Shown here: piece by piece, positions 1-64,000 of the stretch
Layout of the letters: every line of letters starts with the position of its first letter
How positions within the stretch are numbered: the first letter of the stretch is position 1
Assembly: GCF_011044495.1 (NCBI RefSeq)
Contig: NZ_CP049143.1
Location: forward strand, 2,170,001 to 2,234,000
Direction of reading: 5' to 3'
Origin: Roseimicrobium sp. ORNL1
Lineage (GTDB): Bacteria > Verrucomicrobiota > Verrucomicrobiia > Verrucomicrobiales > Verrucomicrobiaceae
Length of the DNA: 64,000 bases
Position numbers and translations under genes: made by a program
Notes under the pieces: model-generated
The model's input: only the letters and a program-made list of their open reading frames with translations
What the model was told of the DNA's origin: nothing
Databases searched by the model: none

Positions 1-357
1 GAACTGTACTCAGTCTCCCATGCCATTCGGATGCCGCAGCAGGTCCGGAGTGGATGGGATGCGGAAGACCTACGCCTCTACTTTCCGGCGAGCGTCGGTA
101 CCTACTCTGCCGAAGGCGTGCCGCTTGGCGCGGCTGCCAGCATTGGCCATGATCGTCGCGGCATCTTGGAATTGGCTGAGCGCATGCTGCGTGACGTCGG
201 AGCCTCTGGTGCGCCGTTACAGCAGCAGAGCCCTGACATGCCCGGCACCCTCCGTCGACTGCTGCGGGAATACCCGGAACTCACTGCCGCAGGCGATGGC
301 AGACCTCTGCAGGAGCGCATCGGCTCGGCGGTGATGAGCCGGGATGTGAATCCATGA
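1..357 (+). CDS. C-terminal part of an unknown protein, cut by the window edge
   Basis: The frame is open from base 1 and stops with TGA at 355-357, giving at least 118 residues with no start codon required inside the window. The visible part is soluble, with no signal peptide or membrane segment, and ends in a helical stretch rich in Leu, Arg and Glu. I recognise no domain. The phrase 'DLRLYFPASVGTYSAEG' is a compact segment that a homology search could place. The next gene starts 43 bases later on the same strand, so the two may be co-transcribed. An internal ATG at 31 exists, but the reading frame continues upstream of it without a stop, so the longer partial reading is preferred. Confidence 0.5.
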   Translation, partial: ELYSVSHAIRMPQQVRSGWDAEDLRLYFPASVGTYSAEGVPLGAAASIGHDRRGILELAERMLRDVGASGAPLQQQSPDMPGTLRRLLREYPELTAAGDGRPLQERIGSAVMSRDVNP

Positions 358-400
358 AAGAGACTGGCTGCGACTGTGATGCATCATGGGATGACCTGAG

Positions 401-1507
401 ATGAAAAATACCACCACCGGCAGAACGACGACCTCCCACATTTGGTGGCACAGCCTCTGGCACTCCTGGGATGCGTTCTGGTTTGCCGTGGCCCATCCAG
501 CGCCGCTGGCGCTGGTGCGCATCCTCACGGCTGGTGTCTTGCTCTGGATCCATGCAGTCACCTGGACGCAGATCTCCGCGGTGGTAGGGGAGACGGCGTG
601 GCTGGATCGGAAGGGGATGCAGGAGATGCGTCTCCTGGCGGAAGGCAACCACATGAGAGACTACCGTGACCCTGCGGGCACACTGGTACCTCTCTCGGGG
701 CCACTTTTGGATGACGCTGGAAACCTCAAGCGGGATGCTGCGGGCAATCCCGTGCTCCCCACCAATCGCTGGTGGGGCACCTTTTCCCTCTGGCATCTGC
801 TGCCTGAGTCACCGGGCATGGTGATGGCTGTGCAGGTGGGGCTCATCCTGGCCGCGGTGTGTGTGTTGATTGGAGTTGGCACACGCTGGGCGCTGCTCCT
901 CACCTGGCTGGGACATGTGAGCTACGTCCAGCGCGGCATGGTCATCTACTCGGGCATGGACGCCATTCTCCTGTTGCTGCTCTTGTACCTGAGTGTGGGG
1001 CCGGCGGGCGCGGTGTGTTCCATCGATGCGTGGCTGAAGTCTCGCGGCAAGAGTGGACCAGGGATCGTTGTGCCCAGTACCTTTGCCAATATCTCACTCC
1101 GGCTCATTCAGGTGCACCTTTGCCTCATCTACTTCTGCGCGGGTGCGGCAAAGCTGCAGGGCCCCACCTGGTGGAATGGCACGGCGGTGTATTTGCTCAT
1201 GATGAGTCCCGAGTACGGTGGGGTACCCGTGGAGTGGATGGCGCAGCATGAGATGCTGTGGCAGTTCGTCTCCCTGGCGGGCGGTATTTTCACGGTGGGA
1301 TTCGAGTTGAGTTTTGCCTTTCTGGTCTGGCATCCACGGCTGCGACCGGTGGTGCTGGTGGCGGGACTCTTCCTTCACGTCATGCTCGCCCTTCTCAGTG
1401 GCCTCGGCGCTTTCCAGATGACGATGGTCGCGGCGCTGCTGGCGTTTGTGCCTGCCGAGACGGCCGGACGGATATTGCGGCAGCCTTTGCCCTTATCCCG
1501 CGGGTGA
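401..1507 (+). CDS. HTTM domain multi-pass membrane protein
   Basis: This 368-residue protein is very hydrophobic, with about seven or more membrane segments (for example around residues 45-60, 140-165, 170-190 and 285-345). It matches the HTTM family, membrane proteins related to the vitamin K-dependent gamma-carboxylase. The pattern is an N-terminal 'ALVRILTAGVLLWIHAV' segment, a conserved Trp-rich loop with 'NRWWGTFSLWHLLPESPG', and a later 'LCLIYFCAGAAKLQGPTWWNGTA' helix. That last motif, with its Lys and Trp-Trp-x-Gly, is typical of HTTM proteins in bacteria. The substrate of bacterial HTTM proteins is generally unknown, and a role in membrane-associated oxidation or carboxylation is only inferred. 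The gene follows the partial first gene by 43 bases and precedes a divergent-in-function secreted protein by about 90 bases. Confidence 0.8.
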   Translation: MKNTTTGRTTTSHIWWHSLWHSWDAFWFAVAHPAPLALVRILTAGVLLWIHAVTWTQISAVVGETAWLDRKGMQEMRLLAEGNHMRDYRDPAGTLVPLSGPLLDDAGNLKRDAAGNPVLPTNRWWGTFSLWHLLPESPGMVMAVQVGLILAAVCVLIGVGTRWALLLTWLGHVSYVQRGMVIYSGMDAILLLLLLYLSVGPAGAVCSIDAWLKSRGKSGPGIVVPSTFANISLRLIQVHLCLIYFCAGAAKLQGPTWWNGTAVYLLMMSPEYGGVPVEWMAQHEMLWQFVSLAGGIFTVGFELSFAFLVWHPRLRPVVLVAGLFLHVMLALLSGLGAFQMTMVAALLAFVPAETAGRILRQPLPLSRG

Positions 1508-1595
1508 AGGCCCGAAGGTGCTTGATTCCCTCCACCAGTTGTCTTGACAAACAGCTGGCCCGGTGTTGCAATCTGCCCGGTTCCCTTTTTCCATC

Positions 1596-3152
1596 ATGAA
1601 GACGCTCACCATTGCGAAGACAGGGGTGCTGGCTCTTATTCTCCTCGCTATCGGCGGGGTCATCACCAGTACCAGCCACGCGCAGGGGTTCCAAGGCGGA
1701 GGGTTCAATTTCAACTTCGGCGGCGGTGGAGGATTCCAAGCCGGTTTTCAAGGAGGCGGGTTCAACCAATTTGGCGGAGGAGGAGGCTTTCAGGGAGGTT
1801 TCGGTGGCGGAGGTGGATTCCAAGGTGGTGGCAGTTTCAATTTTGGCGGCCAAGGGGGATTCCAGGGCTTCCAGCAATTCGGTGGACAGAGTGGCTTCCA
1901 GGGCGGTGGTGGTGGTGGATTCAATCAGTTTGGTGGCGGTGCCGTGCAGCCGTTTAGCAGCTCGGCCACGGCCAATGCGACCTTTGCAGCTGGCAGCGTG
2001 GGAGGGCAGCCGGGCTTCTTGATCGTCACCACCAGTAACTCGGGTGTGTTGGCGATTGATGCCGCGGCCATCGGTTCCTGTGTCGTTTCAGGTCTGCCTG
2101 TCGCGCTTTCCCAACGGGAGCTGTTGCTCCACTCGGTGCGTGCCAGTACGCGGGATGTGAATGGGCGTCTCTTCCGCCTGCGCGCTGGTGGGGATCCGGC
2201 ACCCGAGGCTGTGCCTGCGCCGCCTCCTGCGGTCGCGAGTGGCAAGGGCAAGGTGGTGGTGCAACCCCAGCCTATGCAGGTATCCACAGACGACGGCGCC
2301 TTCACCCTCTATGCAGGCAGTGGCTATGCCTCCGCAGACATGGATTGGCGCGGTCTCGCGAGCGGATTCGAAGCGGAAAGCTGGAGCGGTACTCTGGGAG
2401 TGGAGTGGCGTGTGGCGGATGATTTGGTGCTCGGTCTCGCGGGCACGTATCTCCAGACGGACGGTGACTTTGACAGTCGTGGAAGCGTGGATCTCGATGG
2501 CTTCGCGCTTTCCGCCTACGTGTCATGGACACCTGGAAATTTTTACGCGGACACGCTCTACAGCTTTGGCAGTTTTGAAGAGGACATCCATCGCCGCACT
2601 GGCTTGGGCACCACGGCACGCGCTGAGCCTGACAGCGAGAATCACTCCGTGGAGTTCAATGCCGGATACAACTTTCACTGTGGAGAGTTCCGCACCGGTC
2701 CCTTCATCGGCCTGGACTATCGAAACGGAGAGCTCGATGGCTATGCCGAACACGGAGCCGGCAGGGCGAATTTGTCCTATGAGGACCAGAAGTACGATTC
2801 GCTGGTGACACGCGTCGGCTGGCAGGCTTCTCGCCGGTTCGAGACTGGCTTTGGCGCCATCACCCCGCAGATACGCGCCGCATGGGAGCGTGAAAATCTG
2901 AATGCCAATGAGTTGGTGAAAGTCTCCCTGGGCAGCTCTCCCTATCGCTGGCTCTCGGGCGGAGGTGTGACTCCGGACTATGAAGTGCACGCGCGCACCG
3001 CTCGACCTGATGATGACTACCTGAATGTGGGTGGCGGCATTCTCATCGAAGTCGGTGCCAACTTTGCCATCCTTCTCGACTACGAGGGACACCTACTGCG
3101 GGGCGATGAACAAGAGCACTTTGCCTCCATTATTGCATCGTTGAAATTCTGA
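1596..3152 (+). CDS. Secreted Gly/Phe/Gln-rich protein with C-terminal autotransporter-like beta-barrel
   Basis: The 518-residue product starts at the ATG at 1596, which gives a clear signal peptide (Lys-rich start, hydrophobic core, Ser-His-Ala-Gln cleavage region). A GTG 33 bases upstream would only add residues before the signal. Residues about 30-125 are a low-complexity stretch of Gly, Phe, Gln and Asn built from units like 'GGGFQGGFGG' and 'FNQFGGG'. A linker with Pro/Ala/Val follows. The last 270 residues alternate polar and aromatic residues and end in '...IIASLKF', a terminal Phe as in outer membrane barrels. This matches autotransporter-type beta-barrel domains (pfam Autotransporter). 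The likely location is the outer membrane with the repeat region in or across the cell surface. Which side the repeats face is inference. Confidence 0.75.
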   Translation: MKTLTIAKTGVLALILLAIGGVITSTSHAQGFQGGGFNFNFGGGGGFQAGFQGGGFNQFGGGGGFQGGFGGGGGFQGGGSFNFGGQGGFQGFQQFGGQSGFQGGGGGGFNQFGGGAVQPFSSSATANATFAAGSVGGQPGFLIVTTSNSGVLAIDAAAIGSCVVSGLPVALSQRELLLHSVRASTRDVNGRLFRLRAGGDPAPEAVPAPPPAVASGKGKVVVQPQPMQVSTDDGAFTLYAGSGYASADMDWRGLASGFEAESWSGTLGVEWRVADDLVLGLAGTYLQTDGDFDSRGSVDLDGFALSAYVSWTPGNFYADTLYSFGSFEEDIHRRTGLGTTARAEPDSENHSVEFNAGYNFHCGEFRTGPFIGLDYRNGELDGYAEHGAGRANLSYEDQKYDSLVTRVGWQASRRFETGFGAITPQIRAAWERENLNANELVKVSLGSSPYRWLSGGGVTPDYEVHARTARPDDDYLNVGGGILIEVGANFAILLDYEGHLLRGDEQEHFASIIASLKF

Positions 3153-3196
3153 GGTGGTGGAGAGATCTGCCGCGAAGCAGGACGGGCAATGGAGAT

Positions 3197-3526
3197 CTAT
3201 TTCCATTGCTCATGGCACCAGTCCCAGTACCGCATCGTCCCCTCGCCGATCTTGGGATGCACCTGCTCCAGCCAGTGGACGGGAGCGTAGATGAATTGCA
3301 TCCACGCCGGAGTGTGTTCGCGGGCATAATTTCGCGGGTCCATAAAGTAAGCCACCACTTCTGTGCGTGGCGGAAGTGTGCCGGGAGCAGCGCCTCCCAA
3401 GGACGTTGGAGGCTGGTATAAAAAGGGGTGGACGAGGTGTGGCCCTTTCCGATAACACATGAGATACCAGGACTCCACCGGCGCACAGCTCGCGAGATAC
3501 ACCGCCAGAAGCAAAGGAGTGTACAT
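3197..3526 (-). CDS. Small predicted lipoprotein of unknown function
   Basis: This 109-residue protein begins with a short hydrophobic signal ending in a lipobox 'LASC', so Cys at about residue 13 would be lipidated and the mature protein anchored in a membrane. The start at 3526 is favoured because an AGGAAG Shine-Dalgarno sequence lies seven bases upstream on the minus strand. A longer in-frame ATG at 3565 would put 13 residues before the signal. The mature part is rich in Trp, Tyr, His and Pro and has no domain I recognise. It is convergent with the beta-barrel gene ending at 3152, with 44 bases between them, and divergent from the large fusion gene starting at 3662. Confidence 0.65.
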   Translation of the reverse strand: MYTPLLLAVYLASCAPVESWYLMCYRKGPHLVHPFLYQPPTSLGGAAPGTLPPRTEVVAYFMDPRNYAREHTPAWMQFIYAPVHWLEQVHPKIGEGTMRYWDWCHEQWK

Positions 3527-3661
3527 CAGCAGTTGGCTTCCTGGTGAGACCTTTCGTCGACCCATCGATAGACTGTAGAGATCACCAGGCGGGGGGCGCA
3601 AGGAGTTTGCTTGTGTTGAGAAGCCAACACTTGCGCTACAATTCGTTTTTGTTATTTCATC

Positions 3662-6007
3662 GTGGTGCAGCATTCGCAGCATTCTGTTCCCCGAGTGGTC
3701 GTCTACACCGCCGTGTTTGGAGGCTATGACGACCCTCCGGTTGTCCATGAGCCGGATCCTGCGCTGACGTATCTGTTTTTTACCGAAGACGAACATGCCC
3801 CGGTTCCGGTGCCGTGGGAGCGGAGGGCGGTGCCGCGTGCTTTTGAGGATCCCCAGCGGGATGCGCGGCGGGTGAAGCTGCTGCCGCATCTTTTCGTAAA
3901 CGACTACGAGGTCTCCGTTTGGGTGGATGCGAACTGCGACGTGCTCAAGCTGGATGCCGGCGGTGTGCTCGACCTGCTGGGAGATGCCGATTACGCCGTG
4001 CCATCCCATGGAGAACGCGCGTGTGTGTATGAGGAGTCCGAGGCCGTGCTGGAACTGGGTTTGGACTATCCGGCACTGGTCGCGGGGCAGATGGCGCGGT
4101 ATCGATCCTTGGGCCTGCCTCAGTACTGGGGACTGCACGCCACTATGTTCCTGGTGCGGCGGCATCAGGTGCAGGCTGCGCGGCAATTTTCCGATGCATG
4201 GTGGCGTGAACTGCAGAGCCACTCCAAGCGGGACCAGTTGAGTTTTGATTTCGTCCGCTGGAGGTCAGAGGCTAGCGTGAAGTCCCTGTCCCTCGGTTTC
4301 GCCAATTCCATCTTCCGCTGGAATGGCACACACAAGCTGCCGCGCCCCAGCCATATTTCACAGGAGACGCATTTGTCTCCGGCAAGCGCAGGCACAAACG
4401 GAGCGAAGCATGGCCTTGCAAAAGGGGTTGCGTACAGCCAAGGAAAATCCATGGAGAAGTCCGTCGCAGAGCGTGTGAAATCGGAATTGGCCACGCGGGG
4501 ATATGCGCAGCCGGTGCCGGTATTCTCCGCAGCAGAATGCCGGTGGCTCATGGGCGTGCTGGAGCACCACTTCGAAAAGCCTGCGCAATGGTACAAGGGC
4601 TGGGCGGTGAGCCAGCGTTCCTTTTACGATGTGGCGGTGGACTGGCGCATCCTCTCGCATGTGAGGTCGGCCTTGGGTGACAATGTGGTGTTGTGGGGTG
4701 CCAGCCTCGTGCATCGCATGCCGGGGGAGGTGCATCCCTGGCACTCGGACATCGAGAGTTCAGCGCCCACAGCGCGCACGGTGTCGGTATGGATTGGACT
4801 GCAAGGGACGTGTGAGCACACGTCGCTGAAGATGGCGCCAGGGTCCCATGAGTTCGGCGCCACCGTGCAGGAGAAGGCTGCGCAGAAAGGCAGGCGCAGG
4901 AATGAGATCACGGATGAGGATATCGCGGCATGGGTGAAGGAATGCGGCGCGCGGGAAGAACCGGAACTCGTGCCCATGCATGATGGCGAGGCTCTGTTCT
5001 TCGATGGACGCATCTGGCATGGGTCGAACAATCTCAGTCCACACCTCAGTCGCACGGCGCTGCTGCTGCAGTATGCCGCCGTGGACACACCCATCCGCAT
5101 GCCGGTTCAGGGGCATTGTGAGTGGCCCTTCAAGTTTCTCGGTCAACCGTGGCCGCCGTGCCTGTTGATGAGCGGCAGGGATGGCACGGGCATCAACCGC
5201 ATCACCCGGCCACCGATGCTGCCGGATGGTCCCGAGGTGGGCCGCCTGCGCAGCGGAAATCATCATGCTCCCTCGTCACCACTGGTGCCTGGCAAGGTGG
5301 GGTGGAATGCGCATCATTTCTTTCGTGGGTACACGGCAGGCCTGGCGGATGTGATCTGCCACATGTCCGTGCTGAGCCAGGGCAAATGCCCGCATCCTCC
5401 GTTCCAGCATCCTGAGGAGGAAATTCTGGTGGTGCTGGAGGGGGAGGTGGAAGTTCACCATCCCACTTGGGAGGGGCGTAACCGCTTCGTCCAGCGGGCG
5501 GGCGAGGTCGCTTACTATCCGGCTGGCTTTTATCACACGCTCACGACCACCAGCGAACAGCCTGCAAAATACCTCATGCTGCGGTGGATTTCGGATCCTT
5601 CGGGTGAGATCCCTCCCTTGGACCCCGGAGTTTTCACGAGTACGCCCAGCCTTCCGGGCGATGAAACGAAAGCATCTGATGCCACGGAAGGATGGCGGCA
5701 CACGCCGCTCATGGACGGAGCCACCTCCTATCTGAGCAAGCTGCATGGGCATGTCACCATCATGGAACCCGGCGCTGGCTATGACCCGCATGTGGATGAC
5801 TACGACGTGATCCTCATCGTGCTCGAAGGCGAGGTCTCATGCTTTGGAGGCACCGTGAGTGCGGGAGGAGTGATTGTTTGTGTAGCGGGAGAGCCTCACG
5901 GCTTGAAGAATACCGGCAGCAAACCTGCAAGATACATCGCGCTGGAATTTCACACTGGCAGGATGATGAAGCGGCGATTACTGGAAGAGGGCGTGGTGGT
6001 AGATTGA
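3662..6007 (+). CDS. Four-domain fusion: DUF616 glycosyltransferase-like, PhyH dioxygenase, two cupins
   Basis: The 781-residue product has three recognisable parts. Residues about 10-230 match DUF616 (TOD1/MUCI70-like, glycosyltransferase-A-like): 'VVVYTAVFGGYDDP' at the start, an acidic 'VWVDANCDV' near 86-94, and a late 'FANSIFRWNGTHKLPRP'. Residues about 268-480 match phytanoyl-CoA dioxygenase, an Fe(II)/2-oxoglutarate fold: the HxD pair in 'HPWHSD' (His361, Asp363), the distal His453 in 'WHGSNN' and Arg464. Residues about 560-650 and 700-775 are two small cupin barrels, the first with 'CPHPPFQHPEEEILVVLEGE'. The start is a GTG without a clear ribosome site; a second GTG follows at once and another lies at 3698. 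The fusion suggests a protein that modifies a sugar-bearing small molecule or glycan, but the substrate is unknown. A small membrane protein gene follows after 23 bases. Confidence 0.82.
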   Translation: MVQHSQHSVPRVVVYTAVFGGYDDPPVVHEPDPALTYLFFTEDEHAPVPVPWERRAVPRAFEDPQRDARRVKLLPHLFVNDYEVSVWVDANCDVLKLDAGGVLDLLGDADYAVPSHGERACVYEESEAVLELGLDYPALVAGQMARYRSLGLPQYWGLHATMFLVRRHQVQAARQFSDAWWRELQSHSKRDQLSFDFVRWRSEASVKSLSLGFANSIFRWNGTHKLPRPSHISQETHLSPASAGTNGAKHGLAKGVAYSQGKSMEKSVAERVKSELATRGYAQPVPVFSAAECRWLMGVLEHHFEKPAQWYKGWAVSQRSFYDVAVDWRILSHVRSALGDNVVLWGASLVHRMPGEVHPWHSDIESSAPTARTVSVWIGLQGTCEHTSLKMAPGSHEFGATVQEKAAQKGRRRNEITDEDIAAWVKECGAREEPELVPMHDGEALFFDGRIWHGSNNLSPHLSRTALLLQYAAVDTPIRMPVQGHCEWPFKFLGQPWPPCLLMSGRDGTGINRITRPPMLPDGPEVGRLRSGNHHAPSSPLVPGKVGWNAHHFFRGYTAGLADVICHMSVLSQGKCPHPPFQHPEEEILVVLEGEVEVHHPTWEGRNRFVQRAGEVAYYPAGFYHTLTTTSEQPAKYLMLRWISDPSGEIPPLDPGVFTSTPSLPGDETKASDATEGWRHTPLMDGATSYLSKLHGHVTIMEPGAGYDPHVDDYDVILIVLEGEVSCFGGTVSAGGVIVCVAGEPHGLKNTGSKPARYIALEFHTGRMMKRRLLEEGVVVD

Positions 6008-6030
6008 GTGGAGCATCCTTCTGGCCTTTC

Positions 6031-6300
6031 ATGAAGCTCCTCTACTGGTTTCTCACCATTTGCTTTGCCGTTGGAGGCGCGGTCGGCGGTATCTCGTGGA
6101 ATATCCTGCGCCACCGTTATATGAAGCGGCGCGGCATCACGGGGTGGAGGTATTTCTTTTGGAAGGACTCGGAACTTCCCGAGATGCTCAACGAGGAAAG
6201 GGGCTACGCGCGCTACATGCGCGCCGGCATGACGGTGGCCGTGGTCTCGTGGGTAACCTTGGTCCTGCTCATCTGGATCTTTGGCCAACCTGGGCAGTAG
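6031..6300 (+). CDS. Small membrane protein with two transmembrane segments
   Basis: An 89-residue protein starting 23 bases after the large fusion gene, on the same strand. It has an N-terminal hydrophobic helix (residues about 3-22, 'WFLTICFAVGGAVGGI') and a second near the C-terminus (about 66-84, 'VAVVSWVTLVLLIWIF'). The loop between them is basic and aromatic. I recognise no family. The start at 6031 puts Met right before the first helix; an in-frame upstream extension would overlap the preceding gene and read poorly. Co-transcription with the fusion gene is likely from the spacing. Function unknown. Confidence 0.6.
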   Translation: MKLLYWFLTICFAVGGAVGGISWNILRHRYMKRRGITGWRYFFWKDSELPEMLNEERGYARYMRAGMTVAVVSWVTLVLLIWIFGQPGQ

Positions 6301-6345
6301 GAAGAATCTTAGAGCGGTCCATTTAAAGCCGTGGCCGATTGGAAG

Positions 6346-6419
6346 CTTAGTCGCGAAGCGACACCCGAACGCATGACCTCACCCAAGAGTCACCGGTTCG
6401 GGCGTCGCTCCGCGACTGG
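6346..6419. repeat. Intergenic palindromic element
   Basis: The arms at 6346-6370 and 6395-6419 are near-perfect reverse complements (core 'GTCGCGAAGCGACACCCGAAC' family with one or two mismatches). They are separated by a 24-base loop. It lies in the gap between a plus-strand gene ending at 6300 and a minus-strand gene ending at 6515, so it could act as a bidirectional terminator for the converging genes. There is no flanking T-run, and its length resembles the other long palindromes in this window. Confidence 0.6.
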
Positions 6420-6514
6420 AGCATCCATGGGATATTGATGCTGCCGTACCGGGCACGTACATCCAACCGCTACTCATCAGAGCCTAAAAGAGGCTATGTC
6501 ATTTTCAAAATGCT

Positions 6515-6976
6515 CTAGGCTTTCTCCCGCTCATTTGCTTGGGATGCCAGCCATGTGCCGCCTGCATCGAGCATCATCTCCGCGACAGGATTCTCGGATG
6601 GCTCCGTCTGCTCGCTTTGCTTACCTTCGGGAGCGCTTGCCGTGGGCGCATCCGGTGAGGTGCTCGCCATGCTTACCATTCCCCCTGCCGCACGACCGCT
6701 CGTGGCGGTGCCGAGCTTGTTGAGGCGGTGCATCACTTCATCGAGCTCGCGCTTCATCGAATTCAGCTTGGCCTCCTGCCGGGCGAAGCCGCGGATGATC
6801 TCATCGCGTGAGTCATCGATCTGGCGCGAGAGCATGTTCATGCGCTCGCTTTGTTTCTCTCGCGTCTCCGACTGCCGTTCCTGCTGCTTCTTGAAACCTT
6901 CCGACGTGCGGTTCAGCAGCTTGTCCAGCTTCGCCGCGAGAGGTTCAAGCAGGGGGCGGAGCAGGCGTTTGAACAT
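6515..6976 (-). CDS. Coiled-coil protein of unknown function
   Basis: A 153-residue acidic/basic helical protein. Residues about 20-90 are a long run of charged residues with heptad spacing, rich in Gln, Glu, Lys and Arg ('KKQQERQSETREKQSER', then 'LSRQIDDSRDEIIRGF'). This suggests a coiled coil. The C-terminal third is low complexity, rich in Ala, Ser, Pro and Glu. There is no signal peptide, though the N-terminus is amphipathic. It lies 90 bases downstream of pheS on the same strand and may be read through from it. I do not recognise a family. The compositional bias is typical of lineage-specific structural or adaptor proteins. Confidence 0.6.
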   Translation of the reverse strand: MFKRLLRPLLEPLAAKLDKLLNRTSEGFKKQQERQSETREKQSERMNMLSRQIDDSRDEIIRGFARQEAKLNSMKRELDEVMHRLNKLGTATSGRAAGGMVSMASTSPDAPTASAPEGKQSEQTEPSENPVAEMMLDAGGTWLASQANEREKA

Positions 6977-7066
6977 GGCGCAGAAAGGTTCTCGTCAGTA
7001 GAAGAGGATACAATGCACCGGACTGTGGTCAGCAGGTTTCGCACCTGCGCGTCATGAGGACTAGAT

Positions 7067-8083
7067 CTAGAACTGCGAGAGGAATCTCGTGTCGTTCTCA
7101 ATCAAGTGACGGATGTCTGTGATGCCGTGCAGGATCATGGCGAGACGATCCAGGCCCATGCCGAAGGCGAAGCCGGTGACCTTCTCGGGATCGAACAGCT
7201 TGTCGCCACGGGACTTGCACACGGCTTCGAACACGGCGGGATCCACCATGCCGCACCCAGCGATTTCAATCCAGCGCGCTTCCTGGCCTTTGACCTCGAG
7301 CTTGATGTCGATCTCGAAGCTGGGTTCGGTGAAGGGGAAGAAGTGCGGGCGGAAACGCACTTGCGTCTGCGGACCGAAGGTGTCCTGGAAGAAGTACTCC
7401 AGCGTGCCTTTCAGGTCGGCAAGGCTCACATCCGTGGAGACGTAGAGACCTTCGAGCTGGTTGAAGACGCTCAGGTGCGTGGCGTCGATTTCATCGCGGC
7501 GATAAGCAGCGCCGGGAGCGATGATGCGCACGGGCAGGGTCTTCGCCACTTCCATGGTGCGGATCTGCACGGTGCTGGTGTGCGTGCGAAGGAGACGGCC
7601 ATCGGGAAGGTAGAAGGTGTCCTTCTCATTGCGCGCGGGGTGATCCGCCGGCGTATTCAGCGCATCGAAGCAATGCCACTCCGTTTCGATTTCAGGGCCG
7701 TCTGCCAGAGCGAAGCCCATGCGGCGCAGCGTCTGGATGGCGCGGTCGCGGATGCGCGTGAGCGGGTGCAGCGCACCGGAGCGGGCCGGACGACCGGGCA
7801 GGGTGACATCGATGCCCTTCACGGACTCGGCATCCTTGGCGGACTGCAGCGCGGTAAGTTTCTGATCAATGCCCGCGGTCAAAGCGGTGCGCACCTCATT
7901 GAGCTTGGCACCCACGGCGGCCTTCTGATCCGGCGGCACATCACGCATGCCGGCGGACACTGTGGTGAGGCGGCCCTTCTTGCCCAGGAAGTTCACGCGG
8001 AAGTTCTCCAGCGCAGTCTCATCAGAGATGCCTTCGAGGGTGGTGATGCCTTCGGTGCGGATGGTGTCGAGTTCAGCGAGCAT
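7067..8083 (-). CDS. pheS: Phenylalanine--tRNA ligase alpha subunit
   Basis: PheS is the catalytic subunit of the cytoplasmic (alpha-beta)2 enzyme that charges tRNA-Phe. The 338 residues are the usual bacterial length. Visible class II motifs include motif 2 ('PGAAYRRDEIDATHLSVFNQLEGLYV' region) and motif 3 near the C-terminus ('GFAFGMGLDRLAMI'). The N-terminal 85 residues form the expected helical tRNA-binding arm with 'FLGKKGRLT'. The substrate loop 'FFPFTEPSFEIDI' is also present. pheT, which usually follows directly, is not downstream here: the next minus-strand gene is a coiled-coil protein. Upstream on the same strand lie a GNAT gene, a terminator and rplT, so this is a modified version of the common rpmI-rplT-pheS arrangement. 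Confidence 0.97.
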   Translation of the reverse strand: MLAELDTIRTEGITTLEGISDETALENFRVNFLGKKGRLTTVSAGMRDVPPDQKAAVGAKLNEVRTALTAGIDQKLTALQSAKDAESVKGIDVTLPGRPARSGALHPLTRIRDRAIQTLRRMGFALADGPEIETEWHCFDALNTPADHPARNEKDTFYLPDGRLLRTHTSTVQIRTMEVAKTLPVRIIAPGAAYRRDEIDATHLSVFNQLEGLYVSTDVSLADLKGTLEYFFQDTFGPQTQVRFRPHFFPFTEPSFEIDIKLEVKGQEARWIEIAGCGMVDPAVFEAVCKSRGDKLFDPEKVTGFAFGMGLDRLAMILHGITDIRHLIENDTRFLSQF

Positions 8084-8132
8084 GGGGAGTGGAAAGGAAA
8101 AATGGAAGGTGAAAGTGACGTGCCACGCACAC

Positions 8133-8582
8133 TCAGAGCGGCAGGGCGAAGTGGTGACTGGTGATGTTCATCCCTTTGTGCAGGTAAAAGCGGTGTGCGT
8201 CAAACCGCTGCACGCCGGAGTCGAGTTGGAAGTGTGCACAGCCACGGCGGCGTGCTTCTTCCACCAGCCAGTCAAAGAGGGCACTGCCGTAGCCGTGCCC
8301 GTGATCCTGCGCGCGCGTGACAAGGTCATCCACATACATGTGCGTGCCCCAGACGAGATTCTGGCAGATGCGGAAACCTGTGAAGGCACGCACCTCGCCC
8401 TGGTGCTCCAGATAGACGTAGTTCGCGCCGCGTCCTTGGGCCATGATGGCCGCATGCACAAACGCATCCTCCTCAGTGAAGTGCGGACGGAGTTCCTGCG
8501 CCACCGGAAAACAACGCGAGAGCGTCTCCTGATCCACCGGATCAATCAGGCGGATGACGAAGTTGTCTGCGGGAGAGGACAT
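8133..8582 (-). CDS. GNAT family N-acetyltransferase
   Basis: A 149-residue GNAT-fold protein that would transfer an acetyl group from acetyl-CoA to an unknown amine. The acetyl-CoA pyrophosphate-binding motif A is visible as 'VDDLVTRAQDHGHGYGSALFDWL' (Q/RxxGxG/A-like, residues about 85-107). After it comes the usual 'EEARRRGCAHFQLDSG' and a 'HRFYLHKGM' motif B. The start at 8582 (ATG) is preferred over a TTG 57 bases upstream that would run back into the upstream terminator. It sits between the rplT terminator and pheS, 49 bases before pheS. This is an unusual insertion in a translation gene cluster. Confidence 0.85.
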   Translation of the reverse strand: MSSPADNFVIRLIDPVDQETLSRCFPVAQELRPHFTEEDAFVHAAIMAQGRGANYVYLEHQGEVRAFTGFRICQNLVWGTHMYVDDLVTRAQDHGHGYGSALFDWLVEEARRRGCAHFQLDSGVQRFDAHRFYLHKGMNITSHHFALPL

Positions 8583-8630
8583 GCCGGTTGGGAGACCTTT
8601 GAGCTGAAGTGAGGTGAGTGAAGAGCGGTG

Positions 8631-8667
8631 AAAAAGCAAAAAGCCGGAGCATGAGAGCCCCGGCTTT
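8631..8667 (-). terminator. Rho-independent terminator of the rpmI-rplT transcript
   Basis: An inverted repeat AAGCCGG / CCGGCTT spans 8640-8667. Read on the minus strand it is followed by a T-rich tract (complement of 8631-8640). It lies 50 bases after the rplT stop codon and before the GNAT start, so it should end the ribosomal-protein transcript and separate it from the GNAT-pheS genes. Confidence 0.8.
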
Positions 8668-8718
8668 CCGTGAAGATTGGGAACCAGTGAGTCTGGCTGT
8701 GGAAGGTTCCGTGCCTCG

Positions 8719-9111
8719 TTAGGCGGCGGTCTTCTTCAGCGTGACGCCAGTCTTGTTGCCCAGGGCCTGCTTGACCTGATTGATGAGGGCGGCAAAGGCG
8801 GCTTCGTCCTTGATGGCGAGGTCGGAGAGGACCTTGCGATCGAGTTCGATGCCAGCGGCCTTGAGGCCTTCGGTGAAGCGGCTGTAGCTCAGGCCGTGCG
8901 CGCGTGTGGCGGCGTTGAGGCGCTGAATCCAGAGCTTGCGGAAGTCGCGCTTGCGATTCTTACGGTCGCGGTAGTTGTACACCATCGCCTTGCGGACGGC
9001 GTCCTTGGCGTAGCGATAGAGCTTGGAACGGAAACCGCGGAAGCCTTTGGCGGCTTTGAGTACGCGCTTGCGGCGCTTGCGGCTGGCGGGTGAGTTGGTG
9101 GATCTTGGCAT
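8719..9111 (-). CDS. rplT: 50S ribosomal protein L20
   Basis: L20 binds 23S rRNA early in assembly of the large subunit. The product is 130 residues, slightly longer than the usual 115-120. It has the basic N-terminal extension '[25 protein letters not shown]' split over residues 12-36, the signature '[21 protein letters not shown]' region, and a C-terminal globular part with '[11 protein letters not shown]'. It begins 128 bases after rpmI on the same strand, the standard order. In other bacteria L20 represses its own operon by binding the leader mRNA; I did not see a clear L20-site mimic here. infC, often the first gene of this operon, lies 31 kb away. Confidence 0.98.
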
Positions 9112-9239
9112 CTTTGTCTTTCTCTAATCAAGCTGTTGTTTTGGGTGTCGATGTTGGCCTCACTTGATTGAAGGCTCCGGGGCGAGGGGAGCCAGGCGTG
9201 GCATCGTGGTCCCGCGGTACGGGACCGAACTGGAACGGC

Positions 9240-9449
9240 TCAGCTCCAGGGCATGTTGGCCTTCACGGCCGCTGCATCCGTCTTGTCGACGAGTGCAACT
9301 TTGCCCAGGTTGCGCTTCCGCTTCCGGTTCTTATTCTGGAGAAGGTGGCGCTTCCCCTTTTTACGGCGCAAGATCTTGCCGGAGGCAGTGATCTTGAACC
9401 GCTTGGAAACGGACTTTCTCGTTTTGGCTAGGCCAGCATTTTTGGACAT
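9240..9449 (-). CDS. rpmI: 50S ribosomal protein L35
   Basis: A 69-residue basic protein of the large subunit. It matches L35 by 'GLAKTRKSVSKRFKITASGKILRRKKGKRH' spread over residues 6-35 and the later 'LVDKTDAAAVKANMP'. The start at 9449 is chosen because the family begins a few residues before the conserved 'KTRKSVSKRFK'; the frame stays open upstream, but that extension is not L35-like. First gene of the rpmI-rplT pair transcribed toward lower coordinates. Confidence 0.97.
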   Translation of the reverse strand: MSKNAGLAKTRKSVSKRFKITASGKILRRKKGKRHLLQNKNRKRKRNLGKVALVDKTDAAAVKANMPWS

Positions 9450-9794
9450 AGGGGCGGAGAGAATACGGGGGACCGGCCCGTGCGCAAGGGAATTCTCATC
9501 CCTGCTATTTACGCTGGGAGGAATGGGAACGCAAAGCAGCGAAGCAGCAAAGGGAAAGATGGAGAAATGGAATGCTGGGAGAATGGGCAATGGAGGGCGG
9601 ATGCTTCAAGGAGTGGGGGACATTCCTGTCCCCGTTGAGGCGTCGCTAGGTCTTGAATGTGAGGCGATTTTGAGGTCCGGGCCTCTGGTGCTTTTCTGCT
9701 CACTTCCAATGCTTTGCGCTCAGGTGGGTAAGAACGCCTGACCCCACCCGTAGTCAGGCGGCAGTCAGTCACCACCATCCCTTTCCCTCTATAT
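9450..9794. other. Intergenic region between divergent genes, with one copy of a short repeat
   Basis: This 345-base gap separates divergent rpmI (minus) and the ceramidase-like gene (plus), so it must contain promoters in both directions; I could not place them confidently. It carries one copy (9616-9643) of a 28-base motif with a palindromic core GGGGACATTCCTGTCCCC. The second copy is at 11904-11931. No convincing gene is seen. Confidence 0.5.
9616..9643. repeat. 28-base repeat with palindromic core, copy 1
   Basis: GGGGACATTCCTGTCCCC followed by a GTTGAGGCGT tail. It matches 11904-11931 with one mismatch in 28 bases. The two copies are in direct orientation and bracket the ceramidase-like and VOC genes. 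Confidence 0.75.
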
Positions 9795-11216
9795 ATGAAT
9801 AGACGGTCCATCCTCGCCCTGTCCCTTCTGCTTGGACTCCTACAGGCCCCGGTCCCGGTTCGCGGGCAGGAAAAGGCAGATGCTGCCCCCGCGCCCCTGC
9901 CGGTGTGGAAAGCGGCCGCTACCTCGGTGAAAATCACCCCGGAGAAGCCCATGTGGATGGCGGGATATGCTTCCCGTAAGGCACCCTCAGACGGGGTGGT
10001 GCAGGACCTGTTCGCGAAATGCCTCGTGCTGGAGGATGCAAAAGGGAAGCGGCTGGTGATTCTCACCATGGATCTGATCGGCATTCCCGCGTCGCTACGG
10101 CAGGGGGTGGAGGAGGCGGCGCAGAAGAAGCATGGACTGCCACCGGAGAGCATCGTGATGAATGCCTCCCACACACACTGCGGCCCGGAGTTCCGCATTG
10201 GTGCGTGGCGGTATCTGGAGGGCATGGACCACAAGGTCGCAGAGGCGGAGGAATACGGGAAGCTGCTGCAGGAGCGGCTCACCAAGCTCATGGATGACGG
10301 CATCGCGAAGCTGGCTCCCGCGCAGGTGTATCACAATCGCGCGCGCTGCGGCTTTGCCATGAACCGCCGCCTGCCCTCGCGCCTTGGCTACAAGAACAGT
10401 CCCTATCCCGATGGTCCCGTGGATCACGATGTGCCGGTGCTGGAAGTGAGCAGTGCGGATGGGAAGCAACTCGTCGCCGTGCTCTTCGGCTATGCGTGCC
10501 ACAATACCACACTCGGCATCCAGCAATTCTGTGGCGACTACGCGGGCTTTGCGCAGGAGGAGTTGGAGAAAGCGCATCCCGGCACCGTGGCGCTCTTCAT
10601 GACCGGCTGCGGTGGTGACCAGAATCCCTATCCACGCCGCGAGATTGATCATGCGAAGACGCACGGCAAGACACTGGCGATGGCAGTGGAGACTGCTTTG
10701 CAAGTTGTGCCCAAGCAACCCACGCCTAGCGAACTGAAGCTGGCTTTCGAACGCGTGCCGCTCGCCTTCGCCACTCCGCCGACGAAGGAGGAACTGGAGA
10801 CTCGCGCAAAGTCCACGAATACGTATGAAGCCGGCCACGCGCAGCGCCTGCTCGCCATCATCCAGCATGAGGGCAAGCTCCCCACCTCATATCCGTACCC
10901 TGTGCAGGTGATTCATTTCGGTGATGCCATGGCGATGGTCACGCTTGGTGGTGAAGTGGTGGTGGACTACTCGCTGCGACTCAAGCGTGAGTTGAAGCAT
11001 CCCATGGTGTGGGTGAGTGGGTATTCCAATGATGTGATGGGATACATCCCCAGCATGCGCGTGCTCAAGGAAGGTGGCTACGAAGCGGGTGGTGCGATGG
11101 TCTATGGCTCGCATCCCGGTCCGTGGAGTGAGGCCGTGGAGGAGACCATCATCACCAAAGCGAAAGAGCTAGATGGAAAGCTGGGTGGCGGAGAGGTGGA
11201 GGCGAGCGGCAAGTAG
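9795..11216 (+). CDS. Secreted neutral/alkaline ceramidase-like hydrolase
   Basis: The 473-residue protein has an N-terminal signal peptide (hydrophobic 'ILALSLLLGLLQAPVPV', cleavage near the Gly-Gln at about 24-25). It matches the N-terminal domain of the neutral/alkaline non-lysosomal ceramidase family, zinc amidases that cleave the amide bond of ceramides. Seen are the zinc-site block 'NASHTHCGPEF' (about residues 118-128), 'YACHNTTLG', 'CGDYAGFAQEELE' and 'GCGGDQNPYPR'. Bacterial ceramidases are usually about 650 residues with a C-terminal domain missing here. Many Verrucomicrobia and Planctomycetes carry this short form, and its substrate need not be ceramide. It is followed by a VOC protein about 120 bases downstream. 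Confidence 0.85.
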   Translation: MNRRSILALSLLLGLLQAPVPVRGQEKADAAPAPLPVWKAAATSVKITPEKPMWMAGYASRKAPSDGVVQDLFAKCLVLEDAKGKRLVILTMDLIGIPASLRQGVEEAAQKKHGLPPESIVMNASHTHCGPEFRIGAWRYLEGMDHKVAEAEEYGKLLQERLTKLMDDGIAKLAPAQVYHNRARCGFAMNRRLPSRLGYKNSPYPDGPVDHDVPVLEVSSADGKQLVAVLFGYACHNTTLGIQQFCGDYAGFAQEELEKAHPGTVALFMTGCGGDQNPYPRREIDHAKTHGKTLAMAVETALQVVPKQPTPSELKLAFERVPLAFATPPTKEELETRAKSTNTYEAGHAQRLLAIIQHEGKLPTSYPYPVQVIHFGDAMAMVTLGGEVVVDYSLRLKRELKHPMVWVSGYSNDVMGYIPSMRVLKEGGYEAGGAMVYGSHPGPWSEAVEETIITKAKELDGKLGGGEVEASGK

Positions 11217-11334
11217 GGCAAAATCCGTGCTTCTCCCTGCGGCCAGATGGAAGGCGGAATGCGATTCACGGATCCAGTGGTGTCCTGGCAGCGTCCAGGT
11301 TTCGCCGGATTTTAACTCCCAATCCCTACCAGCC

Positions 11335-11868
11335 ATGTCTGCTCCCGTGAAGAAGAAGCCGGACGGGTATCACTCCGTCACGCCCAGCCTGGTGATCCGC
11401 AATGCCGCTGAGGCATTGGATTTTTACAAGAAGGCCTTCGATGCAAAGGAGGTCTACCGTCTGGGCACACCGGAGGGTAAGATTGTTCACGGTGAAATCC
11501 AGATAGGGGATTCGCGCGTGATGGTCTCGGATGAGTTTCCCGAGTGGGAGAGCTTTGCTCCTCAGAGCATCGGTGGCACACCGGCCACATTGTTGATCTA
11601 TGTGGATGATGTGGACGCTGCCTACCGCCAGGCCCTCGAGGCAGGCGCCAGCAAGATGAGCGAACCTGCAGATCAATTCTGGGGCGATCGCATGGCCGGT
11701 CTGTACGATCCGTATGGCCACCGCTGGAGCCTTGCCACGCACATTGAGAATGTCTCACCCGAAGAAATCAGCCGTCGTGCGGGAAAGTTCTTCGGGGCAG
11801 ATATCAAGGATCTGTGTGCCGGGACGAGAGGCAAGAACAATGGAGAGAAGGCTTCGGCGGGCGGCTGA
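11335..11868 (+). CDS. VOC (glyoxalase/PhnB-like) family protein
   Basis: A 177-residue protein of the vicinal oxygen chelate fold. It shows the paired beta-alpha-beta-beta-beta modules, with 'TPSLVIRNAAEALDFYKKAFDAKEVYRL' split over residues 16-43, 'GEIQIGDSRVMVSDEFPEW', 'LLIYVDDVDAAYRQALEAGA' and 'FWGDRMAGLYDPYGHRWSLATH'. The last block is typical of PhnB/YdcM-like members. These bind metal, and many are of unknown reaction. The start at 11335 is chosen because the family opens at once with 'DGYHSVTPSLVI'. The C-terminal 30 residues are an extra polar tail. Confidence 0.88.
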   Translation: MSAPVKKKPDGYHSVTPSLVIRNAAEALDFYKKAFDAKEVYRLGTPEGKIVHGEIQIGDSRVMVSDEFPEWESFAPQSIGGTPATLLIYVDDVDAAYRQALEAGASKMSEPADQFWGDRMAGLYDPYGHRWSLATHIENVSPEEISRRAGKFFGADIKDLCAGTRGKNNGEKASAGG

Positions 11869-11903
11869 ATTTTGTGCTGAAGCATTGCTGCGGATCAAGG
11901 ATC

Positions 11904-11931
11904 GGGGACATTCCTGTCCCCATTGAGGCGT
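11904..11931. repeat. 28-base repeat with palindromic core, copy 2
   Basis: Same motif and orientation as 9616-9643, with a single A/G difference after the palindrome. Confidence 0.75.
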
Positions 11932-11982
11932 GATACCTCGCAACGTCTGTAGTCATCCACTCGTCCGAACGAAGCGCTTGTT

Positions 11983-12133
11983 CCGCAGGGAGTGGCACTA
12001 GCTTAGTGCCGTCATTGATGTTGCGCCACCAAGTCGTAGACGATGGTCTATGGCATGTCCGGCAGTGCTCGAACCGTCGCTCCGCACCACAAAGAACTCA
12101 CCGCCGGCACTAAGGCTAGTGCCGCTCCCTGCG
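11983..12133. repeat. Palindromic intergenic element, family A, copy 1
   Basis: The terminal arms (11983-12011 and 12105-12133) are inverted repeats of about 28 bases, each beginning or ending with CGCAGGGAG. Each arm also holds its own small hairpin (GGCACTAGCTTAGTGCC type). The central 93 bases are less symmetric. A second copy with nearly identical arms lies at 43010-43151. It sits between a plus-strand and a minus-strand gene that converge. Confidence 0.85.
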
Positions 12134-12174
12134 AAAGGCTGCCCCGCACGCGGGAACCAGCACTCCACATCAAA

Positions 12175-14142
12175 TCACAGGCCGTCGCGCGATGCGCCTC
12201 CTTGGGATTTCGCGATGGGGATCCCGAGGTCCACACTCAGCTTCTCCTTCAACCGGGGCACGTATTCCTTGAGGCGTTGTTCGGTGCCTTTGGCACCATC
12301 TGGTAGGGCGGCGACCTTGTCCTTCATGGACTTCAGCTTTTCCACGTGGTTGCCGAGGGCGCTCAGAGCTTCCATTGCGGTGGCGTTGCTGGTCTTCGTG
12401 GCATCAGCATCTGCGAGCAGGACTTGAAGGGCAGCGTTGGAGTCCTCGTCATTGCCATAAGTGGCCAGGGCATTCGCAGCAGCGATGCGTACGCTGGGGC
12501 TTTCGTCCTTCAAGGCTGTAACCAGAGCATCGCGGCCTTGTTTCACGGCCTCGGCTCCGCGGATGTGCAGGCCGATCGCTCCCCAATAGCGGACGGCCGA
12601 AGGCGTTGCAGAAGCCTTCCGTTCGCTCTTCGGCGGATCTATTAGCTTCAACCCCGACATGTGGAATTTGGCATCCTTGACCAAATCAGAGTTGTCACTG
12701 GCAGCGCTCGCGGAGGCAAACACAAAATCGAAGTCGTAGGCATCGTCCGAGGCAAAGACATCTCTGGGAGAGCGGTCACCACTTAGTCTCAACCGCTCCG
12801 CCTCAGGGATGAAGCCAATGTCTCTCGTGTCCTTCATTTGTTTTCTGTGCGCGGCTCTCAGTTTGATGAGGGTGTCCAGAGAGGCTGGATCTTCCGCGAG
12901 ATTCTTCACCTCATGCGGATCACTTTGCAGATCGTAGAGCTCTTCTACTGGCTTGGTGGGTTTCCAGAACATCGCCTGCTCCGGTGTGGCTCTGCCCTCG
13001 TCATACGCCTTCTTCCACACCTGGGCGGTGGGCATCTGCATCATGTAGTTGATATGCTGGCCGTAGGGCAGGTGTGGCATGTACTGGCGCAGGTACACAT
13101 AGCGACCATCCGTCACGCTGCGTACCAGGTCCTGCCGTTCATCCATTCTCCCACGGAAGCCAAATAGGAATGCAGGAGCGGGCTTCGCATGAGAGCCGCA
13201 GAAGGCGCGGCCCTGCAGGTAGTCCGGCGCAGGCTGACCGATGATGCTCAGCAGGGTGGGGGAGAGATCCACGAAGCTGATGAGTTCCTCCGACTTCGCG
13301 CCGGGCGCATAGCCCTTCGGCGCCAGGTGCTCCCACTTCTTCGGGAAATGGACGATGAAGGGCACGCGCAGGCCGCTGTTGTAGGGCCAGCGCTTGTGGC
13401 GGGGCATGCCGGCGCCGTGGTCACCGTAAAAGAAGACGATGGTGTCCTCCGCGAGTCCCGCGTCCTCCATTTCCTTCAGCTTCTCGGCAAAGAGGCCATC
13501 CATTTCCGTGATGTTGTCCGCGTATTGCGCCCAATCGTGGCGGGACTCCGGTGTGTCCGGATGGTACGGCGGGACTTGGGCCTTCGCGGGATCATGCACC
13601 AGCTTGTGGCCGGGCTGGCGAATCTGGCTCTCGTGGGTCTCGGTGAAGTTGAAGATGGCGAAGAAGGGCTGGTCTTTCCCGCGGTTCTTCCAGTGCGCAT
13701 TCTTTCCGCTGGCATCCCACACCGCGTCTTTGCCTTCCGTGGTTTTGGTTTTCTGCAGGTTGTAGTCCTCCTTCGAGTTGTTGGTGCAGTAGTAGCCCGC
13801 CTCGCGCAGCATCTGGGGATACATCTTCACACCCTCGGGCAGGGGCACACTGCTGCGCATGTGCTCGCCACCCGTCGAGGTCGGGTACATGCCGCTGATG
13901 ATCGTGGTGCGTGCGGGTGCGCACACGGGGGCGTTGGACCAGGCATGCTGGAAAAGCTGCGAGCGCTTCGCGAAGGCGTCGAGATTCGGCGTCACCGCGT
14001 ACGCATCGCCATAGCAGCCCAGGTCCGGCCCGATGTCCTCCGTGGTGAGCCAGAGAATATTTGGCCGGTCCGCGGCGCCCAGGCGCTGGGTGACACTGAG
14101 GCAAATCAGGGCTGCGAGGAGAAGGAAGGTGCGTGTGGTCAT
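12175..14142 (-). CDS. Secreted sulfatase with C-terminal HEAT-like repeats
   Basis: A 655-residue arylsulfatase-family enzyme with a signal peptide (residues 1-24, start 14142 chosen for it). The N-terminal metal residues appear in 'RPNILWLTTEDIGPDLGCYG'. The formylglycine motif is C-x-P-x-R in 'CAPARTTIISGMYP' (about residues 74-87), so the Cys must be matured by a formylglycine-generating enzyme or anSME elsewhere in the genome. Further blocks are 'FFAIFNFTETHESQIR' and 'DTIVFFYGDHGAGMPRHKR'. The last ~130 residues look like HEAT/armadillo repeats ('DALVTALKDESPSVRIAAANALATYG'), an appendage found in some Planctomycetes and Verrucomicrobia sulfatases. It probably desulfates a polysaccharide outside the cytoplasm. 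Confidence 0.92.
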   Translation of the reverse strand: MTTRTFLLLAALICLSVTQRLGAADRPNILWLTTEDIGPDLGCYGDAYAVTPNLDAFAKRSQLFQHAWSNAPVCAPARTTIISGMYPTSTGGEHMRSSVPLPEGVKMYPQMLREAGYYCTNNSKEDYNLQKTKTTEGKDAVWDASGKNAHWKNRGKDQPFFAIFNFTETHESQIRQPGHKLVHDPAKAQVPPYHPDTPESRHDWAQYADNITEMDGLFAEKLKEMEDAGLAEDTIVFFYGDHGAGMPRHKRWPYNSGLRVPFIVHFPKKWEHLAPKGYAPGAKSEELISFVDLSPTLLSIIGQPAPDYLQGRAFCGSHAKPAPAFLFGFRGRMDERQDLVRSVTDGRYVYLRQYMPHLPYGQHINYMMQMPTAQVWKKAYDEGRATPEQAMFWKPTKPVEELYDLQSDPHEVKNLAEDPASLDTLIKLRAAHRKQMKDTRDIGFIPEAERLRLSGDRSPRDVFASDDAYDFDFVFASASAASDNSDLVKDAKFHMSGLKLIDPPKSERKASATPSAVRYWGAIGLHIRGAEAVKQGRDALVTALKDESPSVRIAAANALATYGNDEDSNAALQVLLADADATKTSNATAMEALSALGNHVEKLKSMKDKVAALPDGAKGTEQRLKEYVPRLKEKLSVDLGIPIAKSQGGASRDGL

Positions 14143-14310
14143 GGCTGGGAGCGTGCGTGCGGTGTGGTGTAGTGCGGGCATTAACGCGAGCCAGCCTGCC
14201 AGCTTTCGGAGGATTCCGCCGTCAAGCTCCGCCATTTTCCTTCCATACACACATCACTCCCCTGAACCACCCTTTGCCGTTTGCGGCATAACCTGCTTAA
14301 TTTTGCCTGC

Positions 14311-15288
14311 ATGCCCGAATTCTCCCTCCAGCACAAGGTCAAACGACCCACCTCCATCACCGTGGGGGATTTCTTTGAGCGAAACCGGGATCCGCTGAAG
14401 ATGAAATTGCTTGGGCCAGACGCCGGATTTGTCAGGAAGATCAATGAGCCCTCCGTGAACCGCCCCGGTCTGGCGCTTAGCGGTTTCTTTACCTACTTCG
14501 CTTACAAACGTATCCAGGTCATCGGCAACTCAGAACTCTCGTATCTCAATCAGCTCGATCCCGAGCTGGCTGAGACACGCTTCCGCCAGCTCTGTCTGGC
14601 GGATATCCCCTGCCTCGTGGTGGCCCGGGAGAAGCGCCTGCCCTCGAACTTCCTGGACATTGCCAATGAGTGCGGGCTGGCCGTCTTCCAGTCGTCGATG
14701 GTGACCATGAAGTTCCTGAATGCGGCGACCATCCGGCTGGACTGGGCCTTTGCACCCACGACGGTGATTCACGGCTGTCTCGTGGACGTGCAGGGCTTGG
14801 GCATCTTCATCCAGGGACCCAGCGGCAGCGGCAAGAGCGAGGCCGTGCTGGGACTGCTGGAGCGTGGCGCCAGCATGGTGGCGGATGACGCGGTGCACTT
14901 CCGCCTCATCGAGGAGCGAGAGGTCCAGGGGCGAGCTCCTGACCTGACACGAAACATGATCGAGGTGCGCGGCATCGGCCTGCTGAATGTGGCCGCCATC
15001 TTCGGCGTGGGTGCCGTGCGGTTGAGCAAGCGGCTCGATCTGATCATCAAACTGGTGCCTAATCCGGACCTGGCCGAGGTGGAGCGCTTCGACACGACTT
15101 CACACACGGTCACGGTCCTGGGTATCGACATCCCCATCCTTCAGGTGCCGGTCATCGTGGGGCGGGACGTCGCCGGCCTCATCGAAATCGCGGCGCTGAA
15201 TCACAAGCTCCGCACCTTCGGCTACAACAGTGCGGCCGAGTTCGACCAGCGGCTTTTGAAAAAGATGGCGGACGAACAGAGTGCCTGA
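14311..15288 (+). CDS. hprK: HPr kinase/phosphorylase
   Basis: HprK phosphorylates the regulatory Ser of HPr with ATP and reverses this with phosphate. The 325 residues match the usual length. The C-terminal kinase core has the Walker A 'GPSGSGKS' at 169-176, preceded by 'IHGCLVDVQGLGIFI' with the conserved His154. The HPrK signature follows as 'EVRGIGLLNVAAIFG', then 'RLDLIIKLV'. The N-terminal ~130 residues are the HPrK N-domain. The ATG at 14311 is preferred over a TTG 30 bases upstream. It is followed by HPr (182 bases) and enzyme I (88 bases further). No EII permease is nearby, so the set most likely serves regulation or an EIIA encoded elsewhere. Confidence 0.96.
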   Translation: MPEFSLQHKVKRPTSITVGDFFERNRDPLKMKLLGPDAGFVRKINEPSVNRPGLALSGFFTYFAYKRIQVIGNSELSYLNQLDPELAETRFRQLCLADIPCLVVAREKRLPSNFLDIANECGLAVFQSSMVTMKFLNAATIRLDWAFAPTTVIHGCLVDVQGLGIFIQGPSGSGKSEAVLGLLERGASMVADDAVHFRLIEEREVQGRAPDLTRNMIEVRGIGLLNVAAIFGVGAVRLSKRLDLIIKLVPNPDLAEVERFDTTSHTVTVLGIDIPILQVPVIVGRDVAGLIEIAALNHKLRTFGYNSAAEFDQRLLKKMADEQSA

Positions 15289-15469
15289 GAAAGGCGAATC
15301 CACCGCCTACGGCCAGCCGCTGTTTGAGATTCGATGTCGAGGTCACATGGGAAATTCCACCAAACTCTCTTGAAAAAGATGGCACATGGGCAAAGTGCGT
15401 AGCACATTTCAGCACTCCAATCGTATCATCCTTCGTTCACTCACACCCTTCTGCGCCACCCGTTGACGC

Positions 15470-15745
15470 ATGAACAGCCTTACCCAAGAATTCACCATCT
15501 GTAATAAACTGGGCATGCACGCGCGACCCGCGGCCCAGTTCGTCAAACGCGCCAGCAAGTATGCGTGTGACATATGGGTGGAGAAGGACGACGAGCAGGT
15601 GAACGGCAAAAGCATCATGGGCCTCATGATGCTGGCCGCCGGTCATGGTGCGAAACTCATCATCACTGCCGAGGGCGCTGATGCGGAGGCCGCGCTCAAG
15701 GAACTCGGCAACCTGATTCAAAGCGGGTTTGACGACGGGGATTGA
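15470..15745 (+). CDS. ptsH: Phosphocarrier protein HPr
   Basis: A 91-residue HPr. The phosphorylated His is His17 in 'LGMHARPAAQFV', and the HprK target Ser is Ser48 in 'NGKSIMGLMMLA'. Both sites are intact, so the protein can take phosphate from enzyme I and from HprK. The C-terminal half has the expected 'LIITAEGADAEAALKEL' helix. It lies between hprK and ptsI on the same strand. Confidence 0.96.
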   Translation: MNSLTQEFTICNKLGMHARPAAQFVKRASKYACDIWVEKDDEQVNGKSIMGLMMLAAGHGAKLIITAEGADAEAALKELGNLIQSGFDDGD

Positions 15746-15833
15746 CGCTGCCAGCATGCGCGGTGCATGAATGGCACGATTCCGGCTGTCGCCGGGCATC
15801 GGCTCGCCCCTTCTTGCACCACCTATTAGGCAC

Positions 15834-17597
15834 ATGGAGGAAACGACTGCGCACAATGAGCGGGTTTTTCATGGCACCCCCGTTTCCGGTGGGGTGGCCA
15901 TCGGGGTAGTGCGTGTCATCGGCGGGCGGTTCGAGGAGCCGCGATTCCGTCTTATCGCCAAAAATAAGGTGGAAAGCGAGCTCGCCACCTTCGAGGAAGC
16001 CCTGAGCAGCACGCGCTCGGAACTGGAAAGCCTGATCCGCCGTCTCGATTCCGAGGCGGATCGCCAGTCCCGCGAGATCATCGAGATGCACCTCATGGTG
16101 CTGGATGACGGCCTCATCAATGACCAGGTAAAGAAGCTGGTCCGTGATGAGCGCATGTGCGCCGAGTTCGCCTACTACCGCGTGGCGAAGGACTGCATGG
16201 ACTCCTTCGCCCGCATCCCGGATGCCTATCTGCGCGAGCGCGCACTCGACATCAAGGACGTGGCGCAGCGCGTGCTGCAGCACCTCACCGGGGACTGCCG
16301 CGACGATGGCACGGGCGATGAGCCGGCCATTTGCATCGCGCATGACCTGACTCCGAGTGAGACCGCCCAGCTCGACCGCCAGAAGGTGCTCGGGTTCGCG
16401 GTGGAACTGGGCAGCCGCACCTCGCACACGGCCATCGTGGCGCGTTCGCTGAACCTTCCGGCCGTCGTCCGCCTGCACGACCTCCTGGAAGAGCTGCACA
16501 ATGGCGACAAGGTCCTGCTGGATGGTGATGACGGCCTGCTCATTCTCAATCCCAGTGAGGCCACCCTCGCCCTCTACCGCGCCCGCGAGGTGGAGGTCGA
16601 GAAGAGAGAGGCCAAGCTCCTGGCGAGCAGTGCAGCACCTGCCATCACCAAGGATGGGCGGCGCATCACCGTGGGTGCCAATGCCGAGTTTGTGGAGGAG
16701 CTGCCGCACATCCGCGAGTGCGGTGCCGAGGGCGTGGGTCTCTTCCGCACCGAGTTCCTGTATCTTGAGAATCCCGAGGCGGAGGAGGATCGCCTTGTCG
16801 AGGTGTACACGCAGGTGGTGAAGACCGCCTCGCCGAATCTTGTGATCTTCCGCACGCTGGATATCGGCGGCGACAAACTCGACCCGGCGTACAAGGGCGA
16901 GGAGGAGCAGAATCCCTTCCTCGGCTGGCGCGGCATCCGCGTGAGCCTCTCACGGCCGAAGATGTTCCGGCAGCAGTTGCGCGCCATGCTGCGTGCCAGT
17001 CTGCACGGACCGGTGGGCATCATGTATCCCATGGTGTGCAGCGTGCGTGAGGTTGTGGAGGCGAATGCGCACCTCGCTGAGTGCCGCCGTGAACTGGAGG
17101 AGGAGGGGCTCGTCTTCACGCATCCCGTGCAGCGCGGCGCCATGATCGAGATTCCCAGTGCCGCCACCATCGCGGACCTGCTCGCAGTGCACGTGGACTT
17201 CTTTAGCATCGGCACGAATGATCTTGTGCAGTACACCCTCGCCGTTGACCGGGTGAATGAGCGCGTGAGTGATCTTTACCAGACCACCCACCCGGCCGTG
17301 CTGCGGCTCATCCGAAACGTCGTCGAAGCCGCGCACCAGAAGGGCGTGTGGGTGGGCATCTGCGGTGAAATGGCGGGCGATATCTCTGCCACTCCGCTGC
17401 TGGTGGGACTGGGCCTGGATGAACTCAGCGCCTCCTCCGGCCAGGTGGCGCGGGTGAAGCACGCCATCCGCCAGCTCGATGCCGGCGAGTGCGCGAGATT
17501 CGTGCAGGAAAGCCTGATGGAGAGCGACGCGGAAGTCATTCACGAACGCTCGCTGGAATTCGCGCTGCACCACTATCCGGAAATTCTGGAGGAGTAG
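15834..17597 (+). CDS. ptsI: Phosphoenolpyruvate--protein phosphotransferase (enzyme I)
   Basis: Enzyme I takes phosphate from PEP and passes it to HPr. The 587-residue product (ATG at 15834, 12 residues before the conserved 'FHGTPVSGGVAIG') is the normal length. The phospho-His is His198 in 'ELGSRTSHTAIVARSL'; the usual GG before it reads LG here. The PEP-binding barrel has 'GVGLFRTEFLYL', 'IFRTLDIGGDK', 'NPFLGWRGIRVSL', 'SIGTNDLVQYTLAVDR' and the catalytic Cys in 'GICGEMAGD'. An upstream ATG at 15771 is possible but would add 21 residues not seen in the family. Confidence 0.95.
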   Translation: MEETTAHNERVFHGTPVSGGVAIGVVRVIGGRFEEPRFRLIAKNKVESELATFEEALSSTRSELESLIRRLDSEADRQSREIIEMHLMVLDDGLINDQVKKLVRDERMCAEFAYYRVAKDCMDSFARIPDAYLRERALDIKDVAQRVLQHLTGDCRDDGTGDEPAICIAHDLTPSETAQLDRQKVLGFAVELGSRTSHTAIVARSLNLPAVVRLHDLLEELHNGDKVLLDGDDGLLILNPSEATLALYRAREVEVEKREAKLLASSAAPAITKDGRRITVGANAEFVEELPHIRECGAEGVGLFRTEFLYLENPEAEEDRLVEVYTQVVKTASPNLVIFRTLDIGGDKLDPAYKGEEEQNPFLGWRGIRVSLSRPKMFRQQLRAMLRASLHGPVGIMYPMVCSVREVVEANAHLAECRRELEEEGLVFTHPVQRGAMIEIPSAATIADLLAVHVDFFSIGTNDLVQYTLAVDRVNERVSDLYQTTHPAVLRLIRNVVEAAHQKGVWVGICGEMAGDISATPLLVGLGLDELSASSGQVARVKHAIRQLDAGECARFVQESLMESDAEVIHERSLEFALHHYPEILEE

Positions 17598-18046
17598 GGC
17601 GGGGTATCTGCTTGGGAGCGTTAGCTCCCATAAAGAGCAAGGTCGTCCATCCGGAGCGGAGCATCTTTCGGCGATGCGTCGGGTGATTGCGGTCACTTTG
17701 AAGGGTTATTGCCAGCCACGCTTTTCAGGGTAAACGTCCGTTACCAAAGAGGCGGTAGGGATGCGCTCCTGCGCGTCCCTCTTTAGGTGGGCGGAGGCGG
17801 TGCGGAGCTTGGGCGCGAAATTCTCTTGCAGCGTCGCATTCCCACCGCCTCCGCCCGCGATAGTCGGACGCGCAGGAGCGCATCCCTACCGTCTGATTTT
17901 TTTGAAGTATCGACTGCCGTGAATGGTCCCTGTTGTCGGCTGCCTTTCTCAGCACATTTGACTAGTGGCTCTACCAGCCTGGCGTCCCCGGAACAGAAGA
18001 ACTACAAGAGTAATGCCCTGAGGTACTCCCTGCCCTTACCCATCCA
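17598..18046. other. Intergenic region between converging genes, mostly a palindromic element
   Basis: A 449-base gap between ptsI (plus) and the oxidoreductase (minus). No gene is convincing. The notable content is the long palindrome at 17754-17890. Confidence 0.6.
17754..17890. repeat. Long palindromic intergenic element with two nested arm pairs
   Basis: The outer arms 17754-17778 and 17866-17890 are a perfect 25-base inverted repeat. Inner arms 17789-17802 and 17843-17856 are a perfect 14-base inverted repeat. The centre is unpaired. It could fold into a large cruciform or RNA hairpin and terminate both converging genes, but its size and nested design suggest a dispersed repeat unit. 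Confidence 0.85.
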
Positions 18047-18979
18047 TCAATCAATGGCCACCACCACCTTGCCGCGTCCGGCGCGGGCCTTTGCTTTTCC
18101 AGCATAGGCATCGGGAGCCTCTTCGAACGGGACTACGACATCGACGATTGCCTTGAGCGTGCCTTCGTCCAATTGACTCGCGATCCTGGAGAGCTGGTAG
18201 TGGCTGGGCTCGACGATAAAGAAGGCATCCTTCACGCGCTGCTCGGCGGTTTCCTCGCTGGCCGCGGCGATGGTTACCAGGCGTCCGCCAGGTTTCAGCA
18301 GTGACCAGGAGCGATCGAGGGTCTCGCCGCCCACGCCATCGAAGATCACATCCACCAGACCATCGATGGCCTTGGTGAAGTCTTCATCCTTGTAGTCGAT
18401 GACCTGGGTGGCGCCCAGTTCCTTGAGGAAGGCTTCGTTTCGTTTGGACGCGGTGGTGATGACTTCGGCACCGATGGTACGGGCCAGTTGAATCGCGAAC
18501 ACACCCACCGCACCGGAGCCGCCATGGATGAGCACACGCTCACCGGACTGAAGTTGCGCCCTGTCATGCAGTCCCTGCCATGCGGTGAGAGCGCCAATGG
18601 GTACTGCTGCTGCCTCCTCATGACTGAGCCGACGCGGCTTGGTTGCAATAAAGGCTGGAAGCGTGAGGCAGTAGCCCGCAGTGGCGCCCTCTTCGAACCA
18701 GTCATTCAAGCCGTACACCTCTTCGCCCACGCGGAAGGCATCCACCCCTTCGCCGAGGGCCTCAACTATGCCGGAGAATTCGTGACCCGGGATGGGAGCC
18801 ACGCGTGGGGAGCCATCCTTCTGGTGATGGGTGGGGTACCAGAGCAGTTCCGTGGGAGTGATGCCCGCAGCCTTCACCTGGATGAGAATCTGTCCCGGAC
18901 CGGGGTTTGGTTTCGGTGCATCCTTCGTCAGTTCAAATGCCGCGTTTGCATCGGTTTGAACCATTCTCATCGCCTTCAT
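18047..18979 (-). CDS. NADP-dependent zinc-type alcohol dehydrogenase/quinone oxidoreductase family protein
   Basis: A 310-residue medium-chain dehydrogenase/reductase. It has the N-terminal GroES-like fold ('PNPGPGQILIQVKAAGITPTEL', 'PIPGHEFSGIVEALGEGV') and a Rossmann fold with 'GERVLIHGGSGAVGVFAIQLARTIGAEVITTAS'. The nucleotide-binding glycines are GGSGAVG. The catalytic zinc ligands of true alcohol dehydrogenases are not evident, which fits quinone-oxidoreductase-like members that reduce enones or quinones with NADPH. The ATG at 18979 is chosen by family length; an ATG nine bases later is also possible. The gene reads toward ptsI. Confidence 0.9.
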   Translation of the reverse strand: MKAMRMVQTDANAAFELTKDAPKPNPGPGQILIQVKAAGITPTELLWYPTHHQKDGSPRVAPIPGHEFSGIVEALGEGVDAFRVGEEVYGLNDWFEEGATAGYCLTLPAFIATKPRRLSHEEAAAVPIGALTAWQGLHDRAQLQSGERVLIHGGSGAVGVFAIQLARTIGAEVITTASKRNEAFLKELGATQVIDYKDEDFTKAIDGLVDVIFDGVGGETLDRSWSLLKPGGRLVTIAAASEETAEQRVKDAFFIVEPSHYQLSRIASQLDEGTLKAIVDVVVPFEEAPDAYAGKAKARAGRGKVVVAID

Positions 18980-19059
18980 GCAACAGACATAAGGCCGCGA
19001 TGTTGGGAAACACAAGGGCGAAGGGGGCAGGTATGCGCTTCGCATCGCTCTTCACCGAA

Positions 19060-19087
19060 AACGAAAATGCGGGCCGGAGCCCGCATT
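19060..19087 (-). terminator. Rho-independent terminator of the P-loop ATPase gene
   Basis: A perfect stem AATGCGGGC / GCCCGCATT (19066-19074 and 19079-19087) with a CGGA-type loop. Read on the minus strand it is followed by TTTCGTTTT. It lies about 40 bases after the stop of the gene at 19128-19910. Confidence 0.8.
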
Positions 19088-19127
19088 AACCAATTAACAA
19101 ACGCACCAACCAAACTGAATCTCCCGC

Positions 19128-19910
19128 TCAGGCAGCTGCCAGAGCTTCCATGAGGGCACCCTTGGGTTTGCGGCCGCGGCGCTTCTTGGTCTTTTCCTCC
19201 ACGGTGATCACGTGCACTTCCGGACGGAAGGCATCACCGAAGGCGTACTTCTTCACTACATCGAGCTGGGCATTGAGCTTGCGCAGCCACTTGCCAAGTT
19301 CCGCGTGCAGCACTGCCTCTGAGGCGTCCGTGTGAATGACCTCGTGCAGATCCGCGTGGCGCATCTTGAGCTGGGACTCGAGGGCATCGAGCGCTGGCGG
19401 CATCATCATGTCCACCGCCTCGAACATGTCCATCACGCGGGCAGCATGGCTGCGCTCCCAGAGACGGCTTTCGCGGTCATAGGAGCTGCCGGTTGGCGTG
19501 TGCACAATCAAATACTGCGCCGCGTCCGCATACACTTCAGAGGCGATCGTGACCCCATCGAAGCTTTCCTCTTCACCCGTCACCGGGATGGCCACGGTGA
19601 GGTCATAGCCTGCTTCGGCGAGCACGGCGTCGAGCTGGGACTTTCCAAAGAAGCGCTGGAACGCTTCCGTCATGCCGGTGTCGATTTCCATGACGACCAG
19701 GTCACTTTGGTCAAGCTCCGTAAGGAACTCAGCTACACCGAGATCGTTGCCGTCCAGATGGGAACGGCTGGACCCGGCGACGACGGTTTCCGCGACCACG
19801 ACACTGTGATGGGGGACGCGGTGAAGGTTGAGATATTGTTCAAAGCACTGCGCCAGTGTGGTCTTGCCCGCGCCAGCATAATCGTTCTGGATGAGGATGA
19901 GCCGTTTCAT
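19128..19910 (-). CDS. P-loop ATPase with AT-hook-like C-terminus
   Basis: A 260-residue protein opening with a Walker A loop, 'NDYAGAGKTTLAQCF' (residues about 9-23), of the SIMIBI/ParA-like class. It lacks the extra signature Lys of true ParA. A Walker B-like strand 'DLVVMEIDTGM' is near residue 70. The middle region has 'YDLTVAIPVTGEEESFDGV'. The C-terminus holds a basic stretch 'KKRRGRKPKGALME' (about 242-255) like an AT-hook, which binds the minor groove of AT-rich DNA. No partner ParB is next to it. The gene stands alone in front of an unusually AT-rich spacer. Similar ATPases occur on mobile elements, so a role in DNA partition or handling is possible but unproven. Confidence 0.7.
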   Translation of the reverse strand: MKRLILIQNDYAGAGKTTLAQCFEQYLNLHRVPHHSVVVAETVVAGSSRSHLDGNDLGVAEFLTELDQSDLVVMEIDTGMTEAFQRFFGKSQLDAVLAEAGYDLTVAIPVTGEEESFDGVTIASEVYADAAQYLIVHTPTGSSYDRESRLWERSHAARVMDMFEAVDMMMPPALDALESQLKMRHADLHEVIHTDASEAVLHAELGKWLRKLNAQLDVVKKYAFGDAFRPEVHVITVEEKTKKRRGRKPKGALMEALAAA

Positions 19911-20458
19911 AGCGGTGATGAGTTTGAAATTTCAAATATATACTATAATTTTTAGAAAATGTGGCAAGGAAAATTTAAGGACACCTAAAATATCGGAAGG
20001 GTTCGGATTACCGCGAACTCGGTGGAATGTTGTCTAGGATACTTACAGTGAGCTGATTGTACGCTCAGTGGGTGGGGATGAATTTTTTAAAAAAACGGTG
20101 CAAATTTTTTTGTTCCCGCAAAAACGTTTGGGGGTCAGGGCGACTGAAAAGCAGCGTGAGCAGTCTCCCTTCCCGGAAAATTCACCACTCGATTGGAACG
20201 CTATTGCCGGCCGGCCTCCAAAGATGAACCGACGTTACTGGGTCCGTATCTCGCGATCGTGTGAGCAGGAAAAATTTTAGGTACCTGCGTGAATTCACTG
20301 CAAAATGTCCCACGTAAATTCGTTCACCAGGACACTCGAAATTCCGCAGTACTGAGGCGTCGAGACGGCACTAAATCGACTTGAAGCCCAACGTTGGTAA
20401 ACGGAGTCGTGAGCAGATAAGTCAGGTCAATTTCTGACCATGAAGGGTAATTTTCAGG
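19911..20458. other. AT-rich intergenic region upstream of the P-loop ATPase
   Basis: A 548-base gap that is clearly richer in A and T than the flanks, above all at 19920-20110. It includes the perfect palindrome at 19923-19936 and a promoter-like TTGCCA / TATA arrangement on the minus strand. A 70-codon open frame at 20068-20280 (+) has no recognisable product and is not called. Confidence 0.5.
19923..19936. promoter_or_regulatory. Perfect palindrome, possible operator of the P-loop ATPase gene
   Basis: TTTGAAATTTCAAA is a perfect 14-base palindrome starting 13 bases upstream of the ATPase start codon. On the minus strand a TTGCCA box and a TATAGTATATA run lie just beyond it (about 19936-19965), with spacing near 14-19 bases. 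Binding by the ATPase's own AT-hook-like tail is speculative. Confidence 0.4.
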
Positions 20459-20953
20459 GTGCTTTTTATCCACGAACTACCATTTGGACCCAAATTGCCT
20501 CAGAATGCGAAATTTGTCCAAGGTCTTTTTGTTGAAGGGGGCTTTAAATTGGAATTGCCTATAGTTGTGATAGCAGACGACACACAGGATGCCAGAAACC
20601 GGGAAACCGTGGAGCGCGCTTCGGCGCTGCTACTGCGTGATTTGCAGCATCCCCCGGATCTGGCGGAGATGTCCCGCGATGTCGGTCTCACCACTTTTCA
20701 ACTCAGCAGGCTATTCGGGAGGACTATGGGAAAATCCATGCCGGCACTTCTTCGGGAACGGCGCATGCACCGCGCAGGCGAGCTTCTGAAGGCAACGAAC
20801 CACAACATTGGCGATGTGGCCTTCGCGGTGGGGTATTACAGCATCAGCGCCTTCTCCCGTGCCTTCTCCCGTGAAATGGGAATGACCCCCAGCGAGTTTC
20901 GCAAAAACCCTGCCGAATCCACCAGCGTTGCCCATGTGGTGAGCCCGGTGTGA
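20459..20953 (+). CDS. AraC-family transcriptional regulator, mainly the DNA-binding domain
   Basis: The 164-residue product has a typical AraC/XylS double helix-turn-helix in residues about 60-155: 'DLAEMSRDVGLTTFQLSRLFGRTMG', 'LLRERRMHRAGELLKATNHNIGDVAFAVGYYSISAFSRAFSREMGMTPSEFRK'-type blocks with the expected spacing. The usual N-terminal ligand domain (about 150 residues) is absent. Only some 45 residues precede the DNA-binding part, and the start is a GTG. A short open frame at 20440 in another frame is closed within 32 codons, so the gene may be a shortened relative of a longer regulator. Its target is unknown; the neighbouring RmlD-like gene converges on it. Confidence 0.75.
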   Translation: MLFIHELPFGPKLPQNAKFVQGLFVEGGFKLELPIVVIADDTQDARNRETVERASALLLRDLQHPPDLAEMSRDVGLTTFQLSRLFGRTMGKSMPALLRERRMHRAGELLKATNHNIGDVAFAVGYYSISAFSRAFSREMGMTPSEFRKNPAESTSVAHVVSPV

Positions 20954-21030
20954 TGGATGGAATAAATGAGCACGCCGCGCTGGCAGGAGGCTGGTGCGGA
21001 TAGGGCACCGGTTGGTCTGTGGTGACCCGA

Positions 21031-21933
21031 CTATTTCCCTGAGGTGAGGCGCCCCGTAAGGTATTCCTCAAGTGCCTCTTCCCAAGGACGGGGCACGGTG
21101 CCGGAAATCTCTTGAAACTTGCTCGTGTCGAACGCGGTGAACTCAGGGCGCTGCGCCTTGAAGGCGGGGAAGTCCTTCCGCGAGACACCATGCACCTCCC
21201 GGACCTTGAGTGGCAGGCCCAGGGCGCTGGCGATGTCCAGGCACTTCTGCCCGTACTCGCGCCAAGAAGTGGCCCCGCGGTTGCTCAGGTGGAGCAGGCC
21301 GTGGTACTTCCGATCATCGACCATGGGCTCGATCCATTGAGCGAGATCCAAGCTGTAGGTGGGGGAGGAGACCTTGTCCGCAATGGCTTCCACGCGGTCA
21401 TGTTCCAGCGCGCGGTCGAGGATGATGTCTACAAAACTTTTTCTGTCCGGCCCGAAGAGCCATGATACCCGGAGCACCAGGAACTCGGGGGATGTTTCCA
21501 GCACGGCGTGCTCGCCCTGCAGCTTGTGCAGGCCATACAGACAGATGGGTTTCGCTTCGTCCGTTTCCTTGCGAAGCTCGGGATTGTTTCCCTCAAACAC
21601 GTAGTCCGTGCTCACGTGGATCAGACGCGCGCCCTTTTCCCGGCACACTTCCGCAAGCACCCGCGGCGTCTCCGCGTTGGTCGCCTGGGATTCCGCAGGG
21701 TACTCCTCGCACCGATCCACGTTGGTAGTGCCGGCGGTGTAGATCAGCGTCGTGAACTCCTGGCCCCGCACCGCCTCGCGAACCACGGACGGCTGGGAAA
21801 TGTCTAGATCGGCGCGCTTCCAACCGACGACGTCGCGTGTGTTGCCGAGATGCCTGGCGAGGGCCGCGCCCATGCGTCCTCCTGCACCAATGATAAGAAC
21901 CCTGCCACCGTCTGCCATTTTGGGAACGGCCAT
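21031..21933 (-). CDS. RmlD-like SDR family sugar-nucleotide reductase
   Basis: A 300-residue extended short-chain dehydrogenase. The dinucleotide motif is 'VLIIGAGGRMGAALARHLG' (GxGGxxG, residues about 11-29). Then follow 'TLIYTAGTTNVDRCEEYPAESQATNAE', 'LIHVSTDYVFEGNN' and the catalytic Y-x-x-x-K in 'YGLHKLQGEHAVL'. These blocks are those of dTDP-4-dehydrorhamnose reductase (RmlD), but no rmlA/B/C genes are adjacent, so the exact substrate is open. Starts at 21942 (GTG), 21933 (ATG) and 21918 (ATG) are all possible; none has a good ribosome site. Confidence 0.88.
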   Translation of the reverse strand: MAVPKMADGGRVLIIGAGGRMGAALARHLGNTRDVVGWKRADLDISQPSVVREAVRGQEFTTLIYTAGTTNVDRCEEYPAESQATNAETPRVLAEVCREKGARLIHVSTDYVFEGNNPELRKETDEAKPICLYGLHKLQGEHAVLETSPEFLVLRVSWLFGPDRKSFVDIILDRALEHDRVEAIADKVSSPTYSLDLAQWIEPMVDDRKYHGLLHLSNRGATSWREYGQKCLDIASALGLPLKVREVHGVSRKDFPAFKAQRPEFTAFDTSKFQEISGTVPRPWEEALEEYLTGRLTSGK

Positions 21934-22224
21934 AGTGGGCACAAGCGACCTAGGGGCAAGCGGAAAAACCGTTTCCTAGCCAAATGCCGAGGTCAATTTA
22001 AGCCTCTTTCCCAGCCGTGTAGGACGGGGACGACAAAGAACTGCAATTCGGGATCTCTCTGCGTGTAGGAGTGGGGAGAGCGGCTGAAATTGAGGAGATG
22101 AATGCAGCGAAATGCGGAGCCAATGATAGGATTCGTATCCGTTGATGCTTTGGAGAAAACGGACCCTTCTCCAAGCTCGCCCCGATGCCTATTTTTCGAT
22201 GTAGAGATCAGAACAGACCTGCGC

Positions 22225-22923
22225 CTATCCCTTGGTCGCGGAAATGACTTCCGGAAGTGAGGAGGGGATGCCGCCTACAGGTCCAGGCGCTGCCGGGAAA
22301 GGCTGCGGCTGTGGCTGGCCTTGCGCGGGCTGACCGGGCTGCATCGGCTGAGGTTGGGGTTGGCCAAATCCTGGTTGGGCTGGCTGCCCTGCAGTGGGCT
22401 GGGACGGAGGAGCGGGAACAGTGGAGGTAGGTGTAGGCGCCTGCGGCATGGGTGTGCCATCCTTTGCCGGGGCACCAGGAGGCAGGGCCGTGAGCCCACC
22501 CTGGTCGGTCATGGCCTTCTGCTGGGCCTTGAGAATTTCCGTCTGCACGAGTGGCATGATTTCCGCCGTGTAGGCGCCCATCTTCTTCATGGCAGACTTG
22601 CCCACCTCCGAGCTGTAGAAGTCGGCAAGCGCCGCCAGCTCTGTGGCCGTGAAGTGGCGCACCATCGCCTCCTTCATGGACTTCACGAAGGTTCCGTAAT
22701 TGAAATGCTTCGTGAGCAGTTCCTTGAACTTCGCCTTCTCCGCATCCGGCACCGAAGCGGCCATCTGCGTGGTCATTTCATCGAGCATCTCCTTGGGCGC
22801 AGCCGCTTCGAAATAGCGGTCCGCCTCCTTCGCCCGGTTTACCGGAGTGTCTTCGAGGGTCTGAGCGGGCAGCGCGAGCGAGAATGCACAGCAGCAGCTG
22901 AGGAGAAGAAGTTTCGTCTTCAT
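22225..22923 (-). CDS. Secreted DUF2059 protein with Pro/Gln-rich tail
   Basis: A 232-residue protein with a signal peptide (residues 1-22, ending in Pro-Ala-Gln). The central part, about residues 25-145, matches DUF2059: 'FKELLTKHFNYGTFVKSMKEAMVRHFTATELAALADFYSSEVGKSAMKKMG' style blocks. This is a helical domain found in periplasmic proteins of unknown function. The last ~80 residues are low complexity, rich in Pro, Gln and Gly ('GQPQPQPMQPGQPAQGQPQP'). The ATG at 22923 is chosen to start the signal peptide. Confidence 0.85.
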   Translation of the reverse strand: MKTKLLLLSCCCAFSLALPAQTLEDTPVNRAKEADRYFEAAAPKEMLDEMTTQMAASVPDAEKAKFKELLTKHFNYGTFVKSMKEAMVRHFTATELAALADFYSSEVGKSAMKKMGAYTAEIMPLVQTEILKAQQKAMTDQGGLTALPPGAPAKDGTPMPQAPTPTSTVPAPPSQPTAGQPAQPGFGQPQPQPMQPGQPAQGQPQPQPFPAAPGPVGGIPSSLPEVISATKG

Positions 22924-23327
22924 GGGGGGCAAGCGTGAAGTGGCGTGGGGTTTTCCGGTGATTGTAAGGAATCTGCCGGGTGTGACGGAAGTCGTGCAAG
23001 ATGAATTCGGGGTGGGACAGGGACTTGGATGGACGCTGCTGGGTGGTGATCAATTCCCGGACAAATGCCACTTTTTACTCCCAGTTGCGTACGCCTTGGA
23101 GCATTGTGGTTCCTTCGTCGCGTGTGCGCTTGTTCGAATCACGACGTCAGGTTGGTCGAGAAGCGCGTGGGACGTGGCAGGCGGACTCGCCGCCTCGAGG
23201 TAGGTGTGTTACGTCCCTTCTGCGCTCGTCAACTGTTCACCTTGTCGTCCGTTTCTGCCGGCTTGTTCGCACGCCCTAGAGGTCATTCTTCCACAACTTC
23301 ACTTCCGCTTCTCCGCGCTTCTGCCGC
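22924..23327. other. Intergenic region with no gene seen
   Basis: A 404-base stretch between two minus-strand genes. Open frames here overlap each other, lack ribosome sites and have no recognisable product. It should hold the promoter of the DUF2059 gene. Confidence 0.5.
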
Positions 23328-24188
23328 TCAGACATTCAAATTCAGTTTTTCCACCGCCTCTTCAACGTCGTCGTTCCAGATCCACAGACGGTAGGGCGGC
23401 GGAACCTGCCAGAATCCGAACTGGTTGTGCAGTTGATCCGTACGCATGTCCACACAATGCCGTGAGAAGGCCTCCATGCCCACCGCTGCGGTGGCAGCCT
23501 GGGAAAGCTTGATGCAGAGGCGGTATTCGTAGCCCAAGAGCAGAAGCGGCCCCGCCTCCACCCACGGCCCGCGCTGCTCTAGCCAAGCAGCCTCCGCGCC
23601 ATTGAGTGCGAGATTGAAGTCAACGGGTTTCCCAATGGCCGGATACAGAGGGAAGAAGGCCGCCCAGCCCTCCGAAATCATGTTCAGGTTGAGGGTGTGT
23701 CGGCGCGGATCACCGATTGGTGGCAGGGGGTCACTCGCGCTGTTCGCGTAATACGGAGCGAAGTAGGCCAGAAGGCGTCCGTAGGTGTCGATGAGGTCAC
23801 CACCGGGCATCACGGCCACCCTCCGCCTCGTTCCGTCTGGCTTCGTGAGGCGCTCGTCCATAAGCATCTGGAAACGTCCCGAGGCCCCATGGGCAGCATG
23901 CAGGTGACGTGCAGCCGCATCGCCATCAAGCCGTTCGATAAGGTAGTCCTTCGTTTCGTTGGGAATATCGGGGAAGAAGCCACCTTCCAACCGGGTGCGA
24001 CAACGGTCCAGCTTCGGCTGCGCGATAGCGGCCGCTCCGGCAAAACCTTCCTTCTCCGGTGTGTCGCACGAGAGCATGCGGATGGGCTGCACGATACTGA
24101 TGGTGTCGCCGTCGGCGAAGGAAACCATCTGCCGGGATTGTGGAGGAAGCGAAGCGCCCAGAGGTGGATAATTTTTATCGAGAGGCAT
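23328..24188 (-). CDS. SNase-like (thermonuclease-fold) protein
   Basis: A 286-residue protein whose N-terminal part has the nuclease-fold opening 'VSFADGDTISIVQPIRMLSCDTPEKEGFAG' (split here over residues about 22-51). This resembles staphylococcal nuclease's DGDT and 'R..giDtPE' motifs. In true SNases the catalytic Arg/Asp/Glu set is R-x-x-x-x-D-x-P-E plus a later Arg; the 'RMLSCDTPE' here keeps that pattern, while later positions are unclear. The second half has 'GRLLAYFAPYY' like the SNase 'R.lA.v' block, then a Trp-rich tail ('YRLWIWNDDVEEAVEKL') that is not part of the family core. There is no signal peptide in the chosen frame. The start at 24188 is uncertain. Confidence 0.65.
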   Translation of the reverse strand: MPLDKNYPPLGASLPPQSRQMVSFADGDTISIVQPIRMLSCDTPEKEGFAGAAAIAQPKLDRCRTRLEGGFFPDIPNETKDYLIERLDGDAAARHLHAAHGASGRFQMLMDERLTKPDGTRRRVAVMPGGDLIDTYGRLLAYFAPYYANSASDPLPPIGDPRRHTLNLNMISEGWAAFFPLYPAIGKPVDFNLALNGAEAAWLEQRGPWVEAGPLLLLGYEYRLCIKLSQAATAAVGMEAFSRHCVDMRTDQLHNQFGFWQVPPPYRLWIWNDDVEEAVEKLNLNV

Positions 24189-24316
24189 GACGGTGGGAAT
24201 TGTGGATGGACACCAATGTCCCATAGAAAAAGCCAACCGTTGACCGCTTGCAACCATTATTCTGTAACAACATGAGTTTCAGGTTTTACGTCGCACAGTT
24301 TCCGGCCTGCAACATA

Positions 24317-24361
24317 AAACGTTTTTCAATGCATGTTCTAATATTGCATTGAAAAACGTTT
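24317..24361. promoter_or_regulatory. Perfect 17-base inverted repeat, AT-rich
   Basis: Arms 24317-24333 and 24345-24361 are exact reverse complements, separated by 11 bases. It lies about 130 bases upstream of the SNase-like gene start and 200 bases after the Gfo/Idh/MocA stop, both minus strand. The stem is too AT-rich for a standard terminator and lacks a T-run after it, so an operator is as likely. Confidence 0.5.
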
Positions 24362-24489
24362 AACGGTCGATCCTTCATCTATGTCATTCTTGAACTAGTG
24401 CTTTACGGGCAGGAGTGCCCCGATTCTTGAGAGGAGAGGAATCCTTATTCAACCTGCGTTCATCCGAATTGGGCATGATACATATGCGC

Positions 24490-24528
24490 AAACAGCACGA
24501 CCACAGGGAGTGCGGTCGTGCCGTTTGT
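24490..24528 (-). terminator. Probable terminator of the Gfo/Idh/MocA gene
   Basis: An inverted repeat GCACGACC(A/G)C around 24495-24521 with a short loop, flanked by AAAC and GTTT, 40 bases after the stop codon at 24567. The T-run is weak on the minus strand. Confidence 0.5.
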
Positions 24529-24566
24529 ATCAGGCGGGTGGGTGACGTCCTCCTTTAGAGGCTTGC

Positions 24567-26003
24567 CTAGGCGAGTTTGTAGCTGTCAGCCCACTCTTTG
24601 CGGGGAGCGGCTCCGGCGAGCAAGGCGTTGGCGGCGTCGTTGCCGGTGAAGCGCTTGGTCTTGGGGTCGAAGGTGAGTTCGGTGTTGAGGTACTCGGAGA
24701 TCATGCCGAGGTTCAGGACCTGGGTGAGTTCGCCGGAGATGCTGAAGGGGGATTCGGTGGTGCCGTTGCCCATGCAGGCTTGCACGAAGCTCTCGAAATG
24801 GGTGAGCTTCGGTGGGTGAAGGGCCAGGGCGTCACGGAATTCGAGCATCTTGGTGCGGGGATAGACCAGGGAGTGGTTGTCGTGGGAGCCACGCTGCACG
24901 ATGTAGTCGCCCTGCTTGCGATAGAGGAGCGATCCATTTTTGAGGGGCTTCGGGACGACGATTTTTCCATCCTTGTCCGGATCGCCGTACTTTTCTGCAA
25001 TCTCGATTGGGAAGTCTCCGGCTTTCCAGTCGAGCTCGACGGCGGGAAGTTTGGCGCCGCGCTCGGGGAATTCGAATCGGATGTTGGAGCTGAGGGGGAA
25101 GCTGATTTGATTGTGATCCGCGAGCGCCACCGGAGTGATGCGGGTGGGCAGGCCCAGCTTGAGGTGATGGTGGGCGAAGTCGATGATGTGCGCGCCCCAG
25201 TCGCCGAACATGCCGCCGCCGTAGAGGTGGAAGCCACGCCAGTTGAAGGCATGGTACATCTTGCTGAAGGGCTTCACCTCGCGAGGCCCGCACCACAGAT
25301 CCCAGTTCTTCAGAGATTCCGGCATCGGCTCCTCCGGTGGGAAGCCCTTGATGCGCTGGGCGGCATCCATGAACCAGAGCGAGGGTGATTTCCACGCTTC
25401 GATTTTCACGATGTCGTCCACGATGCCGGCGGCGAGCATCTGCTTAAATTGTTCGGCTCCTGCGGATGTATGGCCCTGGTTGCCCATCTGGGTGACCACC
25501 TTGAACTTCTTCTCCGCACGCATGAGGATCTCTGCCTCTTCGAAGGTGTGAGTGAGCGGCTTCTCCACATACACATGCTTGCCGAGAGCCATCGCCTGAA
25601 TCGCGGCGGTGAAGTGGGTGTGGTCAGGCGTGACGACGCTGACGGCATCGATGTCCTTGCCCATTTCATCCAGCATCACCCGGAAGTCATTGAAGCGCTT
25701 CACGTCGGGGAAGGCTTTCAGGTTTTTATCAATGTTCCCGGCCGTTGCGAAATCCACGTCCGCGAACGCGATGGGCTTGGCGGTACCTGCGGCAGAAAGT
25801 CCTGGGATGACACTCTGAGCCCGGCCACCCACGCCAATGCAGCCGAGGTTTAGGCGTCGGCTGGGTGGGAGTTGGGGATTGTCGGCAGCGCGGGCACTGG
25901 TGAGGTAGGCGGGAATAAACGTGAAGCCGAACCCTGCTGAGAGCGATTGTTTGACGAATTTGCGACGGGACGGGAGGGGGGAGGTGTCGGTGGTTGGTTT
26001 CAT
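24567..26003 (-). CDS. Tat-exported Gfo/Idh/MocA family oxidoreductase
   Basis: A 478-residue protein with a twin-arginine signal ('SRRKFVKQSLSAGFGF', residues about 12-27), so it is exported folded, probably with bound NAD(P). The Rossmann motif 'LGCIGVGGRAQSVIPGL' follows at about 52. Conserved blocks are 'VVTPDHTHFTAAIQAMALGKHVYVEKPLTHTFEEAEIL', with the EKP motif, and 'HAFNWRGFHLYGGGMFGDWGAHIIDFAHHHL'. The catalytic region is the GDWGAH-x-x-D segment. Such secreted members are very abundant in Planctomycetes and Verrucomicrobia and are linked to sugar metabolism, mostly without a known substrate. Confidence 0.93.
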   Translation of the reverse strand: MKPTTDTSPLPSRRKFVKQSLSAGFGFTFIPAYLTSARAADNPQLPPSRRLNLGCIGVGGRAQSVIPGLSAAGTAKPIAFADVDFATAGNIDKNLKAFPDVKRFNDFRVMLDEMGKDIDAVSVVTPDHTHFTAAIQAMALGKHVYVEKPLTHTFEEAEILMRAEKKFKVVTQMGNQGHTSAGAEQFKQMLAAGIVDDIVKIEAWKSPSLWFMDAAQRIKGFPPEEPMPESLKNWDLWCGPREVKPFSKMYHAFNWRGFHLYGGGMFGDWGAHIIDFAHHHLKLGLPTRITPVALADHNQISFPLSSNIRFEFPERGAKLPAVELDWKAGDFPIEIAEKYGDPDKDGKIVVPKPLKNGSLLYRKQGDYIVQRGSHDNHSLVYPRTKMLEFRDALALHPPKLTHFESFVQACMGNGTTESPFSISGELTQVLNLGMISEYLNTELTFDPKTKRFTGNDAANALLAGAAPRKEWADSYKLA

Positions 26004-26259
26004 GAGTGTACTTGGGAAAGGGAACGGGCGCGCGGTGTTGGGTGTATCAGTGAAGGCACCGGCTTAGAAAGATCCAGTGTTTGGGGGATGCGAAGCTTTC
26101 CGGTTTCTCCGAGCCAGGAGCGGAGACCGTGCTGGCCCTGTTTTGCGGAGCTACAGAAGGAACAGCTTATAAAGAGTCATTCCGTCTGATTGCGAAAGGG
26201 CAGCCCCTTCGCATCCGATGGTAACGATATCCCGCGAAGGGACTTGCTGACTTGCCTCA

Positions 26260-26592
26260 CTAATGAGTGACAAAACCTTCCGCCGCCCATCGGAGTAGTA
26301 GTGAAACTGCAGAGCCCAGAAATATTAAAGATCCCGGAACGCCCCCCATCCATGCTATCGCAAAAAGACATCGATTCCCTCGATTCCCCTGAAGTTCCGA
26401 GGGGAACGAAAGAACAACGCCATACAATCTAACCCTGACCCTCCATGGTATGGGCTGAAGCGCCTTGGGTAAGGACTGCGACCTTGCCCAAACGGCATTC
26501 TCTTTCCAAATGCGCCACAACAACCATTGTTCCGCAGCCCAACCGGCCAAGAAAAATAACATGCCTGCTTTCGCGAGAAATTCGAAGAGCAT
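26260..26592 (-). CDS. Small two-helix membrane protein, hypothetical
   Basis: A 110-residue frame with two hydrophobic segments: residues about 5-25 ('KAGMLFFLAGWAAEQWLLW') and 85-105 ('GSLIFLGSAVSLLL'). A basic loop lies between them. I recognise no family and there is no good ribosome site. It is kept because the two membrane segments are convincing and no gene lies on the other strand, but it could be a chance frame. Confidence 0.4.
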   Translation of the reverse strand: MLFEFLAKAGMLFFLAGWAAEQWLLWRIWKENAVWARSQSLPKALQPIPWRVRVRLYGVVLSFPSELQGNRGNRCLFAIAWMGGVPGSLIFLGSAVSLLLRWAAEGFVTH

Positions 26593-26771
26593 TTGACTAC
26601 CAGCTATGAGTTTTACTGCACCCCAACACCTGTTTCTACCCGAGCGCCATGCCAATGGCAATGCCTTCGCAGTACCAAGCGGCAGTCAGTTTCATTTCAC
26701 GGCGGAGTGAAGTCAAAACGAAACGGCAGCTAAAGCAGCCGCTCCTTGAATTGCCGGGTTCTCCTGCATGC

Positions 26772-26810
26772 AAAAAGAAAGGCCGTCAGGTGGTTTTCCT
26801 GACGGCCTTT
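26772..26810 (-). terminator. Rho-independent terminator of gapA
   Basis: A perfect stem AAAGGCCGTCAGG / CCTGACGGCCTTT with a short loop, followed on the minus strand by TTTCTTTTTG. It is 40 bases past the GAPDH stop codon. Confidence 0.92.
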
Positions 26811-26850
26811 CGATGAATGATTTGCGGGAGTACCGCTGGCTTCGCCTACC

Positions 26851-27897
<1,047 letters not shown>

Positions 27898-28028
27898 CTA
27901 GGAGTGTATTGTGGTGTTTTGAAAGAGTACGCGTGTGAGGCGCGGGGGAGAAGGACTTAGGCCGAAATAGGGGGGGAGTCAAATGCAGCGTGTTCCGTGC
28001 CAGCCGGGCGGCCCGGGGGAGGGGAAAC

Positions 28029-28868
28029 CTAGGGAGAATGGATGGCCTCAATCATACGCATGGCTTGGGCGTTCGGCTTCACGTCGTGCACGCGGATGAC
28101 ATCCGCGCCAGCGTCACGCATCCACGCCGTGAGTGCCACGGTGGGCCAGTAGCGGGCGTTGGGGTCATTGTCCTGCAACAGCCGCGCTATCATGGACTTC
28201 CGCGAGACACCCACCGCCAGCACACAGTCACTCACCCGGAGTTCCGGCAGAGCGCGCAGCAGGGCCAGATTGTGCTCTTGTGTCTTCCCAAAGCCGAAAC
28301 CGGGGTCCAAGGCCACGCTGGCGGGGGAGACGCCGGCCTCGGCGAGATTTGCCAGTCGGCTGGCAAAAAATTCACGGACCTCGCGCACCACGTCGGTGTA
28401 GACTGGATTGGCCTGCATGGTGCGTGGCGTGCCCTGCATGTGCATGAGGATGAGTCCGGCCCCGGTCTCGGCGGCGGCACGCACCATATCCGGGTCGGAG
28501 AAGCCGGTGACGTCATTGATGATGTCCGCACCTGCAGCCACGGCGGCGCGGGCGACTTCTGCCTTCATGGTGTCCACGGAAATGAGGGCATGTGTCTGTG
28601 CACGAAGTTTCTCGATGGCTGGGACGATGCGCCGAATTTCCTCTGCGGCACTCACTGGGTCTGCCCCGGGCCGGGTGGACTCACCGCCGATGTCCAGGAT
28701 ATCCGCACCCTCTGCGACCATCTCGAGGGCGTGGGCCGCCGCGCTTTGCAGATCGAAATATTTCCCGCCGTCCGAAAACGAGTCAGGGGTGACATTCAGC
28801 ACCCCCATGATCATGCCTCGCTTGCTGAGGTCGTGATGCTTGCTGCCGATGCGCCAAATGCGGGACAT
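28029..28868 (-). CDS. folP: Dihydropteroate synthase
   Basis: The folate-pathway enzyme that joins 6-hydroxymethyl-dihydropterin pyrophosphate and p-aminobenzoate. The 279-residue product shows 'IMGVLNVTPDSFSDGG' (residues 20-35), 'ADILDIGGESTRPGA' (55-69), 'SVDTMKAEVARAA', 'IINDVTG' and 'LDPGFGFGKT' in the pterin site, plus 'GVSRKSMI' for sulfonamide/pABA contacts and a C-terminal 'VIRVHDV'. The ATG at 28868 begins a short strand leading into 'RGMIMGVLNV'; the frame is open further upstream, but that region is not DHPS-like and overlaps the next gene on the other strand. Confidence 0.96.
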   Translation of the reverse strand: MSRIWRIGSKHHDLSKRGMIMGVLNVTPDSFSDGGKYFDLQSAAAHALEMVAEGADILDIGGESTRPGADPVSAAEEIRRIVPAIEKLRAQTHALISVDTMKAEVARAAVAAGADIINDVTGFSDPDMVRAAAETGAGLILMHMQGTPRTMQANPVYTDVVREVREFFASRLANLAEAGVSPASVALDPGFGFGKTQEHNLALLRALPELRVSDCVLAVGVSRKSMIARLLQDNDPNARYWPTVALTAWMRDAGADVIRVHDVKPNAQAMRMIEAIHSP

Positions 28869-29067
28869 GCTTGTCCGTAGCAGGCTGCGTGGTGCATTCA
28901 AGAGGACTGACGGTGAATCAGTTTTGTGAGGGATTTGGAGCTGCAGAGCGAGCAACGCCGGCCAGAGGCCAGCGCTCCCAAGGGCCGTGCTCGCTTCGTT
29001 CGCGTCATGTTTCATGAATGACGAACTGCCATTCGACATTGGGGAGGGGTTGCCTACCTTTGTCGCC

Positions 29068-30729
29068 ATGTCACGCGCCTCCGTTCTGCTGTTCGTCCTC
29101 CTTGTTCTTGGCATCGGACTTGGTCTGGTGCTCAAAGACGGGCGCAGCGCCTCAAAAAAGAACACGCCTGCTGCGTTAGCATCCGGGATGGCAGAGGCAC
29201 AGAAAACTGCTGCGTCGCCTGCTTTGCCACCGTCTGCCCAAGCTCCACTTCCGCCGGCATCCGCACCGACAGATCTCGCGGAAGCAGCCTCCGCCATGCA
29301 GAACCTTGCCACCAGGGAGGGAGCGGCGCCTGCGGCGACCGAAAGTGCAGCCACCGATGCCGGCAAGTCCATCAAGGTGCTGGAGGAGCAGATCGAGTAC
29401 CTGCAGGGCCAGGTGGACATTTTGCGGAAGGAGAACTCCACGCTTCTAGACAGGCTGGCCACGCTCACCGCACCGGCAACGGGCAAAGGCGCGATGCCAC
29501 AGCAAGCGCCACAGTCGCAGAAGAATCCCTCCGCCTGTGAACCGCCGAAGCCAGAGGCGGAAGGCGAGGCACCCGACTTCGTGGGTGTAGGCATTGAGCT
29601 GGTGAAGATTCGTGAGCTGAAGGATGTGCCCATTCCCACCATCAGCGTGGATCGCACTGCGGTGCAGAAGCACATCGCAAAGTGGCTGGAAACGCAGTTC
29701 CCCGCGGACCATGGAAAGCTGCAGGGCCGCGCTCTCACTGCCTTGGGCGCGATTCCTGAGCCCGTGGACACGGTGGCGTTGAAGGCGCAGTTCCTTTCCC
29801 ACCAGATTGGCGCGTGGTATGTGCCGGAGGAGCAGTCGCTGTATCTCGCGTCCGAAGGGGAGATTCCCGTGGGTATGGAGCGCCGGGAGAATGCGCTCGG
29901 TCTTGCTTACGGGTATCTCTTCAAACGCTTTGGCAGCAAGCTCTTCCCCAGCGGAGCGAAGCCGCTCACGCTGGACGCACGCCTCGCGCATGAAACTGTG
30001 CTGGCGGGTGATGCCTCCCTCACACGCTTCCTGCATGCGCTGAAGCATCCGCACACGGGTGGTGGTGGTGGCGTGGGAGAGGATCCTGATGATCCCTCGC
30101 GCTCGGTGCCCATTCCGAATTTCCTGCGCCAGCTTGAGCTTGCAGCATTCAACGCGGGCTTCGATTTCATGCAGGCCCTGCACAGCATCGGTGAGTGGGA
30201 ACAAGTGAATGCCGCCTACTCTCGCACGCCCATTGCTGGTGCTGAGATTCTCGACCCGCAGTTGTATCTGAATGAGACACCCTTTGCTTTGCAGCCAATT
30301 GAGTTTGCGGACGTGAAGGTGAATGGGGCGGATCCCTTCTGGCAGGATACGCTGGGACCGCTGGCCACGGTGATTTTCCTGCGTGCCCATGCGCCCGAGC
30401 CCATTGCTGCAGATACCGCACCCGGTTGGGCGAATGACAAGCTCTTCACCTACGCTGCCGGCGACAAGCCACGCGGCCATGCGGTGTGGCAGACCTTGTG
30501 GCGCGACAGCAATGCGGCGGACGCTTTCTTCTCCGCCATGCGCGACGCCCAACTCAGCCGCTACAAGGGCAGCAAGGCCGCAGCGAATGCTCCCTCCGGT
30601 GTCTTCATGCTCGAAACGGGCGACCGCACGGTGATCATGCAGCGCACGAACAAGGGCTACGGTGTGCTCTTTGTGGATGCCGCAGATGCCGGTTTCGCGA
30701 AGGCGGCGGTGGAGAAGTTTGCGAAGTGA
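29068..30729 (+). CDS. Membrane-anchored protein with coiled coil and degenerate peptidase-like region
   Basis: A 553-residue protein with an N-terminal membrane anchor (residues 5-24, 'SVLLFVLLVLGIGLGLVL'). Then come an Ala/Pro-rich linker and a coiled coil near residues 100-135 ('LEEQIEYLQGQVDILRKENSTLL'). The globular remainder has a layout reminiscent of secreted metallopeptidase-like proteins: 'GAWYVPEEQSLYLASEG', then 'RRENALGLAYGYLFKRF', then 'DARLAHETVLAGDASLTRFL'. No HExxH zinc motif is present where one would expect it, so it is likely not an active peptidase. Function unknown. Divergent from folP. Confidence 0.7.
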   Translation: MSRASVLLFVLLVLGIGLGLVLKDGRSASKKNTPAALASGMAEAQKTAASPALPPSAQAPLPPASAPTDLAEAASAMQNLATREGAAPAATESAATDAGKSIKVLEEQIEYLQGQVDILRKENSTLLDRLATLTAPATGKGAMPQQAPQSQKNPSACEPPKPEAEGEAPDFVGVGIELVKIRELKDVPIPTISVDRTAVQKHIAKWLETQFPADHGKLQGRALTALGAIPEPVDTVALKAQFLSHQIGAWYVPEEQSLYLASEGEIPVGMERRENALGLAYGYLFKRFGSKLFPSGAKPLTLDARLAHETVLAGDASLTRFLHALKHPHTGGGGGVGEDPDDPSRSVPIPNFLRQLELAAFNAGFDFMQALHSIGEWEQVNAAYSRTPIAGAEILDPQLYLNETPFALQPIEFADVKVNGADPFWQDTLGPLATVIFLRAHAPEPIAADTAPGWANDKLFTYAAGDKPRGHAVWQTLWRDSNAADAFFSAMRDAQLSRYKGSKAAANAPSGVFMLETGDRTVIMQRTNKGYGVLFVDAADAGFAKAAVEKFAK

Positions 30730-30736
30730 GTGGGGA

Positions 30737-30905
30737 GTTGATGGTCTATGGTCGATCGTTGATAGCCTGAGGGAGTTGGGTGTGGTCACCTGCATTGATC
30801 CAACGCAGAGACACAGAGACGCAGAGGAACTGCGGAGACTGAGAATTTGTCAGCCTCTCAATTTTGTTCCCTCAGGCTATCAACGATCAACAATAGACCA
30901 TCAAC
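30737..30905. repeat. Palindromic intergenic element
   Basis: Arms 30737-30774 and 30868-30905 are inverted repeats of 38 bases with two mismatches. The centre contains AACGCAGAGACACAGAG, a motif shared with the element at 45041-45206. It lies between converging genes and overlaps their 3' ends only at the edges. Confidence 0.85.
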
Positions 30906-30911
30906 CGCGCC

Positions 30912-31880
30912 TCAATACAGCGTCCACGGCCGGAAGTAGTCCAGCAGGATGAGATTCTTGCCAGGTTCCCAGCCGGGCAGGTTTCGTTTCACCTCCGGGA
31001 AGTTCGATTGTGCGCTGAAGCGGAAGCCCTTTTCAGCGGGGATGAAGAAGTTGTCCTGATGGCTGGGCAACACGTACTTGGGCTTCAGAATTTTGACGGT
31101 TTCCGCAAGACTCCTGCGCGGGTCGGGGAGGGCCACGCCGGTGATGGCGAGATCCACAGGGGTGACTTCCCTCTGCTGCAGGGCCTGCACCATGCCGGAG
31201 GAGACGAAGATGCGCTTGCCGCCCATGGTGATGATGAAGGCGAGAGGCTCACCTGCCACCCAGTCGCGAGCACGCCTTGGAGGCGTTTCGGGCGGCTCGG
31301 TTTTGCGTCCCGGCATGATCTCCGCGCCACAGAGCCGGTCATGCTCGGTGTAGAGCGCTTGTACGGTCACGCTGTCGAATTGTCTGGTCTCGTGCGATGC
31401 CAGCGTGGGATTCGGCTGCGTGAGGATGGGCACAAGCTGCCAGTCCGGCACCTGCTTGAGTGATTTCACGAGGTTGCAGCTCGTGGGTGAGGCCACGATC
31501 CTGGCGCCGGTGCGCTGCGCGATGATGGGAACATCCAGCAGGTGATCGATGTGGCCGTGCGTCACCAGGATGAGATCCACGGTCGCGGGGAAGTTGCGCA
31601 TGGCCCAGTCGATGCGGCTCTTGTTGGGCGTCACCTCACCGACGAGGTAATTGCGAAGGGGCGGACGGGAGAAGAAGGGGTCCACCAGCACGGTGGCATC
31701 ACTGCTCTGGAGCAGGTAGCCATTCACCCCGAGGTAGGTCACTCGCACGCCCGAGTCGGGGGACACGGGCACATCCGCCACCACCGTGTCCTTGAATTTC
31801 CCGATGCCGGGTCCTGCACAACTGGTGCACAACCCAAAGCAAGCGGCCAGAAGCAGAGAGCGCACGGCGGGAAGAGTCAT
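30912..31880 (-). CDS. MBL-fold metallo-hydrolase lipoprotein
   Basis: A 322-residue metallo-beta-lactamase-fold hydrolase with a lipoprotein signal: 'LLLAACFGLCTSCAGPG' gives a lipobox with Cys near residue 20. The zinc motif H-x-H-x-D-H is visible as 'THGHIDHLLD', followed by 'TEHDR' and a late 'PSHQDNFF' which supplies another His. The family includes many hydrolases without a known substrate; similarity to UlaG/PhnP-like folds ('VNGYLLQSSDATVLVDPFFSR') is likely. The mature protein should sit in the periplasm or outer membrane. The start at 31880 is chosen for the signal. Confidence 0.88.
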   Translation of the reverse strand: MTLPAVRSLLLAACFGLCTSCAGPGIGKFKDTVVADVPVSPDSGVRVTYLGVNGYLLQSSDATVLVDPFFSRPPLRNYLVGEVTPNKSRIDWAMRNFPATVDLILVTHGHIDHLLDVPIIAQRTGARIVASPTSCNLVKSLKQVPDWQLVPILTQPNPTLASHETRQFDSVTVQALYTEHDRLCGAEIMPGRKTEPPETPPRRARDWVAGEPLAFIITMGGKRIFVSSGMVQALQQREVTPVDLAITGVALPDPRRSLAETVKILKPKYVLPSHQDNFFIPAEKGFRFSAQSNFPEVKRNLPGWEPGKNLILLDYFRPWTLY

Positions 31881-32014
31881 GGCGGGAAAGATGCACAGAG
31901 CACACCAGAATCGCATCTGGCAGGCAAGATCTTTGGACGAAGGTGCACGAGAACGAAACTTGGCAAACCGGGTGCCACGGAACAGGTTGCGCCTGCCCTG
32001 CCTAGACCTCACCC

Positions 32015-32458
32015 ATGCCCGACCTCCTCAAGTTTCTCATCCTGGATGGACACAGCGTGATCTACGCTTGGGAGGAACTGCGCAAGCTGCACCTGCGGGC
32101 GGCAAAACGCTACCTCGCGCGTGAGGAACTCCTCAAGCGCATGCGCACCCTGCAGGACATGCGAGGCGAGCGGGTGGTGGTGGTCTTTGATGGCATCGGC
32201 ACCAAGATTTCCGAGAGCCGGGAGAAGGACGATGTGCAGGTCTTCTATGCGGATGCGGGGCACACGGCGGATGCGCTCATCGAGCAGCTCGCGGCGAAGT
32301 ATGCCGGTACTTATGCCATCCGTGTGTGCACGGCGGACAGGATGATCTGGGATGGCATCAGTGCCTCGGGTGCGAACTGGATTTCGCCGGATCTGCTCAG
32401 GCATGAAGTGGAGCAGGCGGAGAGTGAGGTGGCGAGGAAGACTGGGAAGAAGCGGTAG
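32015..32458 (+). CDS. NYN-domain (YacP/Rae1-like) ribonuclease
   Basis: A 147-residue PIN-like NYN protein. It has 'LILDGHSVIYAW' at the start, where the conserved Asp and following residues bind metal, then 'ERVVVVFDGIGTKISES', 'VQVFYADAGHTADALIEQLA' with two more acidic residues, and 'IRVCTADRMIWDGISASGANWISPDLL'. This is the layout of Bacillus YacP (Rae1), a ribosome-associated endoribonuclease; the exact role here is inferred. It is divergent from the MBL gene with 134 bases between starts. Confidence 0.88.
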   Translation: MPDLLKFLILDGHSVIYAWEELRKLHLRAAKRYLAREELLKRMRTLQDMRGERVVVVFDGIGTKISESREKDDVQVFYADAGHTADALIEQLAAKYAGTYAIRVCTADRMIWDGISASGANWISPDLLRHEVEQAESEVARKTGKKR

Positions 32459-32582
32459 GAGGTTAGGCCTTCTGGCCTGACGGTGGGCGTTGGGTCTTCC
32501 GACCCGACGATAGTAGCGATTATTTCTGATGGTCGGGTCAGAAGACCCAACATCCCTGTCAGGCCGGAAGGCCTAACCTCCG
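32458..32582. repeat. Palindromic intergenic element
   Basis: A 125-base near-palindrome: GGAGGTTAGGCCTT on the left pairs with AAGGCCTAACCTCC on the right, and the inner TTGGGTCTTCCGACCCGAC pairs with GTCGGGTCAGAAGACCCAA. It lies between two converging genes (stops at 32458 and 32596). Confidence 0.85.
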
Positions 32583-32595
32583 TCTGAGATAGCTG

Positions 32596-33507
32596 CTATT
32601 TCAAGTGCTCCAGGAAAAACCCGAAGATATCTGGATGCTTCACATCCTTCGCGCCGGTGTAGTTGAACTCGTAGGGTGCGCCCACGCTCTTGAGCTTTTC
32701 CACCAGGCCGGCGCCGAAGTTTGCGGAGTGGGGTGGGTCCTTGGCGGGTTGGCCCATGGCGGGTACGGAATCGTAGAAGAGATACACGGGCGGGTCGTCT
32801 GCGGTGGCGAGCAGGTAGGGTGAGAACTTCTCAATCCACGGCATGAGGGTTTCGCGTTTGTCGAGGAAAGCCTGGTAGCTCGGCAGGGCGAAGGCGTGGT
32901 TGCCGTATTCGTTGTTGGAAATCCAGTCGCGCATCTGCTTTGGATCCAGTGAGGTCTGCGGCACGAAGGTGATGGCGCAGAGCAGACGCGTGGATTCACG
33001 GGCGATGGGGTCCGCGCTCTTCGGGTCGGCCAGGTCCGGGTGATAGGCAAGCCACAGCGTGGTGAATCCACCTGCCGAGCCACCGCAGCCGACGATGCGT
33101 GTCTTGTCGATGTTCCACTCGCCGGCCTTGCTGCGCACGAACTGCAATGCACGGGCTGCATCATCGAGACAGGCCTTCACGGGCGGGTCGATCTTCTCCT
33201 CGATGGCATTTGGAATGAGCCGGTAGTTGATGGACACGACGGAGATGCCGGACTCCAGACACTTCGCGAGGAAGTCAGGGTTCGCCTTGTCTCCATTCAT
33301 CCATCCACCGCCGTGCACGAAGAACATAAGCGGGGTGGGCTTGCCTGCCTCCTTGGCGGACTTCGTCTGGTAGAAATCCAGCACCTGCCGCGCATGCTTG
33401 CCGTAGGGCACGTTGGCCTGGGTGGGGGTGGGGGATTGGGCCTGCAACGCCGTGGTGAGCGCTGCGGCAAGAAGGGATGCAAGACCAAGTCTGGCGATGA
33501 AGGTCAT
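32596..33507 (-). CDS. Secreted alpha/beta hydrolase
   Basis: A 303-residue esterase/lipase-like hydrolase with a signal peptide (residues 1-23, Ala-rich). It has the oxyanion-hole motif 'FFVHGGGWMNGDK' (HGGG, about residues 62-74) and the nucleophile elbow 'GCGGSAGGFTTLW' (G-G-S-A-G, about 142-154). A likely Asp is near 'YLFYDSVPAMG' and a catalytic His in 'KDVKHPDIFGFF'. This is the hormone-sensitive-lipase or BD-FAE-like type, found often in polysaccharide-degrading bacteria. Substrate unknown. Confidence 0.9.
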   Translation of the reverse strand: MTFIARLGLASLLAAALTTALQAQSPTPTQANVPYGKHARQVLDFYQTKSAKEAGKPTPLMFFVHGGGWMNGDKANPDFLAKCLESGISVVSINYRLIPNAIEEKIDPPVKACLDDAARALQFVRSKAGEWNIDKTRIVGCGGSAGGFTTLWLAYHPDLADPKSADPIARESTRLLCAITFVPQTSLDPKQMRDWISNNEYGNHAFALPSYQAFLDKRETLMPWIEKFSPYLLATADDPPVYLFYDSVPAMGQPAKDPPHSANFGAGLVEKLKSVGAPYEFNYTGAKDVKHPDIFGFFLEHLK

Positions 33508-33832
33508 GAGGAGAGGTGTGGTGTGCCGGTATTTCGAGGGTGGTCGTGGGAATGCAACTGTGGTGTGGAGGGAAGTGTGCGAGTTCGGGATCGAAGCTCC
33601 CAGATGCTGACGCGTAGCGTCCTTGGACTGCGGCAGCCTGCTGCCGCTTTGAAGAGTCTGCAGCCTGCTGCAGCGATGGCGACACTCGCCGGTGATCTCA
33701 CGCTGCCAGAAACCATAGGCGACTTCGTCGCAATGAAGCGTGCAGCAGGCTGCACTTCAGGAAAGCGGCAGCAGGCTGCGCGCAGTCCAATGCCTTCGGC
33801 TCCAGCTTTTGTTGCTAGTTCGGTCCGCCGCG
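33508..33832. other. Intergenic region dominated by a palindromic element
   Basis: A 325-base gap between two minus-strand genes. Almost all of 33624-33788 is one palindromic element; nothing else is recognised. Confidence 0.6.
33624..33788. repeat. Palindromic intergenic element rich in GCAGCAGGCTGC motifs
   Basis: The left arm (from GGACTGCGGCAGCCTGCTGC at 33624) and the right arm (ending in the reverse complement near 33788) are inverted repeats. Each contains two tandem CAGCCTGCTGC-type blocks. The middle ~70 bases are less symmetric. Confidence 0.75.
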
Positions 33833-34348
33833 CTAGCCCGGACTCAACCCCAGGATTTCATTCCGGCTTTCCCGCAACCATGCTTGCTGTTCCTCGGTGT
33901 CTGGAACGGACACACCTCGGGCCTTGGTAATGTGATTGAATGCGTCATCGGGCTCGAAGCCTGCGAAGAGTAAAACACTCGCAACCATCAAGCTGGCACG
34001 GCCAATCCCGGCGCGGCAGTGAATGACGGTGTTGATCCCGCCTGCGGTAGTTTCATAGAGCATGGACGAGAGTTCGCGGAAGTCATGAATGGAAGAAGGC
34101 ACACCGCGATCTCCGATGGGGAAGGAGAGAAACTGAATGCCGTGTGTGGCGCAGAGTTCCGATTCCGAGCCCAGTCCCAACTCCCGCGCTTCTTCCGGTT
34201 CAAGAAGCGAGACAATGCGATCAATGCCCATCTCCGACAGTTGGGAAAACTGTTCATCGATCCATTCTCCAGGTACTGGCCTGGCCATGATGGCAAGGAA
34301 ACCAGAACCGATTCGTTCAACGATGTAGATTTGAGGTTCGAATGCCAT
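33833..34348 (-). CDS. Dual-specificity/tyrosine phosphatase family protein
   Basis: A 171-residue phosphatase. The signature C-x5-R loop is 'HCRAGIGRAS' (His-Cys-x-Ala-Gly-x-Gly-Arg, about residues 110-119). A general acid Asp is likely in 'FPIGDRGVPS' (about 77-86). There is no signal peptide. Bacterial members of this size act on phosphoproteins or phosphoinositides; the target is unknown. The next minus-strand gene upstream ends 33 bases before its start. Confidence 0.9.
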   Translation of the reverse strand: MAFEPQIYIVERIGSGFLAIMARPVPGEWIDEQFSQLSEMGIDRIVSLLEPEEARELGLGSESELCATHGIQFLSFPIGDRGVPSSIHDFRELSSMLYETTAGGINTVIHCRAGIGRASLMVASVLLFAGFEPDDAFNHITKARGVSVPDTEEQQAWLRESRNEILGLSPG

Positions 34349-34381
34349 GAGCGAGGTGAGAGACTGCCTTAATTGCGCCTG

Positions 34382-34927
34382 CTACCCCAAACTATCGGGA
34401 TACTTGAAGTCTAGTTTTGCCATGAAGTCGACCAGTTGCCAGCAGTCCCAGGCTTCGAATTCGTCGGACGCGTAAGCTTTGGATTCGCCGTCGAAGTCTT
34501 CGGCGCCATGATCCACGAGATAGCGTTCGATGTCTTTTTCCTGCACACCCGGCCACGCAGAGCAGATGGCTTTTGCATTCCCACGCCACTTGTGCCGTTC
34601 TTGTTCGGAAACTTCTCCCCAGTATTCGGGCAAACTGTTGAAGCAGTCCGTTTCCACGCCGGAGCGATAGAAGATGTACATCCAGAGGTCATCGTCATGG
34701 ATGTGGAAATAGAATGCCGGGCACTGGATTGTCGCTGAGATGGCCTCAACGGCCTCACCAGGATCTTCTGCATCCCCATCCATCATCATGATGGTCCGCT
34801 CTGGGGAGGATACGTGAAATTGTACCTCGGTGAGTGATTTGGGGTAGGTATCGCGGAGCGCAGAGACTGCTCGCGAAACGTCTGATTCCGGTGCGAGGAA
34901 GGCGCCAAGTTGAAGGAAGAGACCCAT
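34382..34927 (-). CDS. Conserved hypothetical acidic protein
   Basis: A 181-residue, strongly acidic cytoplasmic protein with many aromatic residues ('HIHDDDLWMYIFYRSG', 'FEAWDCWQLVDFM'). No domain is recognised. The composition and size resemble immunity-type or SMI1-like proteins, but I see no matching motif and no toxin gene adjacent. It is 33 bases from the downstream phosphatase gene on the same strand, so the two may be co-transcribed. Confidence 0.6.
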   Translation of the reverse strand: MGLFLQLGAFLAPESDVSRAVSALRDTYPKSLTEVQFHVSSPERTIMMMDGDAEDPGEAVEAISATIQCPAFYFHIHDDDLWMYIFYRSGVETDCFNSLPEYWGEVSEQERHKWRGNAKAICSAWPGVQEKDIERYLVDHGAEDFDGESKAYASDEFEAWDCWQLVDFMAKLDFKYPDSLG

Positions 34928-35227
34928 GATGTGGATTGGATAGGTGATGCATCAAGCTAGTGGCCAGTCGGGTGTGCCGTCGAGTGAAAGTGGTGTCAGC
35001 AAAGAGGTCGTCCGCGCCGCGAGGTTCCGTTTCCCGATAAAAGCGGCGAGGGACTGCTGGTTGCAGGGGTATTTCATCCGGATGCTCCGCCCACGAAATT
35101 AGGAGGCCGACGCAGCAGCCCCTACCAGCCAATAGGTGGGCTGCATCATGGACCGGAGGCGCACGATTTTCATTCCTTCGCCTGCGTTCGGCGTACGCTC
35201 AGGTGGGCCCGACATGAAGGACTCCAA

Positions 35228-35255
35228 CAAAAAAGCTGGAGCAGGCTCCAGCTTT
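35228..35255 (-). terminator. Rho-independent terminator of the pilT operon
   Basis: A perfect stem AAAGCTGGAG / CTCCAGCTTT with a 4-base loop, followed on the minus strand by TTTTTGTTGG. It lies about 50 bases after the stop at 35302. Confidence 0.9.
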
Positions 35256-35301
35256 CAAGTTTTGGGATTGCGGGTCCGCGAAGTCGTCTCCGAGCGCTGC
35301 C

Positions 35302-36405
35302 CTACTTATCCTGTTCCGCACCAGAGGCCACGGCCACGCCGGCTTCATCCGGGGGCAGGAAGGCTTTGAAGCGGTTCTTGTCGATGGCCTTCATGTAGGC
35401 CTCCATGGGGCTGATGTAGCCGTCGCGGAGTTTTTCCCAGATGGCTTCGTCCATGAACTGCATGCCTTGGGCCTTGCCGCCGATGATGACGTCGTAGAGC
35501 TTCTGTGTGGCACCTTCACGGATGATGGCGCCCACGGCGGGGGTGGCGACCATGATTTCATTCACGGCGGCGCGGCCCTTGCCGTCCGCCTTCTTCACCA
35601 GGAGCTGGGCCACGACGCCGCGCAGGGAGGCGGCGAGCATGGTGCGCACCTGGCTCTGCTGGTCCGCGGGGAAGACGTCCACGATACGGTCGCAGGTCTT
35701 GCGTGCGTTGTTCGTGTGCAGCGTGCCGAAGACGAGCAGGCCCGTCTCAGCAGCGGTCAGCGCGAGGGAGATGGTTTCGTGGTCTCGCATTTCCCCCACC
35801 AGCACGATGTCTGCATCTTCACGCAGGGCGGAGCGCAGGCCGTCGGAGAAGGTCGGGGTCTGGATGGGCACCTCACGCTGGGTGATGATGCTCTTCTTGT
35901 TCCGGTGCACGAATTCAATAGGCTCCTCCACCGTGATGATGTGGCGGTTGAAGTTCGTGTTGATGTAGTCGATCAGAGCAGCAAGCGTGGTGGACTTGCC
36001 GGAGCCCGTGGGGCCCGTCACCAGCACGAGGCCGGAGCGCATGTGGCCGAATTCCTTCACCACCTGGGGAATGCCGAGCTGCTCCAGCGAGGCAATCTTG
36101 GTGGGAATGATACGAAAAACCGCGGCGTAGCCATTGAGCTGGCGGAGGTAGTTGCAGCGGAAGCGCGAGTCGCTGTCCATTTCGTAGGCGAAGTCCAGGT
36201 CGCCCTTTTCCTTGTAGCGATCCCAAGCGCGCGGCTCGCAGATCTCACGCATCATCGTTTCCATGTCCGTGTCAGACATGATGGTGTCCGAGATGGGCTT
36301 GATGCTGCCGTGCACGCGGACCTTGGGCGGGTTGCCCTGGGAGAGGTGAAGGTCAGAGCCGCCCAGCTCGATGAGGCGTTTGAAGAGACTGTCAATGATG
36401 GCCAT
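35302..36405 (-). CDS. pilT: PilT/PilU-type twitching motility ATPase, second of two
   Basis: A 367-residue type IV pilus retraction ATPase. It acts as a cytoplasmic hexamer at the pilus base and depolymerises pilin. Visible are the N-terminal PAS-like part with 'GGSDLHLSQGNPPKVRVHG', Walker A 'VTGPTGSGKSTTLAALIDY', the Asp box 'IITVEEPIEFVH', Walker B 'DADIVLVGEMRDHETISLAL' and the His box 'TLHTNNARKT'. It lacks an obvious AIRNLIRE motif near the C-terminus, so PilU is possible. It lies 45 bases after its paralogue and is followed by a strong terminator. Confidence 0.93.
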   Translation of the reverse strand: MAIIDSLFKRLIELGGSDLHLSQGNPPKVRVHGSIKPISDTIMSDTDMETMMREICEPRAWDRYKEKGDLDFAYEMDSDSRFRCNYLRQLNGYAAVFRIIPTKIASLEQLGIPQVVKEFGHMRSGLVLVTGPTGSGKSTTLAALIDYINTNFNRHIITVEEPIEFVHRNKKSIITQREVPIQTPTFSDGLRSALREDADIVLVGEMRDHETISLALTAAETGLLVFGTLHTNNARKTCDRIVDVFPADQQSQVRTMLAASLRGVVAQLLVKKADGKGRAAVNEIMVATPAVGAIIREGATQKLYDVIIGGKAQGMQFMDEAIWEKLRDGYISPMEAYMKAIDKNRFKAFLPPDEAGVAVASGAEQDK

Positions 36406-36450
36406 GATGGGGGAGTAAAGTGGGATGCGGTGCGGTGCGGCAGCGGGGAA

Positions 36451-37596
36451 TCAGGAATCAAGGAACTTGAGCATGCTGCCCTTGTCCTCGGCACGGCTCA
36501 GGGTTTCTTCGCGACTGATGGAGCCTTGGGAGTAGAGCGCCTTCAGCGAGTCATCCATGGTGATCATGCCCACGGATTTGCCGGTCTGCATGATGCCGGG
36601 GAGCATGAAGGTCTTGCCTTCGCGAATACAGTTCGCCACAGCGGGCGTGTTCACCAGAATCTCGAGTGCCATGATACGGCCATCGCCGTCCTGCCGCGGG
36701 ATGAGCTGCTGGGAGATGATGCCGCGGAGAGATTCACTCACCATGATGCGGATCTGGTCGCGCTGGTCACTGGGGAAGACGTCCAGCACACGGTCCAGGG
36801 TACGCGGGGCATTGCCCGTGTGGAGCGTGCCGAGCACCAAGTGACCCGTTTCTGCAGCGGTGATGGCGAGAGAGATGGTTTCCAGGTCGCGCATTTCACC
36901 CACCATGATGACGTCCGGGTCTTCACGGAGTGCGCCGCGCAACGCTGCGGCGAAGGAGGCGGTGTGCGAGCCCACTTCGCGCTGATTCACGTGGCAGCCT
37001 TTGGGCGTGAAGACGTACTCGATGGGGTCTTCCAGCGTGATGATGTGGTCCTCACGTTCCTGATTCACCTCATCGACCAGGGCCGCGAGGGTGGTGGACT
37101 TGCCGGAACCGGTGGCGCCGGTCACGAGTACGAGGCCGTTGTGATAGCGGGTGAGTGTGCGAGCCGTTTCCGGCAAGTCGAGCTCTTCGATGGTGCGGAT
37201 GCGGCTGTCGATAACACGGAAGACCATGTCAATGCCGAGGCGCTGGACAACCACGGAGCAACGGAAGCGACCGAAGGTCGGAGAGTAGGCGAAGTCCACG
37301 TCACCGCGCTTTTCCAGCGTCTTCACGTGGGCATCGGGGAGGAAATTGTAAGCCAGGCGGCGGGCGTCTTCCGCCGTGAGGAGAGCGGCATCCGTCCAGA
37401 TGGGTTGGAGCACGCCGAAGCGGCGCCACATGGGAGGTGCGCCAGTCGCGAGGTGAAGGTCCGAGCAGCCGTACTCTTGGGCGAGTTGCAGGTACTGATC
37501 CACGGAGCTGAGCGTGGTGACTGCGGGATGCGAATGATCTTCCTCCACGGCAACTGCTACGGCTACGGCTTCGTCTTCTGTCTGTGTCTGGCTCAT
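36451..37596 (-). CDS. PilT/PilU-type twitching motility ATPase, first of two
   Basis: A 381-residue paralogue of the downstream ATPase. It shows 'CSDLHLATGAPPMWRRFG', Walker A 'VTGATGSGKSTTLAALVDE', the Asp box 'HIITLEDPIEYVF', Walker B 'PDVIMVGEMRDLETISLAI' and the His box 'GTLHTGNAPRT'. The N-terminal ~40 residues are extra, rich in Val, Ala and Glu. Two such ATPases together fit a PilT-PilU pair, where one needs the other for force. Its start overlaps the preceding gene by four bases (37593-37596), indicating translational coupling. Confidence 0.92.
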   Translation of the reverse strand: MSQTQTEDEAVAVAVAVEEDHSHPAVTTLSSVDQYLQLAQEYGCSDLHLATGAPPMWRRFGVLQPIWTDAALLTAEDARRLAYNFLPDAHVKTLEKRGDVDFAYSPTFGRFRCSVVVQRLGIDMVFRVIDSRIRTIEELDLPETARTLTRYHNGLVLVTGATGSGKSTTLAALVDEVNQEREDHIITLEDPIEYVFTPKGCHVNQREVGSHTASFAAALRGALREDPDVIMVGEMRDLETISLAITAAETGHLVLGTLHTGNAPRTLDRVLDVFPSDQRDQIRIMVSESLRGIISQQLIPRQDGDGRIMALEILVNTPAVANCIREGKTFMLPGIMQTGKSVGMITMDDSLKALYSQGSISREETLSRAEDKGSMLKFLDS

Positions 37597-38000
37597 TCAG
37601 GGTTCGAGGTTTGGTGGGGGGCTTGAAATTGCGACATGTACTTTGAGATGAAGGGCAGGACGATGGGCAGCAATTGCTGGGTGGCCAGGGCGAGCAGGGG
37701 CTCACGGGCGATGCCCCACAGTCCATTGAAAAGGAAACTCGTGATGGAACGCCGCCGTGGCGCGGCCCCGGACGCTACTGAACCGCGATCCGCAAACAGC
37801 CAGCGGAAGGCGAGGAATCCCGCAACGACAGAGCCTACCGCGATGGCGATGTGGTGTTTTTCCACGCGCTCGCGAATGATGTTGCGCGGCCGCCAGTGCT
37901 CACGTGCTTCCGCCCAGCCGCCGCGCAAATTGGTGCGGGCCTGGTCTAGGGCATTGATGGCTTGCAGTTTCAGCGTTTGCCTGTCTGGCTGGAGAGCCAT
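37593..38000 (-). CDS. Small membrane protein in the YqjD/YqjE/pil operon
   Basis: A 135-residue protein with one clear membrane helix (residues about 50-66, 'HIAIAVGSVVAGFLAFRWLF') and a second hydrophobic segment near 96-120. The N-terminal part is basic and amphipathic ('QTLKLQAINALDQARTNLRGG'). It overlaps the YqjE-like gene by 31 bases and the first pil ATPase by four. Its place after YqjD and YqjE matches E. coli yqjK, but I cannot show homology to YqjK from the sequence alone. Confidence 0.7.
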   Translation of the reverse strand: MALQPDRQTLKLQAINALDQARTNLRGGWAEAREHWRPRNIIRERVEKHHIAIAVGSVVAGFLAFRWLFADRGSVASGAAPRRRSITSFLFNGLWGIAREPLLALATQQLLPIVLPFISKYMSQFQAPHQTSNPE

Positions 38001-38383
38001 GCGCGATCTTTTCTGAATTCGTTAATAGTGTCTCCAAACCAGCGCATGGACGCAAGACGGTTTCTTGTGGCCAGGAGGAAGATGAAGGCGACGAAAAGGT
38101 GAAAGCCGGCGAGCGCACCTGCAGCCGCCTGCCAGGACCAGCGGGCCTGGGTCATGAGAAGGTCCGCCACGACTCCCGCCAGCAGCAGCCACCCGATGAA
38201 GATGGCGGCACCGGCGAGCCCCACGAAGATGAGGACACGCACCACCTGGCCGAGTGCTTCCTGAGCTTCCAGCGTCAGCAGGATGCCTCGCGCTTCCAGA
38301 TAGCGGAGGAAGGGCTCAGAGAGCCCGGAGGAAGGCATGGCGGGGCCTCGGGGGTGTTCGTTTTCAGGCGGAGCCGCATCCAT
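37970..38383 (-). CDS. YqjE-like (phage holin superfamily III) membrane protein
   Basis: A 137-residue protein with two membrane helices (residues about 45-75, 'VVRVLIFVGLAGAAIFIGWLLLAGVVADLL', and 85-105). An N-terminal helix 'LRYLEARGILLTLEAQEALGQ' precedes them. The layout is that of the Actinobacterial Holin-X/YqjE family. Despite the family name these are usually not phage lysis genes; in Proteobacteria YqjE lies beside the ribosome-anchoring protein YqjD. That same pairing is seen here with the gene at 38459-38809. Confidence 0.8.
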   Translation of the reverse strand: MDAAPPENEHPRGPAMPSSGLSEPFLRYLEARGILLTLEAQEALGQVVRVLIFVGLAGAAIFIGWLLLAGVVADLLMTQARWSWQAAAGALAGFHLFVAFIFLLATRNRLASMRWFGDTINEFRKDRAWLSSQTGKR

Positions 38384-38458
38384 GGGCGTCTGCGCGAAGC
38401 AATATGTTCAAGGGTAAGCGCCCGTGGTGGGGTAGCGAGTGCGAGGGATGCTGTCTGC

Positions 38459-38809
38459 CTAGCGCTTCAGGATGACTCCCACGAGGAATCCCACGCCAAA
38501 CGCGGCAAGCACCGCTTGAAGGGGCTTCTCACGGGTAAACTTCTCCGCCTCAGTGGCGATGTCCTTGGTCTTCGCGCGTGTTTCTTCCCAAGCCTTGTCC
38601 GCGTATTCGCGCGCATGCTGGGAGGCTTCCTCGGCGGAATGCTTCCACTGCTGCGCCCGCTGCTCGGCGGCCTGGCGAAATTCCTGGGCCTTTACCGTCG
38701 CGGCGCTGCGAAGATCCTCGGCGGCTTTCAGAGCGCTGGCCTTGGCTGAGGCAAACGGATCCGCACCCGGCGCGGCTCCAAATGTGGGATCAATGGAATT
38801 GTCACTCAT
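38459..38809 (-). CDS. YqjD/ElaB-like (DUF883) protein
   Basis: A 116-residue protein made of one long charged helix (residues about 20-95, rich in Ala, Glu, Lys and Arg) and a C-terminal membrane segment 'LQAVLAAFGVGFLVGVILKR'. This is the DUF883 layout; E. coli YqjD and ElaB attach to the inner membrane by such a tail and bind ribosomes in stationary phase. It is the first gene of the minus-strand operon and sits 75 bases ahead of the YqjE-like gene. Confidence 0.85.
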   Translation of the reverse strand: MSDNSIDPTFGAAPGADPFASAKASALKAAEDLRSAATVKAQEFRQAAEQRAQQWKHSAEEASQHAREYADKAWEETRAKTKDIATEAEKFTREKPLQAVLAAFGVGFLVGVILKR

Positions 38810-39388
38810 GGTATTGGGTCGGGTTGTGGTGGTTTTCGGATTTTCGCGAGTTTACCGAAGATCGATTCGGCAATTCAACAACAAGATGCACGGATGGCGA
38901 GGGAAATTGTAGAGGGCGCTCTCCTGCGGAACACGGTCTAAATCAAACCTTGGTCGGTGGTGATTCGGATTCTGTAGAGGTGGTATGCCTCTGGTTGCGT
39001 AGTGCTTTCGTTCGGTGGTGGTATGGAGGCAATGATTCAAGTTCCAATCGCAACGCGGCACAGGGTCATGATGGGAATCGCAGATGACCCGGTCTGGCGT
39101 GTGGACATCATTATTGCAAACTGCGAGACGCCCAGTCTGCCGGGAGTCAATAAGCAAGTCGAGTAGAGAAAATCTAAGATTTCCGCTTAGGTCGTCAGCG
39201 ACGGGCGTTGAGTTTGCGGCAGATTGGGGGAATTTTACGCAATGAATTCACAATGAGCAGAAAACGATCTTGAAGTGCTCCCGGACGGTGGGCGGGTAGG
39301 AGAGTTCCCAAACGCTGCCCACTCGACAGGTCCGACTTTCCTACCTTCCGCGTCCTTTGCTGCTCACACTGCTTTGCGTTTCACCTCT
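38810..39388. other. Intergenic region with no gene seen
   Basis: A 579-base stretch containing the promoter side of the YqjD operon. Overlapping frames on both strands lack ribosome sites and recognisable products. GC is lower than in the flanking genes. Confidence 0.5.
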
Positions 39389-39811
39389 TCACGCGGCGGG
39401 CAGGCCCCGGGCGCGGCGGTTGATCTCGTCGATCTGGCCGTTCAAAGTGCAATAGTCTACGACGTAGCCGATGAGGAACAGGCCGCCGGTGGCCAGCCAA
39501 AGCAGGCCGGTGAGCCATTTGCCCATGTAGAAGCGGTGCACGCCGAAGACGCCGAGGAAGGTCTGCAGAGCCCAGGCCACGGAGTAGTCGATGGGGCCGG
39601 AGGTATATTTCTGGTCGGCCTTTTTGTCCATGCCGGGGATCAGAAACAGATCGATCACCCAGCCGATGAGGAGTAAACCGCCCGTGAAAAACCAGATGGT
39701 CCCGGTGATGGGCTTGCCGAAATAGAAGCGGTGGGCGCCGGTGAACCCGAAAATCCAGAGCAGGTAGCCGATGGTTTTGCTGTGAGTCTTGTTGGGGGAA
39801 GCGTCCGTCAT
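39389..39811 (-). CDS. TM2-domain membrane protein with two TM2 units
   Basis: A 140-residue protein with two TM2 domains. The first has 'IGYLLWIFGFTGAHRFYFGKPITGTIWFFTGGLLLIGWVIDLFLIP', and the second has 'VAWALQTFLGVFGVHRFYMGKWLTGLLWLATGGLFLIGYVVDY'. Each has the G-x-H-R-F-Y loop between two helices, the hallmark of TM2. The family is of unknown function. The ATG at 39811 is chosen; one 27 bases upstream (39838) is also possible. Confidence 0.88.
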   Translation of the reverse strand: MTDASPNKTHSKTIGYLLWIFGFTGAHRFYFGKPITGTIWFFTGGLLLIGWVIDLFLIPGMDKKADQKYTSGPIDYSVAWALQTFLGVFGVHRFYMGKWLTGLLWLATGGLFLIGYVVDYCTLNGQIDEINRRARGLPAA

Positions 39812-40149
39812 GGAGAGGGCAGGGATGGTACTTTGCATGCTGATACGTGTGCCGCCCTCAGTCGTCGCGTAAAACGCAACCAATTTTTACCTTGCGATTC
39901 AGGAGATTTCGGCAAATTTAAAGGACCGGCAGCCGTTCTGACACGATTCAGACTGCCGGAATGAGATTTCTACTGCATGCCAGCGACAACTGCGAACAGC
40001 GCCATCACCCGTTTCGAAACGGTCGTGAAAGAGTGGAGCGTGCTTGCGAGTTAAGTTTGTCCCTTATGGTGACTGCTGCTGCCATGTACCGCCCCTGTTT
40101 TTCGATCCTTTACGGGATCACGTCATCCGAAACCATTGGAGGTTAACCT
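39812..40149. other. Spacer between divergent TM2 and infC genes
   Basis: A 338-base region that must contain the infC promoter and leader. No promoter could be placed. Its right end carries the GGAGG ribosome site and a TAA stop (40144-40146) in the infC frame, just ahead of the apparent AUA start. Confidence 0.5.
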
Positions 40150-40152
40150 ATA
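40138..40152 (+). promoter_or_regulatory. Ribosome binding site and AUA start codon of infC
   Basis: GGAGG at 40138-40142 is followed seven bases later by ATA at 40150-40152. An in-frame TAA at 40144-40146 blocks any start further upstream. IF3 genes commonly use rare start codons (AUU, AUA, AUC) for self-repression, because IF3 itself rejects such starts. Confidence 0.85.
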
Positions 40153-40944
40153 AACCCTAGCTTCAACAATCGTCCCCGACCCGGCTTCCAGCGTGGAGGC
40201 CGTTACCAAGATCAGACCCGCGTCAATGACCGCATCCGGGCACCGAAGGTGCGCGTGATCGACGGTGTATCCGGACAGCAAATCGGGGTGCTTCCCACTG
40301 GACAGGCCATCCGCATGGCGCGTGAGCGCGGCCTGGACCTTATCGAAATCTCCGCCTCGGCCGATCCGCCGGTGTGCAAAATCGTCGACTACGGCAAGTA
40401 CAAGTACGAGCAGGAGAAGAAGAAGAAGGAGGCCGCCAAGAGCCAGAAGGGTGGGAAGCTGAAGGAAATGAAATTCCGCATCGGCATCGACCCGCACGAC
40501 TACACCATCAAGATTGCCCACGCGGAAGAGTTCCTCTCCCACGGGGACAAGGTGCGCGTGCAGCTCCAGTTCAAGGGCCGCCAGATGGCGCACCAGGAGC
40601 TGGGTTTCCAGCTGGCCCGCCGCATCCGCACCGACTTGGAGGGCATGGGTCACGTGGACCAGGAGCCGAAGATGGCCGGTCGTAACATCAACATGCAGAT
40701 CTCGCCGCACCCCGAGCGGCAGCGTGTGCGCAAGTTCGCCAACTTCAAGCACGGGAAGTTCATCAACCCGGAAGAAGAGGACAACACGCACGAGTCCGAC
40801 CACGATTCCGAAATCGCCGCCGAAGCCATGCAGCAAAATGGCAATGGCAGCGTAAACGGGAACGGGAATGGCGCGGTGAACGGCGATGCTCAGCCGAAAG
40901 GTGAAGGCGCCAATGCTGCGGTCTCGGACAACGCCCGCGGCTGA
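40150..40944 (+). CDS. infC: Translation initiation factor IF-3, apparent AUA start
   Basis: IF3 binds the 30S subunit, keeps it free of 50S and checks the start codon and initiator tRNA. The 264-residue reading begins at ATA 40150 with GGAGG upstream. The conserved N-terminal 'TRVNDRIRAPKVRVID' lies at residues 23-38, so a start at the first GTG (40249) would delete a core strand. The N-domain continues with 'GLDLIEISASADPPVCKIVDYGKYKY'. The C-domain has 'MKFRIGIDPHDYTIKIAHAEEFL' and 'VKFKGR'-like 'LQFKGRQMAHQ'. After residue ~200 there is an acidic, Asn/Gly-rich tail ('NGNGSVNGNGNGAVNGD') not found in typical IF3 of ~180 residues. A terminator follows. Confidence 0.95.
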   Translation: MNPSFNNRPRPGFQRGGRYQDQTRVNDRIRAPKVRVIDGVSGQQIGVLPTGQAIRMARERGLDLIEISASADPPVCKIVDYGKYKYEQEKKKKEAAKSQKGGKLKEMKFRIGIDPHDYTIKIAHAEEFLSHGDKVRVQLQFKGRQMAHQELGFQLARRIRTDLEGMGHVDQEPKMAGRNINMQISPHPERQRVRKFANFKHGKFINPEEEDNTHESDHDSEIAAEAMQQNGNGSVNGNGNGAVNGDAQPKGEGANAAVSDNARG

Positions 40945-40977
40945 GTCCGTCATCCAGGATAATTCAACAACTTAAGA

Positions 40978-41006
40978 AGTGGAGGCATTCGTGCCTCCAC
41001 TTTTTT
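40978..41006 (+). terminator. Rho-independent terminator of infC
   Basis: Stem AGTGGAGGCA / TGCCTCCACT with a TTCG loop, then TTTTTTG. It lies 34 bases after the infC stop codon. Confidence 0.93.
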
Positions 41007-41201
41007 GTAGTTGTGAGGAAGGAGGTGGCGGTCAGCTGCCGGCTAAAGGAGCGTGGGCACTCTTGTCCGCCGTTCTGTCATGTGACTGGTTCTCCGGCTG
41101 CGATGTCGCTGAGGCAGGCTTGCGTGTTCTCGCCCATCCTTGAGAGTAAGGTGAGCGCTGTTAGTGTAGGGTTCTACATTGCTCAAGCGAGCCCCGCACT
41201 C

Positions 41202-41903
41202 ATGCATTCCTGCCCCAGCACCCTCCTCCTTTTCGACATCGATGGCACCCTGCTGGACACACGCGGGGCCGGAGCCGGGGCGCTGCTGGATGCCACTGAA
41301 GAGGTGCTGGGTTTGGCCCGCGAAAAAATTCCTCCCCTCGACCTTGCCGGAGCGACGGATGGCGCGGTCATCCGCAAGCTCTTCGCCGACGCGGGCCAGC
41401 CAGTCGAGCAGGGAAGGGTGGAGGCATTCCAGAAACACTACCTCGCCCGGCTGGAGACGAGGCTGCACCACGACGAGTTTCCCGGAAAGCTGCTCAATGG
41501 GGTGACGACGCTCCTTGCACGCTTGGGGGATGAGCCCCATTTCTCGCTGGGCCTGCTCACTGGGAACTGGCGAGCCGGAGCGCGGCTGAAGCTGGAGCGT
41601 TTTGGCATCCATGGCCACTTCCTGGACGGCGGATTTGGTGACGATGGTGAGCATCGCAACGACCTCGGCCCCGTGGCGGTGCGCCGCATGGAGGCGGCGA
41701 CCGGGCGCAGCTTCGCCCCGCACCAGGTCATCGTCATTGGCGATACACCGAAGGACATCGCCTGCGCGCATGCCATGGGGGCGCGCTGCCTCGCCGTGGC
41801 CACGGGGGTGTTTGCCCATGCCAGCCTGCTGCCTTTCGCCGCCTGGCAGGTGTTGGAGAGCCTGGAGGACACGGAAGCCCTGCTCCAGGTGCTGGCGGCA
41901 TGA
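41202..41903 (+). CDS. HAD-family phosphatase
   Basis: A 233-residue haloacid-dehalogenase-type hydrolase. Motif I is 'LLFDIDGTLLDT' (DxDGT, residues about 8-19). Motif II is the Thr/Ser strand 'LGLLTGNW', and motif III/IV is 'VIVIGDTPKDIACAHAMGARCLAVATG'. A helical cap lies between I and II, as in phosphoglycolate phosphatase-like members. Substrate unknown. The ATG at 41202 is chosen because motif I follows within eight residues. Confidence 0.92.
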   Translation: MHSCPSTLLLFDIDGTLLDTRGAGAGALLDATEEVLGLAREKIPPLDLAGATDGAVIRKLFADAGQPVEQGRVEAFQKHYLARLETRLHHDEFPGKLLNGVTTLLARLGDEPHFSLGLLTGNWRAGARLKLERFGIHGHFLDGGFGDDGEHRNDLGPVAVRRMEAATGRSFAPHQVIVIGDTPKDIACAHAMGARCLAVATGVFAHASLLPFAAWQVLESLEDTEALLQVLAA

Positions 41904-41984
41904 GTCCGCTGGGTGGGTCAGATTCTCCATTCCACCGAAAAACTCAGGATTGCGTAGGGGTGAGTAATTGTTCACATTAGGGCC

Positions 41985-42992
41985 ATGGGCACGCCCGCAC
42001 TACTCACCACTACGGTAGGTTCTTATCCTGTTCCTGACTGGCTTCCCGCGCTGCCTAGTTCCCAGGCGCTGCTCGATGCGACTCGTGTGGTCTTTGACAT
42101 CCAGCGCGAGGCGGGCATCGACCTGCCCACGGATGGTGAACTCTACCGCTTCGACATCAATCATCCGGATACAAATGGGATGATCGACTACTTCACCAGC
42201 AAGCTCGGTGGTATCTCACCCGCAGGGCGTGCAGAGACGGAAGTCTTCCGCGCGAAGCAGGAGATGCAGTTCCGCGCCAAACCCGCCGGCGTGGTGCGTA
42301 CGCCCATCACCGAAGGGACGCTGAATCTGCCGGAGGATTGCGCGCGTGCCAGTGCAGTGGCGCGGGGTGCCTTCAAATTCACGCTTACCAGCCCGTACAT
42401 GCTGGCGCGCACCTTGCTGGACAAGCACTACCGCGATCTATCCGGACTCACGCTCGCCATCGCGGATGCGCTTGCGGCACAGGTGGCGTTTCTCGACACC
42501 TCATGCATCCAGATCGATGAGGCCAACATCCCCGGCAACCCGGCGGATTCTGCGCTGGCCGCCAAGGCCATCAACCGGGTGCTCGATGCCGTTCCCAATG
42601 GGGTGCAGCGCGCCGTGCACCTCTGCTTTGGCAACTACGGCGGGCAGACGGTGCAGCAGGGCACATGGGACGCGTTGCTGACGTTCTTTAACGATCTCCA
42701 GGTGGATCATGTGGTGCTGGAGCTCGCGCATCGTCCCTCATCTGATCTGGATGCACTCAAGGACCTGCCGCCGTATGTGGGTCTTGGCATCGGGGTGGTG
42801 GATGTGAAGGTGAATCACGTGGAAACGGAAGACGAAGTCGCGCGGCGCATTGATGCCGCGGCGCAGAAACTCGGTGCGGATCGTTTGAGGTATATCCACC
42901 CTGACTGCGGCTTCTGGATGCTCAAGCGCAGCGTCGCGGATCGCAAGATGGCCGCGCTGGCGCAGGGGCGGGACAGGTATTTGAGGAGTTAG
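41985..42992 (+). CDS. Cobalamin-independent methionine synthase-like (MetE C-terminal domain) protein
   Basis: A 335-residue barrel of the MetE/UROD-related family. It shows 'TTTVGSYPVPDWL' at the start, 'DLPTDGELYRFDI', 'SCIQIDEANIPG' with the substrate Glu, 'AVHLCFGNYGG' carrying the His/Cys zinc-type ligands, and 'IHPDCGFWMLKRS' with the second Cys. This is the short single-domain form; full MetE is about 750 residues with two barrels. Such core enzymes use methyl donors other than methyl-tetrahydrofolate or have unknown donors. It may supply methionine or act on another thiol. Confidence 0.88.
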   Translation: MGTPALLTTTVGSYPVPDWLPALPSSQALLDATRVVFDIQREAGIDLPTDGELYRFDINHPDTNGMIDYFTSKLGGISPAGRAETEVFRAKQEMQFRAKPAGVVRTPITEGTLNLPEDCARASAVARGAFKFTLTSPYMLARTLLDKHYRDLSGLTLAIADALAAQVAFLDTSCIQIDEANIPGNPADSALAAKAINRVLDAVPNGVQRAVHLCFGNYGGQTVQQGTWDALLTFFNDLQVDHVVLELAHRPSSDLDALKDLPPYVGLGIGVVDVKVNHVETEDEVARRIDAAAQKLGADRLRYIHPDCGFWMLKRSVADRKMAALAQGRDRYLRS

Positions 42993-43009
42993 GAATGAAC
43001 TGGAGCATT

Positions 43010-43151
43010 CGCAGGGAGCGGCACTAGCTTAGTGCCGTCATGTGGCGTGGCTATACTTGAGAACTTGGAGGCGTTCTTGAAGCTTCGGAAGAAGAGGCTC
43101 CGCCCCACACTCTGCCCACCACCGGCACTAAGGCTAGTGCCGCTCCCTGCG
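43010..43151. repeat. Palindromic intergenic element, family A, copy 2
   Basis: Arms 43010-43037 and 43123-43151 match those of 11983-12133 almost base for base, including the inner GGCACTA..TAGTGCC hairpins, while the centre differs. It lies between two converging genes. Confidence 0.85.
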
Positions 43152-43275
43152 GAATGGTCGCTTCGTTTGGACCAGAGGAATGATGGTAGATGCGAGGGTG
43201 TAGTACATGCAAACGGGGGCAGGAATGCCCCCGCTCCTTGACAGCGTGCTGCTTCAAATGGCACGTTCAGGTATT

Positions 43276-44904
43276 CTAGAACTCCGGCGGACCATTCAGG
43301 TGCTCACACTTCTCCGGTTTGCCGGGGATGAACTGCACAACTTGGCCCTGCGATTCCAGCTTCTTCTGCAGCTCGGGCAGGGACACTTTTTGCACAGGTA
43401 CATCGGACTTGGCGGCCATCGCGGCAGCGACACCGGCGGCGTGGCCGCCGATCATCCACACGCTCTCAAGGCGGTAGGTGCAGAAGGCGACGTGCGTGAA
43501 GCTCGCGGCTCCGGGCACGAGGAGGTTGCTGGCTTGCTCGGCTTTGGGCGTGAGTGAGCGATAGGGAATCTGATATGCATAACCCATGCGCCAGATGCGG
43601 CCTTCGTTGAGGAACTCCGTGGGAGACACAGCGAGGCGCTGCACGTGGTGGGAATCGATGAAGTGGCTGCTCATGCCGATGCTGTCGTCCTTGCGACGAT
43701 CCGTCTGCACGTCCTGTTGCTTCACGACATAGGCGCCTTTCATACGACGCGCTTCGCGCACATAGAGCTGCGGGGGGAAGTTGTTGGTGTCTGCAAACTC
43801 GTCCTTGTGAAAGCCCCAGGTGGCCATGTCCTCACGCACTTCCTTGGGCACGCTCTCATCGCTGCGGAGAAACTTCAGGAGGCCGAGCGTGTAGTCCAGG
43901 TGATCCTGGTAGATGGTTTCGCGCTTCGTGTAATCGGCATCGGGGTAGCCGATCTGTCCACCGAAGTGGCCGAGAGAGAAGATGGCGGCCTGCTTGTTGT
44001 TCCCTTCAAACTTGCCGTTGCGGCGTTTGTAGAAATCCAGGATGTCCGTGCGCTTCACCACTTCGTTGCGGGAGGCCTTTTCGCGAAGCCAGTTCTCCAG
44101 TAGCTTGTAGCGTGAGCGGTCGTAGTTCTTCGGCTCGGGGATGGGCACGCGCAGGGCGGGGTCATTGGCAAAGGTGGGGCGGAAGTTGTAGTTCATGGTG
44201 CCGGGGTGGGCGTCACCTTCCTTGTAGTCCTTGACCCAGCCGCTGATGCCGGGGAGGAGTTTGCCGTTTTCATCCACGGTCTTCGCCTGGCGCACGGTCT
44301 TGTCGAAGCGGATGCCGGCGGCTTCCTCGTTGTACTCCGCCTTGCTGTCACGACCGAAGGCGTAGTCCACGCCGGCGCGTGCCATGAGATCGCCTTCGTA
44401 GCCGGCATCGATGAATACCTTACCTTTCACTTCCACGCCATCGCTCAGGGTGATGCTGGTGATCTTCGCACCGTCCTTCTGCACCTTTTCCACGACCACG
44501 CCGTAGCGCGGGGTGAGGCCGACTTCCTTCAACATGTCCTGATACACCTGCTCCGCCACGCTCGATTCGAAGAAGTACTCTGGATTGTTCGTCCCGTAGT
44601 GCTTGCCGAGGCGCTTGTAGAATTCATCCGCGAAGCCGCCGATGGTCCACTTCAGCATGTGCTCGCTCTCCGCCGTATTGATGCCGCTGGTGCTCAGGCC
44701 GCCGATGTGTTTCGTGGGCTCAATGAGGAGCACGCTGGCGCCTTCACGTTTCGCCGTGATGGCTGCAGCAATGCCACACGGCACGCCGCCGTAGATGACG
44801 ACGTCATAGGATTCGGGTGCCTTGTTCGCTTGGGCGGACAAGGACAAGGGAGTGGCGAGAGCGGTCAGCAGCGTGGCGAGGAGGAATCGGCGGCGGAGCT
44901 TCAT
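43276..44904 (-). CDS. Secreted FAD-dependent oxidoreductase
   Basis: A 542-residue member of the FAD-dependent oxidoreductase family with a signal peptide (residues 1-24, 'RRRFLLATLLTALATPLSLSA'). The FAD motif is 'YDVVIYGGVPCGIAAAITAKREGASVLLIEPTKHIGGLSTSG' (split over residues 32-73; G-x-G-x-x-G form is GGVPCG). 'FIDAGYEGDLMARAGVDYAFGRDS' is a second family block, and 'CTYRLESVWMIGGHAAGVAAAMAA' closes the FAD fold. These are common in Planctomycetes and Verrucomicrobia with xanthan-lyase-like annotation; the substrate is unknown. The start at 44904 is chosen for the signal. Confidence 0.9.
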   Translation of the reverse strand: MKLRRRFLLATLLTALATPLSLSAQANKAPESYDVVIYGGVPCGIAAAITAKREGASVLLIEPTKHIGGLSTSGINTAESEHMLKWTIGGFADEFYKRLGKHYGTNNPEYFFESSVAEQVYQDMLKEVGLTPRYGVVVEKVQKDGAKITSITLSDGVEVKGKVFIDAGYEGDLMARAGVDYAFGRDSKAEYNEEAAGIRFDKTVRQAKTVDENGKLLPGISGWVKDYKEGDAHPGTMNYNFRPTFANDPALRVPIPEPKNYDRSRYKLLENWLREKASRNEVVKRTDILDFYKRRNGKFEGNNKQAAIFSLGHFGGQIGYPDADYTKRETIYQDHLDYTLGLLKFLRSDESVPKEVREDMATWGFHKDEFADTNNFPPQLYVREARRMKGAYVVKQQDVQTDRRKDDSIGMSSHFIDSHHVQRLAVSPTEFLNEGRIWRMGYAYQIPYRSLTPKAEQASNLLVPGAASFTHVAFCTYRLESVWMIGGHAAGVAAAMAAKSDVPVQKVSLPELQKKLESQGQVVQFIPGKPEKCEHLNGPPEF

Positions 44905-45271
44905 GGTGGGAGTGGGGAAGGGTGGATGGCGCAACGATCCAAGGGCCGGATGCGCAGTTTTGGACGGATGAATTTACTCGCAGGTAAGAAAGATGCCTGG
45001 TGTGGCAGCACGGAGAGTGGGCGAGTTTGAGTGCAGGGTGTTCAACGCAGAGACACAGAGGAACTTCGGAGACTGAATTCATGAGGCTCTCGACGCAACT
45101 TTCATCTCTCAGCTACTCGGGCTATGAACTATCTACCATAGACTATCAACCCTGCTTCAGTGTCAGTCTCCGAAGTTCCTCTGCGTCTCTGTGTCTCTGC
45201 GTTGAATCCAATGCAGCCCGCCACACCCAGCACCTTTCTGGAGGCGTGTCGAAGGAGCAATCTGCGAAAAG
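44905..45271. other. Intergenic region with a palindromic element
   Basis: A 367-base gap between two minus-strand genes, mainly the element at 45041-45206. No gene seen. Confidence 0.55.
45041..45206. repeat. Palindromic intergenic element sharing a core with 30737-30905
   Basis: Arms of about 36-44 bases (45041-45076 and 45163-45206) are inverted repeats centred on CGCAGAGACACAGAG. The right arm carries one extra ACGCAGAG unit. The same core and a CTATCAAC motif occur in the element at 30737-30905. Confidence 0.8.
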
Positions 45272-46525
45272 TCAGGATGCCGCCACCGCCGACTCCTCCT
45301 CACCCCCCAACTCCAGTGCCTTGATCTCCGGCAGTGCGGTGCTGCCCATGATGCCCTGGAGGCTGCCGTACAATCCGCTGGTGCCATTGAGCACGCGGGT
45401 GAGTTGCATCTCGCGCTTCTTCCAGAGGCGCTCCATGGCGCGGCGCTCTCCGTCGAGGTCCTTCTTCATTTCCACGAAGGACTCCACCACGCCCTCAATC
45501 TGGTGCTTGAACTGTGGGCTGGTGAGGAACTGATACAGCACCGCCATCTTCTCTTCCTTGCCGGATTCCGCACGCTTTGCGGCAGAGACTTGCAGCAGTC
45601 CATTTCTCAGTGCCGCAGCGAGGGCGAGGGCGAAGGGGAAATTGCAGATCCACACGCCATCGACATGGCCGCCGTGGGAGACACCATCCGGCAGGACCTG
45701 GCTTACGAGGATGGCAAGTTCCGCTCCCTGGGCGCGCTGATCATCCTTGAGCTTGCCGAGCCAGCCGGGACTCCAGTTCTTCGTGCGTTTGCTTTCCCAG
45801 ATGATGGTGCCGCAATCGTGGCCCAGGTTATTGCGCACCTTCTGCAGGAGATCGGCGCCACGGGTGCCCTGCGGCACGGGGAGGAATTCATCCAGCACAA
45901 ACGCTTCCTTCAGCAGATCCTCCAGTTCGAGTTCCATCACTTCGCCCTGGCTTTGCTGGGAGCCCTGCTCGGCTTTCTGCTTGAGCGTTTCGATCTGCGT
46001 CTTGAGATCATTGATGAGCTTGTCCTTGTCCGCCAGTCGCAGGTGCTGCTCCTCCGCGGCGCGGCGGCGGGCATCCTCCTCCAGGCGGGAGGTCTGCTCA
46101 TCGACTTTGCGCTGCACTTCGAGTTCCAGGTTCTTGGCGCGCTCCTCCACCTCGCGCTGCTTCGTGCGCAGGGCCAGTTCATTGCGCTGGGCTTCCTCCA
46201 GCTTCTGGCTGCGCTCGGCGAGTTGGGTGCGTGCGTCCTGGAGCTCCAGGGCGAAGCCTTCTTTCGCCTCACGCACGGCCTGCTCGGTGAGTTTCTTCTT
46301 CTCCGCAGCCAGGCGCTGTGCTACTTCGCGATCGAGCTCGGCGCGGGCAGCTTCATTCTTCTGCCGCTGGGCCTCGACTTCCTTCTGCCGTGCCGCGATT
46401 TCCTGCTCCAGCTTCCGCTGCTTTTCCGCGAAGTCGCGATCGAACTCCTCCCGCAAGCTATGCGTGACAGCATCGCTCAGAGGGATGTCCGCGTGGCAGT
46501 TCGGGCAGGTGATGGTATCGGCCAT
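45272..46525 (-). CDS. DUF2130 protein, predicted nuclease-like
   Basis: A 417-residue protein with an N-terminal zinc-ribbon-like 'ITCPNCHADIPL', a long coiled coil (residues about 25-195, Glu/Gln/Arg rich) and a C-terminal DUF2130 domain. In the latter, 'CGTIIWESKRTKNWSPGWLGKLKDDQR' followed by 'AELAILVSQ' gives the E-x-K plus later Gln/Asp layout of the PD-(D/E)xK nuclease superfamily. The biological role is not established. The start at 46525 puts the zinc motif at the N-terminus. The giant repeat protein gene ends 74 bases upstream on the same strand. Confidence 0.88.
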   Translation of the reverse strand: MADTITCPNCHADIPLSDAVTHSLREEFDRDFAEKQRKLEQEIAARQKEVEAQRQKNEAARAELDREVAQRLAAEKKKLTEQAVREAKEGFALELQDARTQLAERSQKLEEAQRNELALRTKQREVEERAKNLELEVQRKVDEQTSRLEEDARRRAAEEQHLRLADKDKLINDLKTQIETLKQKAEQGSQQSQGEVMELELEDLLKEAFVLDEFLPVPQGTRGADLLQKVRNNLGHDCGTIIWESKRTKNWSPGWLGKLKDDQRAQGAELAILVSQVLPDGVSHGGHVDGVWICNFPFALALAAALRNGLLQVSAAKRAESGKEEKMAVLYQFLTSPQFKHQIEGVVESFVEMKKDLDGERRAMERLWKKREMQLTRVLNGTSGLYGSLQGIMGSTALPEIKALELGGEEESAVAAS

Positions 46526-46599
46526 GCCGACACGCTGGACAGTTTGTGAAGGGAGTCCAGAGAATTGCGCCGCTGTCCTGACGGGGGAACGAAGCTGTT

Positions 46600-49500
46600 C
46601 TACGCGACTGACCGACGGCGGCGGAAGAGCAGGCATGCACTGCCGCCAAGGACGAGGAGGGCACGGGATGGCTCGGGTACCACGGCTGCCTCAATCCTCA
46701 AAATGCCGGTGGTGAAGATCTCGGTGGTATCCCACGCGAGATCAGCGGACAGCGTGGGCAAGACGAAGTTGGCGCTGGTGGTTCCGGGCAGCGGGACGGT
46801 GAGTCCGCTCCATTCAAAGAGCTGCCACGCGTCACCGATGGCCCAGTCCGTCATCCCGCCGCGATCGGTGATCGCGATGGTGGTGTCTGCAGCAATGGCC
46901 ACGCTGCCGGAGACCACGAGCATGTCTGCGTAACCGGTCATTCCGGTGGTGTCTCCCTCGCCGGCGCCGTCGAAGAGGTCGAGCGTGATGGTGGAACCGT
47001 CCGACAGACTGAGCTGGCCGCCGGTGCCAGTCATGATGGTGAGAATGCTGGCGGAAGACGAGGGCTTTCCAGGAAGGTCCAGGCCGACCTGCAGGGTGGC
47101 GCCCGTGAGTGTGACGCTGCGGTCATTCGCAGTCTGAATCATGCCGCGGCCACCGAAGACGGCATTCTTCGCGACGGTGACATTCCCACTGCCCGTTCCA
47201 GAGCCGAGGTCATTCGCCACCAGGAGAGTGCCTGCCTGCACGGAGGTGCCTCCGCTGTAGGTGCTGCCACCCGTGAGGGTCCAGCTTCCCACGCCGGTCT
47301 TTTCCACCTTGCTGGTGATGCTGGCATTCACATCCATGAAGCTCACGATTTCGTTGTCGCCAGCATTCGTGCCGCCCAAGCGCAGGACGCGCTGCACAGT
47401 ATTAGAACCGGCCGCGGTGAAGGGAGAGGTGAATTTCACCGTGCCTGTGCCGTTGTTTTCCAGCACGGCGGTGACGGAGACTACATCACCGGGGATGTCT
47501 CCGTTGCTGACGTTAATCGGTCGGTCGGTGACGGAGTTGGTGTCGCCAATGTAGGCGAGGGTGGCAATCACGTTGAAGTTCTGTGAAGCGGTAGTGGCCG
47601 TGGCCATGTCGATGATATGCGAGGTGGAGGTGGCATCGCCCGTGCCCAGCGAGCTGGCCACGCCACGATTGGCGAGCTTGGTGACCTCAATGGTATTCTG
47701 CAGCAGGGTGGTCTTTCCCTTGAAGGTGTTTGAAGTGCCAAGCTGCAGGGTGCCCAGGGAGATGGTGAGGTTCAGGTTGTCCTCGTTGGTGCCGCTGCCG
47801 CCGATGAAGCCTTTGCGGAAGTCGTGCACGCCCGATACGTAGTGGAGGAAAGTGGAGTAGCTCGTGGAGGCGCCCACCAGGGAGTTTGCTGTGCCGCTGC
47901 CCTGGGTGAGGAGGCCACCGTATTGCGTGACCGAGTTTCCTCCAACATTGCCTAGGATGAGCTTGCCACTGGTGGAGCCGCTGCCGAGGATGAAATTCGT
48001 GCTGGCATACAGGTAGTAGCTGATGCTGGTGGCGGTGGTCCTCACGAGCTGGAGGGATCCATCCTGAATGCGGGTGTCCCCCGTGTAGTCTCCGGCGATG
48101 TAGCCGGTATCAAATTCCAGCACGAGCGTGCCTGCGCCTGCCTTGGTGAGGCCTGTGGTCGAGATGACGCCACCGGTGGTGGTGGTATTGAGGATGCGGC
48201 TGGAGATGGTGAGCGGCGCTGCGGTATTGTTCTGGAAGATGACGAGGTCCGTGGAGCCCACGGCCGCACGAATGCCTCCGCCACGAATGGCGGAGACATT
48301 GGCGCCCACGTTCGGGGTCACCAGAATGCCGCCTGTGGTTAGGACGACACTGGGGGGAGTGACCGGGTTCGTAAGAGGGGGAGTCGGCTGGGTGATGGTG
48401 GTGGCCTGGGCTTGATTAAACCGCAGGCTGCTGATGGTGCTGCTGGCCGAAAGTGCTGTATCCGTGATGCCGCTGGCGATGTCGGCATTTCCGCTCAGTG
48501 AAGTGGCGGTGCTGTTGGTGTATCCATTGATGGTGGAAAGTCCTACAATATTGCGCGAGCCTGAGACGGCGGTGGAGGTGGCGGCCCAGTCGCTGGCGCC
48601 CACGGTGGCATATGCCACGCCGCCGGTACCGGTGAGGATGGCATTGTCCGTGCCGGAGGTGGTCTTGATGGTGCCGATGGCAGGCAGGTCGAAGCGCGCG
48701 GTCCCACCCACGGTACGGGTGAAGGTGAGGAAAGATGTGTCCATGCTCCCAGAGCCGGTGGAGATGGCGGAGATGCGGGAGAAGCCGCTGCTCAAGGTCA
48801 GGGCGCCCAGTGCCTGGCTGCTGGCGCTGTTCGCCTTGCCGGTGAGTTTCAGGGCGCCACCACCGAGGGTCACCGAGCCTACCGTGGCGCTGATGGCTGC
48901 GCCGCTGTAGAGGATGTTCGAGGCAGGAGCGCCAGCGCCGTCGAAATTGAGGTGCAGCGTGCCATCGGTCACGGTGGTGACACCGACGGCGTTGCTCGCA
49001 CCAATCAGGGTGAGGGTGCCGCCGCCTTCCTTGTTCAGGATGCCGCTGGTGGCAGTGATGGGGCCGCGCACTTCGAAATCACCACTCCCGGAGAAGGTGT
49101 ATGCCGTGGCGCTGATCTGTGTGGTAAATCCTCCGGCGAGCACCAGGGTGCCGCTGTCTGAGGTGAAGCGTGTGGAGGACTGGAGACGCACTGAGGGGGT
49201 GATGGTATTCACCCCGCTCAGGTTTCGGATGGCGCCATCTGAAGCGATGCCGTGGCCGTTTGCCTGGATGGTCTCTCCCAAGGTGATGCCCCCGGAGAGA
49301 TTCAGCGATGCGCCGGTCATGATCTTGGTCATGCTTGTGGCTCCGGTGGCACCGAGCGCATCCGAATGGCGTACTTCGAGCACGCCGCTGTTGATGATGG
49401 TGAGGCCCGTGTAGGAGTTCGCTGCGGTGAGCACCGTCTTGCCCGTGCCATTCACATTGAGGCTGACCAAGCCGGGACCGTTGTCCGCGATCATGGAGTG

Positions 49501-51267
49501 GATGGTCAGCACGCCGTCGCTGGACATGTTTGTCAGCGCCAGTTGGCCAGACGAGCCCCAGGCGTCGCCTGCTGTGAGCATGCTATACTGCCCCTGAGTG
49601 CCGACGCTCAGGCTGCGCGCTCCAGCAACGATCTGAATGCCGCCTTCCAACCCCACGCGCAGCGATTCGCCATCTACTCCCAGTTTCCTGTTGGAGACTG
49701 TATCGGTCATGGAAATGCTGGCCAGATCCGTGATGCCAAAAGCGCTCTCAAAGACCACGTCACCGCTCGATGCTCCAGAGACCCGGAGCTGTGAAGTGAT
49801 GGTGGCGCCGGGGAGCGCGTGTGCTGCAACGCCGGTCTGATAATCCAGATCTCCATCGAACACTCCCACGACGCCATCCTTCAGCCCTGCCCAGCCGGCG
49901 GTCTTGCCGTCCGCGCTGCTGTAGGTGGCCCAGGTGCCCACCAGGCCTTCCGTGGCTCCGAACACACTGCCGGTAACCTTTCCTTCCACCGGTCCCTTGA
50001 TGGCGAGCGCGCCATCCCCCGTGCGGCTGAGCTCACCGAGGTTCGCATTCATGGTGCCGCCGAATCCGGAGACAAGGGTGATGGCGGTGGCGCTCTGCTG
50101 CGCACTCGTGCTGCCGAAGGTCTGCGAGTTATCCTCGCCCGCGGCGCCGTGGAGCCTCAGCTCCGTGCGCGAGGCCAGGCCGCCGATGAGCTGCAGGGCG
50201 CCGGGCGTGACATTGTTATAGAGGATGTTGGTATCCGGAGCGGTGGCGGATGTGAAGTCTAGGATATTGACTCCGCCTTCGGTGCCACCGGACTCCGAGC
50301 TGCTGGTGATGGCCAAAGTACGTCCGAAGACGGTGGCCCCGGTGTAGTTGCTCGCGCCGGTGTAGGTCGTATTCAGCGGCGTTGTGGTATTGGTGGGTGA
50401 GTTCGCCGTGCGCTGAAAGCTGTAGCTGCCACCCGACTCCGTGATGCTGCCGGTGATGGTTGTGTTGAGCGTATTGATGTGCGTGTGGAAACGGGCATCT
50501 GCCTTCAGTGTGATGGTGCCGGAGAAGGTGGTGTTGGAGGCATCCACACGGACGGCGCCATAGTTCGAAGTGCCCACCCCGGCGATGGAAATGGGCACGG
50601 TATAGGTGCCGGTTCCGGTGGGATTGAAGATGGAGGTTGCCTGCACATCGATGCCGCTGAGGCTGCTGATAAAAGTGGGGCTTCCCACGCTGAGATAGAT
50701 GCCGCTCGTGGCTCCGGGCGCGCTCTTCAGCGTGAGCGTGCCGGTGAGATTGGGATTCGCCACAGTAAGGCGGACAAAGGCGACGGTCGAGCCACCGGAC
50801 TTCTGGATGGTGAGATTGCTGCCCTTGAGCTGCGAGCCGAAAGTGACCCACTGTCCTCCGGTACCTCCGCCGGAGGCGCCGTTGGCCACATTGATGACGC
50901 CACCGGTGCCGAGATTAATGGTGCCTCCCGTGAAGCTATAGGCGCTGGTGCCCAGCGGTGTGCCGAGTGCGGTGAAGTTCAAGCCCGCCGCGAGGACTTC
51001 ACCGTCAACCGTGATCGCGCCACCATTTACGCTGGTGGTGGAGCCGAACTCCGCGATGGCCAGGCCGCTGTTGTCCCAGGCGGTGTACACGCCATCCTTC
51101 AGCCAGCGGAGATTGGTGGAGACGCTGCTGTTGGTGCTCCAGTTGCCAGGGCCGTTCTGGATGGTGCCCTGACTGGAGAGGTCACCGTCGAATTGATAGG
51201 TTTGGGCATCAGTGACTATAGGCAGCGCCAATAACGCGAGAATAAGGGCGAGGGCGGTTTTTTTCAT
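46600..51267 (-). CDS. Giant secreted autotransporter-associated beta-strand repeat protein with PEP-CTERM signal
   Basis: A 1555-residue extracellular protein. It starts with a signal peptide ('KKTALALILALLALPIVTDA'). Nearly the whole length is repeating beta-strand material rich in Thr, Ser, Gly and Asn. It includes the autotransporter-associated repeat pattern 'GAGTLVLEFDTGYIAGDYTGDTRI', 'GVGSWTLTGGSTYSGGTSVQAGTLLV' and 'TVLTAANSYTGLTIINSGVLEVR' (each G-x-L-x-L-x-G-x-N-x-Y-x-G-x-T type). The C-terminus is a PEP-CTERM sorting tag, 'VVPEPSRALLVLGGSACLLF' then Arg-rich. Such proteins are exported and then cut and anchored or released by an exosortase, none of which is in this window. It likely contributes to cell-surface or biofilm structure. 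Confidence 0.93.
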   Translation of the reverse strand: MKKTALALILALLALPIVTDAQTYQFDGDLSSQGTIQNGPGNWSTNSSVSTNLRWLKDGVYTAWDNSGLAIAEFGSTTSVNGGAITVDGEVLAAGLNFTALGTPLGTSAYSFTGGTINLGTGGVINVANGASGGGTGGQWVTFGSQLKGSNLTIQKSGGSTVAFVRLTVANPNLTGTLTLKSAPGATSGIYLSVGSPTFISSLSGIDVQATSIFNPTGTGTYTVPISIAGVGTSNYGAVRVDASNTTFSGTITLKADARFHTHINTLNTTITGSITESGGSYSFQRTANSPTNTTTPLNTTYTGASNYTGATVFGRTLAITSSSESGGTEGGVNILDFTSATAPDTNILYNNVTPGALQLIGGLASRTELRLHGAAGEDNSQTFGSTSAQQSATAITLVSGFGGTMNANLGELSRTGDGALAIKGPVEGKVTGSVFGATEGLVGTWATYSSADGKTAGWAGLKDGVVGVFDGDLDYQTGVAAHALPGATITSQLRVSGASSGDVVFESAFGITDLASISMTDTVSNRKLGVDGESLRVGLEGGIQIVAGARSLSVGTQGQYSMLTAGDAWGSSGQLALTNMSSDGVLTIHSMIADNGPGLVSLNVNGTGKTVLTAANSYTGLTIINSGVLEVRHSDALGATGATSMTKIMTGASLNLSGGITLGETIQANGHGIASDGAIRNLSGVNTITPSVRLQSSTRFTSDSGTLVLAGGFTTQISATAYTFSGSGDFEVRGPITATSGILNKEGGGTLTLIGASNAVGVTTVTDGTLHLNFDGAGAPASNILYSGAAISATVGSVTLGGGALKLTGKANSASSQALGALTLSSGFSRISAISTGSGSMDTSFLTFTRTVGGTARFDLPAIGTIKTTSGTDNAILTGTGGVAYATVGASDWAATSTAVSGSRNIVGLSTINGYTNSTATSLSGNADIASGITDTALSASSTISSLRFNQAQATTITQPTPPLTNPVTPPSVVLTTGGILVTPNVGANVSAIRGGGIRAAVGSTDLVIFQNNTAAPLTISSRILNTTTTGGVISTTGLTKAGAGTLVLEFDTGYIAGDYTGDTRIQDGSLQLVRTTATSISYYLYASTNFILGSGSTSGKLILGNVGGNSVTQYGGLLTQGSGTANSLVGASTSYSTFLHYVSGVHDFRKGFIGGSGTNEDNLNLTISLGTLQLGTSNTFKGKTTLLQNTIEVTKLANRGVASSLGTGDATSTSHIIDMATATTASQNFNVIATLAYIGDTNSVTDRPINVSNGDIPGDVVSVTAVLENNGTGTVKFTSPFTAAGSNTVQRVLRLGGTNAGDNEIVSFMDVNASITSKVEKTGVGSWTLTGGSTYSGGTSVQAGTLLVANDLGSGTGSGNVTVAKNAVFGGRGMIQTANDRSVTLTGATLQVGLDLPGKPSSSASILTIMTGTGGQLSLSDGSTITLDLFDGAGEGDTTGMTGYADMLVVSGSVAIAADTTIAITDRGGMTDWAIGDAWQLFEWSGLTVPLPGTTSANFVLPTLSADLAWDTTEIFTTGILRIEAAVVPEPSRALLVLGGSACLLFRRRRSVA

Positions 51268-52269
51268 GCGGGGGCGTTTTCACTCCCGCATCCAGGCCGT
51301 GGACTGCCAGGACCAGCTCGAGGCTGTTCTTCGACATGGGGGGCGGGGGTTTGCCCAGATACAAAGCAGGTGGCACGCCAGTGGGGAGCGCTGCGGGCCA
51401 GATCATCACAAGAGTACTAGATCTCGCATGGTTTCGAGCGAGGGCGAAGTCATGCGGTGATGCCAAAATTCGTGTCTGCTATTTGCAAGAATATGTATGT
51501 TCGCCCAGTGGATATATCGATATCATCGCGAAAATGTATATATCGTGCTGTCGACGAAATTCAGGGTGGGTGATTTTTGACTCAAGTTGCAATTGTCGAA
51601 GCGAAGAAATCCTCGTGCCGGGTGTCATGAACCTCTTGGGGTAGCATGCGATGTACATAGTACATTCGTCCTTTGGGGCGTCATCGCGATTGCGACGATG
51701 GGTTCCGAGAATGGGGGATTCTTCCTGCAATGCGCTGTGCGTGAGGTTTGAATTTGTTGACTGACACAGGCACGTCTCGTGACGCGTCCGACGTGGACCA
51801 GCCAGAAGTATTCGTGAACGGGCTCCACCTTGCGCGAAGCGCCTTGGAGAGCGTGTGCGAAGCACCGCTTTGGGAGGTGGACGATGCAGAATCCATTCAC
51901 GCCTCAAGCGGAGGCCTCGCTTGTTGCGTCCATGCAATGCGAAACTACCCAGCGTGAGCGTGACTGTACGAAGCTCCGCACCCCAAAGCTTCCCACCAAA
52001 GCGGTGCTACGCACACGCACTCCAAAGCGCTTCGCGCAAGGTAGCCAACTCCCAAGGCGAAATCCCGCCGTCAAGAGGTGCTTAACTCACGAGACGTTTC
52101 AGGCTTGTTCCACCTCTGTGTTAACCTGGCGCACCTGCGCAACGCGGGATCAACGGATGACGGGGTCATACTACCAAGGTCCAATAGCCGACTCGGGGTC
52201 CTCCAATAGGTTGGGGCGGAAGCAGGCGAACAGCACACGCTGAGGCCCTGCCCACCCTTTCTTTTGCCC
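51268..52269. other. Long intergenic region with a palindromic element and no gene
   Basis: About 1 kb upstream of the giant surface protein. The right half is dominated by the inverted repeat 51828-52041. The left half (51400-51660) is AT-richer and may hold the surface protein's promoter. Short frames here (such as those reading 'VLRTRTPKRFAQG') are translations of the repeat and are not called. Confidence 0.6.
51828..52041. repeat. Large palindromic intergenic element
   Basis: Arms 51828-51877 and 51991-52041 are a ~50-base inverted repeat with a few mismatches, centred on TTGCGCGAAGCGC and GTGTGCGTAGCACCGCTTTGG-type blocks. The 113-base centre is unrelated. Confidence 0.85.
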
Positions 52270-53028
52270 ATGAAATACCGTTCCTTCTCAATTTCTCTAC
52301 GTGGTTCCCGCGACCTCTGCCTCGTGGCAGCGCTGGCTTTGTTTCCTGCCTTCGATGTGGGTGCTGCCGAAATCGAACCCGCTGCCAGGGCGGTGGCCAA
52401 GGCTGCAGCGGCGAAACTCGGGGCCGCTCAAACCGTGAAAGTCACTGCGACACACAAACTGAGCCCGGGCTTTAAAGGGGGACCCAGGGTGGAGGATGGA
52501 CCTGTGAACATTACCGTCAAACGCCCCAATCAATTCTACGCCATTCAGAAGGGCAGACTGGAGACCAGTGAGATCTCCTTTGATGGGAAGTCCATCTGTG
52601 TAATGCACCCGGAGGTGAAGCTGCACTCCCTGGAGCCGCTCAAAGCCGCTTCCGTCGAGCAGTTCTCGGATCGGCTGGATGAGCGCTTCGGATTCCGTCC
52701 ACCCGTGGCCGAACTCCTTGCCAATGATCTGGAAGCGCAGCTCTTCGTGAATGCCACCTCTGCTAAGGTTGTCGGTCGTGAGTGGTGTGGATTTTCCCGA
52801 TGCGAACGGCTGCGCATCGAGCAGGAGGGGATGACGGGTGACGTTTGGATTGGCGCGAAAGACAAACTGCCGCGCCGGTTGCTCCTGACTTTCACCGCCC
52901 TCGAAGGACATCCCACCTGGGATATCAAGCTGTCCAACTGGCAGCTTGGTTCGGCAGTGGATGAGTCCCTGTTCTCCAAGCGCCCCGCAGCCGATTCACA
53001 GCGTCTGAAAATGCTCAAGAGCCGCTGA
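52270..53028 (+). CDS. Secreted DUF2092 protein
   Basis: A 252-residue protein with a signal peptide (residues about 1-33, ending in Gly-Ala-Ala). It matches DUF2092, a lipoprotein-carrier-like (LolA-related) fold: 'VNITVKRPNQFYAIQKG', 'ISFDGKSICVMHPEVKLHSLEPLKAAS', and 'VVGREWCGFSRCERLRIEQEGMTGDVWIGAKDKLPRRLLLTF'. Function unknown; many occur in Proteobacteria and Verrucomicrobia. The ATG at 52270 is used. It is followed 43 bases later by the DPRG-repeat protein, a recurrent pairing in my experience of this family (not checked). Confidence 0.85.
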   Translation: MKYRSFSISLRGSRDLCLVAALALFPAFDVGAAEIEPAARAVAKAAAAKLGAAQTVKVTATHKLSPGFKGGPRVEDGPVNITVKRPNQFYAIQKGRLETSEISFDGKSICVMHPEVKLHSLEPLKAASVEQFSDRLDERFGFRPPVAELLANDLEAQLFVNATSAKVVGREWCGFSRCERLRIEQEGMTGDVWIGAKDKLPRRLLLTFTALEGHPTWDIKLSNWQLGSAVDESLFSKRPAADSQRLKMLKSR

Positions 53029-53071
53029 CTCGATGCGACATCCTTCCGAAATTTTTCCCTGCCATTCTCGA

Positions 53072-53455
53072 ATGAAAACTCTCGTCCGTTTCCTGCTGCC
53101 GGCCGTGCTCCTTTGCTCTGCTGCAAACCTTCACGCCCTTCCGAGGCATCGTCCGGGCAATCCCCGGGGCGTCGCCGACCCTCGTGGTATCGCGGATCCT
53201 CGAGGCGTGCTGGACCCGCGTGGTATCGCGGATCCCAGAGGGGTCTTTGATCCGCGGGGACCGTTCGACCCGCGCAATCCTGCGCGCTACATGTATGGCC
53301 TGCCGACAGGGTATGCCATGCGCACCTTCGCGGGTGTGCGCTACTACTACTGTGCGGGTACCTACTACTATCCGTACATCATCAATGGGCAGACCGTGTA
53401 CACCCGCTGCGTAATCAAGAATGGTGTGCCGGTCATGCCGCCGCGTCCTTATTGA
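53072..53455 (+). CDS. Small secreted protein with DPRG pentapeptide repeats
   Basis: A 127-residue protein with a signal peptide (residues 1-22). The mature part begins with about seven tandem units of the form (G/A)-(V/I)-x-D-P-R-G, spanning residues about 30-68 ('GVADPRGIADPRGVLDPRG'). The C-terminal ~60 residues are a Tyr/Cys-rich domain, 'FAGVRYYYCAGTYYYPYIINGQTVYTRC', like DUF6515-type proteins. Two Cys could form a disulfide. Function unknown. It follows the DUF2092 gene closely and is likely co-transcribed. Confidence 0.75.
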   Translation: MKTLVRFLLPAVLLCSAANLHALPRHRPGNPRGVADPRGIADPRGVLDPRGIADPRGVFDPRGPFDPRNPARYMYGLPTGYAMRTFAGVRYYYCAGTYYYPYIINGQTVYTRCVIKNGVPVMPPRPY

Positions 53456-53579
53456 CGTACGGATTTCAAGCGGGGCAAGGGAGCGTTTCGCTTCTGCTCG
53501 TTTCAAACGCTGCTCCTGCGATGACATTCAAACCCTTTTCAAAGGTTGGATTCTGTCGTAGAGAAAAGGGAGGACTCAC

Positions 53580-53915
53580 ATGACCCGAGCACTTCGAGCC
53601 ATCACTCTCTTTTCCCTGGTGTTCCTGCTGCCGCTTCTGGTGTGCCAGTGCCGCACCATCCATAGGTGCCTCAGTTTCTTTAAGGATCATACCAGCAAGG
53701 GGCACAGTATGCAGAGCGGAGGAGTATCTCCCACACGTGCGCTGACAGTGGAGGAGTTCATCGAGGCAAATGCGCATCGCAATCTGGACCCCGAATTGCT
53801 GAGGACCCGCTTTCGTGTAGCAGATGCTGACCGGGATGGACTTCTCACTCCCGAGGAGGTCGAGAGCCATCGTGCTCGAGCAGCGGAGAACAAGCGCAAC
53901 GCGGCCCGTGGGTAG
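53580..53915 (+). CDS. Small predicted lipoprotein with one EF-hand
   Basis: A 111-residue protein. The N-terminus is a hydrophobic signal ending at a Cys ('FLLPLLVCQCRT'), so it is likely lipidated. The C-terminal half contains one canonical EF-hand calcium loop, 'DADRDGLLTPEEV' (Asp at positions 1, 3, 5, Gly6, Glu12; about residues 82-94). Single EF-hand proteins are frequent in Planctomycetes and Verrucomicrobia secretomes. Function unknown. Confidence 0.72.
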   Translation: MTRALRAITLFSLVFLLPLLVCQCRTIHRCLSFFKDHTSKGHSMQSGGVSPTRALTVEEFIEANAHRNLDPELLRTRFRVADADRDGLLTPEEVESHRARAAENKRNAARG

Positions 53916-54169
53916 CACCACCTGCAGCAGGCGTCCGCCGGCGGGCTCCCGACCCCCCGGCGGACTTCTTTTGCTCACACACACATGACATCAAGCGATG
54001 GTCGCGTGGACCATCGCGAGTGCCGAGGACATGCTAGACGAAGGGACTGGATTGGGTAGTCGTGGATTTCCCCGAACAGGGGGTCAGGTGAGAGCGGTCC
54101 GATGAGATGTGCGGGGAACTATGGTTGCTGGGAGCAACCATGGGATCAAGCCCGCGCGAATGTGAGTGC

Positions 54170-54478
54170 ATGAGCTATCCCGCACCATCAGTTTCGTCCC
54201 TGCCGGAAACCGCCTTTCCGAGCGCATCCCTACTTCGCCAACAAAATCAAAACGTGAACCAAAGTGAGCGCTCCGCGTCGCTCGCCCTGGGTACAGGTGT
54301 CTTGCTGGGCTCGATATTCGGACACGGTTTTGGACGGCTGATTGCGTTTGGCGCAGCGGCTGGCCTGATCTACCGTGGCATGACGGGTCATTGCCCTCTT
54401 TACGAAAAGCTGCAGGTGGACACGATGACCCCGGAGGAAAAACTGACGGGAAGCACCGCGGACTTCACGGGCGTGTAG
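54170..54478 (+). CDS. DUF2892 (YgaP-like) small membrane protein
   Basis: A 102-residue protein with 'NQSERSASLALGTGVLLGSIFGHGFGRLIAFGAAAGLIYRGMTGHCPLYEKLQV', a two-helix membrane unit ending in G-x-C-P-L-Y. This is the DUF2892 inner-membrane domain, also found fused to rhodanese in YgaP. The Cys may bind metal or take part in sulfur chemistry, but this is inferred. The ATG at 54170 is a guess among several; a terminator follows. Confidence 0.78.
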   Translation: MSYPAPSVSSLPETAFPSASLLRQQNQNVNQSERSASLALGTGVLLGSIFGHGFGRLIAFGAAAGLIYRGMTGHCPLYEKLQVDTMTPEEKLTGSTADFTGV

Positions 54479-54510
54479 CATCCACCTGCCGGAAGAATAC
54501 ATTGCGAGCA

Positions 54511-54551
54511 GCCCCTTGCGTGTCGGCACGACGGGGGCTTTTCCTTTTTTA
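54511..54551 (+). terminator. Probable terminator of the DUF2892 gene
   Basis: AGCCCC and GGGGGCT form the stem of a hairpin with a ~17-base loop, followed by TTTTCCTTTTTT. It lies about 35 bases past the stop. Confidence 0.75.
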
Positions 54552-54608
54552 CCTCGCTCCCTTCAATGGGTTCTTCTTCGATTGTTTGGGCATGGGCAAT
54601 GAATCCGG

Positions 54609-54815
54609 CTACGGAGTATCTCCCATGAGCTTCTGTGGACTCCACGCGGGCTGATCCGTCTGGCGTGCCGAGCGCAGTTCACGTTCGGCCTGGAACCAGA
54701 AGTCCAGGTCCCGCCCTTGAGGTGATCCTGCCGCCAGCCAGCGCTCCCGGGCATGTGTTGCGATGTCCGATTCACTCACGGTATCCTTCTGCCAGTCGTT
54801 TGGGGAAGTGTTCAT
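54609..54815 (-). CDS. DUF2934 domain protein
   Basis: A 68-residue protein matching DUF2934: 'ESDIATHARERWLAAGSPQGRDLDFWFQAERELR' (about residues 15-48), a helical unit with conserved Ala, Trp, Gly and Trp-x-x-A-E. The family is small, soluble and of unknown function, common in Rhizobiales and other soil bacteria, often near stress genes. The CBS protein nearby is on the other strand. Confidence 0.8.
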   Translation of the reverse strand: MNTSPNDWQKDTVSESDIATHARERWLAAGSPQGRDLDFWFQAERELRSARQTDQPAWSPQKLMGDTP

Positions 54816-55170
54816 AGGATGGGATGATCTTGCTTTGGTGCTTTGCCAGCATGGGGCTCATCAAGATGCTCTTCGCGGGGGCATGTTGGTCCTGGTGCTA
54901 TTCACCAGCTTCTTCGTCTGCTTGCTGGCTTGCTCGTGCATGTTGGAGATTTCGCCCCTGTGGCACAGTCTGGATGGGTACGGACGGTGGTCTGCAAAAT
55001 GAACTCAGGGGCCACGCTGATCCCGACATCAGCCTTGCCCCGGGTGCAGTGAGAAGTGTCTTGTGAGGCGATCCTGACAGGCAGGCACACACAAAACCTC
55101 GCCTGCTCGTGTGGCCAAGTAGCCTGCGTCTTAGTGACCATTCAACCCCCCAATACCCATACCCAAATCC
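54816..55170. other. Intergenic region with no gene seen
   Basis: A 355-base gap between the divergent DUF2934 and CBS genes. Open frames in it overlap one another and read as cysteine- and serine-rich nonsense; no feature is recognised beyond the implied promoters. Confidence 0.5.
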
Positions 55171-55599
55171 ATGAAAGCGAATGAGATCATGACGGCCGAT
55201 GTGAAGGTGATTCGTCCGGGAACCAGCATCCAGTCTGCCGCCGAGGAGATGCGGAACTTGGGTGTGGGAGCCCTGCCCGTCTGCGATGGTGAGAAGCTGG
55301 TGGGCATGCTCACGGACCGGGATATCACCATCCGAGCCGTCGCTGAAGGCAGGGACCCGGGCAAGACCACCGCGAGTGACTGCATGAGCCCCCAAATGGT
55401 CTACTGCTTTGAGGACGATGATCTTGAGCGGGCGCAGCAGCTCATGAAGACGAACCAGGTGCGGAGGCTGCCCGTCATCAGCCGTGACAAGAAGCTGGTG
55501 GGAATCCTGGCCATCGGTGACCTGGCCACCAAAACGGAACGCCAGGAGCGGAAGGTGGGCGAGACGCTCCAGGAAATCTCAGAGCCGCCGGCGCGGTGA
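55171..55599 (+). CDS. CBS-domain pair protein
   Basis: A 142-residue protein made of two CBS domains, forming one Bateman module that typically binds adenine nucleotides. CBS1 is 'MTADVKVIRPGTSIQSAAEEMRNLGVGALPVCDGEKLVGMLTDRDITIR'; CBS2 is 'MSPQMVYCFEDDDLERAQQLMKTNQVRRLPVISRDKKLVGILAIGDLA'. Stand-alone pairs act as energy or signal sensors, often in stress conditions; the partner is unknown. Confidence 0.93.
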   Translation: MKANEIMTADVKVIRPGTSIQSAAEEMRNLGVGALPVCDGEKLVGMLTDRDITIRAVAEGRDPGKTTASDCMSPQMVYCFEDDDLERAQQLMKTNQVRRLPVISRDKKLVGILAIGDLATKTERQERKVGETLQEISEPPAR

Positions 55600-55656
55600 T
55601 TTAAGCCAGGGCTGCTGCGGTCGTACTGGTCAGGCCACTCCGCTTTCCGTTTCCGC

Positions 55657-56256
55657 CTACCAAAACTTGTACCACGGCTTCTTGCCTTCCGCGATCGACG
55701 TTGGGGCTTCAGAACTCGACGGGGAAGCAGGATGCGGAGGCGCAGTCTTGCTACCCTCAAGGAAGCCGTAGACGGCAATATTGAACGCAGCCTCAACACC
55801 GACATCCTTGACGCATTCCTTTGCGATGAACGCCGTCGCAATCGCAGCTGCGTGCGCAGCTTCCTTGAGCGGAACTGCATTTTTCCGAGCGATCTCCATC
55901 GCCTCGTCTTGCAGCAGCGACAGCGATTGCAGCGTCGTAAGTTCGAGGCCTTCTCCGTATTTCTGATCCCAGCCAAGCTTTGCCGGATCGAGCTGCACTC
56001 CGAAGTGCTGCAGCATGGACCCAAAAATGCTTACGAGTTGAGGCCCTTGTTCGTTGGCCTCATGGGACAGGACAACATGCCCTGGCTGAATGCCATTGAT
56101 GTTTAGATTGAAAGACCGAAGCAAAAGGCTGCCGGCCAATCGGGCCGAGCTCGCAATGGCGGTCTGGGGGTGTACTGCGCGGCCCGAGCCGAGTCTTTTT
56201 GCGATGAGGTCGACAAACTCGCCCGCGGTCTTGTGCTGCGCTTCGGATATCTGCAT
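55657..56256 (-). CDS. Conserved hypothetical helical protein
   Basis: A 199-residue protein, mainly helical, with no signal peptide. The N-terminal half contains 'AIASSARLAGSLLLRSF' and 'VVLSHEANEQGPQLVSIFGSML'; the C-terminus is Pro/Ser-rich with a final 'KKPWYKFW'. I recognise no family. It is the last of four minus-strand unknown genes (57952 to 55657) that precede the tRNA-linked element. It starts 39 bases after the gene at 56296-56580. Confidence 0.6.
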   Translation of the reverse strand: MQISEAQHKTAGEFVDLIAKRLGSGRAVHPQTAIASSARLAGSLLLRSFNLNINGIQPGHVVLSHEANEQGPQLVSIFGSMLQHFGVQLDPAKLGWDQKYGEGLELTTLQSLSLLQDEAMEIARKNAVPLKEAAHAAAIATAFIAKECVKDVGVEAAFNIAVYGFLEGSKTAPPHPASPSSSEAPTSIAEGKKPWYKFW

Positions 56257-56295
56257 ACGTTGGATAAATTCTATTTTGGTCTGTACCTTTGCAGT

Positions 56296-56580
56296 TCAAG
56301 CGTGCGCCCCGTTTCGTCTCCGCTCTGTGAGCTGCTTTTCCCTGGCTTTGGTGGCGAGCTTTTCGAGGGTGCGAACTTTTTCAGCCCGCGATCTCAGGGT
56401 CGAAGGGATCATGTGATTTTTCATCCACAGGGGATGACCGCTCTTTCCTTTCCAGTCACCCAATTGCAACCATGAAGCCGTGCCTCTGATGTTCTCATTT
56501 CGGGCAACGTACTCCTCTGCGGCAGCCAGGTGCAGGTCGAGCAACTCAATCTGTTCTTTGATTTTCCGCGCCTTATTCAT
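56296..56580 (-). CDS. Small hypothetical coiled-coil protein
   Basis: A 94-residue, strongly basic protein. An N-terminal helix 'KARKIKEQIELLDLHLAAAEEYVARNEN' precedes a Trp-containing linker, and a C-terminal helix 'LRSRAEKVRTLEKLATKAREKQLTERRR' is rich in Arg/Lys. No family recognised. The start at 56580 gives a compact protein. Confidence 0.55.
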   Translation of the reverse strand: MNKARKIKEQIELLDLHLAAAEEYVARNENIRGTASWLQLGDWKGKSGHPLWMKNHMIPSTLRSRAEKVRTLEKLATKAREKQLTERRRNGAHA

Positions 56581-56658
56581 GGGTGAACGCTGCACGCGTG
56601 ACGTTTGGCATCAGAGGCGCTGTTCGGCAAGCCAATCAGCGTCCGCTCAATGGAGGGG

Positions 56659-57162
56659 TCAGGCATCTGGTTTCCAGGAGTGAACAATCTCTCCATTTTT
56701 TCTCAAGAATGCTGAGCGCAGCCGTCCCGCGCTGCAAAGCTGATCAAACAACGCATAGTAGGCCGGCTCCAACTGGGACCAATCGTCGAATTGTTTGAAT
56801 GTGCCTTCGACGCCGTTGGACCAAAGATCGCCTTTGGGGTGGCCGGTGACCGGCTGATCTTCCCAATTGCCACCCATGTGACCGCGCCAGTCGGGGCCTT
56901 TGCTTGAGCTGAGAACTTTGGTTTGGTGGCCTTCGGGTGCAAATGCATGAAGTTCTCTCGACGCGTCTTCCACGTAAAGGCGACCGCAGTGCGGGCATTG
57001 GTAGCACGTCCGGACGAATGAAAACCAGGAATCCACTCTTTTGCCCGACTCGATCATATCTTCGAAATCTTCCCAATCCTGATCGGCGACCACATGCGCC
57101 TTGTAGGACAGGAAGTCGGAATTGTCAGGAATGACCGCGCCGCACTTGCATCGGATCTTCAT
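56659..57162 (-). CDS. Hypothetical protein with N-terminal zinc ribbon
   Basis: A 167-residue protein. Cys pairs 'CKC' (residues 5-7) and 'CYQCPHC' (about 54-60) could bind one zinc in a ribbon. The rest is acidic and Trp-rich ('DWRGHMGGNWEDQPVTGHPKGDLW'). It resembles the short zinc-ribbon hypotheticals found beside polymorphic toxin immunity genes, but nothing here proves that role. It is in the same minus-strand row as its neighbours. Confidence 0.6.
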   Translation of the reverse strand: MKIRCKCGAVIPDNSDFLSYKAHVVADQDWEDFEDMIESGKRVDSWFSFVRTCYQCPHCGRLYVEDASRELHAFAPEGHQTKVLSSSKGPDWRGHMGGNWEDQPVTGHPKGDLWSNGVEGTFKQFDDWSQLEPAYYALFDQLCSAGRLRSAFLRKNGEIVHSWKPDA

Positions 57163-57364
57163 CTCTGATGCCTAACACGGAGATCGTTTGCCGACATGAA
57201 AAAAACAACCCTTCCATAGCTCGCAAGTATGTGGGCGCTCTCCAGGTATTCTTCCATGCGACTGGAAGAACGTCAGGAGTGCCAGGTGTCTTGTCCCTTG
57301 GTGCTCACGACGCAAGGATCTGATTGTGCAGAGTGGATGTGCGCCGCCGCAGGATAAGCCAGTT

Positions 57365-57952
57365 CTATTTTTTGGCTGGCGTTGACGGCATCGGAACAAT
57401 CGCAGGTCCGGCCACATCATTGCGCCGGCTGGTCAGACTTTGGAGCGGACGGGCTGTTTCTTTCCAGGTGTGTTGCAGATCCATGTAGCGCTCGTTGATC
57501 CACAACAACACGGGCGACATGCGCTCCTGGATGGGTGGTTCCCAAATGTATCTTAGCCATATCTCCCGCCCGCCGAGTGTCGCGGCCGGAAATTCACTGA
57601 TGTTCGATTCCCAAAAAACCTCACGCCGCGTTTCACCGGGTGCCAGGGTGAAGGATTCTTTTTGCTCGTAGGAATTCGTGGTAAACAGCGGTCCCCGGGG
57701 GCCCATGCCGCCGTCCGGGTACAGGTCTATCCACATGAGGCCGTGAACGACCACGGGAAAGCGGGATTCGTTTTTGATCTCGTAGTGGAGGCAGTGCCTC
57801 CAATCTTTCTCTGGGTCCTCAGGGGTTACGAGTTCGACGGAGCGGAGGCTCAAGGGATTCTGCACCATCCATTGGGCGGCGATGTAGAAGACCAGCCCCG
57901 TGATGACGAGGGCCACTCCCAGGAGCAAGAGTCGGCGGATGTGGCGGCGCAT
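57365..57952 (-). CDS. Single-pass membrane protein, hypothetical
   Basis: A 195-residue protein with an N-terminal membrane helix (residues about 8-28, 'LLLLGVALVITGLVFYIAAQW'). An extracytoplasmic region follows, rich in Trp, Arg and Glu, with 'HCLHYEIKNESRFPVVVHGLMWIDLYPDGGMGPRGPLF'. This strand-rich pattern could be an Ig-like fold. No family recognised. It is the first gene of the minus-strand row, about 50 bases from the tRNA-Ser fragment. Confidence 0.6.
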   Translation of the reverse strand: MRRHIRRLLLLGVALVITGLVFYIAAQWMVQNPLSLRSVELVTPEDPEKDWRHCLHYEIKNESRFPVVVHGLMWIDLYPDGGMGPRGPLFTTNSYEQKESFTLAPGETRREVFWESNISEFPAATLGGREIWLRYIWEPPIQERMSPVLLWINERYMDLQHTWKETARPLQSLTSRRNDVAGPAIVPMPSTPAKK

Positions 57953-58004
57953 TCAGAAGACTCTGCCGAATGGTGGCTGTAACACCTTCATCCTCAGTAG
58001 CGAG

Positions 58005-58065
58005 TGGCGGAGGGAGAGGGATTCGAACCCCCGGATACTTGCGCATCAACGGTTTTCAAGAACGT
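58005..58065 (-). pseudogene. 3' fragment of tRNA-Ser(UGA): left attachment junction of a mobile element
   Basis: Read on the minus strand, this is the 3' half of a serine tRNA: the loop CTTGAAA with anticodon TGA (58056-58058), the 3' anticodon strand ACCGT, a variable arm, the T arm GGGGG-TTCGAAT-CCCTC, acceptor strand TCCCTCC, discriminator G and CCA ending at 58005. The 5' half (acceptor GGAGGGA, D arm) is missing; the five bases before the loop keep only four of five pairs. The integrase gene starts about 100 bases away on the side of the missing half. This is what tyrosine integrases leave when an element enters at the anticodon loop. The intact tRNA copy is expected at the far end of the element, outside the window. 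Confidence 0.88.
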
Positions 58066-58165
58066 TGTGTATGTCGCAAAATCAAGGGAAAGTGCGGTGT
58101 GGTGCAGATTTGGTGCATCTTTTTTCTTGTAAAGATGGAGAGAACTGGGCACATCTAGGGAAATC

Positions 58166-59350
58166 ATGGCCGTTGGAAAAGTCACTCTCTCTCCCTACAA
58201 AGTAACCGGACGCCCTCAAAAATGGCAGGTGGCTTGGCCGAATCCCGAGCCCGGCAAGCCCCGACTTCGGAAAAGGTTCATCAGCAAGACAGATGCCAAA
58301 CAGTTCAAATCGGAAAAGGACGTCGAGATCCTCAACGATGGGAGGGAAGTAGCTGGATTGCCTGATTCGTGGACTCGGGATGCGGCATGGGCACGGAAGC
58401 AATTGGAGCACGCGGGCGTCACACTTCGCCATGTGGTTGAGGATTACTTACATCGCCATCGCGTGGCACAGAGGAGTACTGGCCTAAAGGATGCGGTGGA
58501 AGATTACCTAGAAGCTCGCGAGAATGACGGACTAGCAGCGCGTTCGCTTGGTGACGCCCGCGCCCGCTTACGGCGCTTCTATGGCGATATGCCCACGGAT
58601 GCAAAGGTGAGTGATGTGCAGAAACGGGACATGGAAGATTGGCTTGCCGGGCTGAAGGTGGCGGCACAGACCAAGCGGAACTTCCAGCGTGTACTTCACA
58701 CGTTCTTCCAGTGGGCAGAGGGTAGGGGATACTGCCAAGAAAATCCCGCCGCGTTGAAGCGAGCCACAACTAAAAAAGCAAAGACGGCTGTCCGTCCGGT
58801 TCAAATTTTCACCCCAGGTGAACTGCGCACGGTTCTGGAGAACTGCCCCCGGGAAATTCTTGCCTTCCATGTTCTAGGGGCGTTTTGCGGTATCCGAAGC
58901 GCCGAGCTTGAACGCTTGGATTGGGCAGATGTAGATCTTAAGCGTGGGCAGGTGGCTGTTTCGCCCGAACAAAGCAAGACTGCTTCCCGGCGATTTGTGC
59001 CCGTGCCAGAAGCCGCACGGCAATGGCTCGCAGCAGTCGCAGAGCAAAGTGGTCCCGTCACACCGCACAATGCCGTCATGTGGCTTTGTAGGCAATTCCA
59101 TCGGGACCTCGTGAAGCATCATAACCTGGAATGGAAGGACAACGGGTTGCGGCACTCTTTCGCTTCTTATTCCCTCGCCATGCATGAGGATGCGCCCCGT
59201 GTGTCCCTGTGGCTTGGGCAAATGTCGCCTAGCGTAGTCTTTCGCCATTACAGGGAGCGAGCTACTAAAGAGGATGCGGAGGCTTACTTTGCAGTAGTTC
59301 CCGCAAACGAGCCCGGCAACGTGGTTGCCTTTAGCGAGCGAGCGGCGTAG
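58166..59350 (+). CDS. int: Tyrosine recombinase/integrase of the tRNA-Ser element
   Basis: A 394-residue phage-type integrase that would catalyse integration and excision at tRNA-Ser. It has an N-terminal arm-type region, a core-binding SAM-like domain near residues 100-200 ('GLKDAVEDYLEARENDGLAARSLGDARARLRRFY') and the catalytic domain at 215-380. Catalytic residues are Arg in 'FCGIRSAELERLDWADV', Lys in 'SPEQSKTASRRFVPV', the box II Arg in 'DNGLRHSFASYSLA' with Asn where the first His is common, and the Tyr nucleophile in 'FRHYRERAT'. The usual GH before it reads GQ ('WLGQMSP'). An AGGGA ribosome site precedes the ATG by a few bases. It is oriented into the element. Confidence 0.93.
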   Translation: MAVGKVTLSPYKVTGRPQKWQVAWPNPEPGKPRLRKRFISKTDAKQFKSEKDVEILNDGREVAGLPDSWTRDAAWARKQLEHAGVTLRHVVEDYLHRHRVAQRSTGLKDAVEDYLEARENDGLAARSLGDARARLRRFYGDMPTDAKVSDVQKRDMEDWLAGLKVAAQTKRNFQRVLHTFFQWAEGRGYCQENPAALKRATTKKAKTAVRPVQIFTPGELRTVLENCPREILAFHVLGAFCGIRSAELERLDWADVDLKRGQVAVSPEQSKTASRRFVPVPEAARQWLAAVAEQSGPVTPHNAVMWLCRQFHRDLVKHHNLEWKDNGLRHSFASYSLAMHEDAPRVSLWLGQMSPSVVFRHYRERATKEDAEAYFAVVPANEPGNVVAFSERAA

Positions 59351-59427
59351 GCGCGCCGTCGCGCCCTTGGACCATTTGTACTCATTTTTCGTTAGTTTGC
59401 ACATACCCCGATGTGCAAGTTGGCACC

Positions 59428-59655
59428 ATGAGGAAAACCGTGCCTGATGCTGCAAAGATAGAGCCGTATCTAAACATTCGCCAGATTGCCGAACATTTCT
59501 GCATCGCGGAGAAGACCGCCTATCGCTGGTCAGAGGATGGCACACTGCCCCACTACAAGCTCAATGCTCGCGTTCTCCGCTTTAAGTTGAGCGAATGCGA
59601 AGCGGCAATGCAAAAGCGCCGTGTCATGTCGGTAAGCGAAGCTCGCGCAGCTTAA
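59428..59655 (+). CDS. Excisionase/AlpA-like helix-turn-helix protein
   Basis: A 75-residue DNA-binding protein of the MerR/excisionase (HTH_17) type: 'LNIRQIAEHFCIAEKTAYRWSEDGTLPHYKLNARVLRFKLSECEAAM'. It has a helix-turn-helix followed by the wing and Phe-Lys-x-x-E helix typical of AlpA/Xis. Right after the integrase gene, it may direct excision or activate the element. The ATG at 59428 is preferred over a GTG 15 bases upstream. Confidence 0.85.
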   Translation: MRKTVPDAAKIEPYLNIRQIAEHFCIAEKTAYRWSEDGTLPHYKLNARVLRFKLSECEAAMQKRRVMSVSEARAA

Positions 59656-59724
59656 GCCAGTGATCTGTTTAGCGGGCTCATTGACGCGTCATTGTATCAT
59701 AATCTACTACACCAACACGTTGCT

Positions 59725-59982
59725 ATGTCCTACCTCATCACTCAATCGGCAGTCGCACGAGCCCTCCAAACGACACCTTACACCGTTAGGAAGCTTGTGG
59801 ATCAAGGTCACATTCCCGCAGTGCGGATGTCCTCCAATCGCTTCAGATTCGATCCTTTGTCAGTGGCCCTAGCCCTGGACTACCTCCCAACCCTGGAGGG
59901 CTCCAAATCAGACACGCTATCCCGCCGGGATCCAGTCGCAGTGCTGGGAGCCTCTCACCGATTGATGCATGGCAGGCGGTGA
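59725..59982 (+). CDS. Helix-turn-helix protein, second in the row
   Basis: An 85-residue MerR/excisionase-like protein: 'YLITQSAVARALQTTPYTVRKLVDQGHIPAVRMSSNRFRFDPLSVALALDYL'. The wing and final helix are again visible. It is distinct from its neighbours in sequence, so the row is not a recent tandem duplication. Probably a regulator of the element. Confidence 0.8.
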   Translation: MSYLITQSAVARALQTTPYTVRKLVDQGHIPAVRMSSNRFRFDPLSVALALDYLPTLEGSKSDTLSRRDPVAVLGASHRLMHGRR

Positions 59983-60000
59983 GGTTGACGATCTGCCACT

Positions 60001-60050
60001 AGTGACCACTAGAGACAATTAGCGACCATCAGTTACCATTAGTTACCACA
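60001..60050 (+). promoter_or_regulatory. Five tandem 10-bp repeats, iteron or operator array
   Basis: The 50 bases before the third HTH gene are five consecutive decamers of the form AG-N-N-ACCA-N-N: AGTGACCACT, AGAGACAATT, AGCGACCATC, AGTTACCATT, AGTTACCACA. The 10-bp period places each copy on the same face of the helix, and it is not a multiple of three, so it is not coding. The array ends at the ATG of the gene at 60050. It is likely a multi-site operator, or iterons for replication of the excised element. Confidence 0.8.
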
Positions 60051-60334
60051 TGAGTTACGAAACACATTCGCCGCAGAAATTGCTCACGCGGTGCGAGGTA
60101 AGCGCACTACTTAGAATGTCGTCCCGCGCGGTTGCTCGCCTCGCTGCACGAGGAAGCCTCTCTGAAGTCAGGGTTTCACCGCGCAAGGTGTTCTACCGCG
60201 CCGCAGACGTTCTCACGGTGATGGGCGAGACGCCAGAGCACCCATCCCCACCGAAGCGCACGAAGCACGAGCGGGATCTTGAATGGGAGTTTGCGGATCA
60301 TCCCTACCCGATTCGAGACGTCACCCCCACCTGA
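60050..60334 (+). CDS. Helix-turn-helix protein next to the decamer array
   Basis: A 94-residue protein with 'LLTRCEVSALLRMSSRAVARLAARGSLSEVRVSPRKVFYRAADVLTVM', an excisionase/MerR-like helix-turn-helix. A basic, acidic tail ('PPKRTKHERDLEWEF') follows. The ATG at 60050 sits at the end of the decamer array, so this protein is a good candidate for binding it, either to control itself or to start replication. Confidence 0.78.
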   Translation: MSYETHSPQKLLTRCEVSALLRMSSRAVARLAARGSLSEVRVSPRKVFYRAADVLTVMGETPEHPSPPKRTKHERDLEWEFADHPYPIRDVTPT

Positions 60335-60340
60335 CACAAG

Positions 60341-60380
60341 AAAGCCGCGCCCTGGTAATCCCTACCGTGAGCGCGGCTCT
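60341..60380. promoter_or_regulatory. Hairpin ahead of the primase gene
   Basis: AGCCGCGC (60343-60350) pairs with GCGCGGCT (60371-60378), with an inner GGTA/TACC stem. It lies between the third HTH gene and the primase-like gene and has no T-run, so regulation by RNA structure is as likely as termination. Confidence 0.5.
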
Positions 60381-60395
60381 CAAACCAACCGTACG

Positions 60396-61367
60396 ATGCA
60401 AACAACGCGTCAACTTCCCGCAAAGATTCTTGACCTACTGAGGAACGCACCGAAGGCGAGCGGCGGAGTGCATAGCTACCTCTACCGAGTGGCCGCATTT
60501 CTCAAGCCGTGGTGCAGCGAGGATGAATCATTCCAACTTTTAAAGCAGGCGACGGCGAACTGTGGTAGGCGAGTACCTGATCGCGAGATCTGGCAAGCCG
60601 TCCGAAACTCCAAGAACGATTGGAAGCCGGGACACACCGGCAACCTCTCGCTCCCAAAGCTGACTCCATTGGAAATCGAGTTGGCAAGCTGGCCGCGTCG
60701 TGACTACGAGGCCATCGAGCGCATCGCCGCCGATGGATTCTCACGCGCCGATCTGTGGGAGCACTCCCCTGTGAGGCTTGAGGACGAGACGACAGACGCG
60801 GAAAGCATGATCGAAGCTCTGTTTCCTGGTGATCCTCTTATTTGCGTGGGACGGAAAGTACATGCAGCGCGCACCGCTCACCGTTCCACTTTCCGGGGGC
60901 GGTTTGGTGCCTTGAGTTATGTGGTACCGAGCGCGATGTCCAAACCCATTGGCAAGACTCAGGATGGGCAAGATTCGGCTCGCTCGCTTCAGAACTGCGG
61001 CCCTCGGCAATGGCACGTTCTGGAATGTGATTTCAAACAGGAAGGGGAAATCGGGCGTATCTTAGAAACCCACTCGCTCACGGTGCAGGATCTTTGCGCC
61101 GCAGTTCTGTGGCACCTTGCCCACGAGCGCCCCATGGTGTGTGCGGTACATTCCGGCGGGAAAAGCATTCACGGTTGGTATCCCGCTCACGGCGTCACAG
61201 AGGCACGCACACGAGCTTTTCACCGGCTGGCAGTGTCGCTCGGATGCGACCCCATCACACACAACCCCGTGCAATGGGTGCGCCTCCCTGGGGGCACACG
61301 GTACCCCTCCAAGGTTCGCCAGTCCGTACAGTACTTCAATCCTGCAGCATTACCCGATAGTGGATAA
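60396..61367 (+). CDS. Primase-like replication protein
   Basis: A 323-residue protein whose C-terminal half matches the archaeo-eukaryotic-type primase folds of phages and satellites: an acidic motif 'LECDFKQEG' (E-x-D form), a turn 'VHSGGKSIHGWYPAHG' (the S-G-G-K-S-x-H nucleotide-binding motif) and 'VQWVRLPGGTRYP' near the end. The N-terminal ~110 residues are helical and hold 'LYRVAAFLKPWCSEDESFQLLKQA'. It would make primers, or prime and copy the element. The ATG at 60396 is chosen after the hairpin. It is followed by the DUF3987 gene 64 bases on. Confidence 0.78.
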   Translation: MQTTRQLPAKILDLLRNAPKASGGVHSYLYRVAAFLKPWCSEDESFQLLKQATANCGRRVPDREIWQAVRNSKNDWKPGHTGNLSLPKLTPLEIELASWPRRDYEAIERIAADGFSRADLWEHSPVRLEDETTDAESMIEALFPGDPLICVGRKVHAARTAHRSTFRGRFGALSYVVPSAMSKPIGKTQDGQDSARSLQNCGPRQWHVLECDFKQEGEIGRILETHSLTVQDLCAAVLWHLAHERPMVCAVHSGGKSIHGWYPAHGVTEARTRAFHRLAVSLGCDPITHNPVQWVRLPGGTRYPSKVRQSVQYFNPAALPDSG

Positions 61368-61431
61368 ACCCTGCGCGACGCATCCACCCACACAAGACTC
61401 ACATCCCACCTTACGACACTTCCCGCACAAC

Positions 61432-63051
61432 ATGCCCAGTTATATCTCAGCACCAGATCGAGAACCTCTCCCACCAATTCGCGCTCGGACACCCCTTAAG
61501 CGAAAGCCCCGTGCAAACGATGCCGCCACGGATGCCAACGCAAGTTTCGCGGAGGATGCCTGCCCGATAACTCCCACAACCCCGATAACTCCGGGAATGC
61601 AGGAAGTAGCTCCAGCCAACCCCGACGAATTCCCAATTCACTGCCTGCCACCACTCCTGCGCGACATTGCAGAAGAAGTAAGCAAGGCGAGCCTGGTGCC
61701 TGTAGATCTTACTGCTTCCGTTGCCCTGGCCACGGCGTCTGCGGCATTGGGGGCTGGACTAGCCGTCGATACTTCAGGGCACAACTCGTCACGCGGAAAG
61801 ATTCTGAGAGGCAACATTTTCCTCATCGGCATTGCAGCAAGCGGAACAGGCAAGGGGCTGGCATTCGATGCAATCACCGGGCCTTACTTTCGTCTTGAAC
61901 AAGAGGTAATCGAATCTTGGGAGTCTAGCCAACTCCCGGAGGTCAAAGGGCAGATTAGCCTTCTTACTGCGGAGAAGGAGCGCGAGATGAAGGCGGCGGG
62001 CGGCAAGGAGCGCTCACAGCCAGCGCGCGACGAGGCAATTAGAAAAATGACCGCGATTGAGCGGGACTTGGAAGCCATGAAAAAGCTGCTGAACCCTCCA
62101 CGGCTAGTGCTCGGTGACACTACACAGGAGGCGGCCATCTTGTACCAGAGCCTTGCACCTCATGAGGCGATTGCGAGCCTGAGCGGTGAAGCGCGAAGCA
62201 TTGTGGACATCCTCATGGGACGCTATGGCAAAGGCGGGAACACGGATGAGCAGTTCTACCTTCAGGGCTTTTCGGGTGATCCTGTGAGGGTGACGCGCAT
62301 GGGGAGAGAATCTCAGGGACTCAAAAGGCCATGCCTTAGTTTGCTCTGGCTTCTTCAGCCCGACAAAGCGAAAAGCATCTTCTCCACGCCTGCCCTTGTC
62401 GAGAGCGGTTTCGCGCCGCGTTGCCTCTGGCTTAATTGCCGCGCTGAGGCGCAAATGATTCCTCTTTTCCCCTATCTCGCAAAAGTAGAGACGCTGGACA
62501 GTTGGGAAGAGTTGCTAAGGGATCTTCATGAGGAGTTTCGCGCCTCCACCGAGCCAAACAGATTGATCCATGTGTCACGCGAAGTGTGGGATGCGTTTCG
62601 GGTTTACCATGACTCATATGTGCCCCGTCGCAGGGGTGGAGGGGATTTGCATGACATTGCCAGCTTCGCAGCTCGCTGGCACGAGATCGCTTGGCGAGTG
62701 GCAATTGTCCTCCACGCCGGGAAGCACGGGGTTCGCGCTGCGGATGTACCAATGAGCCTAGACACCGCACAAAAAGCAATTGAGCTCGTGGATTGGTTCG
62801 CGGGCCAACTCCTGCCAATGCTCACAGAAGGGCGCGAGGTTCGTCAGGCAGAATTCCTCTCCAAGCTCCATGCCACGTTAGAGCGAAGGCCAGCCGGTAC
62901 GCCCATCCACATTCTTGAGAAGAACCACGGATACCCTCGGGAACAGATCCGGGCGCTCGCGAAGGACCCGGCCAACAAGGTAGAGATCACCGAGCATCAG
63001 AATCGCAACGGAGGGCCACGCGCAACTCTCGTGAAGAGCTTGGCGGCATAG
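61432..63051 (+). CDS. DUF3987 replication ATPase-like protein
   Basis: A 539-residue DUF3987 (YfjI-type) protein. The core begins 'LPPLLRDIAEEVSKASLVPVDLTASVALATASAALGAGL'. The P-loop is 'LIGIAASGTGKGLAFD' (about residues 137-152); the usual Ser/Thr after Gly-Lys is Gly here. Walker B and sensor-like parts are 'LVLGDTTQEAAILYQSL' and 'ASLSGEARSIVDILMGRYG'. The C-terminal ~60 residues are winged-helix-like. Members are thought to help replication of phages and islands together with a primase, as its neighbour suggests. Confidence 0.85.
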   Translation: MPSYISAPDREPLPPIRARTPLKRKPRANDAATDANASFAEDACPITPTTPITPGMQEVAPANPDEFPIHCLPPLLRDIAEEVSKASLVPVDLTASVALATASAALGAGLAVDTSGHNSSRGKILRGNIFLIGIAASGTGKGLAFDAITGPYFRLEQEVIESWESSQLPEVKGQISLLTAEKEREMKAAGGKERSQPARDEAIRKMTAIERDLEAMKKLLNPPRLVLGDTTQEAAILYQSLAPHEAIASLSGEARSIVDILMGRYGKGGNTDEQFYLQGFSGDPVRVTRMGRESQGLKRPCLSLLWLLQPDKAKSIFSTPALVESGFAPRCLWLNCRAEAQMIPLFPYLAKVETLDSWEELLRDLHEEFRASTEPNRLIHVSREVWDAFRVYHDSYVPRRRGGGDLHDIASFAARWHEIAWRVAIVLHAGKHGVRAADVPMSLDTAQKAIELVDWFAGQLLPMLTEGREVRQAEFLSKLHATLERRPAGTPIHILEKNHGYPREQIRALAKDPANKVEITEHQNRNGGPRATLVKSLAA

Positions 63052-63060
63052 ATTGGGGAA

Positions 63061-63090
63061 CCCGCAGAGGGGTAGAGCCGCCTCTGCGGG
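63061..63090. terminator. Hairpin between converging genes
   Basis: A perfect 10-base stem CCCGCAGAGG / CCTCTGCGGG with a 10-base loop, placed exactly between the stops of the DUF3987 gene and the opposing 30-codon gene. There is no T-run on either side. Confidence 0.6.
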
Positions 63091-63095
63091 ACGTG

Positions 63096-63188
63096 TTACT
63101 TTTTGGTTTTGTAGCTCGTACGGGGATGCCGCTTAGCTACGCTGGGGCGAATGTAGCGCCCGGTAATTGCAGACTTGAATTTTGCCAT
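63096..63188 (-). CDS. 30-residue basic protein, phage type
   Basis: On the minus strand an AAAGGAGG Shine-Dalgarno sequence stands five bases before an ATG at 63188, the strongest ribosome site in the whole window. The frame reads 30 residues: 'MAKFKSAITGRYI' then 'RPSVAKRHPRTSY' and a Lys-rich end. It has no acidic residues. Small proteins with the pattern S-A-x-T-G-R-x-x-x-x-x-x-A-x-R-H-P-x-T are common in actinobacterial phages, from memory. Function unknown. Confidence 0.72.
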   Translation of the reverse strand: MAKFKSAITGRYIRPSVAKRHPRTSYKTKK

Positions 63189-63525
63189 GCTTACCTCCTT
63201 TCTGCGAGCATCATACCGCAATCCGCACGCTGATCAAGTGAACAGCAAATGTTTCACAAAGTCGAAAGAAGAGGGTAGGGGTATCTTCTCAAACCTGAGA
63301 AGGAATCTCTTTTTTGAGAGGGAAAGCGGCGCGGCCCTCGGGTCAAGTGCTCAATTTTTGTGAGCGAGTTTTTCGCCAACCTTACATTCTCAAACCTGAG
63401 GGGCGGACAGCCCTATTTCCCTTCTGTCAGCCAAACAAAACGCCCGCACTGGAAGGGCGTCAAAAAGTGTCAATCGACGGGCTGACACCGCCCAATATGG
63501 ACACTCCAGCACCCACTTTACACAA
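63189..63525. other. Intergenic region of the element with repeated 14-mers
   Basis: A 337-base gap that should hold the promoters of the 30-codon gene (minus) and the last gene (plus). It carries two copies of TTCTCAAACCTGAG (63286-63299, 63387-63400) and a hairpin at 63443-63466. No further gene is convincing. Confidence 0.55.
63443..63466 (-). terminator. Hairpin with T-run on the minus strand
   Basis: ACGCCC and GGGCGT form a short stem with a 9-base loop; on the minus strand it continues TTTTGTTTGG. No minus-strand gene has been seen upstream of it in the window, so its role is unclear. Confidence 0.4.
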
Positions 63526-64000
63526 ATGAGCAACATTCCCGAATTCATGAACATCTACGACTCTCGCCGCCTTTGCAAAAGAGGCTACGCGGTGCGCCGC
63601 GCGGCGTGGGTCGAGGACGTGGCAGCACCCGTGCCATACACGACCGGAAAGCGGGTCACACAATGGATCACCTATGGGGGCGGCGAGCTCTTTTACATGC
63701 GCAAGACAGACGGCAGCCCGCCGCATGTCATCAAGGCGAGCGAACTAGGCAAGGCAGACTTTCTCGCTCAGGACTGGACGATCCGCGATGAGAACTGGCA
63801 AGAGCAGCCCGCTCCCGGTCCCCAGCCTGAGCCCCCGCAAGACGGAGCACCCGTTCATCCCCCTCTTCCCGTACCTCGCCCCGTCGTGCCTGGCAGTGGC
63901 GGTGACAGTGATTCGGGGGCCGGTGGCGGCGGTGGAGGAGCCGGTGGCGGCGGGGGCGGTGGTGGTGGTGGTGGTGGATCCGGCGGTGGCACGAGCGGCG
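63526..64000 (+). CDS. Protein with DUF2829/Tad2-like start and Pro/Gly-rich tail, cut by the window end
   Basis: At least 158 residues, open to the last base. The first ~95 residues resemble DUF2829 (Thoeris anti-defense 2-like): a short helix, then 'RGYAVRRAAWVED', 'QWITYGGGELFYMRK' and a closing 'LGKADFLAQDWTIRD' (the family ends in 'DxxAxDWxx'). After it comes a Pro-rich stretch and a run of Gly with few other residues ('GAGGGGGGAGGGGGGG'). Tad2 proteins from phages block the Thoeris defence by binding its signal molecule; the match here is by eye. The Gly-rich tail may instead point to a virion-type fusion. Confidence 0.55.
   Translation, partial: MSNIPEFMNIYDSRRLCKRGYAVRRAAWVEDVAAPVPYTTGKRVTQWITYGGGELFYMRKTDGSPPHVIKASELGKADFLAQDWTIRDENWQEQPAPGPQPEPPQDGAPVHPPLPVPRPVVPGSGGDSDSGAGGGGGGAGGGGGGGGGGGGSGGGTSG

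What the first reader, a model, noticed from the sequence alone, without database searches (positions are those of the whole stretch)
58005..64000. Integrative element in tRNA-Ser(UGA), possibly a phage satellite
A tRNA-Ser 3' half, ending exactly where the anticodon loop begins, abuts a tyrosine integrase. The genes then run int, AlpA/Xis-like HTH, two more HTH, repeat array, primase-like, DUF3987 ATPase, small phage-type gene and a possible anti-defence gene. No capsid, terminase or tail gene is seen in the 6 kb available. The order resembles satellites of the PICI type, which are little described in Verrucomicrobiota.
Basis: partly seen in the sequence, partly recalled or inferred. Interest (0 to 1): 0.78.

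Follow-up and report, generated by a model that had tools for sequence, protein, structure and literature searches.

The report
Satellite-like mobile island in a tRNA gene
A 16.8-kilobase mobile island sits inside a serine tRNA gene of this bacterium, rebuilds that gene, carries its own integration, copying and probable anti-virus genes but no recognisable shell or transfer genes, and so may travel as a passenger of a phage, although no helper has been shown.

Summary
The tRNA-Ser fragment has a second copy 16,822 bp to the right, inside an intact tRNA-Ser(UGA). Paired arm-type sites lie inside both ends. A same-genus genome has one intact tRNA there and no element at that site. Gene order: integrase, AlpA-like HTH, HTH, iteron-like array, HTH, an archaeo-eukaryotic primase that Pfam and PHROGs do not recognise, DUF3987 helicase, then cargo including methyltransferase, AbiJ-like and SRAP proteins. 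Twenty selected ORFs show no conjugation or phage structural gene; one HTH has a weak TerS-family match. The primase family occurs in 47 of 288 sampled genomes of the order and in many viral contigs, some with terminase genes. Three of the four gene kinds of the PICMI satellite model are present; fis is not the site. Satellite life is the best guess, about 0.5, unproven: five phage families gave no hit in this genome, and a sister element in the same tRNA carries phage head and tail genes.

The parts
58002..58064 (-). attL-side direct repeat: displaced 3' part of tRNA-Ser(UGA), tRNA nt 32-88 at 58005-58061
   Evidence: 62/63 identical to G000:C1:2244824-2244886; 57 nt identical from the tRNA 3' end
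58100..58117 (+). paired integrase arm-type sites TGGTGCA-N4-TGGTGCA (left); the right pair lies at G000:C1:2244711-2244728
   Evidence: 2 matches in 20 kb, one at each end, 0.01 expected, pattern chosen after seeing it; same layout with a variant motif in sister element L063
58166..59350 (+). tyrosine integrase, 394 aa
   Evidence: PF00589 4.3e-10; PHROG integrase 2.6e-35
59413..59655 (+). AlpA/excisionase-like HTH_17 protein, 80 aa
   Evidence: PF12728 over cut-off; phrog_66 excisionase/regulator 1e-7
59725..59982 (+). second HTH (MerR/AlpA-like) protein, 85 aa from ATG
   Evidence: PF12728 5.6e-5, below cut-off (scanned from an upstream TTG); phrog_66 2e-4, phrog_57 terminase small subunit 0.005
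59996..60049 (.). array of 5.4 direct 10-bp repeats between two HTH genes, candidate origin or operator
   Evidence: TRF; 0 of 300 resamples reach 5 copies at period 8 or more
60050..60334 (+). third HTH (excisionase-like) protein, 94 aa, directly upstream of the primase
   Evidence: phrog_7735 excisionase 5.6e-7
60396..61367 (+). archaeo-eukaryotic primase with a PriX/PriCT-like domain in front, 323 aa
   Evidence: AF2 pLDDT 88.4; VIA Z 10.4 to S-2L PrimPol 6zp9, 10.3 to RepB' 3h20, N-part Z 7.5 to PriX 4wyh; motif residues invariant in 17 sequences
61360..63051 (+). DUF3987 helicase-like ATPase, possible GTG start overlapping the end of the primase gene
   Evidence: PF13148 8.1e-50; phrog_2373 DNA helicase 7.6e-32; overlap
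63096..63188 (-).
   Evidence: translated; no match in phages or plasmids
63526..64000 (+). start of a 378-aa Gly-rich protein (ends at genome C1:2234662): weak Tad2-like N-terminus, Gly-rich linker, CBM_14-like repeats
   Evidence: Tad2-like E 0.064, below cut-off; CBM_14 7.1e-8

Best explanation
This is a 16.8-kb integrated mobile element that most likely lives as a phage satellite. Shown from sequence: it sits between a 63-bp repeat of the tRNA-Ser(UGA) 3' part, supplies the 3' part that rebuilds the tRNA, and has paired arm-type sites at both ends. Inferred: the integrase, with an AlpA-like protein as directionality factor or activator, excises it as a 16,822-bp circle. The archaeo-eukaryotic primase and its coupled DUF3987 helicase then copy it, perhaps from the iteron-like array. 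With no recognisable capsid, terminase or conjugation gene of its own, it is carried by an incoming phage, and its cargo (methyltransferase/nuclease protein, AbiJ-like protein) protects the host from competing phages, as reported for PICMIs and P4-like satellites. The integrative-element part stands at about 0.97; the number below is for the satellite life.
For: Att repeat and rebuilt tRNA. Arm-type sites at both ends, and a variant pair in the sister element. No element at this site in the same-genus genome G428. PF00589, PF12728 and PF13148 all over cut-off, three of the four kinds of the PICMI model. No conjugation family and no phage structural family, apart from one weak TerS-family match to an HTH, in the 20 ORFs selected. 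Defence-type cargo. Primase family shared with viral contigs, some with terminases. No VirB4 in the genome. A 7.5-kb element with a related primase in tRNA-Ser(UGA) of G560 shows what may be a minimal form.
Against: No helper trace in the same genome: no TerL PF03354, PF03237 or PF05876, no HK97 capsid PF05065, no portal PF04860. PICMIs use virulent phages, so this does not exclude a helper. The sister element in the same tRNA carries a head protease and a tape-measure gene, which suits prophage descent equally well. No packaging site or convincing TerS is recognisable. The primase has no tblastn match in 50,697 phage records, and a profile was needed to reach viral contigs. No near-identical copy was found that would show recent movement: best integrase 63%, best primase 47%, each among 288 sampled genomes of the order.
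Confidence: 0.5

Rival explanations
1. Remnant of a temperate phage: a prophage of the same integrase lineage lost its structural genes and filled with cargo, keeping the integration and replication module. It may still excise but does not depend on a helper by design.
For: The sister element with a 63%-identical integrase in the same tRNA carries S49 head protease, scaffold-like and tape-measure genes. Relatives of the primase occur in viral contigs with terminase genes. All InversePrim elements analysed in PMC5862659 were prophages (passage).
Against: No decayed structural gene in the 20 ORFs scanned, one weak TerS-family match aside. In 12 chromosomal loci with the primase, none of the 25 most-matched PHROGs is annotated as structural, though 39 further families were not shown. 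The sister shares only integrase and AlpA with this element by tblastn and has O and DnaB genes instead.
Confidence: 0.25
2. Integrative mobilisable element: it excises, replicates, and is moved by a conjugative system in trans through an oriT.
For: Kazlauskas et al. report conjugative and mobilisable elements among integrated elements with such primases (PMC5862659, passage). Distant DUF3987 relatives occur on two small plasmids, which PLSDB predicts to be non-mobilisable.
Against: No relaxase or conjugation family in the 20 ORFs. No VirB4-type ATPase PF03135 in the genome; relaxases elsewhere in the genome were not searched.
Confidence: 0.13
3. Dead genomic island that no longer excises; the genes are kept for defence alone.
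For: No near-identical copy elsewhere in the sampled genomes. Integrase box II reads NGLRH rather than the usual HxxRH (the usual form is recalled).
Against: The same Asn is in the sister integrase (NGMRH). The core frames are open. att repeats and arm-type sites are intact.
Confidence: 0.1

Closest known systems
PICMI (phage-inducible chromosomal minimalist islands, Vibrionaceae; PMC10803314, abstract and passages)
   Same: integrase, AlpA and DUF3987-type primase-helicase core; defence genes in the part beyond the primase; no capsid-remodelling genes recognised
   Different: attachment in tRNA-Ser, not next to fis; separate AEP primase gene; no PF19263 in the helicase; 16.8 kb against 6.1 kb for PICMI115; not a Vibrio; no helper known
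Cryptic integrated elements with PrimPol-PV1 primases (Kazlauskas et al. 2018, PMC5862659, passages)
   Same: AEP primase with DUF3987 helicase, tyrosine integrase, tRNA site, no phage or conjugation genes recognised
   Different: primase and helicase are separate, apparently overlapping genes, and the primase has no hit in Pfam, PHROGs or NCBIfam
InversePrim AEP family (PMC5862659, passages)
   Same: PriX/PriCT-like domain in front of the AEP domain; His kept in motif II
   Different: helicase not fused; DUF3987 rather than RepA here (AAA_25 in the viral relatives tested)
PICI (PMC6092414, abstract and passages)
   Same: integrase, AlpA-like regulator, replication module, accessory genes, no structural genes recognised
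   Different: sister element in the same site has phage structural genes; PICI orthologues not tested
Element L063 in tRNA-Ser(UGA) of genome G418 (same family)
   Same: 63% identical integrase, 37% AlpA, same tRNA, same arm-site layout
   Different: O and DnaB genes, head protease and tape-measure genes, different cargo

Membership tests
Phage satellite (general, PMC13376191 abstract) | lies between attL and attR repeats | tested here: met
   63-bp repeat, 16,822 bp apart
Phage satellite (general, PMC13376191 abstract) | 7 to 20 kb with integrase, regulatory and replication genes | tested here: met
   16.8 kb; integrase, HTH_17, DUF3987 and primase fold
Phage satellite (general, PMC13376191 abstract) | no viral structural genes | tested here: met
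   20 selected ORFs without a head, tail or packaging family, except one HTH with TerS-family E 0.005; very short ORFs were not scanned
Phage satellite (general, PMC13376191 abstract) | mobilised in helper phage particles | not testable with these tools
   no reads or virion data; five phage families absent from the own genome
PICMI | integrase (PF00589 among others), AlpA (PF05930, PF12728) and primase (PF13148, PF19263) genes | tested here: met
   PF00589, PF12728 and PF13148 over cut-off, no PF19263; model text names both primase families
PICMI | integration next to fis | tested here: not met
   site is tRNA-Ser(UGA)
PICI | conserved organisation with integrase, replication module and master regulator | tested here: inconclusive
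   all three kinds have candidates; which HTH is a master regulator is unknown
PICI | att sites never occupied by prophages | tested here: inconclusive
   G418 has an element with head protease and tape measure in the same tRNA, but no terminase, portal or capsid family in the 16 of its 18 ORFs scanned with PHROGs, beyond a weak portal-family match (E 5e-4) of the protease
PICI | size about 12-15 kb | tested here: inconclusive
   16.8 kb
PICI | orthologues exclusive to PICIs | not tested
   -
InversePrim AEP | PriCT-1 domain precedes the AEP domain | tested here: inconclusive
   N-part resembles PriX, a relative of PriCT-1 (Z 7.5; relation from PMC5862659), but no PriCT Pfam hit even at E 10
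InversePrim AEP | His in motif II, Arg in motif IV | tested here: met
   H259 and R296 invariant in 17 sequences; assignment to the motifs is mine
InversePrim AEP | fused RepA helicase (95% of members) | tested here: not met
   helicase is a separate DUF3987 gene
Integrative mobilisable or conjugative element | relaxase or conjugation gene in the element | tested here: not met
   none in the 20 ORFs scanned; no VirB4 in the genome

The most novel reading that the evidence does not exclude
The element belongs to a so far unnamed class of phage satellites of Verrucomicrobiota. Its hallmark is a stand-alone, inverse-order archaeo-eukaryotic primase whose helicase partner is swapped freely (DUF3987, D5/SF3 or RepA-type), and the same primase is used by the phages it may parasitise, so satellite and helper share one replication toolkit.
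Probability: 0.35. Interest if true: 0.75.

Novelty: new variant of a known kind. Interest (0 to 1): 0.52.

Why it matters
My searches of the open-licence PMC library for Verrucomicrob* with 'phage satellite' (2 papers) and with prophage, satellite and integrase (4 papers) showed no paper describing a satellite in this phylum by its title or start of abstract (listings only, not read). A defined element with att sites, an element-free relative and a marker primase found in 47 of 288 sampled genomes of the order makes satellite biology testable there. The pairing of one primase family with three helicase families, seen even inside one supported clade of three, is a clear case of modular replication in mobile elements. 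A primase that Pfam, PHROGs and NCBIfam do not recognise may also help explain why such elements go unannotated.

Tried and rejected
Helper search: TerL (PF03354, PF03237, PF05876), HK97 capsid PF05065 and portal PF04860 in the own genome, all negative, with hits in 3 to 6 of 14 control genomes. Other capsid or terminase families were not tried. G418 has TerL-type genes at four places. I compared its tRNA-Ser element with 40 kb around each of the two PF03237 places only, and found no protein similarity there.

Iterons as a conserved origin: TRF upstream of prim in 17 loci showed no shared array in the output I could see; that output was cut in the middle. The origin role stays a guess.

Tad2-like domain: PDB sequence search gave nothing of use, the structure model was poor (pLDDT 38.8) and no phage match was found. 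Left open.

The single-sequence DUF3987 query against viral contigs confirmed no relative, and DUF3987 matched 2 phage and 2 plasmid records distantly. The single-sequence primase query matched none in phages or plasmids. Only the profile reached viral contigs. The profile's PDB sequence search matched nothing.

Bulk PHROG scans list only the 25 most-matched families (25 of 64 and 25 of 99), so a lone structural gene in the 12 chromosomal loci could be hidden. The element ends of most of these loci are unknown. In one search, 49 loci were used: 17 from genome searches, 21 of 80 viral loci and 11 of 13 genome-contig loci.

The VIA search aligned only Foldseek's own candidates, so structural families not listed there are not excluded.
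Full report
Place and bounds. The window is G000:C1:2170001-2234000 of a 7.96-Mb single-contig genome. A DNA search of the genome with the right end of the window found a second copy of window 58002-58064 at C1:2244824-2244886. The repeat finder gives 63 bp, 62 of 63 identical, 16,822 bp apart. ARAGORN finds no tRNA in the window and an intact tRNA-Ser(UGA) at the second copy. The left copy equals tRNA nt 32-88, from the first base of the anticodon loop to the 3' end.

Integration machinery. Inside the left core lies TGGTGCA-N4-TGGTGCA, and the same pattern lies inside the right core. These are the only two matches in 20 kb with one mismatch allowed (0.01 expected); the pattern was chosen after seeing the repeat. 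I read them as integrase arm-type sites. The closest integrase among 288 sampled genomes of the order (63%, genome G418) sits beside the same tRNA-Ser(UGA), in an element with a 60-bp repeat 14,961 bp apart. That element has the variant pattern TGRTACM-N4-TGATACA inside both ends and no third match in its 20 kb (pattern again read off first). The agreement in layout between two diverged elements is the stronger argument for the sites. In the same-genus genome G428 the tRNA is single and intact; its right flank is 89% identical over 874 bp and its left flank 85% over 262 bp, ending before the tRNA, and no element protein matches in the 17 kb fetched there. G428 does carry a distant primase relative elsewhere (39%). 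The region directly left of the tRNA also differs between the two genomes (about 1.7 kb here, about 0.35 kb there), which the element does not explain.

Replication module. The 323-aa product between the third HTH gene and DUF3987 has no Pfam hit, even at E 10, and no PHROGs or NCBIfam hit. Seventeen sequences, this one included, align with invariant E210-x-D212, S257-x-H259, D285 and R296, which fit motifs I to IV of archaeo-eukaryotic primases as described in PMC5862659 (passages); motif I there is hhhDhD/E, so the first acid here is Glu. The AlphaFold2 model has pLDDT 88.4. Foldseek's top hit is the S-2L PrimPol (E 1.3e-3, no match at 0.001 or below, probability 1.00). VIA gives Z 10.4 (rmsd 3.5, 156 residues) to 6zp9, 10.3 (3.4, 145) to RepB' 3h20 and 10.1 (4.0, 163) to 5of3; residues 7-98 match PriX 4wyh at Z 7.5 (3.4, 82), which alone would be weak. 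The order, PriX/PriCT-like then primase, is that of the InversePrim family, whose analysed elements were all prophages. A DUF3987 reading frame with a GTG start overlaps the end of the primase gene. Kazlauskas et al. predict DUF3987 to be a helicase family of such elements.

Who else has it. The primase is found in 47 of 288 sampled genomes of the order at E <= 0.001; the weakest of these are short and marginal. Of 13 genome-contig hits, 10 carry titles of Verrucomicrobiota groups. Next to the primase, 49 loci were compared by single-linkage BLASTP: 6 carry DUF3987-type genes, 27 fall in one cluster of which 3 of 3 members tested are AAA_25, 2 are of D5/DUF5906 type, 5 form another viral group, and 9 are unassigned; for one of the 9, L046, tblastn finds a DUF3987 relative cut by the contig end. 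None of the 21 viral loci is in the DUF3987 group; 2 of them are among the unassigned. In a tree of 25 chromosomal and 24 viral primases the labels need 7 changes, at least 3 forced by well-supported branches, and one supported clade of three (L032, L070, L071) has three different helicases. The place of the window's own primase is unresolved. Viral loci hold terminase genes: phrog_15 in 3 of 90 proteins of 10 loci, and GpA in L120 and L123. Among 108 proteins of 12 chromosomal loci, none of the 25 most-matched PHROGs is annotated as structural; 39 further families are not shown.

Cargo. Right of the core lie a Gly-rich protein, a HicB-like protein, a TPR-like protein (below cut-off), two SRAP proteins, an Xre-type regulator, a 905-aa protein with HSDR_N_2 and N6_Mtase domains (MADS2 model 379.6 bits, cut-off 720, so not called MADS2) and, on the other strand, an Abi_C/AbiJ-like protein. 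This is defence-type cargo by family name only. Several ORFs have no hit at all.

Function. Sequence shows an integrated element with intact ends and open core frames. Excision, replication and spread are inferred. Satellite life is favoured because three of the four gene kinds of the PICMI model are present, size and content fit the general description of satellites (PMC13376191, abstract and passages), no transfer apparatus is recognised, and the replication gene is shared with phages. It is not shown: no helper gene was found by five families in this genome, and the sister element's head protease and tape-measure genes fit prophage decay as well. PICMIs are moved by virulent phages, so a missing prophage does not decide the case. 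That P4-like satellites carry antiviral systems is from an abstract in a listing (PMC9122126).

Papers. PMC5862659, PMC6092414, PMC10803314 and PMC13376191 were seen as abstracts and found passages, not in full; other papers as listings only.

Noticed in passing
G000:C1:3284000-3303999 (L031): Second integrase plus DUF3987 element candidate in the same genome (integrase read by eye): an 820-aa DUF3987 protein (38% identity), a 2096-aa protein with kinase, AAA_11/12 and MTES_1575 nuclease domains, and a ClpB-like AAA protein. Possibly a defence island; bounds not found.
   Followed up: partly
L063 (G418:C1:5152000-5171999): Element in the same tRNA-Ser(UGA) with head protease, scaffold-like, tape-measure, O and DnaB genes; 16 of its 18 ORFs were scanned with PHROGs and gave no terminase or capsid family and only a weak portal-family match of the protease. 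Either a decayed prophage or an odd satellite.
   Followed up: partly
L070:8221-15774 (G560): A 7.5-kb element in tRNA-Ser(UGA) with a 33-bp repeat: primase and D5/DUF5906 helicase, with an integrase, an HTH and a Sel1-like protein read by eye; close to a minimal satellite.
   Followed up: partly
L006:5563-5592, 9639-9683, 18639-18683 (window 61563-61592 for the first): A motif of about 30 nt around GGGGTTAAAGGAGTTATCGGGG occurs three times in the element, once inverted inside the DUF3987 gene. Unexplained.
   Followed up: no
L006:11745-12623 and 13722-14750: Two SRAP proteins with weak winged-helix-like matches in their C-terminal parts. The second keeps the Cys2, NAKLE, E and H motifs; the first lacks the NAKLE-type motif (motif roles recalled).
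   Followed up: partly
window 58166-59350: Integrase box II reads NGLRH instead of the usual HxxRH (recalled), and the G418 integrase has NGMRH.
   Followed up: no
L006:263-2001 (window 56263-58001): The host region left of the tRNA differs from the same-genus genome by about 1.4 kb in length, perhaps an older insertion or deletion.
   Followed up: no
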